From Cellulosimicrobium composti (GTDB lineage: Bacteria > Actinomycetota > Actinomycetes > Actinomycetales > Cellulomonadaceae): a stretch of DNA of 46,382 bases. Location of the stretch: assembly GCF_009711085.1 (NCBI RefSeq), contig NZ_WMKA01000020.1:1-46382 (forward strand), written 5' to 3'. The notes beneath the pieces are model-generated. The model was not told where the DNA came from, ran no database searches, and saw only the letters and a list, made by a program, of their open reading frames with translations. A program made the translations under genes and the position numbers. Numbering within the stretch: the stretch's first letter is position 1; every line of letters begins with the position of its first letter. Shown one piece after another: positions 1 to 46,382 of the stretch.

Positions 1-755
1 GCGCCGGGGCCCGCCGGGACGGGGCCGTGGCCCGCGGCCGGGGCCTGGCCCGGGCCCGCGGGGGTGCCCGGCCCGGGGGCCGGGTGGCCGCCCCGGCCGG
101 GACCCTGCGGGGACTGGCCCGGGCGGGAGCCGCGCTGCGTGAGCGCGGAGACCACGACGACGGCCACGGTGACGAACGCGGCGACCCAGAAGAGGCCGGT
201 CAGCCAGCCGAGGTCGATCGCGTCCCACCACGACCACCAGCCGCCGCCCCACGACAGGCCGACGACGACGAACGCCGCCGCGCCGAGCAGGGCGACGTCG
301 ACGTTGCCGCGGAACGCCTCCTGGAGGTGGATGCGGCCGTCGCGGCGCTCGGGCAGCAGGGCCCACGCCGCGCCGTACAGCACGAGGCCGGCGCCGGAGA
401 GGAAGAACGTCACGAACAGCAGGCCGCGCACGATGAGCGGGTCGATCCCGAACCGCTCGGCGACGCCGGAGGCCACGCCCCCGATCCAGCGGTCGTCGGA
501 GCGGAAGATGCCGACCCGGCGCACGGCGTCGAAGAAGCCGTCGCCGCCGGTCGGGCGCGCGCCACCGGGCGCGGCGCCGCCCGGCGCCCCGGGGGGCGGG
601 GCCTGCGCGGGGTCGGGTCCGGTCCAGGCCGTGCCGGGTCCCGGCGCGGGGCCGGACGGCCCGGGAGGGACCGTGCCCGGCTGCGGGCCGGGCGTCGAGG
701 GGTCGCCGGGGTGCCCGGGCTGGCCGCCGGGTCCGGGGAGGTCGGGAGTGCTCAT
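1..755 (-). CDS. PspC-domain membrane protein (3' end beyond left edge)
   Basis: The reading frame runs from an ATG at 755 off the left edge, so the C-terminus is missing. The first 75 or so residues are a Pro/Gly-rich cytoplasmic tail. A PspC domain follows, recognisable from GFFDAVRRVGIFRSDDRWIG, then GGVASGVAERFGIDP and a hydrophobic helix ending in LLPERRDG. At least two more membrane segments follow (around VALLGAAAFVVVGLSW and LFWVAAFVTVAVVVSAL), then a second Pro/Gly-rich tail. PspC domains belong to the phage-shock membrane-stress family. The gene is divergent from a PspC-domain histidine kinase, a frequent actinobacterial arrangement, and probably belongs to the same envelope-stress response. 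An in-frame ATG at 764 is an alternative start; neither has a convincing Shine-Dalgarno. The family call is firm; the exact role is inferred. Confidence 0.85.
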   Translation of the reverse strand, partial: MSTPDLPGPGGQPGHPGDPSTPGPQPGTVPPGPSGPAPGPGTAWTGPDPAQAPPPGAPGGAAPGGARPTGGDGFFDAVRRVGIFRSDDRWIGGVASGVAERFGIDPLIVRGLLFVTFFLSGAGLVLYGAAWALLPERRDGRIHLQEAFRGNVDVALLGAAAFVVVGLSWGGGWWSWWDAIDLGWLTGLFWVAAFVTVAVVVVSALTQRGSRPGQSPQGPGRGGHPAPGPGTPAGPGQAPAAGHGPVPAGPG

Positions 756-891
756 GACCACCATGCTGGTCCGCGGGCCGCGCGTCGGGTATCGGGTGCC
801 ACCCTGACCCGACCCTGAACGGTGCGCCGGACGACCCTGGTTTCGCCGTCGGGGGGTCCTCCGGGGGCGCGCCACGTGTGACGATCGGGGG
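756..891. promoter_or_regulatory. Divergent promoter region between the PspC protein and the PspC kinase
   Basis: This 136-bp gap separates two divergently transcribed PspC-domain genes and must carry both promoters. I see no convincing -35/-10 pair, only a TATC-type element near 791. No coding sequence is supported here. Confidence 0.4.
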
Positions 892-2292
892 GTGACGTCA
901 GCCCTCTCACCTGCCCGCCGACCCGGAGACCTCCCGCTGCGCCGACCCGAGCGCGGCCGGTGGGTCGGCGGCGTGTGCGCGGGGCTCGCGGCGCACCTCG
1001 GCGTCGGCGTGGGCGTCGTGCGGCTCGTCATGGCGCTCCTCGCGCTCGCGGGCGGGGCCGGCCTCGCGCTCTACGTGTTCTGGTGGCTCACCGTCCCGCC
1101 GGGCGACCCGGAGACGGCGCGCGACGAGCAGCGCCCCGCCTCCCTGTCGCGGCTCGCGCCGCGGCTCCAGGGCGGGGTGCGGCGGCTGCCCGTGCGCGAC
1201 GTCGCGGTCGGCGTCGTCCTGCTCGGCGGGGCCGCGCTGCTCGTCGCGCTGCGCACCGGCGTGGACGTCGAGGTGTCGTGGGTGATTCCCGTCCTCATCG
1301 CGCTCGCGGGCGCGGCGCTCGCGTGGAGCCAGCTCGACGCGGTCGAGCGCGGCCGGCTGCTCACGCGCGCGGGCGGGCGCACGCCCGCCGGGGTGCTGCG
1401 CATCGCCGGGGGCGTGGTGCTCGTGCTCGTCGGCATCGTCCTGCTCGTGGGCCAGGACGCGCGCCCCACGCAGATCGTGCGCGCGGCCGTGGCGGCCGTC
1501 GCGGTGCTCGCCGGCGTCGCGATCGTGCTCGCCCCGTGGTGGCTGCGGCTCGTGCGCGAGCTCGGCGACGAGCGGGCCGCCCGCGCGCGCGAGGCCGAGC
1601 GGGCCGACATCGCCGCGCACCTGCACGACTCGGTGCTCCAGACGCTCGCGCTCATCCGCGCCCGGTCCTCCGACGCGGACACCGTCGCGCGCCTCGCGCG
1701 CGCGCAGGAGCGCGAGCTGCGCGAGTGGCTGTACGACGACCGCCCCTCGCCCGGCACGTCGCTCGCCGCCGAGCTCCGCGCGCTCGTCGCGGAGGTCGAG
1801 GACGGCCGCGTCGGCCGCCGGGCCGAGCCCATCGGCGGGGTGCCGGGGGAGGCCGAGCCGGGCCCCGTCGTCGTGGACGTCGTCGTGGTGGGTGACTGCA
1901 CGCCGACGCAGGAGACGGCCGCGCTGCTCCAGGCGACGCGCGAGGCGCTCGTCAACGCCGTGGCGCACGGCGGCCCGCCGTACTCGGTCTACCTCGAGGT
2001 GAGCGACGACGCGGCCGAGGTGTTCGTGCGCGACCGCGGCGACGGGTTCGTCATGGACGACGTGGCGCCCGACCGGTTCGGGGTGCGCGAGTCCATCCTC
2101 GGGCGCGTGCAGCGGCGCGGCGGCAAGGCCGAGATCATCAGCCGGCCCGGGTGGGGCACCGAGGTACGGTTGCGCGTGCCGCGCGCGGTCGCCGAGCCGG
2201 GCGCGACGCCGGGTCCCGCGACGGGCCCGGCGGCCCGGGCCGAGGGCGGCACGGGCCGCGCGCACGCCCCGACGAGCGAGGAGACGCCGTGA
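892..2292 (+). CDS. PspC-domain sensor histidine kinase
   Basis: This 466-residue membrane sensor kinase presumably autophosphorylates and passes phosphate to the adjacent LuxR-type regulator. Residues about 15-70 are a PspC domain (RGRWVGGVCAGLAAHLGV and a membrane helix). Further membrane segments lie near residues 100-120, 123-145, 165-185 and 193-215. The dimerisation/phosphoacceptor segment DIAAHLHDSVLQTLALI gives His245 of the LHD motif, typical of NarL-partner (HisKA_3-like) kinases. The ATPase domain shows EALVNAVAHG (N box), DRGDGF (G1) and GWGTEVRLRVP near the end. The start is GTG at 892. The stop overlaps the regulator's GTG start by 4 bases (GTGA), so the two are translationally coupled. 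The trigger is probably envelope stress, by analogy with PspC. Confidence 0.93.
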   Translation: MTSALSPARRPGDLPLRRPERGRWVGGVCAGLAAHLGVGVGVVRLVMALLALAGGAGLALYVFWWLTVPPGDPETARDEQRPASLSRLAPRLQGGVRRLPVRDVAVGVVLLGGAALLVALRTGVDVEVSWVIPVLIALAGAALAWSQLDAVERGRLLTRAGGRTPAGVLRIAGGVVLVLVGIVLLVGQDARPTQIVRAAVAAVAVLAGVAIVLAPWWLRLVRELGDERAARAREAERADIAAHLHDSVLQTLALIRARSSDADTVARLARAQERELREWLYDDRPSPGTSLAAELRALVAEVEDGRVGRRAEPIGGVPGEAEPGPVVVDVVVVGDCTPTQETAALLQATREALVNAVAHGGPPYSVYLEVSDDAAEVFVRDRGDGFVMDDVAPDRFGVRESILGRVQRRGGKAEIISRPGWGTEVRLRVPRAVAEPGATPGPATGPAARAEGGTGRAHAPTSEETP

Positions 2293-2987
2293 CGACCATC
2301 CCCAGCGCGACGACCGACGGCGCGCCCGCGACCGGGCCCGTGCCCGTGGTGCTGGTCGACGATCACCACATGTTCCGTGCGGGCGTGCGGGCGAGCCTCG
2401 ACCCGGCGCTCGTCACGGTGGTCGGGGAGGCCGACGACGTCGAGTCGGCGGTCGCGCGCGTGCACGAGCTGCGACCGCCGGTCGTGCTGCTCGACGTGCA
2501 CCTCCCGGGCGGGAACGGCGGCGGTGGCGCCGAGGTCATCCAGCGGTGCGCGGACGTGCTCGGCGAGGTCCGGTTCCTCGCGCTCTCGGTGTCCGACGCC
2601 GCGGAGGACGTCGTCGCGGTCATCCGCGCCGGAGCGCGGGGGTACGTGACGAAGGCGATCTCCGGGCCGGACCTGTCGGCCGCCGTCGGGCAGGTCGCGG
2701 GCGGCGACGCGGTGTTCTCCCCGCGCCTCGCCGGGTTCGTGCTCGACGCGTTCGGCACGGGCGCGGGCGACGTCGCGGTGCACGACGACGAGCTCGACCG
2801 CCTCTCCGCGCGCGAGCAGGAGGTCATGCGCCTCATCGCGCGGGGCTACACGTACCGCGAGGTCGCGTCGGAGCTGTTCATCTCGATCAAGACCGTCGAG
2901 ACCCACGTCTCCGCGGTGCTGCGCAAGCTCCAGCTCTCCTCGCGGCACGAGCTGACGCGCTGGGCGGCCCAGCGCCGCCTGCTCTGA
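2289..2987 (+). CDS. LuxR/NarL-family response regulator
   Basis: This 232-residue two-component regulator has an N-terminal receiver domain. Its acidic pocket is VVLVDDHHMFRAGV, the phosphoacceptor is Asp69 in VVLLDVHLPGG, and the conserved Lys is in GYVTKAI. The C-terminal LuxR helix-turn-helix runs from LSAREQEVMRLIARGYTYRE to SIKTVETHVSAVLRKL. The GTG start overlaps the kinase stop codon (GTGA), so the two products are made together and almost certainly pair. The gene converges with cysG with only 6 bases between the stop codons. Target promoters cannot be read from the window; the divergent PspC gene is an obvious candidate. Confidence 0.95.
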   Translation: MTTIPSATTDGAPATGPVPVVLVDDHHMFRAGVRASLDPALVTVVGEADDVESAVARVHELRPPVVLLDVHLPGGNGGGGAEVIQRCADVLGEVRFLALSVSDAAEDVVAVIRAGARGYVTKAISGPDLSAAVGQVAGGDAVFSPRLAGFVLDAFGTGAGDVAVHDDELDRLSAREQEVMRLIARGYTYREVASELFISIKTVETHVSAVLRKLQLSSRHELTRWAAQRRLL

Positions 2988-2993
2988 CGGCGC

Positions 2994-4373
2994 TCAGCGC
3001 GGGGCGGCCGCCCACGCGGGGGAGAGGGTCACGACGTCGCCCACCACGGTGACCGCCGGGGGCCGGACGCCGGCCTCGCGCGCCCGCGCCGCGATCGTCG
3101 CGAGCGTCCCGACCGTGGTCCGCTGGCGCGGGCCGTACCCGTCCTCGACCACGGCGACGGGCGTCTCGGGCGAGCGGCCCTGCGCGACGAGCGCGTCGGC
3201 GGTCTCGGCGAGGCGCGAGACGCCCATGAGCAGCACGACCGTGTGGTCCCGCGCGGCCGGGACCGTGCCGACGTCCTCGTGCCCGGTGAGCACGGTGAAC
3301 CCGCGCGAGAGCCCGCGGTGCGTCACGGGGATGCCCGCCGCGGCGGGGACGGAGACGGCGCTCGTCACGCCCGGCACGACCTCGACCGGGACGCCGTGCT
3401 CGCGGCACGCCTCGAGCTCCTCGCCGCCGCGCCCGAACACGTACGGGTCGCCGCCCTTGAGCCGCACGACCCGCCGCCCGACGAGGGCGTGGTGCACGAG
3501 GATCCGGTTGATCTCCGCCTGCGGGACGGGGTGGTGGCCCGGCGTCTTGCCGACGTCGATCACCTCCACGTCGTCGCCGAGCTCGGCCAGCAGGCCGCGC
3601 GGCCCGAGGCGGTCGACGACGACGACGTCGGCCTCGGCGAGCAGGCGGCGGCCGCGCACCGAGACGAGCCCGGTGTCGCCCGGGCCGCCGCCGACGAGCG
3701 CGACGGAGCCGACCGGACGCACGAGCGGTGCGGTGACGGCCCCGGCGAGGGACGTCTCGCCGTCGGTCCCGGGCGCGGGGTTGCCCGCGCGGGCCGGGCG
3801 CACCGCGCGCAGCGGCAGCTCGCCGGTCTCCAGGAGCGCGGCGACGGCGTCGCGCACGCGCTGCGCCCGCCGCGGGTCGCGGCCCGCGTTGACGGACACG
3901 GTGACCTCGGCGCCCGTGGCGCCTTCGGGACCGGCGCCCGAGGACGACCCGACGCGCGTGCGCGCGACCGCGGGCACCCACGCCGTCGCGAGGTCCGCGT
4001 CGCCCGCGGTGACGCAGAAGACGCGGTCCGCCTCGGCGTCGGCCGCGACCTGGGCGTCCACGACGGGGTCGCCCGTCGCGGCGTGCGCGAGCCACGCGCC
4101 GTCGAGGTCGCCCGTGAGGTAGTCGCGGCGGACCCACGTAAGCGGCGCGCCCGTCGCGGGGCGCGCGCCCGGCGCGTCGGGCGCGTGCTCGGCGACGAGG
4201 TCCGCGAGGTCCTCGCACACGAACGGCGCGACGACGGTCACGACCGCCCCCGCGTCGAGGAGACCCCGCGTGCGCCGCGCGGCGACGGGCCCGCCGCCCA
4301 CGACGACGGCGAGCCGCCCCGCGAGGCGCAGGCCGAGCGGGTAGGTCTCGTGGTGCTGCTCGCTGGTCGTCAC
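2994..4373 (-). CDS. cysG: Siroheme synthase / uroporphyrinogen-III C-methyltransferase
   Basis: This 459-residue fusion makes siroheme precursors for the sulfite reductase of the same operon. The N-terminal part, to about residue 170, is a SirC/Met8-like precorrin-2 dehydrogenase with an NAD-binding glycine loop (VVVGGGPVAARRTRGLLDAG). The C-terminal part, from about residue 215, is a SAM-dependent uroporphyrinogen-III methyltransferase: VALVGGGPGDTGLVSVRG, VVRLKGGDPYVFGRGGEE and PGVTSAVSVPAAAGIPVTHR are family signatures. It starts with GTG at 4373, 7 bases after cysN, behind a GAGGA Shine-Dalgarno. It is the last gene of the sulfate operon. Whether the N-terminal domain also does the ferrochelatase step, as in enterobacterial CysG, cannot be judged from sequence; many actinobacteria use a separate chelatase. 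Confidence 0.93.
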   Translation of the reverse strand: MTTSEQHHETYPLGLRLAGRLAVVVGGGPVAARRTRGLLDAGAVVTVVAPFVCEDLADLVAEHAPDAPGARPATGAPLTWVRRDYLTGDLDGAWLAHAATGDPVVDAQVAADAEADRVFCVTAGDADLATAWVPAVARTRVGSSSGAGPEGATGAEVTVSVNAGRDPRRAQRVRDAVAALLETGELPLRAVRPARAGNPAPGTDGETSLAGAVTAPLVRPVGSVALVGGGPGDTGLVSVRGRRLLAEADVVVVDRLGPRGLLAELGDDVEVIDVGKTPGHHPVPQAEINRILVHHALVGRRVVRLKGGDPYVFGRGGEELEACREHGVPVEVVPGVTSAVSVPAAAGIPVTHRGLSRGFTVLTGHEDVGTVPAARDHTVVLLMGVSRLAETADALVAQGRSPETPVAVVEDGYGPRQRTTVGTLATIAARAREAGVRPPAVTVVGDVVTLSPAWAAAPR

Positions 4374-4380
4374 GGTGTCC

Positions 4381-5760
4381 TCAGATCGCGTACGAGCCGG
4401 GTCGCTCGGCCGGGCGGCGGACCGCGGCGAGCGCGTCCCCGACCATCCCGGCCGCGAGCGTCCCGCCGTCCTGGGCGTCGACGAGCAGGAACGCCCCCGT
4501 GCGGCGGGCGACGACGTACTCCTCCGCGGCGACGGGGGCGGCGAGGCGCAGCGTGACGCGGCCGATGTCGTTGAGCTCCAGGCGCTCGGCGGGCTCGAGC
4601 TCGGCCGTGTCGAGGTCGAGCCGTCCGACGACGTCGCGCACCACGGCCTGCACGGTGCGGGTGGTGTGCTTGAGCAGCACGCGCGCGCCGGGCAGGAGCG
4701 GGCGGTCGCCGAGCCACGCGAGCGTGCCCTCGACGTCCTGCGTGACGTCGGGGGCCTCGGCCGCGGCGGCGATGAGGTCGCCGCGCGCGACGTCCACGTC
4801 GTCGGTCAGGCGGATCGTCACCGACTGCGGCGCGAACGCCTCGGTGAGCGTCTCGCCGCTCGCGAGCGAGTCGGCCGTGTCGATCCCCGCGACGGTCGTG
4901 CGGCGACCCGAGGGCAGCACCACGACCTCGTCGCCGACGGTGACGACGCCCGAGGCGACCTGGCCCGCGTACCCGCGGTAGTCGCGGTAGCGCTCGTCGG
5001 CCGCGGCCTGCGGCCGGATGACGACCTGGACGGGGAAGCGGAACGACTCGGTCTCCGGGTCGTCACCCGTCGGCAGCTCCTCGAGGAGCTCCAGCAGGCT
5101 CGGGCCGTCGTACCAGGGCGTGTTCGCGCTCGACCGGTCCACGACGTTGTCGCCGACGAGGGCCGAGACGGGGATCGTGTGGACGTCGCCGACGCCGAGC
5201 GACGTCGCCGCCGCGCGGATGTCCGCGGCGAGCTCCGCGTAGCGGGCCTCGCCGTAGTCGACGAGGTCGATCTTGTTCACCGCGACGACCACGTGCGGCA
5301 CGCGCAGGAGGCTCGCGACGGCGAGGTGCCGGCGCGTCTGCTCCAGCAGGCCCTTGCGCGCGTCGATGAGCAGCACCACCACGTCCGCCGTCGAGGCGCC
5401 CGTCACGGTGTTGCGCGTGTACTGCACGTGCCCGGGGCAGTCCGCGAGGATGAACGACCGGCGCGCGGTCGCGAAGTACCGGTACGCGACGTCGATCGTG
5501 ATGCCCTGCTCGCGCTCGGCGCGCAGGCCGTCGGTGAGCAGCGCGAGGTCCGCCGTCTCGAGGCCGCGGTCGCGCGAGACGCGCTCGACGGCGTCGAGCT
5601 GGTCGGCGAGCACGGACTTGGAGTCGAACAGCAGGCGGCCCACGAGCGTGGACTTGCCGTCGTCGACGGACCCGGCGGTCGCGAGGCGCAGGAGCGTGCC
5701 GCGGCGCGTGTCGTCGAGCGGCACGGACTCGCCCTCGACGGTGCTGGTCTGGGTGCCCAT
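4381..5760 (-). CDS. cysN: Sulfate adenylyltransferase subunit 1 (GTPase)
   Basis: This 459-residue CysN hydrolyses GTP to drive adenylyl transfer from ATP to sulfate by CysD, giving adenosine phosphosulfate. Translation-factor GTPase motifs are plain: G1 in AGSVDDGKSTL, G3 in ILADCPGHVQYTRN and G4 in VVAVNKIDLVD, followed by EF-Tu-like beta-barrel domains. The length corresponds to CysN alone. There is no C-terminal APS-kinase (CysC) domain as in mycobacterial CysNC, so the operon does not make PAPS. The ATG at 5760 shares one base with the cysD stop (TGATG), and a GGAGGGG Shine-Dalgarno lies just upstream. Partner: CysD, encoded immediately before it. Confidence 0.96.
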   Translation of the reverse strand: MGTQTSTVEGESVPLDDTRRGTLLRLATAGSVDDGKSTLVGRLLFDSKSVLADQLDAVERVSRDRGLETADLALLTDGLRAEREQGITIDVAYRYFATARRSFILADCPGHVQYTRNTVTGASTADVVVLLIDARKGLLEQTRRHLAVASLLRVPHVVVAVNKIDLVDYGEARYAELAADIRAAATSLGVGDVHTIPVSALVGDNVVDRSSANTPWYDGPSLLELLEELPTGDDPETESFRFPVQVVIRPQAAADERYRDYRGYAGQVASGVVTVGDEVVVLPSGRRTTVAGIDTADSLASGETLTEAFAPQSVTIRLTDDVDVARGDLIAAAAEAPDVTQDVEGTLAWLGDRPLLPGARVLLKHTTRTVQAVVRDVVGRLDLDTAELEPAERLELNDIGRVTLRLAAPVAAEEYVVARRTGAFLLVDAQDGGTLAAGMVGDALAAVRRPAERPGSYAI

Positions 5761-6755
5761 CAGAAGTACCCCTCCTTCTTGCGGTCCTCCATGGCGGCCT
5801 CGGAGAGGCGGTCGTCGGCGCGGGTCGCGCCGCGCTCGGTGATGCGCGTCGCGGCGACCTCGGCGATGACGTCCTCGACGCCGGCGGCGTCCGAGCGCAC
5901 GGCACCCGTGCAGGACATGTCTCCCACCGTGCGGTAGCGCACGGTCTCGGTGCGCACGGACGCGGCCTCGGCGTCGGTGCGGGGCGCGGAGTACGGCCCG
6001 ACGGCGAGCAGCATGCCGTCGCGGTCGAACACCTCGCGCTCGTGCGCGTAGTAGAGCGCGGGCAGCTCGATGCGCTCACGCGCGATGTACCGCCACACGT
6101 CGAGCTCGGTCCAGTTCGACAGCGGGAACACGCGCACGTGCTCGCCCGGCCGGTGGCGCCCGTTGTAGAGGTTCCACAGCTCCGGGCGCTGGTTGCGCGG
6201 GTCCCACTGGCCGAACTCGTCGCGCAGCGAGAACACGCGCTCCTTGGCACGCGCCTTCTCCTCGTCGCGGCGCCCGCCGCCGAACACGGCGTCGAACCGG
6301 TGGTCCGAGATCGCGTCGAGCAGCGGCTGCGTCTGGAGCGGGTTGCGCGTCCCGTCGGCGCGCTCGCGCAGCCGGCCGTCGTCGATGTAGTCCTGCACGC
6401 GCGCGACCTCGAGCCGCAGGCCCAGGCGCTGCGCCGTCGCGTCGCGGTAGGCGAGCACCTCGGGGAAGTTGTGGCCCGTGTCCACGTGCAGCACGGGGAA
6501 CGGCACCGGGCCGGGCGCGAACGCCTTGACGGCGAGGTGCAGCATCACCACGGAGTCCTTGCCGCCGCTGAACAGCAGCACCGGGCGCTCGAACTCGGCC
6601 ACCACCTCACGGATGATGTGGATGCCCTCGCTCTCGAGCGCGTCGAGCTGCGTGAGGCGGCGCGCGCTGGGCAGGGCCGCGGTCGGGGTCGGCGCCGCGT
6701 CCGGGGTGGAAGGTCCCGCGGACGGCGCGTCGGTCGTCAGGTCGATGGTCGTCAT
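5760..6755 (-). CDS. cysD: Sulfate adenylyltransferase subunit 2
   Basis: This 331-residue catalytic subunit of ATP sulfurylase forms the APS-producing complex with CysN. It is an adenine-nucleotide alpha-hydrolase-fold protein with the PP-loop LLFSGGKDSVVMLHLAVKAF. Other CysD-typical segments are FPVLHVDTGHNFPEVLAYRD, RRDEEKARAKERVFSLRDEFGQWDP and FPLSNWTELDVWRYIARERI, and it ends in MEDRKKEGYF. I chose ATG 6755 because GAGGA lies 5 bases upstream. An in-frame ATG at 6767 overlaps the cysH stop (ATGA) but has no Shine-Dalgarno. The first 35 or so residues are a low-complexity Thr/Pro/Ala extension. The gene is coupled on both sides in the sulfate operon. Confidence 0.96.
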   Translation of the reverse strand: MTTIDLTTDAPSAGPSTPDAAPTPTAALPSARRLTQLDALESEGIHIIREVVAEFERPVLLFSGGKDSVVMLHLAVKAFAPGPVPFPVLHVDTGHNFPEVLAYRDATAQRLGLRLEVARVQDYIDDGRLRERADGTRNPLQTQPLLDAISDHRFDAVFGGGRRDEEKARAKERVFSLRDEFGQWDPRNQRPELWNLYNGRHRPGEHVRVFPLSNWTELDVWRYIARERIELPALYYAHEREVFDRDGMLLAVGPYSAPRTDAEAASVRTETVRYRTVGDMSCTGAVRSDAAGVEDVIAEVAATRITERGATRADDRLSEAAMEDRKKEGYF

Positions 6756-6763
6756 GCCCGTCC

Positions 6764-7627
6764 TCATACGTGGAGTCCGCACTCCGTCTTGTCGAGCCCG
6801 GCCCAGCGGCCGGCCCGAGGGTCCTCGCCCGGCGCGACGCGCCGGGTGCACGGCTGGCAGCCGATCGACGGGTAGCCGTCGTTCAGCAGCGGGTTGAGGG
6901 TCACCTGGTGCCGGGTCGCGTACGCGAGCAGGTCGTCGAACGACCAGGCCGCGAGCGGGTTGATCTTCACGAGCCCGTTCTTCTCGTCGAACGTGACGAG
7001 CGGCGTGCGCGTCCGCGTCGGCGCCTCGTCGCGGCGCACGCCGGTGACCCACACCTCGTAGCCGGCGAGCGTGCGGTGCAGCGGCTCGACCTTGCGCATC
7101 TGGCAGCACAGGCCTGGGTCGCGCGCGAAGAGGTCCTTACCGTGCGCGGTGTCCTGCTCGGCGACGGTGAGCTCGGGGCGCACGTCGACGATCGTCACGT
7201 CCAGCTGCTGCTCGACCGCGTCGCGCGTCCCCACCGTCTCGGCGAAGTGGTACCCCGTGTCGAGGAACAGCACGTCCACCCACGGGATCTGCGCCGCGAC
7301 GACGTGGGGGAGCACCGCGTCCGCCATCGAGCACGCGACCGCGACCGACGTGCCGAACTCGCGCGCCGCCCAGGCGACGACCTGCTCGGCCGTGGCCTCG
7401 TCGTCCGCCCCGATGCCGGAGCCCGCGAGCTCGGCCGCGCCGCGCCGCGCGATCTCGCGCAGCTCGTCGAGCGACCGCTTGGGCCGGCCGTGCCGCGCGC
7501 GCTCGGCGTGGTGCGCGGCCTTCGCAGCCTCGCGCTGCTCGGTGCGGGCCCGCGCGGCGGCGCGCAGCGCGGCCAACGGGTCGGTCGTGCCCGGCACGGT
7601 CGTCGTGGTGGCCTGGTCCTCGCTCAC
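6764..7627 (-). CDS. cysH: Assimilatory adenylyl-sulfate (APS) reductase
   Basis: This 287-residue CysH reduces APS to sulfite with thioredoxin-type electrons. It shows a degenerate PP-loop region (VAVACSMADAVLPHVV), DTGYHFAET, and RDEAPTRTRTP for substrate binding. The catalytic cysteine is in the C-terminal KTECGLHV. Two cysteine pairs, CCQMRK and GCQPC, are the ligands of a 4Fe-4S cluster. In this family those pairs mark APS-using rather than PAPS-using enzymes, which fits the missing CysC. The start is GTG at 7627, overlapping the sir stop by 4 bases (GTGA). An N-terminal extension of about 45 residues is charged and Ala-rich, of unknown role. Confidence 0.95.
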   Translation of the reverse strand: MSEDQATTTTVPGTTDPLAALRAAARARTEQREAAKAAHHAERARHGRPKRSLDELREIARRGAAELAGSGIGADDEATAEQVVAWAAREFGTSVAVACSMADAVLPHVVAAQIPWVDVLFLDTGYHFAETVGTRDAVEQQLDVTIVDVRPELTVAEQDTAHGKDLFARDPGLCCQMRKVEPLHRTLAGYEVWVTGVRRDEAPTRTRTPLVTFDEKNGLVKINPLAAWSFDDLLAYATRHQVTLNPLLNDGYPSIGCQPCTRRVAPGEDPRAGRWAGLDKTECGLHV

Positions 7628-9399
7628 CGCAGCGCCTCCTCGTCGGCCCGGTGCGCCCACTCGGCGAACGTCTCGGTCCCGGTCTTGTCCGCCTCGTACC
7701 GGCGCACGACCCGCTCGACGTAGTCCGGCAGGTCGGCGGCCGTGACCTTGAGCCCGCGCACCGTGCGGCCCATGCCCGCGACCTCGCGGTCCTGCGAGGC
7801 GAGCCCGCCGCCGAGGTGGACCTGGAAGCCCGGGACCTGCTCGCCGGCGTCGTCCATGACGAGCTGGCCCTTGAGCCCGATGTCCGCCGTCTGGATGCGT
7901 GCGCACGAGTTGGGGCACCCGTTGACGTGCAGCGTCACGGGACGCATCTGCGACAGGTCGCCGAGCCGCTTCTCGAGCTCGTCGACGGTCGCGGTCGCGG
8001 TGTCCTTGGTGTCGACGATCGCGAGCTTGCAGTACTCGATGCCCGTGCACGCGATCGTGCTGCGGCGGAACGGGCTCGGGTTCGCGTCGAGCCCGTTCTC
8101 CTTGAGCGTCGACACGACGTGCTCCACGTGCTCGTCGGGCACGTCCAGCACGAGGAGCTTCTGGTGCGGGGTGAGCCGCACGCGGCGCGAGCCGACGGAC
8201 TCGGCGAGGTCCGCGACGCGTCCGAGGATCGTGCCCGACACGCGCCCCACGTACGGGGCCGCGCCGACGTAGTTGAGCCCGTCCTTCTGCTTGTGCACGC
8301 CCACGTGGTCCCCCGGGACGGGCGGCTTCGGCGCGGGCGGGCCGTCGGGCAGCCGGTAGCCGAGGTACTCGGTCTCCAGCACCTCGCGGAACCGCTCGGG
8401 GCCCCAGTCGGCGAGCAGGAACTTCAGGCGCGCCTTGTTGCGCAGGCGCCGGTACCCGTAGTCGCGGAAGATCTGCACCACGCCGTGCCAGACGTCGGGC
8501 ACCTGCTCCTCGGTGGCGAAGACGCCCAGGCGCTCGCCGAGGCGCGGGTTCGCGGACAGGCCGCCGCCGACCCACACGTCGAACCCGACGCCGAGCTCGG
8601 GGTGGCGGTGCGCGACGAACGCGACGTCGTTGATCTCGTGCACGACGTCCTGGCTCGGGTGCCCGGTGAGCGCCGTCTTGAACTTGCGGGGCAGGTTCGC
8701 GAGCTCGGGGACGCCGATGTAGCGGCGCGTGATCTCGGCGATCGCCGCGCTCGGGTCGATGAGCTCGTCGGCCGCGATCCCCGCGACGGGGCTGCCGAGC
8801 ACGACGCGCGGGACGTCGCCGCACGCCTCGGTCGTCTGCAGGCCCACGGCCTCCAGGCGGCGCCAGATCTCGGGGACGTCCTCGACCTCGACCCAGTGCA
8901 GCTGGATGTTCTGGCGGTCGGTGATGTCGGCGGAGTCGCGGCCGAACTCCTTCGAGATGTCCGCGATGACGCGCAGCTGCTCGGTCGTCAGGGCCCCGCC
9001 GTCGATGCGGACCCGGAGCATGAAGTACCGGTCCTCGAGCTCGTGCGGCTCGAGCGTCGCCGTCTTGCCGCCGTCGATCCCGGGCTTGCGCTGCGTGTAC
9101 AGCCCCCACCAGCGGAAGCGCCCGTGCAGGTCGTCGCCGGGGATGGAGTCGAAGCCGTCGCGCGCGTAGATCGTCTCGATGCGCTCGCGGACGGACAGGC
9201 CGCCGTCCTCCTGCTTCCACTTCTCGTTCGCGTTGAGCGGCTCGGTGCCGTCGACCTTCCACTGCCCGTTCGGTCGGGCGGCCCGTGCGGGGCGGGCGGG
9301 CGCGTCCGCGCGCCCGGGGCGGCCGGCGTTCCGTCGTGCGGGCCGGCCGGGCGGAGCGGCGCCGTCCGTGGCCTCGGGCGCAGTCGTTGCCTGCGTCAT
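7624..9399 (-). CDS. sir: Ferredoxin-type sulfite (nitrite/sulfite) reductase
   Basis: This 591-residue hemoprotein reduces sulfite to sulfide with six electrons, using siroheme coupled to a 4Fe-4S cluster. The cluster ligands are visible as C-x5-C in IACTGIEYCKLAIVDTKD and C-x3-C in NGCPNSCARIQ. Two homologous halves are recognisable: ITDRQNIQLHWVEVEDVPEI in the first and LTPHQKLLVLDVP in the second. The ATG at 9399 has GAGGA 5 bases upstream. It is the first structural gene of the operon, right after the cysteine leader, and its cofactor enzyme CysG is the last. The subfamily cannot strictly be split from nitrite reductase by eye; the operon makes sulfite the likely substrate. Confidence 0.94.
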   Translation of the reverse strand: MTQATTAPEATDGAAPPGRPARRNAGRPGRADAPARPARAARPNGQWKVDGTEPLNANEKWKQEDGGLSVRERIETIYARDGFDSIPGDDLHGRFRWWGLYTQRKPGIDGGKTATLEPHELEDRYFMLRVRIDGGALTTEQLRVIADISKEFGRDSADITDRQNIQLHWVEVEDVPEIWRRLEAVGLQTTEACGDVPRVVLGSPVAGIAADELIDPSAAIAEITRRYIGVPELANLPRKFKTALTGHPSQDVVHEINDVAFVAHRHPELGVGFDVWVGGGLSANPRLGERLGVFATEEQVPDVWHGVVQIFRDYGYRRLRNKARLKFLLADWGPERFREVLETEYLGYRLPDGPPAPKPPVPGDHVGVHKQKDGLNYVGAAPYVGRVSGTILGRVADLAESVGSRRVRLTPHQKLLVLDVPDEHVEHVVSTLKENGLDANPSPFRRSTIACTGIEYCKLAIVDTKDTATATVDELEKRLGDLSQMRPVTLHVNGCPNSCARIQTADIGLKGQLVMDDAGEQVPGFQVHLGGGLASQDREVAGMGRTVRGLKVTAADLPDYVERVVRRYEADKTGTETFAEWAHRADEEALR

Positions 9400-9550
9400 C
9401 GGGTTCCTCGTGTCCTCGTTCGGGTGCGGGGACGCGCGACGGCGAGCGCTCAGCGAGGGTGCGAGGGGCTGAGGACCGACGGCGCGCGCCGGTTCTCAGA
9501 GTTCTCCAGGGGGAGGGGCGAGCCGGGGCTCGCGCTGAGTCGGGCGCGGT
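9400..9550 (-). promoter_or_regulatory. Transcribed attenuator between the Cys leader ORF and sir
   Basis: The 151 bases between the leader-peptide stop and sir hold competing pairings on the minus strand. CTCAGC occurs twice (complement of 9534-9539 and of 9468-9473). Either copy can pair with a single GCTGAG (complement of 9449-9454). A local hairpin GCGAGC/GCTCGC lies next to the first copy. Mutually exclusive stems after a regulatory-codon cluster are what ribosome-stalling attenuation needs. The pairing set was found by eye and is an inference; no U-tract terminator is visible. Confidence 0.5.
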
Positions 9551-9637
9551 TCAGCGACAACAGCTGAGACACGTGTGCGCGCACGCCGGCATCCCGTGAC
9601 GCGAGGTCACGAGGAGGGTGCGGGCTGCCGTGGTCAT
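9551..9637 (-). CDS. Cysteine-rich leader peptide (regulatory uORF)
   Basis: This is a 28-codon ORF starting MTTAARTLLVTSRHGMPA and ending with four Cys codons among the last ten residues (C19, C23, C26, C27, then Arg and stop). It lies 151 bases upstream of sir on the same strand. A TANNNT-type -10 (TATGGT, 9645-9650) ends 7 bases before the ATG, so the transcript probably starts at the ATG and is leaderless. Poly-Cys leaderless short ORFs acting as cysteine-responsive attenuators are established for sulfur operons of mycobacteria. By analogy, ribosome stalling at the Cys cluster when Cys-tRNA is scarce should favour expression of sir-cysHDNG. An in-frame ATG at 9649 lies inside the -10 and is unlikely. 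Confidence 0.8.
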   Translation of the reverse strand: MTTAARTLLVTSRHGMPACAHTCLSCCR

Positions 9638-9644
9638 GCCGAGA

Positions 9645-9673
9645 ACCATAGCCGCGGCCCGCGCGCGTGGACA
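9645..9673 (-). promoter_or_regulatory. Predicted promoter of the leader ORF and sulfate operon
   Basis: The -10 TATGGT is the complement of 9645-9650. A weak -35, TGTCCA, is the complement of 9668-9673, with a 17-bp spacer. The start point would coincide with the A of the leader ATG at 9637. The less GC-rich stretch at 9697-9735 just upstream may hold activator sites, but no motif is recognised. Confidence 0.55.
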
Positions 9674-9838
9674 CCCCTGGTCCGCATGGTGGGAAACCGG
9701 AAATTCTAGACTCATTCGATCCAGTTTGTCGATCCTGCCGTGACCTGCGACGGTGCCCTCCGCAGTGGCTGGGCGGGGGGCCGACTGCATGTCGCGACGC
9801 CCGTCCGACACCCGGGCGCATCTCACTTTGTGCAAACT

Positions 9839-9867
9839 TTCACGACGGCGGCGTCAGCAAATAGCAT
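9839..9867 (+). promoter_or_regulatory. Predicted leaderless promoter of the small membrane protein gene
   Basis: TTCACG (9839-9844), a 17-bp spacer and TAGCAT (9862-9867) end 6 bases before the ATG at 9874, the geometry of a leaderless transcript. A small palindrome-like TTTGTGCAAA (9828-9837) sits directly upstream of the -35. Confidence 0.55.
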
Positions 9868-9873
9868 GTCCCC

Positions 9874-10239
9874 ATGGAGATCCTCTACAACGTCTTCCTC
9901 GCGCTGCACTTCGTCGGCTGGGCCGTCGTCCTCGGCGGCTACCTCGCGTCGCTGCGCACGCCGGGCCTCTACACGGGCGTGCTCCACGGCGCGCTCACCG
10001 CGCTCGTCGCGGGGATCGCCATGGTGGGCGTCGGCGAGGCGTCCGTCTGGGGCGACGGCGGCCCGGACATGGCCAAGATCGCCGTCAAGCTCACGGTCGC
10101 GCTCGTGATCTCCGTGCTCGCGTTCGTCGCGAAGCGCCAGGGGGGCAAGGCGGCCGACGGCGCCGTCGCGCCGGGCCTCAAGCACGCGATCGGCGGGCTC
10201 ACCCTGGTCAACATCCTCGTCGCCGTCTTCTGGAACTGA
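9874..10239 (+). CDS. Small integral membrane protein, unknown function
   Basis: This 121-residue protein is predicted to have four membrane helices: about residues 5-25 (NVFLALHFVGWAVVLGGYLA), 35-55, 68-87 (IAVKLTVALVISVLAFVAK) and 102-120. It has almost no soluble part and one short charged loop with Lys residues. I recognise no named family; similar four-helix proteins are common next to PadR or stress genes in Micrococcales. The ATG at 9874 is supported by a -10 ending 6 bases upstream. The gene stands alone between the sulfate operon (divergent) and the padR operon (same strand). Confidence 0.8.
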   Translation: MEILYNVFLALHFVGWAVVLGGYLASLRTPGLYTGVLHGALTALVAGIAMVGVGEASVWGDGGPDMAKIAVKLTVALVISVLAFVAKRQGGKAADGAVAPGLKHAIGGLTLVNILVAVFWN

Positions 10240-10313
10240 CCTCTCCGACCCTGCGGCCCGTCGACGCCCCGGCGTCGGCGGGCCGTCGGCGTCCCGGTGC
10301 GGACCGTTGACGC

Positions 10314-10341
10314 GCGACTAGGTGCATGGTCCACTAGTCGC
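10314..10341. promoter_or_regulatory. Inverted-repeat operator abutting padR
   Basis: The arms GCGACTAG (10314-10321) and CTAGTCGC (10334-10341) are perfect 8-bp inverted repeats with a 12-bp spacer. They end exactly at the base before the ATG of padR. A TTGACG -35-like hexamer (10307-10312) overlaps the left side. PadR proteins usually repress their own promoter through a dyad, so autoregulation is likely. Confidence 0.65.
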
Positions 10342-10902
10342 ATGGTCCTTCGCTTCCTGGTGCTCGGTCTCCTCACCCTCCGGCCGATGACCGGCTACGA
10401 CCTCAAGCGCGCGTTCGACTCGTCCGTGCGCCACTTCTGGGCGGCCGACCGCTCGCAGCTCTACCGGACCCTCGCCGCGATCGTCGACGCCGGGCTCGCG
10501 GAGGTCGAGGTCGTGCCCCAGGAGAGCTACCCCGACCGCAAGGTCCACACGATCACCGACGCGGGCCGGGCGGCCCTGCGCGACTGGCTCGGGTCGCCGC
10601 TCGAGGCGGAGGACTCGCGCGAGCCGTTCCTCGGGCGGCTGTTCTTCGCCGACCAGGTCGACGACGCTGGGGTCGCCGCGCTCCTCGCGGCCCGCCGCGC
10701 GCAGGCGGAGGAGACGCTCGCCGCGCTGACCGCCGAGGAGGAGCGGGTCGCCGCGGTCCTCGCCGGCGGCGGACCCGACGCCGACCGCGTCCGGGGCACC
10801 CGGGGGCTCGCCCTGCGGCTCGCGACGCTGCGGCACGGGCTCGCGCACGCACGCACCGAGCTCGCGTGGCTCGACGAGACCGAGCGCGAGGTGCTCGCGT
10901 GA
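10342..10902 (+). CDS. PadR-family transcriptional regulator
   Basis: This 186-residue PadR-type repressor has an N-terminal winged helix (LGLLTLRPMTGYDLKRAFDS, then RSQLYRTLAAIVDAGLAEVE) with the wing in RKVHTITDAGRAALRDWL. A C-terminal helical Vir-like dimerisation domain follows, Ala/Arg/Glu-rich (residues about 100-186). I chose ATG 10342, where the MVLRFLVLGLL start matches family N-termini. It directly follows the 8-bp inverted repeat. The gene overlaps the next one by 4 bases (GTGA), so regulator and hydrolase are coupled. The effector is unknown; PadR proteins often answer to phenolic or antibiotic compounds. Confidence 0.92.
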   Translation: MVLRFLVLGLLTLRPMTGYDLKRAFDSSVRHFWAADRSQLYRTLAAIVDAGLAEVEVVPQESYPDRKVHTITDAGRAALRDWLGSPLEAEDSREPFLGRLFFADQVDDAGVAALLAARRAQAEETLAALTAEEERVAAVLAGGGPDADRVRGTRGLALRLATLRHGLAHARTELAWLDETEREVLA

Positions 10903-11714
10903 GCCTGCCGGACGCCGTCGTGCACCACCCGGCCCGACGGCCAGGTACGGCGGGCGCGGACCGCACGTCCGTCGTCCTGCTGCACGGGGGCAACGTCGCG
11001 TCGTGGATGTGGCAGCCGCAGGTCGAGGCGCTGCGCGACCTCGACGTGTGGACGCCCGACCTGCTCGGCTTCGGCCGTCGCGCGGCCGACGTCCCGGCGT
11101 CGCTCGACGCGGTCGCCGACGACGTCGCCGCGACCGTCGCGGGGATCCCCGCCGAGCACGAGGTGCACGTCGTCGGGCTGTCGTTCGGCGGGGTCGTCGC
11201 CCTGCGCCTCGCCGCGCGGCACCCGGGCCTCGTCCGCTCCGTCCTCGCGTCGGGCGCCGTGCTCGACGGCGTGCGGGGCCTCGCGGGGGCGCTCGGCCGC
11301 GCGCAGCTCCGGGTCTGGGACCGGCCCTGGTACTGGCGCGCGCAGGCGCGCACCACGGGCGTCCCCGCCGACGCGCGCGACCTGTTCGTGCGCTCGGGCC
11401 TCGCGATCCGCCGCGCGACCATGGAGCGCATCGTGGCCGACGTCTACGGCGGCTGCTGGCCGGACGGGATCGAGCGGTCCGGGGCGCGCGTGCTCGCCGT
11501 CGCGGGCGGCAGGGACGTCCGCGACGCGCGCCGCGCCCTGGCGACCGTCCGACGACGCCTGCCGGACGCCGCCGTGCGCCTCGCGCCCGGGATGCACCAC
11601 CAGTGGAGCGCCGAGGACCCCGACCTGTTCAGCGCGATGATCCGGTCGTGGGTGCTCGACGGCGTCGCGCACCCGCGGCTCGTGCCGCTCCCGGGACGTG
11701 CGCGCGGCCGCTGA
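10899..11714 (+). CDS. Alpha/beta-fold hydrolase
   Basis: This 271-residue hydrolase has a complete catalytic triad by motif: the oxyanion strand VVLLHGGNVASWMWQPQ, the nucleophile elbow GLSFGG (Ser), the acid in VAGGRDVRDA and the base in MHHQWSAEDPDLF. The cap region (residues about 120-190) contains WDRPWYWRAQARTTG, which I cannot assign. No signal peptide is seen, so it is cytoplasmic. The GTG start overlaps the padR stop (GTGA). Coupling to PadR suggests it acts on, or detoxifies, the regulator's effector, but the substrate is not deducible. Confidence 0.88.
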   Translation: MSLPDAVVHHPARRPGTAGADRTSVVLLHGGNVASWMWQPQVEALRDLDVWTPDLLGFGRRAADVPASLDAVADDVAATVAGIPAEHEVHVVGLSFGGVVALRLAARHPGLVRSVLASGAVLDGVRGLAGALGRAQLRVWDRPWYWRAQARTTGVPADARDLFVRSGLAIRRATMERIVADVYGGCWPDGIERSGARVLAVAGGRDVRDARRALATVRRRLPDAAVRLAPGMHHQWSAEDPDLFSAMIRSWVLDGVAHPRLVPLPGRARGR

Positions 11715-11732
11715 CGTGCGAGGGTTGCCCTC

Positions 11733-12215
11733 GTGAGCGTCGGTGGAGAGGTCCTCGTCGGGCTGGCGATCCTCGTCGGGCTGGTCGGGATCGTCGTGCA
11801 GGTCCTGCCCGGGAACGTCCTCGTGCTCGGGGCGGTCCTCGTGTGGGCGGTCGTCACGGGCGGCACGGCGGCGTGGGTCGTCTTCGCCGTGGCGGCCCTC
11901 TTCGTGGTGGCGGCGGAGGTCGCGCAGTACGTGCTCGCGGGTCGGCACATGCGCCGCGCCGAGGTCCCGTGGTCGACCCTCGTGTGGGGCGGGGTCGCGG
12001 GGGTGGTCGGGTTCTTCGTCATCCCCGTGATCGGGCTCTTCATCGGGTTCGTGCTCGCGGTGTTCGTCGCCGAGCTCCTGCGCCGCCGCGACCGACGCGC
12101 CGCGTGGCGCGCGACCGTCGCGGCGATGCAGGCCACCGGCATCACGATCCTCGTCCAGCTCCTCGGCGGGCTTCTCGCCGCCGCGACCTGGGGCGTCGGG
12201 CTCGCGATCACCTGA
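11733..12215 (+). CDS. DUF456-type membrane protein
   Basis: This 160-residue protein has about four membrane helices and the glycine-rich DUF456 pattern: LVGLVGIVVQVLPGNVLVLG near the N-terminus, a cytoplasmic loop with AEVAQYVLAGRHMRRAEV, and GVVGFFVIPVIGLFIGFVLAVF. It ends with a helix near residues 130-158. Function is unknown for the family. The GTG start at 11733 lies 18 bases after the hydrolase, so it may be the third gene of the padR operon. It converges with the VOC gene across a short hairpin. Confidence 0.82.
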   Translation: MSVGGEVLVGLAILVGLVGIVVQVLPGNVLVLGAVLVWAVVTGGTAAWVVFAVAALFVVAAEVAQYVLAGRHMRRAEVPWSTLVWGGVAGVVGFFVIPVIGLFIGFVLAVFVAELLRRRDRRAAWRATVAAMQATGITILVQLLGGLLAAATWGVGLAIT

Positions 12216-12233
12216 CCCGGCGGCTCAGCCGGG
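12216..12233. terminator. Short hairpin between convergent genes
   Basis: CCCGGC (12216-12221) and GCCGGG (12228-12233) form a 6-bp stem with a 6-base loop. It lies right after the DUF456 stop and across the end of the VOC gene. It is a weak candidate bidirectional terminator without a U-tract. Confidence 0.4.
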
Positions 12234-12605
12234 CAGCTCCATGACGTACAGCGTGTTGCCGTCGACGTCGCGCAGCGCGAACATCGGCGGCACGCCCTCC
12301 CAGCGCAGGAGCTCGCCCGTGTCCGCACCGGCCTCGCCGAGCGCCGCGTGGTCGGCGGCCGCGTCGGAGGTCGTGAGCCGGATCCCGGTGTCGACGCCCG
12401 CGGGGAAGCCGTCGCCGGCCGCGACGAGGGCGAGCGACGTCGCGGCTCCCCGGGGCGCGACCTCGACCCACCGGAACCCCTCCTGGAGCTCACCGTCCAT
12501 GCGGACCTCGAGCCCGAGCGTCCCGGTGTAGAACGCGAGCGCGCGGTCCTGGTCGGCGACCGGGACCGCGACGGTGTGCACGCCCGTGAGGCGGGTCGTC
12601 GTCAT
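12225..12605 (-). CDS. VOC-superfamily (glyoxalase-like) protein
   Basis: This 126-residue single-module vicinal-oxygen-chelate protein opens with TGVHTVAVPVADQDRALAFY and TGTLGLEVRMD. It continues with RWVEVAPRGAATSLALV and ends MFALRDVDGNTLYVMELPG, the usual beta-alpha-beta-beta-beta repeats. The His of TVAV and the Glu of YVMELPG are likely metal-ligand positions. ATG 12605 is chosen for the strong Shine-Dalgarno AAGGAG 6 bases upstream. An upstream in-frame extension to 12686 is possible but less supported. The role could be dioxygenase, lyase or drug-binding; it cannot be told from sequence. Confidence 0.85.
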   Translation of the reverse strand: MTTTRLTGVHTVAVPVADQDRALAFYTGTLGLEVRMDGELQEGFRWVEVAPRGAATSLALVAAGDGFPAGVDTGIRLTTSDAAADHAALGEAGADTGELLRWEGVPPMFALRDVDGNTLYVMELPG

Positions 12606-12735
12606 GGTGTCTCCTTCGACAGGGCGGGGCGTGCCGCCCGGACGGGCGGTCACGAACGGCAGACCGCCCGGGGTGGCGCGACTCATCGGCCGATCGGCGC
12701 CGGGTGTGGGCGCGGGCGCCTAGGCTGGAGGGGCT

Positions 12736-15513
12736 ATGGCTTCGCTCTTCGAGAACCTCCCGCTGCCCGGCCTCGACACGCTGTTCGACGGCCCGCGCGT
12801 CGACCACGGCGGCGAGTCCCGCCTCCCGCGGACCGCGCCGCGCTGGACCGACGACCCGGCCGTGCCCGACGGCGCGGGCTCGCCGGTCGGGGACGCCGCG
12901 GCGGGCGGGACGACCGCGCCGGGCGACGGCGCGCCGTCGGGCACGGGGGAGCGACGCGGCAGGTACGCCCACCTCGACCCCGACGCGCTGCTCGACGGGC
13001 TCAACCCGCAGCAGCGCGAGGCCGTCGTGCACGCGGGCGGGCCGCTGCTCATCGTCGCGGGCGCCGGGTCGGGCAAGACGCGCGTGCTCACGCACCGCAT
13101 CGCGCACCTGCTCGCCACGGGCCGGGCGCGCGCGGGCCAGATCCTCGCGATCACGTTCACCAACAAGGCCGCGGCGGAGATGCGCGAGCGCGTCGAGGCG
13201 CTCGTCGGGCCGTCGGCGCGCAACATGTGGGTCTCGACGTTCCACTCGGCGTGCGTGCGCATCCTGCGGCGCGAGGCCAAGACGCTCGGCCTGCGGTCGA
13301 GCTTCTCCATCTACGACGCCGCGGACTCCCAGCGGCTCATCACCCTCGTCACGCGCGAGCTCGACCTGGACCCGAAGAAGTACCCGGCACGGTCGCTCGC
13401 CAACAAGATCTCGGACCTCAAGAACGAGCTCATCGACCCCGAGACCTACGCGCGCGACTCCGGCGCCCACGCGACGGACGACGGTCTCGCAGCACGGGCC
13501 GGTCAGCACGGCGCTGCCGTGCCCGAGTTCGACCAGGTGCTCGCCGACGTCTACACCCGCTACCAGGCCCGTCTCGTCGCGGCCAGCGCGCTCGACTTCG
13601 ACGACATCATCATGACCACGGTCAACCTGCTCCAGGCGTTCCCCGCGGTCGCCGAGCACTACCGCCGCCGGTTCCGCCACGTGCTCGTCGACGAGTACCA
13701 GGACACCAACCACGCCCAGTACGTGCTCGTGCGCGAGCTCGCGGGCGTGGGCGAGGACTCCGCGGCGACCGACGCCGCGACGAGCGGCACGGGCGAGGCG
13801 CAGGTCCCGGCGCTCGACCCGGCCGAGCTCACCGTCGTCGGCGACGCCGACCAGTCGATCTACGCGTTCCGCGGCGCGACGATCCGCAACATCCTCGAGT
13901 TCGAGGCCGACTACCCGGACGCCCGCACCATCCTGCTCGAGCAGAACTACCGCTCGACCCAGAACATCCTCTCGGCCGCCAACGCCGTCATCTCGCGCAA
14001 CCCCGACCGCAAGCCCAAGCGCCTGTGGACCGACTCGGGCGCGGGCGCGAAGGTCATCGGCTACGTCGCGGACAACGAGCACGAGGAGGCGCGGTTCGTC
14101 GCGGAGGAGATCGACCGCCTCGGCGACACCGAGGGCGTGCGCCCCGGCGACGTCGCGGTGTTCTACCGCACCAACGCGCAGTCCCGCGCGCTCGAGGAGG
14201 TGCTCATCCGCGTCGGCCTCCCGTACAAGGTCGTGGGCGGCACGCGCTTCTACGAGCGGCGCGAGGTCAAGGACGCCGTCGCGTACCTGCGGGCGATCGA
14301 CAACCTCGACGACGACGTCAACCTGCGCCGCGTGCTCAACGTCCCCAAGCGCGGGCTCGGCGACCGCGCGGAGGGCGCGGTCGCGGCGCTCGCGGACCGC
14401 GAGCGCATCTCGTTCGGCGCGGCGCTCGCCCGCATCGACGAGATCCCCGGCCTGACGAACCGCACGCTCAACCCGCTGCGGGCCTTCGCGGAGCTCATGA
14501 CGGGGCTGCGCGAGCTCGCGGACTCCGGCGCGAGCCCGTCCGAGATCCTCGGCGCCGTCCTCGACCGCACGGGCTACCTCGCCGAGCTGCGCGCGAGCGA
14601 CGACCCGCAGGACGCGACGCGCGTCGAGAACCTCGCGGAGCTCCACGCCGTCGCGACCGAGTTCAGCGAGCTCGAGCCGGAGGGCACGCTGTCCGACTTC
14701 CTCGAGCGCGTGTCCCTCGTCGCGGACGCCGACCAGATCCCGGCCGAGGACGTCGCCGACGGCGCGAGCGAGGCCGAGGAGAAGGAGGACCCGGGGGTCG
14801 TCACGCTCATGACGCTCCACACCGCCAAGGGCCTCGAGTTCCCCGTCGTGTTCCTCACCGGCATGGAGGACGGCACGTTCCCGCACATGCGGTCCCTGCA
14901 CGACGACGCCGAGCTGGCCGAGGAGCGTCGCCTCGCCTACGTGGGCATCACCCGCGCACGAGAGCGGCTCTACGTCTCGCGGTCCGCGGTGCGCTCGGCG
15001 TGGGGCATGGCGAACGAGTTCCCGCCCAGCCGGTTCCTCGAGGAGATCCCCGAGGAGCTGTGGGACTGGCGGCGGCGCGAGTCGTCGATGGCGACGCTGC
15101 GCGCGGGCGGGTCGGTCTGGGGTCGCGGCTCGGGTTCGGGCTCGTGGTCCGGTGCGCGGTCCGGGTCGTGGTCGGGGTCGCGGGCAGGTGCCGCCGGCGA
15201 CGGATCTGCCCCTCGCGGCCCCCGTTCCTCGGGCTCCTCGCGCCAGGCCCGCCGCGACCCGGCGTCGACCCCCTCCTCGCGCTCTCCCTTCGGCTCGGCG
15301 TCCGGAGGGGCGACGTTCGGGTCGGCGACGCCGCGGCCCGACGGGGACGTGCCGAGCCTCGCCGTCGGGGACAAGGTGACGCACGACGCGTACGGGCTCG
15401 GGACGGTCGTCGCGCTCGAGGGCGCCGGGCCGAACGCCGTGGCGAAGATCGACTTCGGTGCGGACGGGACGAAGCGGCTGCTGCTGCGGTACTCGCCCGT
15501 CACCAAGCTCTGA
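12736..15513 (+). CDS. pcrA: ATP-dependent DNA helicase PcrA/UvrD
   Basis: This 925-residue superfamily-1 3'-5' helicase acts in repair and replication restart. After a non-conserved, Pro/Gly/Asp-rich extension of about 90 residues come the Q-motif (LNPQQREAVVH), Walker A VAGAGSGKTR (residue about 108), motif Ia (ITFTNKAAAEMRER), motif II (VLVDEYQDTNHAQ), motif III (VGDADQSIYAFRGA), motif IV (EQNYRSTQNIL), motif V (TLHTAKGLEFPVVFLTG) and motif VI (RRLAYVGITRARERLY). A Ser/Gly-rich linker (about residues 785-870) leads to a C-terminal Tudor-like domain (VGDKVTHDAYGLGTVVALEG) of the kind that binds RNA polymerase in PcrA. TAGGCT and GGAGGGG precede the ATG. The position upstream of sucC matches actinobacterial synteny. 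Confidence 0.97.
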   Translation: MASLFENLPLPGLDTLFDGPRVDHGGESRLPRTAPRWTDDPAVPDGAGSPVGDAAAGGTTAPGDGAPSGTGERRGRYAHLDPDALLDGLNPQQREAVVHAGGPLLIVAGAGSGKTRVLTHRIAHLLATGRARAGQILAITFTNKAAAEMRERVEALVGPSARNMWVSTFHSACVRILRREAKTLGLRSSFSIYDAADSQRLITLVTRELDLDPKKYPARSLANKISDLKNELIDPETYARDSGAHATDDGLAARAGQHGAAVPEFDQVLADVYTRYQARLVAASALDFDDIIMTTVNLLQAFPAVAEHYRRRFRHVLVDEYQDTNHAQYVLVRELAGVGEDSAATDAATSGTGEAQVPALDPAELTVVGDADQSIYAFRGATIRNILEFEADYPDARTILLEQNYRSTQNILSAANAVISRNPDRKPKRLWTDSGAGAKVIGYVADNEHEEARFVAEEIDRLGDTEGVRPGDVAVFYRTNAQSRALEEVLIRVGLPYKVVGGTRFYERREVKDAVAYLRAIDNLDDDVNLRRVLNVPKRGLGDRAEGAVAALADRERISFGAALARIDEIPGLTNRTLNPLRAFAELMTGLRELADSGASPSEILGAVLDRTGYLAELRASDDPQDATRVENLAELHAVATEFSELEPEGTLSDFLERVSLVADADQIPAEDVADGASEAEEKEDPGVVTLMTLHTAKGLEFPVVFLTGMEDGTFPHMRSLHDDAELAEERRLAYVGITRARERLYVSRSAVRSAWGMANEFPPSRFLEEIPEELWDWRRRESSMATLRAGGSVWGRGSGSGSWSGARSGSWSGSRAGAAGDGSAPRGPRSSGSSRQARRDPASTPSSRSPFGSASGGATFGSATPRPDGDVPSLAVGDKVTHDAYGLGTVVALEGAGPNAVAKIDFGADGTKRLLLRYSPVTKL

Positions 15514-15516
15514 CGC

Positions 15517-16218
15517 TCAGCCGAGGCTGCCGACGGTGCCGAGCCAGATGTAGGCGGAGTAGAACGCGCCCGCGACCACGGCCGTGCCCGCGACGGTGAC
15601 GACGACCGGCCACGTGCCGCGGACGCGGCGCGCGAGCATCGCGGCGAGCAGGACGAGCGACGCGACGCCGGCGACCACCCAGTAGGTCGCGCCGGTGTGC
15701 TCGGCGACGGTCAGGAGGCCGTACGTGCCCTCGCCGACCCCGATCCCGGCGAGGAGCGCCGTCGCGAGGGCGGCGCGCACGCCCTGGGTCCGCAGCCACG
15801 CCGCGGCGACGCCGACGAACGGGCCCGCGACGACGCCGACCAGCCCGAACAGCAGCGGGTGGTACACGAAGCCGCGGAGGTCGGCGGCCACGGTGTACCC
15901 GAGCACGAGGAGCACGAAGCTCGCGGCCCCGAGCACCGCGGCGTGCCACGTCCGGGCGCGGGGTGCGCCCGCGAACCACGCCACGAGCAGCACCGTGAGC
16001 ACGGTCCACCCGCTCGACGAGTTGGCGAACGGGCTCGCGGCGTCCGGCAGGAAGCCCTGCGCGTACGACGTGAGGCCGCCCAGCAGGAACGACGCGGCGA
16101 CGACGACGAGGGCGCGCACCGCGGTGCGGGCCGCTCCGTCGGCCGGTACGGGTCGGCTCGGCGCGGACGAGGGGAGGGCGGCGGATGCCGTGCGGGCGGC
16201 GGGTTCGGTGGCGGGCAC
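15517..16218 (-). CDS. Integral membrane protein, probably DUF6518 type
   Basis: This 233-residue membrane protein has an N-terminal Ala/Pro/Ser-rich tail of about 35 residues and then about six or seven helices. Characteristic segments are FLLGGLTSYAQGFLPDAASPFANSSSGWTV (here in parts), WHAAVLGAASFVLLVLGYTVA and HPLLFGLVGVVAGPFVGVAAAW. The GQGFLP-like and PFANS-like motifs fit the uncharacterised DUF6518 group, an assignment from memory. It ends 3 bases from the convergent pcrA stop. It is divergent from the DUF2975 operon, so its promoter shares the intergenic region with the operator array at 16317-16364. Confidence 0.72.
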   Translation of the reverse strand: MPATEPAARTASAALPSSAPSRPVPADGAARTAVRALVVVAASFLLGGLTSYAQGFLPDAASPFANSSSGWTVLTVLLVAWFAGAPRARTWHAAVLGAASFVLLVLGYTVAADLRGFVYHPLLFGLVGVVAGPFVGVAAAWLRTQGVRAALATALLAGIGVGEGTYGLLTVAEHTGATYWVVAGVASLVLLAAMLARRVRGTWPVVVTVAGTAVVAGAFYSAYIWLGTVGSLG

Positions 16219-16316
16219 GGAGCCACGCTAGGTCGCCGCACGAGCGCCGTCGTCCGACCGTCGCCCGACCCGGGGCGCACGAGCGTCCACCCGTGGTCGG
16301 GGTCGAGGGTCGCGCA

Positions 16317-16364
16317 TATCGATCATCGTTGTTATCGTTTCTCGATGTTATCGATCGTCGATAC
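16317..16364. promoter_or_regulatory. Three tandem 16-bp dyads (TATCGA-N3-TCGATA type)
   Basis: Three head-to-tail 16-bp units begin with TATCG at 16317, 16333 and 16349. Each is an imperfect dyad: TATCGA-tca-TCGTTG, TATCGT-ttc-TCGATG and TATCGA-tcg-TCGATA (the last perfect). The array sits just before the DUF2975/XRE operon and is strikingly AT-rich for this genome. It is most simply the operator of the XRE regulator encoded two cistrons downstream, and overlaps the probable promoter. Confidence 0.7.
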
Positions 16365-16392
16365 GCGACGGTCAGCGACCCCAGGAGGAACG

Positions 16393-17025
16393 GTGCCCGC
16401 CACCGAACGCCAGCGCTTCTCGTTCGTCGAGCTCGACCGGACCGACGTCGTGGTGACGTACGTCGTCGCCGCGCTCGTCGTCGTCGGCTCCGTCGTCGCC
16501 GTGGTGCGGCGCGTCGCCGAGCTCCTCGGGGCCGGGCCCGTCCCGGTGCGGGTCGAGCTCACGGGCGACGAGACGCTGCGCGCACCCCTCGGGCCGGGCG
16601 GCGCGGACGTCCCGGCCACGGCGGGATCGGTCGTCGTCGAGGTGCCGCACCTGCCCGGCCTCGCGACGGGCGTCGCGCTGCTCGAGGCGGTGCTCGTGCC
16701 CGCGGCGTACGGCGTCACCGCGGTGTGCCTCGCGCTGTTCTGCCGGCGCGTGGTGCGCGGGGCGGCGTTCACGGCCGGGACCACGCGGCTCGTGCTCGTG
16801 TCGTGCGTCGCGCTGATCGTGGCGTGGCTCGTCCAGGTCGGCGCGACGACGGCCGTCGGCGACGCGGCGCGCGCCGCCCTCGGCGGGGCGGAAGCGGACC
16901 CCGGCGCCGTGTTCGTGGCGTCGTTCCCCCTCGGGCTCCTGCTCGTCGCGATCGCGCTCGGAGCGGTCGCGGGTGCGATGCGCGTGGGGGAGCGGGTCCA
17001 GCGCGAGACCGAGGGGCTCGTCTGA
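16393..17025 (+). CDS. DUF2975 membrane protein
   Basis: This 210-residue protein has four predicted membrane helices: about 20-40 (VVVTYVVAALVVVGSVVAVV), 95-118, 135-158 and 180-200. The loop between helices 1 and 2 is long, extracytoplasmic and beta-rich. This is the usual layout of DUF2975, a family normally encoded with a short Cro/CI-type regulator (as in Bacillus YoaS/YozG). GTG 16393 is chosen because AGGAGG lies 4 bases upstream; an earlier ATG at 16345 lies inside the operator array. It overlaps the regulator by one base (TGATG). Function is unknown; a role in sensing or membrane modulation is inference. Confidence 0.85.
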   Translation: MPATERQRFSFVELDRTDVVVTYVVAALVVVGSVVAVVRRVAELLGAGPVPVRVELTGDETLRAPLGPGGADVPATAGSVVVEVPHLPGLATGVALLEAVLVPAAYGVTAVCLALFCRRVVRGAAFTAGTTRLVLVSCVALIVAWLVQVGATTAVGDAARAALGGAEADPGAVFVASFPLGLLLVAIALGAVAGAMRVGERVQRETEGLV

Positions 17026-17255
17026 TGCCGCCCGAGGAGGAGGTCGGCCGGGTCCATTGCCGGCTCGACGAGCTCCTCGAGGAGCGCGGCATGACGCTCA
17101 GCCGGCTGGCCGAGCTCGTCGGCGTCACGGTCGTGAACCTCTCGGTGCTCAAGAACGACCGCGCGCGGGCCGTCCGCTTCTCGACCCTGACCGCGATCTG
17201 CGACGCGCTCGGCTGCGAGATCGGCGACCTGCTGGTCTTGCGACCGCGCGCGTAG
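17025..17255 (+). CDS. XRE/Cro-CI family small regulator (YozG-like)
   Basis: This 76-residue protein is almost only a helix-turn-helix: LDELLEERGMTLSRLAELVG, then VTVVNLSVLKNDRARAVRFS and LTAICDALGCEIGDLLVLRP. The motif VTVVNLSVLKN is typical of the YozG-like regulators paired with DUF2975. Its ATG shares the A of the DUF2975 stop codon (TGATG), so both proteins are made together. It is the natural candidate to bind the three 16-bp dyads upstream and autoregulate. Confidence 0.93.
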   Translation: MPPEEEVGRVHCRLDELLEERGMTLSRLAELVGVTVVNLSVLKNDRARAVRFSTLTAICDALGCEIGDLLVLRPRA

Positions 17256-17273
17256 CGCCGGTCCCTCGCACGG

Positions 17274-17307
17274 GCCTCGCGCGTCCCCGGGGGAGGGGGG
17301 GCGAGGC
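17274..17307. terminator. Bidirectional hairpin between XRE and Clp-N genes
   Basis: GCCTCGC (17274-17280) pairs with GCGAGGC (17301-17307), with inner C-run/G-run pairing (CCCC against GGGG). It lies between convergent stops at 17255 and 17314 and probably terminates both. Confidence 0.6.
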
Positions 17308-17313
17308 TCGGGC

Positions 17314-17865
17314 TCAGGACGCGGCGCGGTGCTCCGTCGCGAGCGCGGTGCGCAGGCCGTCGAGGTCGCTGCCCGCCTCGGCGAGCACCGCGACCAGGGT
17401 GCGGTGCGCCGTCGTCCCGTCCACGCGGACGAGGGCGAGGAGCACGTGGCCGGAGTCGATGGACCGCGAGCCCACGCGGACCGCCTCGCGCAGCGAGAGC
17501 TCGAGCGTCTTCTTCGCCTCCTTCGTGAACGGCAGGTGCCCGCGACGGGTGTGCCGGCGCCGGTCGAGCGCGCCCGCGCCGAACGCGGCGTCCGTCCGCG
17601 CGCGGACCGCGTCGAGGTCGATCCCGAGCGACGCGAGCGCGGGGCCGTCGAGGTCGTCGCGGGCTCCAAGTGCGGCGGCGTGCCGGTCGACCGCGTCGGG
17701 CGTGACCCCGACGGCGGCGAAGGCGCTCGCGGCGACGCCGCCCGGCTGGTGGGCGAGGGCGAGGAGCAGGTGGACGGCGTCGATGGCGTCGTCGCCGCGC
17801 TCGCGCGCGTGCGTCTGGGCCTCGACGACCGTCGCCCGCGCGTCGCCGGAGAAGCGTTCGAACAT
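17314..17865 (-). CDS. Clp N-terminal (repeat) domain protein
   Basis: This 183-residue protein consists of two Clp-R/ClpC N-domain repeats without any AAA+ ATPase. The first is FERFSGDARATVVEAQTHAR with DAVHLLLALAHQPGG. The second is FTKEAKKTLELSLREAVRVG with SIDSGHVLLALVRVDGT. In ClpC this domain binds adaptors and substrates; a stand-alone copy could act as an adaptor or decoy for ClpC. It follows an HTH gene by one base and has GGAGG before its ATG. Stand-alone Clp-N proteins paired with a small HTH protein are a recurrent actinobacterial two-gene unit of unsettled function. Confidence 0.9.
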   Translation of the reverse strand: MFERFSGDARATVVEAQTHARERGDDAIDAVHLLLALAHQPGGVAASAFAAVGVTPDAVDRHAAALGARDDLDGPALASLGIDLDAVRARTDAAFGAGALDRRRHTRRGHLPFTKEAKKTLELSLREAVRVGSRSIDSGHVLLALVRVDGTTAHRTLVAVLAEAGSDLDGLRTALATEHRAAS

Positions 17866-17866
17866 G

Positions 17867-18088
17867 TCATGACCTCCTGGTGCTACGGGACGCCGCGTAC
17901 TTCTTGTGCACGGCCTGGCGGGTCACGCCGAGCCGGTCCGCGATCTCCTGCCACGACCAGCCCAGCGAGCGCGCGTTCTCGACCTGCAGCGCCTCGAGGC
18001 GCTCGGCGAGCACGCGCAGCGACCGCACGGCGCGCAGACCCACGTCCGGGTCGGTGCTGCTCGCGGCGTCCATGTCGACGGGTTCCAT
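17867..18088 (-). CDS. Small HTH regulator paired with the Clp-N protein
   Basis: This 73-residue protein has an acidic N-terminus, a helix rich in Leu/Arg (AVRSLRVLAERLEALQVENA) and a helix-turn-helix of the homeodomain/AsnC-like type (SLGWSWQEIADRLGVTRQAVHKKYA) ending in a basic tail. ATG 18088 is chosen because a TAGATT -10 ends 7 bases upstream, giving a leaderless transcript. The frame extends to a TTG at 18097 inside the operator, which is unlikely. It is followed at once by the Clp-N gene. Two GTCAA-N6-TTGAC dyads cover its promoter, so autorepression is likely. Confidence 0.88.
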   Translation of the reverse strand: MEPVDMDAASSTDPDVGLRAVRSLRVLAERLEALQVENARSLGWSWQEIADRLGVTRQAVHKKYAASRSTRRS

Positions 18089-18092
18089 GGCT

Positions 18093-18136
18093 GTCAATCT
18101 AGGTTGACGACACCCGACGTGTCAACCTGTGTTGAC
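18093..18136 (-). promoter_or_regulatory. Promoter with two GTCAA-N6-TTGAC operators
   Basis: Operator 1 (18093-18108) and operator 2 (18121-18136) are perfect inverted repeats GTCAA-N6-TTGAC, 28 bp apart. On the minus strand TTGACA (complement of 18120-18125) is the -35 and TAGATT (complement of 18096-18101) the -10, with an 18-bp spacer. Each operator covers one promoter element. The transcript would start at the ATG of the HTH gene (18088). Confidence 0.8.
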
Positions 18137-18244
18137 GGCAGGCGTCGGGCGGTCCCGGACGGCGCGCGCGGTCCACTAGGGTCGTGGCGCCGCGCCGGCG
18201 TCCGAGGGCGCAGGGGCACACCGACGACCACGGAAGAGGACACG

Positions 18245-19852
18245 ATGCAGCAGCGGTCCGACGCGCCCGGGGGACGCGCACGACGCGCGCTCCTGGCGCT
18301 CACGGCGTGCGCGACGGCGGCGACGCTCGTCGCCGGGTGCGGGACGACGACCAGCCCCGAGGGGGACGGCGGCGAGACGTCGGCGGCAGAGGGCGCGGTG
18401 GCGCCCGCCCGGTCCACGGACCCCACGCCGGTCGTGGTCGAGGGCCACGTGCGCGGCGTCGACGTCGAGGCGAGGGTCGGGCCGGTCGCCGTGGACGGCG
18501 ACCTCGCGGTGCTCCGGGTCGAGGTCGAGGCCACCGGCGGCGACGAGGCGGTCATGGCCGGGTTCGTGTTCGCCAACCGGGCGCTCACCCAGGAGGACTC
18601 GTTCGACGGCGTGCGGCTCGTCGACCTGGAGGCCGGCGTCGTGCGGGAGGCGGCACGGACCGCGGACGGGGCCGCGCTCGCGTCGATGGGCGAGGAGTAC
18701 ATGCTCTCGCCCGGCCGTGAGCCCGTCGTCGGGCACGTCGCGTTCGACGCCCCGCCCACGGCCACCACCTCGGTGCTCGTCCCGGCCGTCGGCCTGGTCG
18801 AGGACGTGCCCGTCGTCGAGGCGGCGGACGCGGACGGCCTGACCGTCCCGGTCGCGGAGCTCTCGTCGGGTGACCTCGCGGGCGTCGTCGCGCCCTCCGC
18901 CTACCTCGAGACGTTCAGCACCACGGCCGGCGACGCCGTGCGCACGCGCGACGCGCACGACGTGGTCAGCGTCGTGGTCGACTCCGACGTCCTCTTCGAC
19001 GTCGACTCCGCCGTGATCGGCCCAGGCGCGGACGAGGCGCTCGACGCGGTCGTCGCGCAGCTCGCGCTCGCGGCCGACGGCGAGCTCGTCGTCGTCGGGC
19101 ACACCGACGACCAGGGCGAGGAGGCCGCGAACCAGGAGCTCTCGGAGCGGCGCGCGCGGGCCGTCGCGGACCGGTTGGCCGAGATCGCCGACCTGGGGCG
19201 GTTCGACGTCCGGGTCGAGGGACGGGGCGAGAGCGAGCCCCTCACGACGGAGGCGACCGAGGAGGCGCGCGCGCTCAACCGCCGCGTGACCGTCGAGTTC
19301 ACGCCCGCCACGGACGCCGCGACGGTCCAGGCGCCCGCGGGCGACGGGCTCGTCCCGGCCGAGGGCCCGACGATCGAGGGCCTGGGCGGCGCCGTCGTCC
19401 TGCACGGCGACGGCGTCGGCGGGGTGCAGCGCCTGCACGTCGAGCTGCGCGGGGTGCGGCGCGTCGGCGGATACCTCGTGGGCGAGCTCGCCGTGCGCAA
19501 CGACGGCGCCGAGCAGGCGTCCTTCGTCAGCGTCCTCGGCTCCGTCCGCGACGGCCGGGGCGACCTCGGCCTGGGCCTGCTCGGCGCGAGCAACGTGACC
19601 CTGCTCGACGGCGGGGTGCGGGTCTATCCCGTGGACTACCTCGTCGACGAGGACCTCTACGAGATCTCGGCCCGGAACGTCCTCGCGGACGCCGCGGTCG
19701 GCTCGCTGGCGTCGGGGACGACGTCGGTCGTCAGCGTGGTCTGGCCCGACCGGGGCTCCGACACGGTCGTCGTCGACGTGCCCGAGGGGTCGACGTCCGT
19801 CACGGACGGCAGCACGCCCATCCGGTTCGTGGACGTCCCGGTCTCGGGCTGA
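18245..19852 (+). CDS. OmpA-domain lipoprotein
   Basis: This 535-residue predicted lipoprotein has a signal peptide with Arg residues, a hydrophobic stretch and the lipobox LVAGC (Cys near residue 35), then a Ser/Glu/Gly linker. Residues about 60-190 form a beta-rich domain (VVVEGHVRGVDVEARVGPVA). Residues about 240-350 are an OmpA peptidoglycan-binding domain (DSDVLFDVDSAVIGPGADEA, VVVGHTDDQG, NQELSERRARAVADRL, NRRVTVEF). A second beta-rich domain follows (residues about 385-510). It should be membrane-anchored and bind peptidoglycan. The ATG has GAGGA upstream. Such proteins are less common in Gram-positives; the two flanking sandwich domains are unassigned. Confidence 0.87.
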   Translation: MQQRSDAPGGRARRALLALTACATAATLVAGCGTTTSPEGDGGETSAAEGAVAPARSTDPTPVVVEGHVRGVDVEARVGPVAVDGDLAVLRVEVEATGGDEAVMAGFVFANRALTQEDSFDGVRLVDLEAGVVREAARTADGAALASMGEEYMLSPGREPVVGHVAFDAPPTATTSVLVPAVGLVEDVPVVEAADADGLTVPVAELSSGDLAGVVAPSAYLETFSTTAGDAVRTRDAHDVVSVVVDSDVLFDVDSAVIGPGADEALDAVVAQLALAADGELVVVGHTDDQGEEAANQELSERRARAVADRLAEIADLGRFDVRVEGRGESEPLTTEATEEARALNRRVTVEFTPATDAATVQAPAGDGLVPAEGPTIEGLGGAVVLHGDGVGGVQRLHVELRGVRRVGGYLVGELAVRNDGAEQASFVSVLGSVRDGRGDLGLGLLGASNVTLLDGGVRVYPVDYLVDEDLYEISARNVLADAAVGSLASGTTSVVSVVWPDRGSDTVVVDVPEGSTSVTDGSTPIRFVDVPVSG

Positions 19853-19964
19853 GCCCCCGCGGGGCGCGCGCCGTGCCCGGAGCGCTGCCGCCGCGTGACG
19901 AACGAAACACGCGTCGTCGGCGGCCGGGGGTCGGCCCGCGATAGGAGCGCTCGGCTTCGCGGGC

Positions 19965-19998
19965 TACCCTGTAGGGGGATGTCTTGATGTCGAGACAT
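19965..19998 (+). promoter_or_regulatory. sucC promoter element with 20-bp dyad
   Basis: A TACCCT -10-like hexamer (19965-19970) is followed by the dyad 19979-19998. Its core TCTTGATGTCGAGA (19982-19995) and its flanks (ATG/CAT) extend the symmetry to 20 bp with one mismatched pair. A nearly identical core precedes icd. No -35 is evident. The rest of the 190-bp gap (19853-20042) shows only a small CCCCGCGGGG palindrome after the lipoprotein gene. Confidence 0.6.
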
Positions 19999-20042
19999 CG
20001 GTCATGCCGCACACGGCGCATCAGACGGAAGGACGCAGCAGG

Positions 20043-21212
20043 GTGGACCTGTTCGAATACCAGGCGCGCGACATCTTCGAGAAGCACGGCGTGCCCGTGC
20101 TGGGCGGGGTCGTCGCGACGACGCCCGAGGAGGCCCGCGCGGGCGCCGAGAAGCTCGGCGGCGGCACCGTGGTCGTCAAGGCCCAGGTGAAGACCGGCGG
20201 CCGCGGCAAGGCCGGCGGCGTCAAGCTCGCCCACTCGCCCGAGGAGGCCGCCGAGAAGGCGTCCGAGATCCTCGGCATGGACATCAAGGGCCACACGGTC
20301 CACCGCGTGATGATCGCGCAGGGCGCCAAGATCGCCGAGGAGTTCTACTTCTCGGTGCTGCTGGACCGCTCGAACCGCAACTACCTCGCCATGTGCTCCG
20401 TCGAGGGCGGCATGGAGATCGAGCAGCTCGCGGTCGAGCGTCCCGAGGCGCTCGCGAAGGTCGCGGTGGACCCGATCGTCGGCATCGACGAGGCCAAGGC
20501 GCGCGAGATCGTCGACGCGGCGGGCTTCGCCGAGGAGCTCAAGGCGCCGGTCGCGGCGGTCGTCCAGAAGCTGTGGACCGTGTTCACGGCCGAGGACGCG
20601 ACGCTCGTCGAGGTGAACCCGCTCGTCCGCACCGAGGACGGCTCGATCGTCGCGCTCGACGGCAAGGTCACGCTCGACGACAACGCGTCGGAGGTCCGGC
20701 ACCCCGACCACGCCGCGCTCGAGGACAAGGAGTCGACCGACCCGCTCGAGGCCAAGGCGAAGGCGAACGGCCTCAACTACGTCAAGCTCGACGGCGAGGT
20801 CGGCATCATCGGCAACGGCGCCGGGCTCGTCATGAGCACGCTCGACGTCGTCGCGTACGCGGGCGAGAAGCACGGCGGCGTGAAGCCCGCCAACTTCCTC
20901 GACATCGGCGGCGGCGCCAACGCGCAGGTCATGGCGAACGGCCTGGACGTCATCCTGGGCGACCCGCAGGTCAAGTCGGTGTTCGTCAACGTCTTCGGCG
21001 GCATCACCGCGTGCGACGAGGTCGCCAAGGGCATCGTCGGCGCGCTCGAGATCCTCGGCGACGAGGCCTCGAAGCCGCTCGTCGTGCGTCTCGACGGCAA
21101 CAACGTGGACCTCGGCCGCGCGATCCTGCGCGAGGCGAACCACCCGCTCGTGACCCTCGCCGAGACCATGGACGGCGGGGCCGACAAGGCTGCCGAGCTG
21201 GCCAACGCCTGA
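20043..21212 (+). CDS. sucC: Succinyl-CoA synthetase beta subunit (ADP-forming)
   Basis: This 389-residue beta subunit converts succinyl-CoA and ADP or GDP plus phosphate to succinate and nucleoside triphosphate in the TCA cycle, with SucD. Family signatures: the ATP-grasp start [59 protein letters not shown], and the phosphate-binding [19 protein letters not shown] with [22 protein letters not shown] 20043 gives the usual protein length; the frame extends to an ATG at 20004, which lacks homology. Its promoter carries the dyad at 19979-19998. The next gene is sucD, 37 bases on. Confidence 0.98.
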
Positions 21213-21249
21213 TCGCCCGAAGACGCGGAAAGCTGAGACAGAGAACACC

Positions 21250-22140
21250 ATGTCGATCTACCTGAACTCCGACTCCAAGATCATCGTCCAGGGCATCACC
21301 GGCGGGATGGGTGCCAAGCACACCGCCCTCATGCTCGACTCGGGCGCGCAGATCGTCGGCGGCGTCAACGCGCGCAAGGCCGGCACGACCGTCACGCACA
21401 AGGACCACGAGGGCAACGACGTCACGCTGCCCGTGTTCGGCACCGTCGCCGAGGCGATGGCCGAGACGGGCGCGAACGTGTCCGTCCTGTTCGTCCCGCC
21501 GGCGTTCACCAAGGACGCCGCGATCGAGGCGATCGACGCCGAGATGCCGCTCATCGTCGTCATCACCGAGGGCGTGCCCGTCCAGGACACGGCCGAGGTC
21601 TGGGCCTACCTCCAGGGCAAGAAGACGCGCATGATCGGCCCGAACTGCCCCGGCATCATCACGCCGGGCGAGTCGCTCGCCGGCATCACCCCGCACACCA
21701 TCACGGGCAAGGGCCCGGTCGGTCTCGTGTCCAAGTCGGGCACGCTGACCTACCAGATGATGTACGAGCTCAAGGACCTCGGGTTCTCGACCGCCATCGG
21801 CATCGGCGGCGACCCGATCGTCGGCACCACGCACATCGACGCGCTCGAGGCGTTCGAGAACGACCCCGAGACCAAGGCGATCGTCATGATCGGCGAGATC
21901 GGCGGCGACGCCGAGGAGCGTGCCGCGGCCTACATCAAGGAGCACGTCACGAAGCCGGTCGTCGGCTACGTCGCGGGCTTCACCGCGCCCGAGGGCAAGA
22001 CGATGGGCCACGCCGGCGCCATCGTCTCCGGCTCGGCGGGCACCGCCCAGGCGAAGAAGGAGGCCCTGGAGGCCGTCGGCGTGAAGGTCGGCAAGACGCC
22101 GTCCGAGACCGCCGCGCTCCTGCGCGAGGTCCTCGCCTGA
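21250..22140 (+). CDS. sucD: Succinyl-CoA synthetase alpha subunit
   Basis: This 296-residue alpha subunit carries the CoA-binding and phosphohistidine site of the TCA-cycle enzyme. It shows the Rossmann CoA-binding start [53 protein letters not shown], and the active-site His in [17 protein letters not shown]. The order sucC-sucD and the spacing indicate a bicistronic operon, ended by a strong hairpin at 22187-22218. The Shine-Dalgarno before the ATG is weak (GAGACAGAG), which may rely on readthrough from sucC. Confidence 0.98.
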
Positions 22141-22186
22141 CACCGGGGTCCGCGGCCGGAACGTGACGCCAGCGCCACCCGCACCC

Positions 22187-22218
22187 GACGCCCCGCGACC
22201 CTCGGGTCGCGGGGCGTC
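22187..22218 (+). terminator. Strong hairpin terminator of sucCD
   Basis: Perfect 14-bp arms GACGCCCCGCGACC (22187-22200) and GGTCGCGGGGCGTC (22205-22218) enclose a CTCG tetraloop, 46 bases after the sucD stop. There is no U-tract, as usual for actinobacterial terminators. Confidence 0.75.
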
Positions 22219-22246
22219 GTGCGTCCGGCACGGCGTCGCCGACCCC

Positions 22247-22289
22247 GGCGTCGTGGCCCTTGGCGTCGTGGCCCCCTGGCGTCGTGGCC
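22247..22289 (+). repeat. Three copies of GGCGTCGTGGCC upstream of perM
   Basis: GGCGTCGTGGCC begins at 22247, 22262 and 22278 (periods 15 and 16 bp), followed by the palindrome GTGGCCACGGCCAC. It lies between the sucCD terminator and perM. It could be a direct-repeat operator or a slippage product; the function is unknown. Confidence 0.6.
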
Positions 22290-22399
22290 ACGGCCACGGG
22301 TGCGCAGCGCCCGGCGCGGGGGCATCGCGGGGCGCGGGTAGTCTGGCGCGCCGGGGCGAATGTCACGAACCGACCTCCCGATCGACGACGATAGGCACC

Positions 22400-23647
22400 A
22401 TGAGCACCACCAGCACGACGCGTGGTGCGCGCACGCGCACCGTGGACGGCAGCCCGGCACCAGCACCGGTGGTGGTCCGGCGCGGTCCCTCCGGGGTGCT
22501 CGCCGCGCTGCAGGCGTTCGTGCTGTCCCTCGCGGTCGTCGTCCTGCCGGGCGTCGTGGCCTTCCTCGGCTCGTCGAACGGGACGTCGGAGGGCAGCGGG
22601 TGGGGCCAGTCGGTGACGATCGCCGCGGGCTTCTGGCTGCTCGGCCACGGGGTCCCGCTCGTCGCGAGCGGCACGACCGTCACGCTCGTCCCGCTCGGCC
22701 TCACCGCGCTCGCCCTGTTCTGCTGCTTCGCGTCCGCGCGCCGGTCCGCGTACACCTCGACCGCCGCGTGGGCCGCCGGGACGGCGACGTACGTGCTCGC
22801 GACGCTGGGCGTCGCGCTCCTCGCCGGCTCGACGCCGCCGTGGGGTCTCGGGGTCGCGGTCGCGGGCGGCGCGCTCGTGGGCGGGCTCGGACTCGGGGCG
22901 GGGATCCTCGCACGCCCGGACGCCCCGCTCGTCGGTGACCTCACGCAGCGGCTGGACCGCTGGGTGCCGCCCTCGCTGCGGCTCGGGCTCCGCGGCGGAC
23001 TGCTCGGCACGAGCCTCCTCGCGGGCGTGTCCGCCGTCGTGGTCGGGGCCTGGCTCGTGGCGGGGCGCGCGACGTCCGCGGACATCGTCGCCGGCCTCGT
23101 GCCCGGGACGATCGGGGGGATCGTGCTCGCGGTCGCGCAGCTCGCCGTGCTGCCCAACCTCGTCGCGTGGGCGGGGGCCTGGCTCGTCGGGCCGGGCTTC
23201 GCCGTCGGCGAGGGAAGCACGTTCGCGCCGACAGGCTCTCAGCCCGGCGCGCTGCCCGCGATCCCGCTCCTCGGGGCGCTGCCCGGCGACGACTGGACGA
23301 ACCCCCTGACACCGTGGGTGCCGGCCGTCGTCGTGGCGCTCGGGGTGGTCGCCGGGCTCTTCGTGCAGCGTCGGCTGCGCGACGCCACGGGCACCCACCC
23401 CGACGACGACGTGCCCTGGCTCGACGTGTGCCTCGCCGTCACGGGCACGGCGGTCGGCGCCGGGCTGCTCGCCGGGCTCGTGAGCTGGCTCGCGGGCGGC
23501 GCGGTCGGGCCCGGCCGGCTCGAGGTCGTCGGGGCCGACGCGCTCGTCGTGGGCGCGCTCGCCGCGGCCGAGATCGGCGGCGGCGCCGCGCTCGCGGTGC
23601 TCGCCGCCAGGCTCGACGTCCTCGGGCGACGCCGCACCGAGGACTGA
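22400..23647 (+). CDS. perM: PerM-like cell-division membrane protein (DUF6350)
   Basis: This 415-residue integral membrane protein has about nine or ten helices, an N-terminal cytoplasmic tail of about 30 residues and little soluble sequence. The pattern LAALQAFVLSLAVVVLPGVV, WGQSVTIAAGFWLLGHG and TLVPLGLTALALFCCFASAR fits the DUF6350/PerM group. In Mycobacterium tuberculosis perM (Rv0955) sits between sucCD and purN and supports cell division; the same position here is strong contextual evidence. ATG 22400 is chosen. An earlier frame start at 22360 cannot be excluded, since the Shine-Dalgarno is weak (AGGCACC). The final residues RRRTED are cytoplasmic. Confidence 0.83.
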   Translation: MSTTSTTRGARTRTVDGSPAPAPVVVRRGPSGVLAALQAFVLSLAVVVLPGVVAFLGSSNGTSEGSGWGQSVTIAAGFWLLGHGVPLVASGTTVTLVPLGLTALALFCCFASARRSAYTSTAAWAAGTATYVLATLGVALLAGSTPPWGLGVAVAGGALVGGLGLGAGILARPDAPLVGDLTQRLDRWVPPSLRLGLRGGLLGTSLLAGVSAVVVGAWLVAGRATSADIVAGLVPGTIGGIVLAVAQLAVLPNLVAWAGAWLVGPGFAVGEGSTFAPTGSQPGALPAIPLLGALPGDDWTNPLTPWVPAVVVALGVVAGLFVQRRLRDATGTHPDDDVPWLDVCLAVTGTAVGAGLLAGLVSWLAGGAVGPGRLEVVGADALVVGALAAAEIGGGAALAVLAARLDVLGRRRTED

Positions 23648-23665
23648 GCGAGGGGCGCCCTCGGG

Positions 23666-24271
23666 TCAGGTCGACGTCGGCGCGGGCGCGGGGAACCAGC
23701 GCGCGAGCTTCTCCTCGAGCGCCTGGGTGCGCTCGATGTCGCAGCGCTTCTCCGCGGCGACCGTGATCGCACCGTCGAGGCACTGCTGGTGGGCGAGCGC
23801 GACGTCCCACGTGACGAGCGTCGAGACCATCTGCAGCGCGAGCATCGCCGACAGCCCCACGCCGATGCCGAGCGCCGGGACGAGCGCGCCGCGCACACGC
23901 GCGCGCCACACGGTCAGGAGCGCACGGACGCCCACGACGATCGCGCCGAGCGCGAGCGCGAGGCTCACCGCCTGCCACGGGAACGGCATCGTGCTCACGA
24001 CGATCACGGCGAGCAGGAGCAGGCCGAAGTGCAGGGTGCGCCGCGTCGCCTGCCGGGCGAGCTCAGGGTCCGGCTCCGCGGGTTCCGGTGCGGGCGGGCG
24101 GCGGTCGGCGGGGGAGCCGTGCGGGGGCGGGGGCACGGGGCCGGACGGGCCGTGCCCGGCGCCCGGCGGGACCGGCGGTTCCGGACGCGCGCCGTCGTCC
24201 GGCGGCTGCGGCGGCTCGGGGCGGGGCCGCTGCGGCGCGTCGGGACGGGGCGGTGCGTACGGGTTGCCCAC
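23666..24271 (-). CDS. Pro-rich membrane protein, unknown function
   Basis: This 201-residue protein has an N-terminal half of about 75 residues that is an unusually Pro-rich cytoplasmic tail (MGNPYAPPRPDAPQRPRPEP). Three or four helices follow (FGLLLLAVIVVSTMPF, VSLALALGAIVVGVRALLTV, LVPALGIGVGLSAMLALQMV) and then a soluble C-terminal segment with two Cys (QQCLDGAITVAAEKRCD). The position between perM and purN resembles Rv0953c-Rv0955 context, and Rv0954 is also a Pro-rich membrane protein, but homology is only suggested. The GTG start at 24271 has GAGGAG upstream. It is convergent with perM (18-base gap). Confidence 0.75.
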   Translation of the reverse strand: MGNPYAPPRPDAPQRPRPEPPQPPDDGARPEPPVPPGAGHGPSGPVPPPPHGSPADRRPPAPEPAEPDPELARQATRRTLHFGLLLLAVIVVSTMPFPWQAVSLALALGAIVVGVRALLTVWRARVRGALVPALGIGVGLSAMLALQMVSTLVTWDVALAHQQCLDGAITVAAEKRCDIERTQALEEKLARWFPAPAPTST

Positions 24272-24420
24272 GGGCGGCTCCTCGGTCGGTCGGGCGGCTC
24301 GCGGTACATTCTCCCATCGGACGCCGGGTGCCCGGGAGGGTGCCCGCCCCGTCCCGCCCGACCGGCGCCCCGGCGCCGCACCGACGCCGACCCACCCGAC
24401 CGAAGCCCCGCAGGAGCACC

Positions 24421-25071
24421 GTGCAGACGCCGTCCGGCCACCCCGTCGAGTCCACCTCCGCAGCCCGCGTCGTCGTCCTCGTCTCGGGCGCGGGCAGCAA
24501 CCTCGCGGCCATCCTCGCCGCGCACGACGACGCGGCGTACGGCGCGCGCGTCGTCGGCGTCGTCTCCGACAAGGCCGACGCGGGCGGGCTCGACCTCGCG
24601 CGCCGGGCGGGCGTCGCCGCCGTGACCGTCGCGCCCGGGGACTTCGCCGACCGGGCGGCGTGGAACGAGGCCGTCGCGCAGGCCGTCGACGTCTTCCGGC
24701 CGGACCTCGTCGTCCTCGCCGGGTTCATGCGGATCCTCGGGCCCGCGTTCGTCGGGCGCTTCGCGGGCCGCACCATCAACACCCACCCGGCGCTCCTGCC
24801 GTCGTTCCCGGGCGCGCACGGGGTCCGTGACGCCCTCGCGTACGGGGTGCGCGTCACCGGGTGCACCGTGCACGTGGTCGACGACGGCGTGGACACCGGC
24901 CCGATCGTCGCCCAGGTCGCGGTCCCGGTCGAGGACGGCGACGACGAGGAGTCGCTGCACGAGCGCATCAAGGTCGCCGAGCGGGCCCTGCTCGTCGAGA
25001 CCGTCGGCCGCGTCGCACGCGAGGGCATGCGCATCGAGGGTCGTCGCGTCGTGCTCGGCGGGGCGTCCTGA
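24421..25071 (+). CDS. purN: Phosphoribosylglycinamide formyltransferase
   Basis: This 216-residue GAR transformylase transfers the formyl group of 10-formyl-THF to GAR in purine synthesis. Motifs: the GAR-phosphate site RVVVLVSGAGSNLAAIL, the catalytic Asn/His segment INTHPALLPSFPGAHG, and the catalytic Asp in TVHVVDDGVDTGPIVAQ. GTG 24421 has AGGAG 6 bases upstream and yields the usual length plus a short N-terminal tail. purN-purH neighbourhood is conserved in actinobacteria; here an ArsR/MFS divergon separates them. The 149-bp gap before it (24272-24420) contains a TACATT -10-like element at 24305-24310. Confidence 0.97.
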   Translation: MQTPSGHPVESTSAARVVVLVSGAGSNLAAILAAHDDAAYGARVVGVVSDKADAGGLDLARRAGVAAVTVAPGDFADRAAWNEAVAQAVDVFRPDLVVLAGFMRILGPAFVGRFAGRTINTHPALLPSFPGAHGVRDALAYGVRVTGCTVHVVDDGVDTGPIVAQVAVPVEDGDDEESLHERIKVAERALLVETVGRVAREGMRIEGRRVVLGGAS

Positions 25072-25081
25072 CCGACTGAGG

Positions 25082-25138
25082 TCGGCACGTCCGTCCGAGA
25101 TCGGCACGTCCGTCCGAGATCGGCACGTCCGTCCGTGA
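25082..25138. repeat. 19-bp tandem repeat (three copies) after purN
   Basis: The unit TCGGCACGTCCGTCCGAGA starts at 25082, 25101 and 25120; the third copy has one change (GTGA). It is followed by inverted GCCGATCT words at 25154 and 25173 that can pair with the GATCGGC junctions. It lies between the convergent purN and ArsR genes and may act as a multi-stem terminator. Confidence 0.75.
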
Positions 25139-25179
25139 TCGGCGGTCCGGGCTGCCGATCTCGCGAGGAAGCGCCGATC

Positions 25180-25740
25180 TCACCGCTCGGCGGGCGGGCC
25201 GGCGTCGCGCGGCGCGAGCACCGCGAGGAGCTGGTAGGTCTCGCGCGGCGCGTCGGGGCTCGCGCGACCCTCGTCGACCGAGCGCGCGGACCAACGCTCG
25301 ACGAGCTCCTCGATCTCTCGCGTCATCGCCGACGCCTGGTCGGGCGTGAGCACGAGCGCGCTCAGCGCGAAGATGCGGTCCTCCCGGGGGGCGGTCCCGC
25401 TCCCGCGGCGCAGCGTCTCCTCGACCCAGGCGAGCGCGGGGCGCACGACCTGGCGCACGGCGTCCGGCGTGCCGGGCTCGACCGTGTAGCTCTCCGCGAC
25501 GTTCTTCCAGACGCGGTCCCGCCGGTCCCGGGCGTGCTCGGGGGCCTCGACGATCATCCCCGCCCGGGCGAGGACCCGGAGGTGGAAGCTCACCGAGTTC
25601 GCGGGCTCCCCGATGGCCCGGGCGAGGTCCGCGGCGCGCGCGTGCCCGAGGACGGCGAGCTCCATGAGGATCCGCTGGCGCATGGGGTGCGCGATCGCGC
25701 GCAGCGCCGCGGGGTCCTGGACGCGGAAGGTGTCGAGCAC
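25180..25740 (-). CDS. ArsR-like winged-helix regulator
   Basis: This 186-residue regulator has an ArsR/HTH_20 winged helix at its N-terminus: DPAALRAIAHPMRQRILMEL, HARAADLARAIGEPANSVSFHLRVLARAGMI (recognition helix in NSVSFHLR). The C-terminal half (WVEETLRRGSG, LVLTPDQASAMTREIEELVERW) is helical and probably senses a ligand or dimerises. The GTG start at 25740 is preceded by TAGCCT (complement of 25747-25752) 6 bases upstream, suggesting a leaderless mRNA. Divergent from an MFS exporter, with phased TTGCGCAA boxes between them, it probably represses that exporter. Confidence 0.9.
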   Translation of the reverse strand: MLDTFRVQDPAALRAIAHPMRQRILMELAVLGHARAADLARAIGEPANSVSFHLRVLARAGMIVEAPEHARDRRDRVWKNVAESYTVEPGTPDAVRQVVRPALAWVEETLRRGSGTAPREDRIFALSALVLTPDQASAMTREIEELVERWSARSVDEGRASPDAPRETYQLLAVLAPRDAGPPAER

Positions 25741-25790
25741 AGGGCGAGGCTAGCAACGCGAGCGGCGCGCGAGGCATGTGCACACCCGAC

Positions 25791-25834
25791 GTTGCGCAAT
25801 GGAGATTGCGCAACGTGAGTTGCGCATGTACGTT
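25791..25834. promoter_or_regulatory. Phased TTGCGCAA operator array over the MFS promoter
   Basis: TTGCGCAA occurs at 25792-25799 and 25806-25813, and TTGCGCAT at 25820-25827: exactly 14 bp apart. The first two form the larger dyad GTTGCGCAAT-N4-ATTGCGCAAC (25791-25814). Box 2 supplies a -35-like TTGCGC (25806-25811), and TACGTT (25829-25834) with a 17-bp spacer is a -10 ending 6 bases before the MFS ATG. Confidence 0.78.
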
Positions 25835-25840
25835 GCCGCC

Positions 25841-27241
25841 ATGTCCACCCCGCCCTCCGCCGAGAGCCGTCCGTCCCTCGCGTCGCCACCGGCGCCCGAC
25901 GCCTCTGGCGACCTCGACCCCGGCACGGGCGCCCCGCCGTCGCTCCTGCGCAACCGGTCGTACCTGCTGCTCATGACCGGGCTGACCGCGGAGTCCCTCG
26001 GAGCCGGGGTGGCGCTGTTCGCCGTGCCCCTCGTGGCGTACGGCCTCACCGGGTCCGTCGTCCAGGCCGGGGTGGTGGCCGCCGTCGGGCAGGTGGGCGC
26101 GCTCCTGGCCACGTTGCCCGCCGGCGTCGTCGCGGACCGCGTGGACCGCCGCCGCCTCGTCGTGGCCGCGGCGACCGTCGGGGCGCTGCTCTGGACGACC
26201 GTCGCGGTGGCCGCCGGCACCGGGTCGCTCTCCGCGTGGCACCTCGCCGCCGTCCTGTTCGGAGCCTCGGTCGTCGGCGCGCTCGTGGACCCGGCGACGA
26301 GCGGCGCGTTCCGCTCGGTGGTCCCGGTGCCGCAGCTCCCGACGGCGCTCGCGGCCGTCCAGGGGAGGGACGCGGTGGCGAGCCTGCTCGCCGGACCGAT
26401 CGGCGGGGCGCTCTACGCCGTCGCGCACGCCGTCCCGCTCGCCGGGGCCGCGATCGGGCACGCGGCGACCGCGGTGTGCACGTGGCTCGTGCGCGAGCCG
26501 CTCAACGGCGACGTCGCGGCGGCGCGCACCACCCGGCCCGTCGCGGCGCTGCGCGAAGGGCTGCGCTTCGTGTGGTCCGTGCCGCTGTTCCGCGCGCTGC
26601 TCGGCCTGTTCGTCGTCATCAACGTCGCGTTCGGCGGACTCATGGTCGGCATCAACCTCGAGCTCGTGCGCACGGGGACGGCCCCGCTGCTCATCGGCCT
26701 CGTCGATCTCGCGGTCGGCGTGGGCGTGCTCGTCGGGGCGGTGCTCGCGCCGCGGCTCGTCGCGAGGGTGCGCGCCGGGCTGCTCGTCGTCGCGGCCCTC
26801 GGCGTGCTCGCCGCGGGGGCCGTCGTCATGGCCGTCCTGGAGTCGTACGCCGCCTACCTCGCGGTGCTGCCGATCGCCCTCCTGCTCGTCCCGGCGGTGA
26901 ACGCGGGCCTGTCCGGGTACGCCGCGGCCGTCACGCCGCCGCAGCTCCAGGGCCGGCTCTCGTCCGTGCTCGGGCTCACCGGCCTCGCGGCGGGCCCGCT
27001 CGTCCCGCTGGTCGGCAGCGGACTCCTCGACCGGTGCGGTCTCGGGACCGCGCTCGCGGTGCTCGCGGGGCTCCTCGTGGTCACCGTCGCGGTCGTCAGC
27101 ACGGTCCGGCCACTCTGGCGGGTCGGCACGCCCGACACCTGGGCCGACGACGCCGTCGCCCTCGCCGCGTCGGGCGCGGTGCCGGGAGCCACGGCGGGCG
27201 TCGCGCCGGACGAGCCCGGGTCGTCGGGGCCGGGCCGCTAG
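25841..27241 (+). CDS. MFS transporter (efflux type)
   Basis: This 466-residue protein has 12 predicted membrane helices, an N-terminal tail of about 40 residues and a short C-terminal tail. The loop 2-3 motif [19 protein letters not shown] is the MFS signature (motif A variant). [21 protein letters not shown] and [27 protein letters not shown] resemble the macrolide/antibiotic-type exporters of the MefA/enterobactin-exporter class. ATG 25841 is chosen; the frame extends to 25778 across the operator boxes and is rejected. It is paired with the divergent ArsR regulator; the substrate is unknown. Confidence 0.9.
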
Positions 27242-27249
27242 ACTGGGCG

Positions 27250-27330
27250 GCGGCCGCGACTGGCGAGGGTGGGAACGACCACCGGGGAGCGGCCGGATCT
27301 ACCTGCTGGTGCGTCGACCGCCTGGGCGCC
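27250..27330 (+). ncRNA. ZTP (pfl) riboswitch in the purH leader
   Basis: The leader shows the pfl/ZTP consensus. The P1 arms CGGCCGC (27251-27257) and GCGGCCG (27289-27295) enclose GACTGGC, a GGTGG...CCACC stem (27268-27282) and the CGGGGAGC segment. The distal conserved CCGCCTGGGC (27318-27327) provides the pseudoknot side. ZTP riboswitches sense the purine intermediate ZMP/ZTP and typically precede purH. Downstream, CTGGGT (27330-27335) can pair with ACCCAG (27377-27382) next to the GAGGAG Shine-Dalgarno, and a GCGACGG/CCGTCGC hairpin lies at 27346-27365, suggesting translational control (inference). Confidence 0.87.
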
Positions 27331-27395
27331 TGGGTTCTGCCACTCGCGACGGTCAGGTCCGTCGCAGCGACCGCGACCCAGAGGAGCCCCTCGTC

Positions 27396-29069
27396 ATGTC
27401 CCATCCCGCGCCCTCCGCCCCCGACGTCCAGCTCGCCGACGACGCGCAGCGGCCCGTGCGCCGCGCGCTCCTCAGCGTCTACGACAAGACCGGCCTCGTC
27501 GAGCTCGCGACGGCGCTCCACGCCGCGGGCGTCGAGCTCGTCTCCACCGGCTCGACCGCCGCCACCATCGCGGGCGCGGGTGTCCCCGTGACCAAGGTCG
27601 AGGACCTCACCGGGTTCCCCGAGTGCCTCGAGGGCCGCGTCAAGACGCTGCACCCGCGCGTGCACGCCGGGATCCTCGCGGACTCGCGCAAGGCGGACCA
27701 CCTCGCGCAGCTCGACGAGCTCGGCATCGCGCCGTTCGAGCTCGTCGTGGTCAACCTCTACCCGTTCGCGGCCACCGTCGCCTCGGGCGCGGGGCCGGAC
27801 GAGGTCGTCGAGCAGATCGACATCGGCGGGCCCTCGATGGTCCGCGCCGCGGCCAAGAACCACCCGAGCGTCGCCGTCGTCGTGGACCCCGCGCGGTACG
27901 GCGACGTCGTCGCGGCCGTGCAGGCCGGCGGCTTCACCTACGCGCAGCGCAAGGCGCTCGCCGCCGCGGCGTTCGTCCACACCGCGACCTACGACGTCGC
28001 GGTCGCGTCGTGGATGGGCAGCGTCGTCGCGCCCACCGACGCCGTCGAGACCGACGGCGGGACCGTCAGCACGGGTTTCCCCGCCTGGATCGGCGCCACG
28101 TGGGACCGTGCCGACGTGCTGCGCTACGGCGAGAACCCGCACCAGCGTGCCGCGCTCTACACGGCCGGCCACGGCGCGACCGGTCTCGCCCAGGCGACGC
28201 AGCTCCACGGCAAGGCCATGAGCTACAACAACTACGTGGACGCCGACGCCGCGTGGCGCGCCGCGCACGACCACGACGAGCCCGCCGTCGCGATCATCAA
28301 GCACGCCAACCCGTGCGGCATCGCCGTCGGCGCCGACGTCGCCGAGGCCCACGCGCGCGCCCACGCGACCGATCCCGTCTCCGCGTACGGCGGCGTGATC
28401 GCCGCGAACCGCGTGGTGACCAGGGCGGCCGCCGAGCAGATCGCGCCCGTGTTCACCGAGGTCGTCGTCGCGCCCGGGTTCGAGCCCGACGCGCTCGAGG
28501 TGCTGCAGGCCAAGAAGAACATCCGCCTCCTCGTCGTCGACGCGCCGCCGACGGCCGCCGTCGAGACGCGCCCCGTCAGCGGCGGACTCCTCGTGCAGAG
28601 CGCCGACCGGGTCGACGCCGTCGTGACCGACGCCGACGGCACCGTCACCGGCGGCGACGCACCTGAGCACTGGACGCTCGTCACGGGCGACGCCGCGGAC
28701 GATGCGACCCTCGCCGACCTCGCGTTCGCCTGGCGCGCGATCCGCGCCGCGAAGTCCAACGCGATCCTGCTCGCGCGCGACGGCGCGGCCGTCGGCGTCG
28801 GCATGGGCCAGGTCAACCGGGTCGACTCGTGCCGCCTCGCGGTCGAGCGCGCCAACACCCTCGCCGACGGCGAGGAGCGCGCCCGCGGCGCCGTCGCGGC
28901 GTCCGACGCGTTCTTCCCGTTCGCGGACGGCCTGCAGATCCTGCTCGACGCCGGCGTGCGCGCCGTCGTCGCGCCGGGAGGCTCCATCCGTGACGCCGAG
29001 GTGATCGAGGCCGCGCGGGCGGCGGGCGTGACGATGTACTTCACGGGAACGCGCCACTTCGCGCACTGA
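27396..29069 (+). CDS. purH: Bifunctional AICAR transformylase / IMP cyclohydrolase
   Basis: This 557-residue PurH does the last two steps of IMP synthesis. The N-terminal IMP cyclohydrolase (MGS-like) runs [51 protein letters not shown] and [16 protein letters not shown]. The C-terminal AICAR transformylase shows [51 protein letters not shown], and [28 protein letters not shown]. The ATG at 27396 follows GAGGAG. Expression is probably induced by ZMP/ZTP via the riboswitch. 10-formyl-THF links it to purN and to folD, which is not in the window. Confidence 0.98.
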
Positions 29070-29071
29070 CG

Positions 29072-29131
29072 GCCGAGCATGTCGTTGCGGCACGTCACCC
29101 GCCCGGGACGCGCCGTAACGACATGTTCGGC
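29072..29131. terminator. Long inverted repeat between purH and the FAD reductase
   Basis: A 20-bp stem: left arm 29072-29091 (starting GCCGAGCATGTCGTT) and right arm 29112-29131 (starting GCCGTAACGACATG), with two G-T wobble positions and a 20-base loop. It sits 3 bases after the purH stop, between convergent genes, and probably terminates both. Its GCCGAGCATG arm recurs in the hairpin at 45730-45793. Confidence 0.72.
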
Positions 29132-29156
29132 GGTGGTGGGGTCGGCGGCCGGTCGG

Positions 29157-30539
29157 TCAGCGCAGGGCGTCGCGCAGGCGCCGGGTCGGGTCGAGCGCGA
29201 CGTCGAGGTCGACGCGCAGGTGGCCCGTGCGGTTCATCGCCTTGCGGACGGGGCCGACGTCGCGCGGCGAGTCGACGAGGAGCACCGCCCGGACCTCGGC
29301 GACCCGGCCGCCCGGCGCGGGCTCCGCCGTCGGGCCGGACGCCGGGTCCGTGCCCGCCACCGGGCCGTCGCCGAGCGAGCCCCGGGGGACGTAGAACGCG
29401 GCCCAGCCGTCGTGGCCCGACGTCCCACCCGCGGGGTCGCCGCGCAGGAGCACCTCGTCGTCCTCTGCGGGCACGCCGAAGAGCGCGAGGTCGTGGCCGA
29501 GCTGCTGCGAGAACACGTACGGCGCGTGGCCCGGGCCCTCGGGCGCCGCGCCGAGCATCGCGGCCACGGTCGCGTCCGGGTCGTGGAGGGCGGCCGACCA
29601 GTGGCCGCCCGGCACGGCGCCGAGCACCGGGTGCTCGCGCGTCGCGCAGTCGCCGACGGCCCACAGTCCGGGAAGGCCGCGGACCGCCCCCGACGCGTCC
29701 ACGGGCACGCTGCCGCGCGCGTCGCGCGGGACCTGGCCGTCGAGCCAGTCCGTCGCGGGCCGCGCGCCGACCGCGGCCAGCACGACGTCCGCAGCGAGCT
29801 CGCGCCCGTCGGCGAGCCGGACGCCGTCGGGCCGGACCTCGGCCACGAGCGCACCGGTCACGAGCTCCGCGCCCGCCGCCGCGTACCAGGGCGCGAGGTG
29901 CGCGCCGACGACCGGGCCGAGCTGGCGACGCAGCGGCGTCGGCGCGGCCTCGACGACCGTCACGCGGGCGCCCGCCCCGGCAGCCACCCCGGCGATCTCG
30001 GCGCCGATCCACCCCGCGCCGACCACGACCAGCCGCAGCCCCGGGCGCAGCGCGCCGCGCAGGGCCTCGGCGTCGTCGACCGTGTGGAGGAGGCGCGCGC
30101 CGTCCCACCCGCCGGGCAGGAGCGGTGTCGAGCCGACCGCGAGCACGACGTGGTCGGCGGCGACGCGCTCACCCGCCCGGGTCGTGACCTCCCACGGCGC
30201 CCGCCCGGCCGCGTCGTGCCGCTCGACCCGCACCGCCGGGTCGGCGAGGCGCACGTCGTCCGCGAGGGCCTCGACGTCGACGCCGAGGTCCTCCGCGAGC
30301 CACGCCGGGCTCGGGCGGCTCAGGAGCTCCTTCGACAGCGGCGGGCGGTCGTACGGGGGCACGCCCTCGGCGCCCAGCAGCGTGACCCGGCCCGCGTAGC
30401 CCTGGCGGCGCAGCGCGCCGACCGTCTGCGCGCCGGCGAGGCCGGCCCCGACCACGACGACGGACGACGACGGGCCCAGGGACGGCGCGGACGGGGCCGA
30501 GAGCCGGGGTGCGGGAAGGGCATGCTCGACGGACGCCAT
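29157..30539 (-). CDS. FAD-dependent NAD(P)H oxidoreductase (ferredoxin-reductase type)
   Basis: This 460-residue flavoprotein resembles rhodocoxin/putidaredoxin reductases. It has an FAD-binding GxGxxG (VVVVGAGLAGAQTVGALRRQ), YDRPPLSKELLS, an NAD(P)-binding loop (LRLVVVGAGWIGAEIAGVAA) and the second FAD motif GLWAVGDCATRE. The C-terminal reductase-type domain (YVFSQQLGHDLALFG) has a Pro/Gly insert of about 35 residues (GTSGHDGW to GPTAEPAPGGR). The expected role is electron transfer from NAD(P)H to a ferredoxin; no partner ferredoxin or P450 lies nearby. It occupies the place between purH and the DUF3017 gene where folD is often found in actinobacteria. ATG at 30539; no strong Shine-Dalgarno. 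Confidence 0.88.
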   Translation of the reverse strand: MASVEHALPAPRLSAPSAPSLGPSSSVVVVGAGLAGAQTVGALRRQGYAGRVTLLGAEGVPPYDRPPLSKELLSRPSPAWLAEDLGVDVEALADDVRLADPAVRVERHDAAGRAPWEVTTRAGERVAADHVVLAVGSTPLLPGGWDGARLLHTVDDAEALRGALRPGLRLVVVGAGWIGAEIAGVAAGAGARVTVVEAAPTPLRRQLGPVVGAHLAPWYAAAGAELVTGALVAEVRPDGVRLADGRELAADVVLAAVGARPATDWLDGQVPRDARGSVPVDASGAVRGLPGLWAVGDCATREHPVLGAVPGGHWSAALHDPDATVAAMLGAAPEGPGHAPYVFSQQLGHDLALFGVPAEDDEVLLRGDPAGGTSGHDGWAAFYVPRGSLGDGPVAGTDPASGPTAEPAPGGRVAEVRAVLLVDSPRDVGPVRKAMNRTGHLRVDLDVALDPTRRLRDALR

Positions 30540-30593
30540 GCACGTCACGCTAGGCCACGACGGTAGGCTTCCGGGCGTGGAAGGTGCAGCAGC

Positions 30594-31028
30594 GTGAGCG
30601 ACGTCACCGCCGACAGGGGCACGCAGCACCCGCCGCGCCCGCCGCTCGTCCCGGCGTGGCACCACGTCGACGACGACGCCCCGGACGGCCCCGGGTCCGC
30701 GCACGACCCCGCGCGGGACGACGACGCGACCCCGCCCCGGGTGCCCGAGCCCCCCGCGAGCCTCGCGCCGTCCCGCCAGCCCGCGATGTGGCTCGTGCTC
30801 GCGGGCGTCGCGGTCGCGACGGCCGTGACGATGCTCGTCGGGGCGCGCGCCGGGTGCTTCACGCTCGCCGGCCTCCTCGCCGTCGCCGGGCTGTGCCGCG
30901 CGACGATCCCCGGCCCGGGACCGGTCGGCATCACCGTGCGCTCGCGCGGGCTGGACGTCTTCTTCTTCCTCGCGCCCGCCGTCGTCATCGCGTTCCTCGC
31001 GCTGACCCTCGACCAGGGCGAGATCTGA
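30594..31028 (+). CDS. DUF3017 membrane protein
   Basis: This 144-residue protein has a cytoplasmic N-terminal tail of about 65 residues, acidic and Pro-rich, then three helices: PAMWLVLAGVAVATAVTMLVG, FTLAGLLAVAGLCRATI and VFFFLAPAVVIAFLALTL. GPGPVGITVRSRGLDVFFFL is the typical DUF3017 C-terminal pattern. In other actinobacteria this gene follows folD and precedes mdh. The function is unknown. The GTG start at 30594 is likely; the 54-base gap to the divergent reductase must hold its promoter (TAGGCT at 30564-30569). Confidence 0.85.
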   Translation: MSDVTADRGTQHPPRPPLVPAWHHVDDDAPDGPGSAHDPARDDDATPPRVPEPPASLAPSRQPAMWLVLAGVAVATAVTMLVGARAGCFTLAGLLAVAGLCRATIPGPGPVGITVRSRGLDVFFFLAPAVVIAFLALTLDQGEI

Positions 31029-31061
31029 CGCCTGCCGCCCCGCATCCGGCGCCTCGTACGA

Positions 31062-31099
31062 CGACGGGCCCGGACCGCGCGTGCGGTCCGGGCCCGTCG
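31062..31099. terminator. Strong bidirectional terminator between DUF3017 and aquaporin genes
   Basis: A perfect 17-bp stem (left 31062-31078, right 31083-31099; GACGGGCCCGGACCGC against its complement) with a GCGT tetraloop lies between convergent stop codons. Confidence 0.85.
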
Positions 31100-31114
31100 G
31101 GCGAGCGGTGCGGG

Positions 31115-32236
31115 TCAGGCCTTGGGCGTCTCGTCCGCGTCCGTGGCGTCGTCCGCGGAGCCGGCCTCGGGCTCCTCCACCTCGACGACCTCGACCGCCT
31201 CCTCGACGGCGACGACGTCGCCGTCCTCGTCGGTCACGACGACCTCCTCCTCGACGACCGCCGCCGCGGCGCCCGCGGTCGCACCGGCCGCCGCCCCGGC
31301 CGAGTAGGCACCGCCGGCCGGGGCGCCCTCGGTCACCGTGACGACCTGCTCCTCGCCGAGGAGGTCGTCCTGCTTCGGGGCGAACGCGAACGCGCGGTAG
31401 AACAGGCCGGCGATCGCCGCGCCGAGCAGCGGCGCGACCCAGAAGACCCAGAGCTGGCTGAGCGCCCAGTCGCCGCCGAACACGGCCGAGACCGTGGAGC
31501 GTGCCGGGTTGAGCGACGCGTTGGTGAACGGCGCCGCGACGAGGATGAGCACGCCCAGCGCGAGGCCGATCGCGACCGGGGCCACGGTGCTGCGCGAGCG
31601 CGAGTCCGTCACGCCGAGGATCACGCCGACGAACAGGGCGGTCGCGATGACCTCGATGAGCAGCGCCGCGACGAGCGGCAGCGTGACCTCGAGCCCGAGC
31701 TGCTGGGCCGCGCCCCCGAACGTGCCGACGATCGGCGAGTGCTCGTCGAAGCCGTTCGCCGTCGCGCGGAACAGCGCGCCCGTCGTCGCCTCGTCGAGGA
31801 GCTGGTTCTGCTGCAGCACGTCGAGCGTCGCGCGGGGGATCGTGGCGAGGAGCACCAGACCCGCGAGCAGCGCCCCGACGAGCTGGGCGATCCAGTACGG
31901 GAGCACGTCGCGCCACGCGGTGCGTCCGCCGATCGCGGCACCCAGCGTCACCGCCGGGTTGAAGTGGCCGCCCGAGACGTGCCCCACCGCGGCGACCGCC
32001 GCGAGCAGCGCGAGACCACCGGCCAGCGCGACCGCGAGCACGAGGTTGCCGTTGAAGAACCGCACCCACATCGCCACGCCGACGATCGCGAGGACGAGGA
32101 AGAACGTGCCGAAGACCTCGGCGCCGAGGCGCGCGAGGAGGCCGGGCTGGACGACGGCGACGGTCTCGGCCGGCGCGTGACGCGCGTCGTCGGCGATGCC
32201 CTCCGGTGCGCCGGGAGCGGTGGTGTCCTGGGACAT
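31115..32236 (-). CDS. MIP/aquaporin-family channel with acidic tail
   Basis: This 373-residue major-intrinsic-protein channel for water or small neutral solutes has six helices and both NPA boxes: GGHFNPAVTLGAAIGG and NASLNPARSTVSAVFGG. The second hemichannel shows VAIGLALGVLILVAAPFTN. Two features are unusual. There is a long loop between helices 3 and 4 (RATLDVLQQNQLLDEATTG to HSPIVGTFGG), as in some AqpZ-like proteins of this group. There is also a C-terminal cytoplasmic tail of about 75 residues, first Ala/Gly-rich and then strongly acidic (EEVEVVEVEEP-like). ATG 32236 is chosen (MSQDTTAPG). It is divergent from icd. The substrate is not determined by the visible filter residues. Confidence 0.92.
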   Translation of the reverse strand: MSQDTTAPGAPEGIADDARHAPAETVAVVQPGLLARLGAEVFGTFFLVLAIVGVAMWVRFFNGNLVLAVALAGGLALLAAVAAVGHVSGGHFNPAVTLGAAIGGRTAWRDVLPYWIAQLVGALLAGLVLLATIPRATLDVLQQNQLLDEATTGALFRATANGFDEHSPIVGTFGGAAQQLGLEVTLPLVAALLIEVIATALFVGVILGVTDSRSRSTVAPVAIGLALGVLILVAAPFTNASLNPARSTVSAVFGGDWALSQLWVFWVAPLLGAAIAGLFYRAFAFAPKQDDLLGEEQVVTVTEGAPAGGAYSAGAAAGATAGAAAAVVEEEVVVTDEDGDVVAVEEAVEVVEVEEPEAGSADDATDADETPKA

Positions 32237-32609
32237 GATGATCCTGTCTGCTTCGGTGGGAAATCGGGCGGTCCCCGCCCCGCCGGCTCCGGTACGGCAC
32301 CGGCGGACGTCGGGACGACGGCACGATGCCTGACCGAGGTGCCCGGCCATTCCGGCATCTGGGGGCATCTTGCCACCACGACCCGGGAGATGCGTGAAGA
32401 TCGGCGGTGCACCACCTGAGAACCGGCGCGTCGTCTCACGATGCGGGCCGTGGTCGTTCGGTCGCAAAGTATCTTGACGTCGAGAAGTCGAGTACCCTGG
32501 ACCGCGGTCAGCAACGCCCTCGTGTGCGACGGACCGGGCCCCACGGGCCGCACCGGTCGCCGTCAGCCTCCCGGGGGCACCAGTCCCCGACAGTTGGAGC
32601 GATCTGCGC
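32237..32609. promoter_or_regulatory. Divergent intergenic region of aquaporin and icd
   Basis: No coding sequence is supported in these 373 bases. The dyad TCTTGACGTCGAGA (32472-32485), nearly the same as that before sucC, lies 8 bp upstream of TACCCT (32493-32498), which is also the -10-like hexamer of sucC. A TATCTT at 32470-32475 is an alternative -10. The remainder, including 32240-32460, holds no motif I recognise. Confidence 0.55.
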
Positions 32610-33827
32610 ATGGGCAAGATCAAGGTCGTCAACCCGGTCGTCGAGCTCGACGGCGACGAGATGACGCGCATCATCTGGCAGTTCATCAAGGACCGCCTCA
32701 TCCACCCGTACCTCGACGTGGACCTCAAGTACTTCGACCTGTCGATCCAGAACCGCGACGCGACGGACGACCAGGTGACGATCGACGCCGCCAACGCGAT
32801 CAAGCAGTACAACGTCGGCGTCAAGTGCGCGACGATCACGCCCGACGAGGCGCGCGTCGAGGAGTTCGGCCTCAAGAAGATGTGGGTCTCGCCCAACGGC
32901 ACGATCCGCAACATCCTCGGCGGCGTCGTCTTCCGCGAGCCGATCATCATCTCCAACATCCCGCGCCTCGTGCCGGGCTGGAACAAGCCGATCATCATCG
33001 GCCGTCACGCCCACGGCGACCAGTACAAGTCGACGAACTTCAAGGTCCCCGGCCCCGGCAAGATCACGATGACGTTCGAGCCGGCCGACGGCTCCGAGCC
33101 GCAGAAGTTCGAGGTCGTGACCATGCCCGAGGAGGGCGGCGTCGCGATGGGCATGTACAACTTCAACGAGTCGATCCGCGACTTCGCGCGCGCCTCGTTC
33201 GCGTACGGCCTCCAGCGCGAGTACCCCGTGTACCTCTCGACGAAGAACACGATCCTCAAGGCCTACGACGGCGCCTTCAAGGACATCTTCCAGGAGGTGT
33301 TCGACGCCGAGTTCAAGGACCAGTTCGACGCCAAGGGCCTCACCTACGAGCACCGCCTCATCGACGACATGGTCGCCTCGGCCATGAAGTGGGAGGGCGG
33401 CTACGTCTGGGCCTGCAAGAACTACGACGGCGACGTCCAGTCCGACACCGTCGCGCAGGGCTTCGGCTCGCTCGGCCTCATGACGTCCGTCCTCATGACC
33501 CCCGACGGCCAGACCGTCGAGGCCGAGGCCGCGCACGGCACGGTGACGCGTCACTACCGCCAGCACCAGCAGGGCAAGCCGACGTCGACCAACCCGATCG
33601 CGTCGATCTTCGCGTGGACCCGCGGCCTCATGCACCGCGGCAAGCTCGACGGCACGCCCGAGGTCACCGAGTTCGCGCAGACGCTCGAGGACGTCGTCAT
33701 CAAGACCGTCGAGTCCGGCAAGATGACGAAGGACCTCGCGCTCCTCATCGGCCCGGACCAGGAGTGGCTGACGACCGAGGAGTTCCTCGCCGCGCTCGAC
33801 GAGAACCTCAAGGCGCGCCTGGGCTGA
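32610..33827 (+). CDS. icd: NADP-dependent isocitrate dehydrogenase (dimeric, eukaryote-like)
   Basis: This 405-residue enzyme oxidises isocitrate to 2-oxoglutarate in the TCA cycle, producing NADPH. It belongs to the homodimeric eukaryote-like subfamily: [98 protein letters not shown] and [23 protein letters not shown]. The monomeric type common in some actinobacteria is much longer and excluded. The ATG is at 32610; the leader from the probable promoter is about 105 bases. A hairpin follows at 33849-33882. Confidence 0.98.
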
Positions 33828-33848
33828 CCCGCCCTCCTCGCACGCCCG

Positions 33849-33882
33849 ACGGCGGCGTCCCCTCGCAGGGGGGCGCCGCCGT
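33849..33882 (+). terminator. Hairpin terminator of icd
   Basis: ACGGCGGCG-T-CCCC (33849-33862) pairs with GGGGCGCCGCCGT (33870-33882): 13 bp with one bulged T and a 7-base loop, 21 bases after the icd stop. Confidence 0.7.
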
Positions 33883-35511
<1,629 letters not shown>

Positions 35512-35588
35512 GGCGGTAGTCCCCGGGCGGCGGTCCGGGGCGGGACGGGGGCGCGCGTGCGGGGCGTCGGGGAGCGGAAATTCCCTGC

Positions 35589-35606
35589 GTCCGCGCGTGC
35601 GCGGAC
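35589..35606. terminator. Short palindromic hairpin after mdh
   Basis: GTCCGCGC (35589-35596) and GCGCGGAC (35599-35606) form a 7-bp stem 78 bases after the mdh stop. TAGGGT (35610-35615), a -10-like hexamer, follows 9 bases before the ABC transporter ATG. The same bases could therefore be part of the transporter's promoter rather than a terminator. Confidence 0.4.
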
Positions 35607-35624
35607 CCGTAGGGTCGACGGGCC

Positions 35625-38600
35625 ATGATCGACGCCTCCCTGCCGACCGAGCAGACCCCCGACCCCCCGACCGCCCCGGCCGCGACCCCGACGGCGACCC
35701 CGCCGCGCCCGCCGGTGGACCCGGCGCGCCGCCTGGACTGGCGGCGCCTGCGCGGGCCGCAGGCCGTCGTCGCGCTCGTCGCGCTCACGCTCGGCGCGGT
35801 CGGTGCCGCGCTCGGCACGGTCGTCGCGGGGTGGATCGCGGACGACCCGACGACGGCGACGCTCCAGCTCCTCGCGGTGTGCGTCGTGGGGGCGGCGCTG
35901 CTCGACACCGCCGGCCAGGTCGTGTGGGCGGGCGTCGTGGACCGCGCCGAGGGGCGGCTGCGCGGCGACCTGCTCACGGCGGCGCTGCACCAGCCGCTCG
36001 CCACGCTCACGGAGCAGGCGGTCGGCGAGGTGCTCGACCGTGTCGACGACGACACGCACGCCGTCGGCACGCTCGTCCGCCGCCAGCTCTGGGGTGCGGG
36101 CCGCACCGTCGTCGGCGTGCTGCCGATGTGGGTCGTCGCCGGCCTCACCTGGTGGCCGGCGTGGGTCCTCTTCCCGGTGCTGGGGGCGGTCGCGTGGTTC
36201 ATCGTGCGCCCGATGCTCGGCGAGATCGCGCGGCGCAAGGTGATCGAGGAGGCGGCGTGGACGGACCACGCCGCGGCGTTCGAGGAGTCCGTCGCCGCGC
36301 GTGACGACCTGCGCACGAGCCTCGGGCAGTCGTTCGCGGTGCGGCGGCTCGCCGAGCGCTCGGCGGACGTGCACCGCAAGTTCGAGTCGGTGCTCGTCGT
36401 CGAGTCGCGCATGCTCCGCCGGGCGGGGCTCGTGCTCGCGTCGCTGCTCGCGGGTGTCGCCGTCGCGGGGGCCGCGCTCGCCGCGGACGGCAACCTGGGC
36501 GTGGACCGCCTGGTCACGCTGTTCCTCGTGACGGCGATGTTCGTGGGGCAGGTCGACAACCTGGTCCACCACCTCCCGGACATCCAGGAGGGCCTGGGCG
36601 CCCTGACCCGGATCCGGCAGATGCTCGCGGTCGAGCCGGAGCCGACGGGCGGGCGCTCGCTGCCGTCGGGGCCCGTGGGGATCGAGCTGCGCGACCTCCA
36701 CTTCTCGTACGCGGAGGGCACGTTCGCGCTCGACGGCGTCACCCTGCGCGTGCCTGCCGGTCAGACGGTCGCGCTCGTGGGGCGCACGGGCTCGGGCAAG
36801 TCGACGCTCGCGTCGCTCCTGTCGCGCGCGGTCGAGCCGCCGCGCGGCGCCGTGCTCGTGGGCGGCGTGGACGTGCGCGACCTCGACCTGCAGGCGCTGC
36901 GCGCCGCCGTCGGGGTCGTGACGCAGCGCACGGAGATCCTCGCGGGCACCCTCGCGGAGAACATCGCGCTGTTCGCGGACGTGCCGCGCGCCGACGTCGA
37001 GGCCGCGGTGCGTGAGCTGCGGCTCGACGACTGGGCGGCGGGACTGCCCGACGGCCTCGACACGCTGCTCGGCCCGGGCGGCACGTCGCTCTCGGCGGGG
37101 GAGGAGCAGCTCGTCGCGTTCGCGCGCCTCCTGGTCCGCGACGTGCAGGTCGTCGTTCTCGACGAGGCGACGGCGCGCATGGACCCGCTGACCGAGGCGC
37201 GCGTCGTCGCGGCCTCGGAGCGGCTGCTCGCGGGCCGCACGGGCGTGCTCGTCGCGCACCGGCTCACGACGATCGAGCGGGCCGGGCTGCTCGTGGTGCT
37301 CGACCACGGCCGGGTGGTGCAGCAGGGGGAGCGGGCGGCGCTCGCGCGCGTCGCGGGGCCGTACCGCGACCTGCTCGCGGCGAGCGTCGCGCAGGGCGAC
37401 GTCGCGCTCGACGCACAGGGTGACACCCCGCCCGACGCGCAGGGCGTCACCGCGCCCGACGCGCAGGACAGCGCCGCGCTCGCGGCGCCGGACGCGACCC
37501 GCACCGACCGCGCGACCGACGCCGTCGGCGGTCGGCGACGGCGCGGCACGCCACCCGTGCTCGCCGACCCGGGCGACGGGCCCTCGCTCGCGCGCGGCGT
37601 CCTGCACGCGCTGTTCGTGCGGCCGGCGTGGGGCGTCGTGGGCGCCGTGCTGTTCCTCGCCACGAGCCTCGTCTCCGCGCAGGGCGCGATCACCGGGTTC
37701 CTGTGGGGCCGCGCGGTGCAGGACCTCGACGAGGGCTTCCCCGCGCGGCTCCTCGTCCCGCTCGCCGTGCTGCTCGTCGTCGCACCGCTGTGCCTCGCGT
37801 GGGCGCTCTACGTCTACCCGCGCTGGTGGATCGAGGTGCTCCTGCGCGTGCGCATGGCGGTCATGGCCGGTCAGACGCGCCAGCACCGCCTCACGGCGAC
37901 GCCCCCGGGCGAGGTCGTGGCGCGCGCCATGGACGCCGACCGCTTCGTGCGGTACGCGGACCGCTGGGTCGACCTCGTCAACGGCCTCGTCATCGCGGGC
38001 GTGACGGCGCTGCTCAGCGGGTCGTGGCTCGCGGGCGCGGTGCTGCTCGCGGTCATGGTGGTCTCGGCCGCCGCGTCGGCGCTCGGCCGGCCCATCGCGG
38101 GCCGGTCGGCCACGCGCTCGTCGGCCGCGCGCGCCCGGTTCGGGCGGGCGCTGGTCTCGGCGCTCGACTCGGCGCGCACGGTCAAGCTCGCCGCCCGGAC
38201 CCCGCAGGTGCACGCGCACCTGCGGGACGTCGACGCGGGCCGCGTGCGCGCCGCGATCTTCGAGCACCGTGTCCAGGCCGCGCTCGACGGCGTCCCGCTC
38301 GTCATGATCCAGCTCGGCGTCGTGGCGGCGTGGGCCGGGCTCCTCGCGGGCACGTGGGACCTCGCGACGGCGCTCCTCGTCGCCAACGCCGTGACCGGCT
38401 TCGGCTGGTTCGGCGTCGTCGCCGGCGCCGTCGTGACGGAGGCCCCGGGCACGCGCTCGTGGCAGCGCGCGACGAGCCGGTTCGCGGCCGGGACCGACCT
38501 CATGGACCTGCCGGACGGCGTCGACCTCCTCACGGGCGCGGCGCCCGCGCCCGCGCCCGGTCCGCGGCGTCCGCTCGACCGCCTCGACCTCGAGGACGTC

Positions 38601-39254
38601 ACGGCGCTGCACGACGACGGCACGATCGGCGTCCAGGGGGTCGACCTCGCGGTGCGCCGGGGCGAGCTCGTGCTGCTGCTCGGTCAGGTGGGTGCGGGCA
38701 AGTCGAGCCTGCTGTCGGCGCTCGCCGGCCTCATGGAGCACACGGGCAGCATCCGCTGGAACGGCACGGACGTCGTCGACGCCCAGACGTTCCTGCGCCC
38801 GGGCCAGGTGGCGCACGTCGCGCAGGTGCCGCGTGTCCTCTCGGGGTCGTTCGCCGACAACGTGCGCCTCGGTCACGAGCGCGACGTCCGCGGGCCGGTC
38901 GCGGCCGCGCGGCTCGAGCGCGACGTCGTCGAGGCCGGCGGGCACGAGGCGCTCGTCGGGCACCGGGGCGTGCGCCTCTCGGGCGGCCAGGTGCAGCGCC
39001 TCGCCCTCGCGCGGGCGCTCGCGACCGACGCCGAGCTGCTCCTCGCGGACGACGTGTCGAGCGCGCTCGACGCGGCGACCGAGATCGAGCTGTGGACGTC
39101 GCTGCGCGAGCGCGGCACGACCGTCATCGGCGCGACGTCGAAGCGCGCGGCGCTCGCGCGCGCCGACCGCGTCGTCGTGCTCGACGAGGGGCGCGTCGCG
39201 GCGGTCGGGCCGTGGCGGGACCTCGCGTCGCGGTGGGGGCACCTCGCGGGCTGA
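35625..39254 (+). CDS. Fused ABC exporter, TMD-NBD-TMD-NBD
   Basis: This 1209-residue single-chain ABC exporter is two half-transporters fused. TMD1 covers about residues 35-330. NBD1 has Walker [10 protein letters not shown] (about 386-394), signature LSAGEEQ, Walker B VVVLDEAT with catalytic Glu514, and H-loop His545. A linker rich in Asp/Ala with DAQG-like repeats (about 585-640) leads to TMD2 (about 660-960). NBD2 has Walker [10 protein letters not shown] and a canonical LSGGQVQR signature, but Asp1143 in place of the catalytic Glu ([10 protein letters not shown]) and Ser1172 where the H-loop His is expected ([10 protein letters not shown]). The pattern is one active and one degenerate ATP site. 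The substrate is unknown; drug or lipid export is typical. Confidence 0.92.
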
Positions 39255-39271
39255 GGCTCCCGGCTCCCGGA

Positions 39272-39311
39272 CGGGGCCGCCTCTCACGGACGCACCGTGG
39301 GGGCGGCCCCG
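39272..39311 (+). terminator. Hairpin terminator of the ABC exporter
   Basis: CGGGGCCGCC (39272-39281) pairs with GGCGGCCCCG (39302-39311), and an inner CACGG/CCGTG pair (39285-39289, 39295-39299) extends the stem. It starts 18 bases after the stop codon. Confidence 0.72.
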
Positions 39312-39357
39312 CGCGTGTGCTCGGGACCGCCGGGGCGGCACGGCCGTTTGCGGACCC

Positions 39358-39386
39358 TTGCTGCAACTTTCTGCAACCAGTACAGT
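39358..39386 (+). promoter_or_regulatory. Promoter of the amylopullulanase gene with operator-like repeats
   Basis: The -35 TTGCTG (39358-39363) and -10 TACAGT (39381-39386) have a 17-bp spacer. TGCAAC occurs twice within it (39362-39367, 39372-39377), and TTGCTGCAA is itself a dyad. Direct TTGCAG-type elements at maltose/amylase promoters are the sites of LacI-family MalR/Reg1 repressors in Streptomyces; the same control here is inference. The leader to the ATG is about 125 bases. Confidence 0.65.
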
Positions 39387-39516
39387 TCAGCCAGCCGTAC
39401 GCTGAGGAAGCCACGGTCGACGTCGACCACTGCCGGTGGCGTCGCCCGCGTTCTTGTCGGCCCGTGCCTGCTCACGCCTGCGGTCCCCGCACCAGCCACC
39501 GGACGAGGGAGTCCTC

Positions 39517-45723
<6,207 letters not shown>

Positions 45724-45729
45724 CCCTCA

Positions 45730-45793
45730 CCGCCGAGCATGCGGTCGTCGCCCTTCCTGGCTTCGGGACGGGCGACGACCGCATGCTCGGCGG
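45730..45793. terminator. Perfect 24-bp inverted repeat after the amylopullulanase gene
   Basis: The left arm 45730-45753 and right arm 45770-45793 are perfectly complementary over 24 bp with a 16-base loop (TTCCTGGCTTCGGGAC). The left arm contains GCCGAGCATG, as in the purH-distal hairpin. It starts 6 bases after the stop and probably terminates the long transcript. Confidence 0.8.
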
Positions 45794-45830
45794 GCTGGGG
45801 ACGGGCGTGCGACTGGTACCGTCGCCGACC

Positions 45831-46322
45831 GTGAGCACCACGTCCCCGACCGACCCGGGCCCGACGCCGGGTCTCTCCTTCCGTGCCGCGGTCGCCGCGG
45901 ACCTCCCGCGCGTCGTCGAGCTCATCGCGGACGACGAGGTCGCCCGCGCCCGCACGGGTCAGATCGGCCCCGAGCACGAGGCGGCCTTCGCCGCGATCGC
46001 GGCCGACCCGAACAACGAGCTCGTCGTCGTGGAGCAGGACGGCCGGGTCGTCGGGACGATGCAGCTCACCGTGATCCCGGGGATCTCGCGCCGGGGCGCG
46101 TCGCGACTCCTCGTCGAGGCAGTCCGCGTCGACCGCGGCCTGCGGGGCCGCGGCGTGGGCCGCGCCATGATGGCCTGGGCCCACGCGTGGGGCCGGGAAC
46201 GGGGCTGCGCCCTCGCGCAGCTCACCTCCGACAAGCAGCGCGCCGACGCGCACCGCTTCTACCGGTCGCTGGGGTACGAGCAGTCGCACGAGGGCTTCAA
46301 GCTGCCCCTCGACCCCCGCTGA
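45831..46322 (+). CDS. GNAT-family N-acetyltransferase
   Basis: This 163-residue acetyltransferase transfers acetyl from acetyl-CoA to an unknown amine. It has the GNAT fold: LSFRAAVAADLPRVVELIAD, ELVVVEQDGRVVGTMQLTVI, motif A VEAVRVDRGLRGRGVGRAMM with the R-G-x-G-x-G pyrophosphate loop, and the C-terminal AHRFYRSLGYEQSHEGFKL with the conserved Tyr. It starts with GTG at 45831. TACCGT (45817-45822), 8 bases before it, may be a -10 for a nearly leaderless transcript. The frame is open far upstream through the amylopullulanase gene but only as a shadow. A CCCT microsatellite begins two bases after its stop. Confidence 0.92.
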   Translation: MSTTSPTDPGPTPGLSFRAAVAADLPRVVELIADDEVARARTGQIGPEHEAAFAAIAADPNNELVVVEQDGRVVGTMQLTVIPGISRRGASRLLVEAVRVDRGLRGRGVGRAMMAWAHAWGRERGCALAQLTSDKQRADAHRFYRSLGYEQSHEGFKLPLDPR

Positions 46323-46324
46323 CC

Positions 46325-46372
46325 CCCTCCCTCCCTCCCTCCCTCCCTCCCTCCCTCCCTCCCTCCCTCCCT
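46325..46372. repeat. (CCCT)12 microsatellite
   Basis: Twelve uninterrupted CCCT units run from 46325 to 46372, directly after the GNAT stop codon. The tract is pure pyrimidine on this strand. It is followed by GCCGATCG at the window edge. Slippage-prone tracts of this length outside genes are rare in bacteria. Confidence 0.95.
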
Positions 46373-46382
46373 CTGCCGATCG

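Follow-up and report, generated by a model that had tools for sequence, protein, structure and literature searches.

A putative cysteine-responsive leader peptide with competing RNA structures upstream of the sir-cysHDN-cysG operon of Cellulosimicrobium

The window analysed in this work, a stretch of 46,382 nucleotides from Cellulosimicrobium composti (a genus that the NCBI taxonomy places in Promicromonosporaceae, Micrococcales), carries on its minus strand a nitrite/sulfite reductase gene followed by genes that span 2994..7600 (-) and whose domains are in line with an order sir-cysHDN-cysG:

7624..9399 (-): sir, nitrite/sulfite reductase of 591 aa, first gene of the operon, start at 9399
9404..9409 (-): GAGGAA, Shine-Dalgarno sequence of sir
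6764-7600 (-): cysH, with a PAPS reductase domain
5760-7109 (-): cysD domain in frame, downstream of sir
4381-5760 (-): cysN, with a CysN domain
2994-4373 (-): cysG-like gene, with a tetrapyrrole methylase domain

This domain content bears out the original prediction that a leader precedes sir, cysH, cysD, cysN and a cysG-like gene. The only Rfam match in the window is a ZMP/ZTP riboswitch (27246-27334 (+), 50.1 bits). Compared with L009 in windows of 150 bases, two other genomes (L021 and L022, genomes G016 and G011) show an identity of only 66-93% in sir, of 99% in the leader window and of 91-100% in the flanks, apart from a single intergenic window at 73%, which looks like a replacement of the sir gene beneath a retained leader.

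Upstream of sir there is a short upstream ORF (uORF) preceded by a -10 hexamer, with the following elements:

9551..9637 (-): leader-peptide uORF of 28 codons, peptide MTTAARTLLVTSRHGMPACAHTCLSCCR, stop codon TGA at 9551-9553
9645..9650 (-): -10 hexamer TATGGT, followed by the 7 bases TCTCGGC and then by the uORF ATG at 9637
9557..9583 (-): Cys codons 19 (9581-9583), 23 (9569-9571), 26 (9560-9562) and 27 (9557-9559), the proposed sensor
9594..9612 (-): hairpin H1 within the uORF, TCGTGAC (9606-9612) pairing with GTCACGG (9594-9600)

The sequence at 9551-9637 contains the minus-strand ORF of 28 codons that had been described, with its four Cys codons all among the last ten. The -10 hexamer does end exactly 7 bases ahead of the ATG, a spacing that fits the leaderless type and that is backed by comparison, as a TANNNT motif lies 7 bases ahead of the start in 29 of the 34 leaders compared and 6 or 8 bases ahead in the remaining 5 (11 of the 34 had themselves been picked with a TANNNT filter). 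Judging from this promoter, the mRNA of the uORF would be leaderless and would start at or near its A. A second promoter-like site, TCGACA-18-TAGAAT, is found upstream of the uORF promoter (9703-9732 (-)), and because of it a longer transcript is possible; TAG/TAC-type hexamers recur at this region in part of the genus. We also observed a candidate operator, AT[AG][CT]GGAC, located 35-60 bases ahead of the uORF start in 25 of the 34 leaders (here at about 9672-9697 (-)), which is often part of an inverted repeat that is clear in some genomes, e.g. GTCCGCCATGCGGAC.

That relatives should conserve the Cys codons had been named as a test of the idea, and they do. When 16 genomes of the same genus were searched, a full-length sir match was obtained in 15 (the 16th, 75% complete and without a full match, was not counted), and all 15 keep the uORF and have TANNNT exactly 7 bases ahead of its ATG; one of the uORFs (L013) has three Cys rather than four. 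A leaderless-type Cys uORF occurs in 8 of 14 other genomes of the same family that have full-length sir (in L017 and L020 it starts with GTG), and 6 have no such uORF. In addition, 80 loci from named genomes were scanned, 4 of them too short to be counted. A first scan with a strict filter passed 14 of 76. When two or more Cys were required together with TANNNT 6-8 bases ahead of ATG or GTG, all 15 loci of the family group of Cellulosimicrobium passed and none of the 15 did in reverse; among the 61 other loci 3 passed, against 1 of 61 in reverse. Requiring at least 3 Cys, the figures were 14 of 15 and 3 of 61. These figures should be read knowing that the family group was assigned by genus name, with a membership that we presume, that it was delimited after the strict scan and after L041 and L049, both missed by the strict filter, had been seen, and that its L031, L032 and L035 are genomes G006, G013 and G026 of the same-genus search. 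The 61 other loci are mostly from Micrococcaceae, Microbacteriaceae and Brevibacterium, and only one of the three that passed, L074 (a MAG), looks convincing. The conservation proposed across Micrococcales holds for the family group of Cellulosimicrobium and is not supported beyond it. In the rest of the class 2 of 61 loci passed against 0 of 61 in reverse, in a scan that is blind to single-Cys leaders such as L172, in which the anchor lies inside the gene in L159, L165 and L169 (perhaps also in L164) and in which the stretches of L191, L193 and L201 are short. Two genomes at class level, L166 and L172, have leaderless-type uORFs ending in RRHVDLLRVRSAIC ahead of sir; L166 is one of the two loci that passed, and its uORF matches the family NF042934.

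The leader peptides vary widely, and Cys persists amid changing residues (SVCALPCPRCCR, ACAPVCPSCCR, STACARNSFCCCC, NSCRCC). Cys codons lie near the end in most of them (CLSCCR, SFCCCC, DNSCRCC, STCCCCC, VATCCC, QCSCR) and are more internal in the uORFs of L017, L041 and L049. The suggestion that the peptide has no further role fits this divergence. The genome was scanned with three patterns that describe leaderless uORFs with an ATG start and adjacent Cys codons; they gave 1, 14 and 16 places, and an in-frame check left the sir uORF alone. uORFs starting with GTG, Cys codons set apart from each other and pairs led by TGT with short gaps lay outside the patterns, which also missed the single-Cys leader at G000:C24:29327-29377. 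Matches to these patterns occur genome-wide at close to the control level. In the relatives, among the matches listed, most are due to chance and the sir uORF recurs within the genus.

The hairpin H1 sits just ahead of the Cys codons. In an alignment of 21 of the 34 leaders (9 near-identical and 4 divergent ones dropped), on which H1 was both predicted and counted, each of its 7 pairs has at least one two-sided change and 88.9% of the cells pair. Its covariation of 0.408 compares with 0.193 in shuffles and was reached by 0 of 500 of them, and versions slid along the alignment gave at most 0.148. In L016 the entire stem is altered, and the amino acids with it, and the pairing is kept; therefore it is the RNA and not the peptide that appears to be under constraint at H1.

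Between the uORF and sir, the conserved pairings involve seven segments:

9543..9548 (-): P1, CGCGCC, beginning three bases past the stop codon
9535..9539 (-): B, CTCAG, partner of C in the first structure (AT)
9495..9499 (-): C, CTGAG, partner of B or D
9483..9490 (-): P2, GGCGCGCG, partner of P1 or P3
9468..9473 (-): D, CTCAGC, partner of E in the second structure (TT)
9449..9454 (-): E, GCTGAG, partner of D in TT
9431..9438 (-): P3, CGCGCGTC, ending 31 bases ahead of the sir ATG

By computation, these segments can form two mutually exclusive structures, AT (P1 with P2 and B with C) and TT (P2 with P3, enclosing D with E). This is not the arrangement originally described, in which two CTCAGC segments compete for one GCTGAG. 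In fact sir is preceded by three copies of CTCAGC (one within the uORF at 9563-9568, the others at 9534-9539 and 9468-9473) and one GCTGAG (9449-9454, that is, CTCAGC on the plus strand), and the hexamer is not enriched in the whole window (18 found against 28 expected from shuffles). A pairing through the copy in the uORF was rejected, as this copy is altered in L004, L011 and L014, of the same genus, which retain both downstream copies.

The structures were assessed in an alignment of 23 of the 34 leaders, and the counts refer to leaders in which the architecture was seen, because 5 near-identical and 6 divergent leaders were dropped. In AT 85.0% of the cells pair, and its covariation of 0.103, against 0.053 in shuffles, was reached by 0 of 500; this signal stems from B:C and an inner helix, the P1:P2 helix having no two-sided change. 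In TT 88.3% of the cells pair, with weak covariation (a score of 0.116 against 0.101, reached by 70 of 500 shuffles), and AT is thus the better supported of the two by covariation. L019 aligns poorly and was omitted from the counts on folding energies and ribosome masks. When the regions were folded in isolation, both the P1 and P2 sides were paired in 22 of 22 rows for AT, with B:C visible in 20, and P2:P3 was paired in 22 of 22 rows for TT. The mean z of the folding energy over the 22 rows was -2.9 for AT and -1.9 for TT, with the exceptions of L016 (-0.09) for AT and of L030 (-0.06) and L038 (-0.35) for TT. Much of the support for both structures is conservation and not covariation, because some rows barely vary within the genus.

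We consider it probable that the operon is controlled by a cysteine-sensing, ribosome-mediated leader-peptide attenuation with a trp-like layout. We infer the initiation, the stalling, cysteine as the signal and the direction of control, and events would proceed as follows. Transcription would begin at or near the A of the uORF, which would be translated as a leaderless mRNA. With ample Cys-tRNA the ribosome would get to the stop codon and cover P1, leaving P2 free for downstream pairing (with P3 around D:E, or locally as C with D), and expression would halt before sir. When cysteine is scarce the ribosome would wait at the Cys codons, P1 and B would be free to pair with P2 and C, and the operon would be expressed. 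H1, ahead of the Cys codons, would occupy the place of the 1:2 pausing hairpin of trp-type leaders.

Folding with ribosome masks, in which 13 bases from the A site onward were taken as covered, addressed the switching. When the A site was placed at the second-last Cys, P1:P2 formed with a probability of 0.81-0.99 in 12 rows (Cellulosimicrobium and Oerskovia flava), 0.84 in L024 and 0.53 in L016. In the other 8 of the 22 rows the Cys codons abut the stop codon and this mask already covers P1, giving 0.00; with the mask at the first Cys these same rows gave 0.89, 0.82, 0.63, 0.42, 0.14, 0.04, 0.04 and 0.00. In L014 the first-Cys mask gave 0.01. With the ribosome at the stop codon, where P1 is covered by construction, P2:P3 reached 0.5 in 10 of 22 rows; for the sequence of the window itself the value was just 0.07, C:D together with B:E winning instead. 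These probabilities give good support to the on-state within the genus and less to the off-state.

With regard to the output step, the nearest precedent would be a translational attenuation as in mycobacteria, in which the ribosome stalled on Cys codons keeps a leader structure from sequestering the Shine-Dalgarno sequence of sir. This is the mechanism tested in mycobacteria, as far as the accessible part of that literature goes, sir has a clear Shine-Dalgarno sequence, and P3 lies 22-36 bases ahead of the start in those leaders where this distance was measured by eye. However, in equilibrium folding, moving the mask from the first Cys to the stop codon raised the exposure of the Shine-Dalgarno by at least 0.1 in 11 of the 34 leaders, lowered it in 1 and left it within 0.1 in 22, so that a change of 0.1 in the direction expected from relief by stalling is lacking in 33 of 34. 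As exposure does not rise on stalling, unmasking on starvation is not favoured; the masks gave no consistent response that would speak for Shine-Dalgarno masking as the output, and we regard this explanation as rather unlikely. The original claim that the mycobacterial mechanism operates here is not supported in that form either, since control in mycobacteria is described as translational, the predicted exposure is not raised on stalling, and Seliverstov (2005), in its accessible part, describes no conserved hairpins in mycobacterial leaders. An intrinsic terminator was rejected: no terminator-like site was found, and no U-tract in any of the 34 leaders (no 8 bases hold more than 4 T). The off step would most likely be a premature termination by Rho or at a U-less hairpin rather than a masking of the Shine-Dalgarno.

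The stretch from the uORF to sir has a mean C of 0.47 and G of 0.28, with C exceeding G in 34 of 34 leaders, as compared to 0.37 and 0.36 in sir itself. This composition suggests that Rho could be loaded on the leader, and Rho might even act with no structural switch, if the C-rich stretch left behind a finished uORF loaded it and stalling altered only the spacing between ribosome and polymerase. The absence of a U-tract would agree with that, and Rho was proposed for the mycobacterial leaders in a prediction that, in the accessible part of the paper, is itself called weak (Seliverstov 2005; PMC1262725). Such a model leaves the conserved P1, B, C, P2, D, E and P3 segments and their energies unexplained, and we find it improbable. 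It is still less probable, to the point of being remote, that a transcription factor controls the operon from the conserved upstream site present in 25 of 34 leaders and that the uORF is minor or a relic, as the Cys tails and the covarying hairpin would be unaccounted for, although both controls could coexist. Finally, a chance short ORF in GC-rich DNA, which single hexamers such as CTCAGC and the genome-wide pattern matches at control level might bring to mind, is practically incompatible with its retention in all 15 same-genus genomes with sir and with the 15 of 15 against 0 of 15 in reverse.

Going back to cysteine-sensing attenuation, its fuller version would combine structure switching, a leaderless uORF, a pausing hairpin inside the ORF and termination by Rho or without U-tract, and would represent, within Actinomycetota, a second way of attenuating the same sulfite reductase gene by cysteine, with a mechanism distinct from that of mycobacteria. 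We put this version forward tentatively, at somewhat less than even confidence.

In trp-type attenuators, control codons and a stop codon that immediately precedes the first pairing segment are followed by mutually exclusive structures, one of which is a terminator hairpin with a U-tract. The sir leader shares the control codons, a first segment just past the stop and mutually exclusive structures, the second weakly backed by covariation; in contrast, it has no U-tract after the second structure, its uORF is of the leaderless type and the presumed signal is cysteine. Polycysteine leaderless short ORFs were reportedly tested in mycobacteria in 2020, where nirA is the counterpart of sir. A Cys-rich uORF has been described ahead of nirA in those bacteria (Shell 2015), and other papers cite Canestrari (2020) for translation attenuation there. 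As far as that material goes, the mycobacterial ORFs are alike in being leaderless-type, with C-terminal Cys codons and a position ahead of cysteine and sulfur genes including nirA, and here too a conserved Cys cluster is found near the uORF end, placed before sulfur genes. Unlike them, the sir leader has a hairpin inside its ORF and a conserved switch past the stop codon, and predicted Shine-Dalgarno masking does not fit. Cys leader peptides were also predicted for Mycobacterium, Propionibacterium acnes and the cbs gene of Bifidobacterium longum (Seliverstov 2005; PMC1262725). In the accessible part of that work these leaders resemble ours in having Cys codon runs near the stop, upstream of cys genes, with no classical terminator, Rho being considered; they differ in that H1 and the two competing structures are conserved here across several genera, while no conserved hairpins were found in the mycobacterial ones.

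The peptide of the window did not match NCBIfam NF042933, NF042934 or NF042936 at E up to 10. A second Cys leader of the same genome (L205, G000:C24:29327-29377 (-)) belongs to NF042934, with a dicarboxylate/amino-acid symporter gene about 240 bases downstream of it. It ends in RRDVDLRRVASALCR / LTQRRDVDLRRVASALCR with one Cys in its core, unlike the window peptide, was recovered from all 17 genomes of the genus that were searched, from 16 of them above the cut-off, and has no TANNNT before its possible starts. In the metL leader before metNIQ of Streptomyces lividans TK24, three of the last nine residues are Cys, according to the accessible part of its description (PMC8079986). From its sequence this leader might respond to cysteine rather than methionine, and its peptide did not match the NCBIfam models.

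Our literature search, thin on subscription journals, found no published report of the sir leader in Cellulosimicrobium, in Micrococcales or among actinobacterial attenuators. The kind of control would be ordinary and its place unreported; a conserved RNA switch together with an intra-ORF hairpin looks new for cysteine leaders. Cysteine leader-peptide control of sulfite reductase would thus be extended to a family for which we found no report, and the conserved competing RNA structures provide the element that was missing from the 2005 prediction. The presence of two unlike Cys leaders in one genome, the sir uORF and the NF042934 leader, makes a comparison between them possible, and the sir leader offers a direct way of testing U-tract-independent attenuation in GC-rich actinobacteria.
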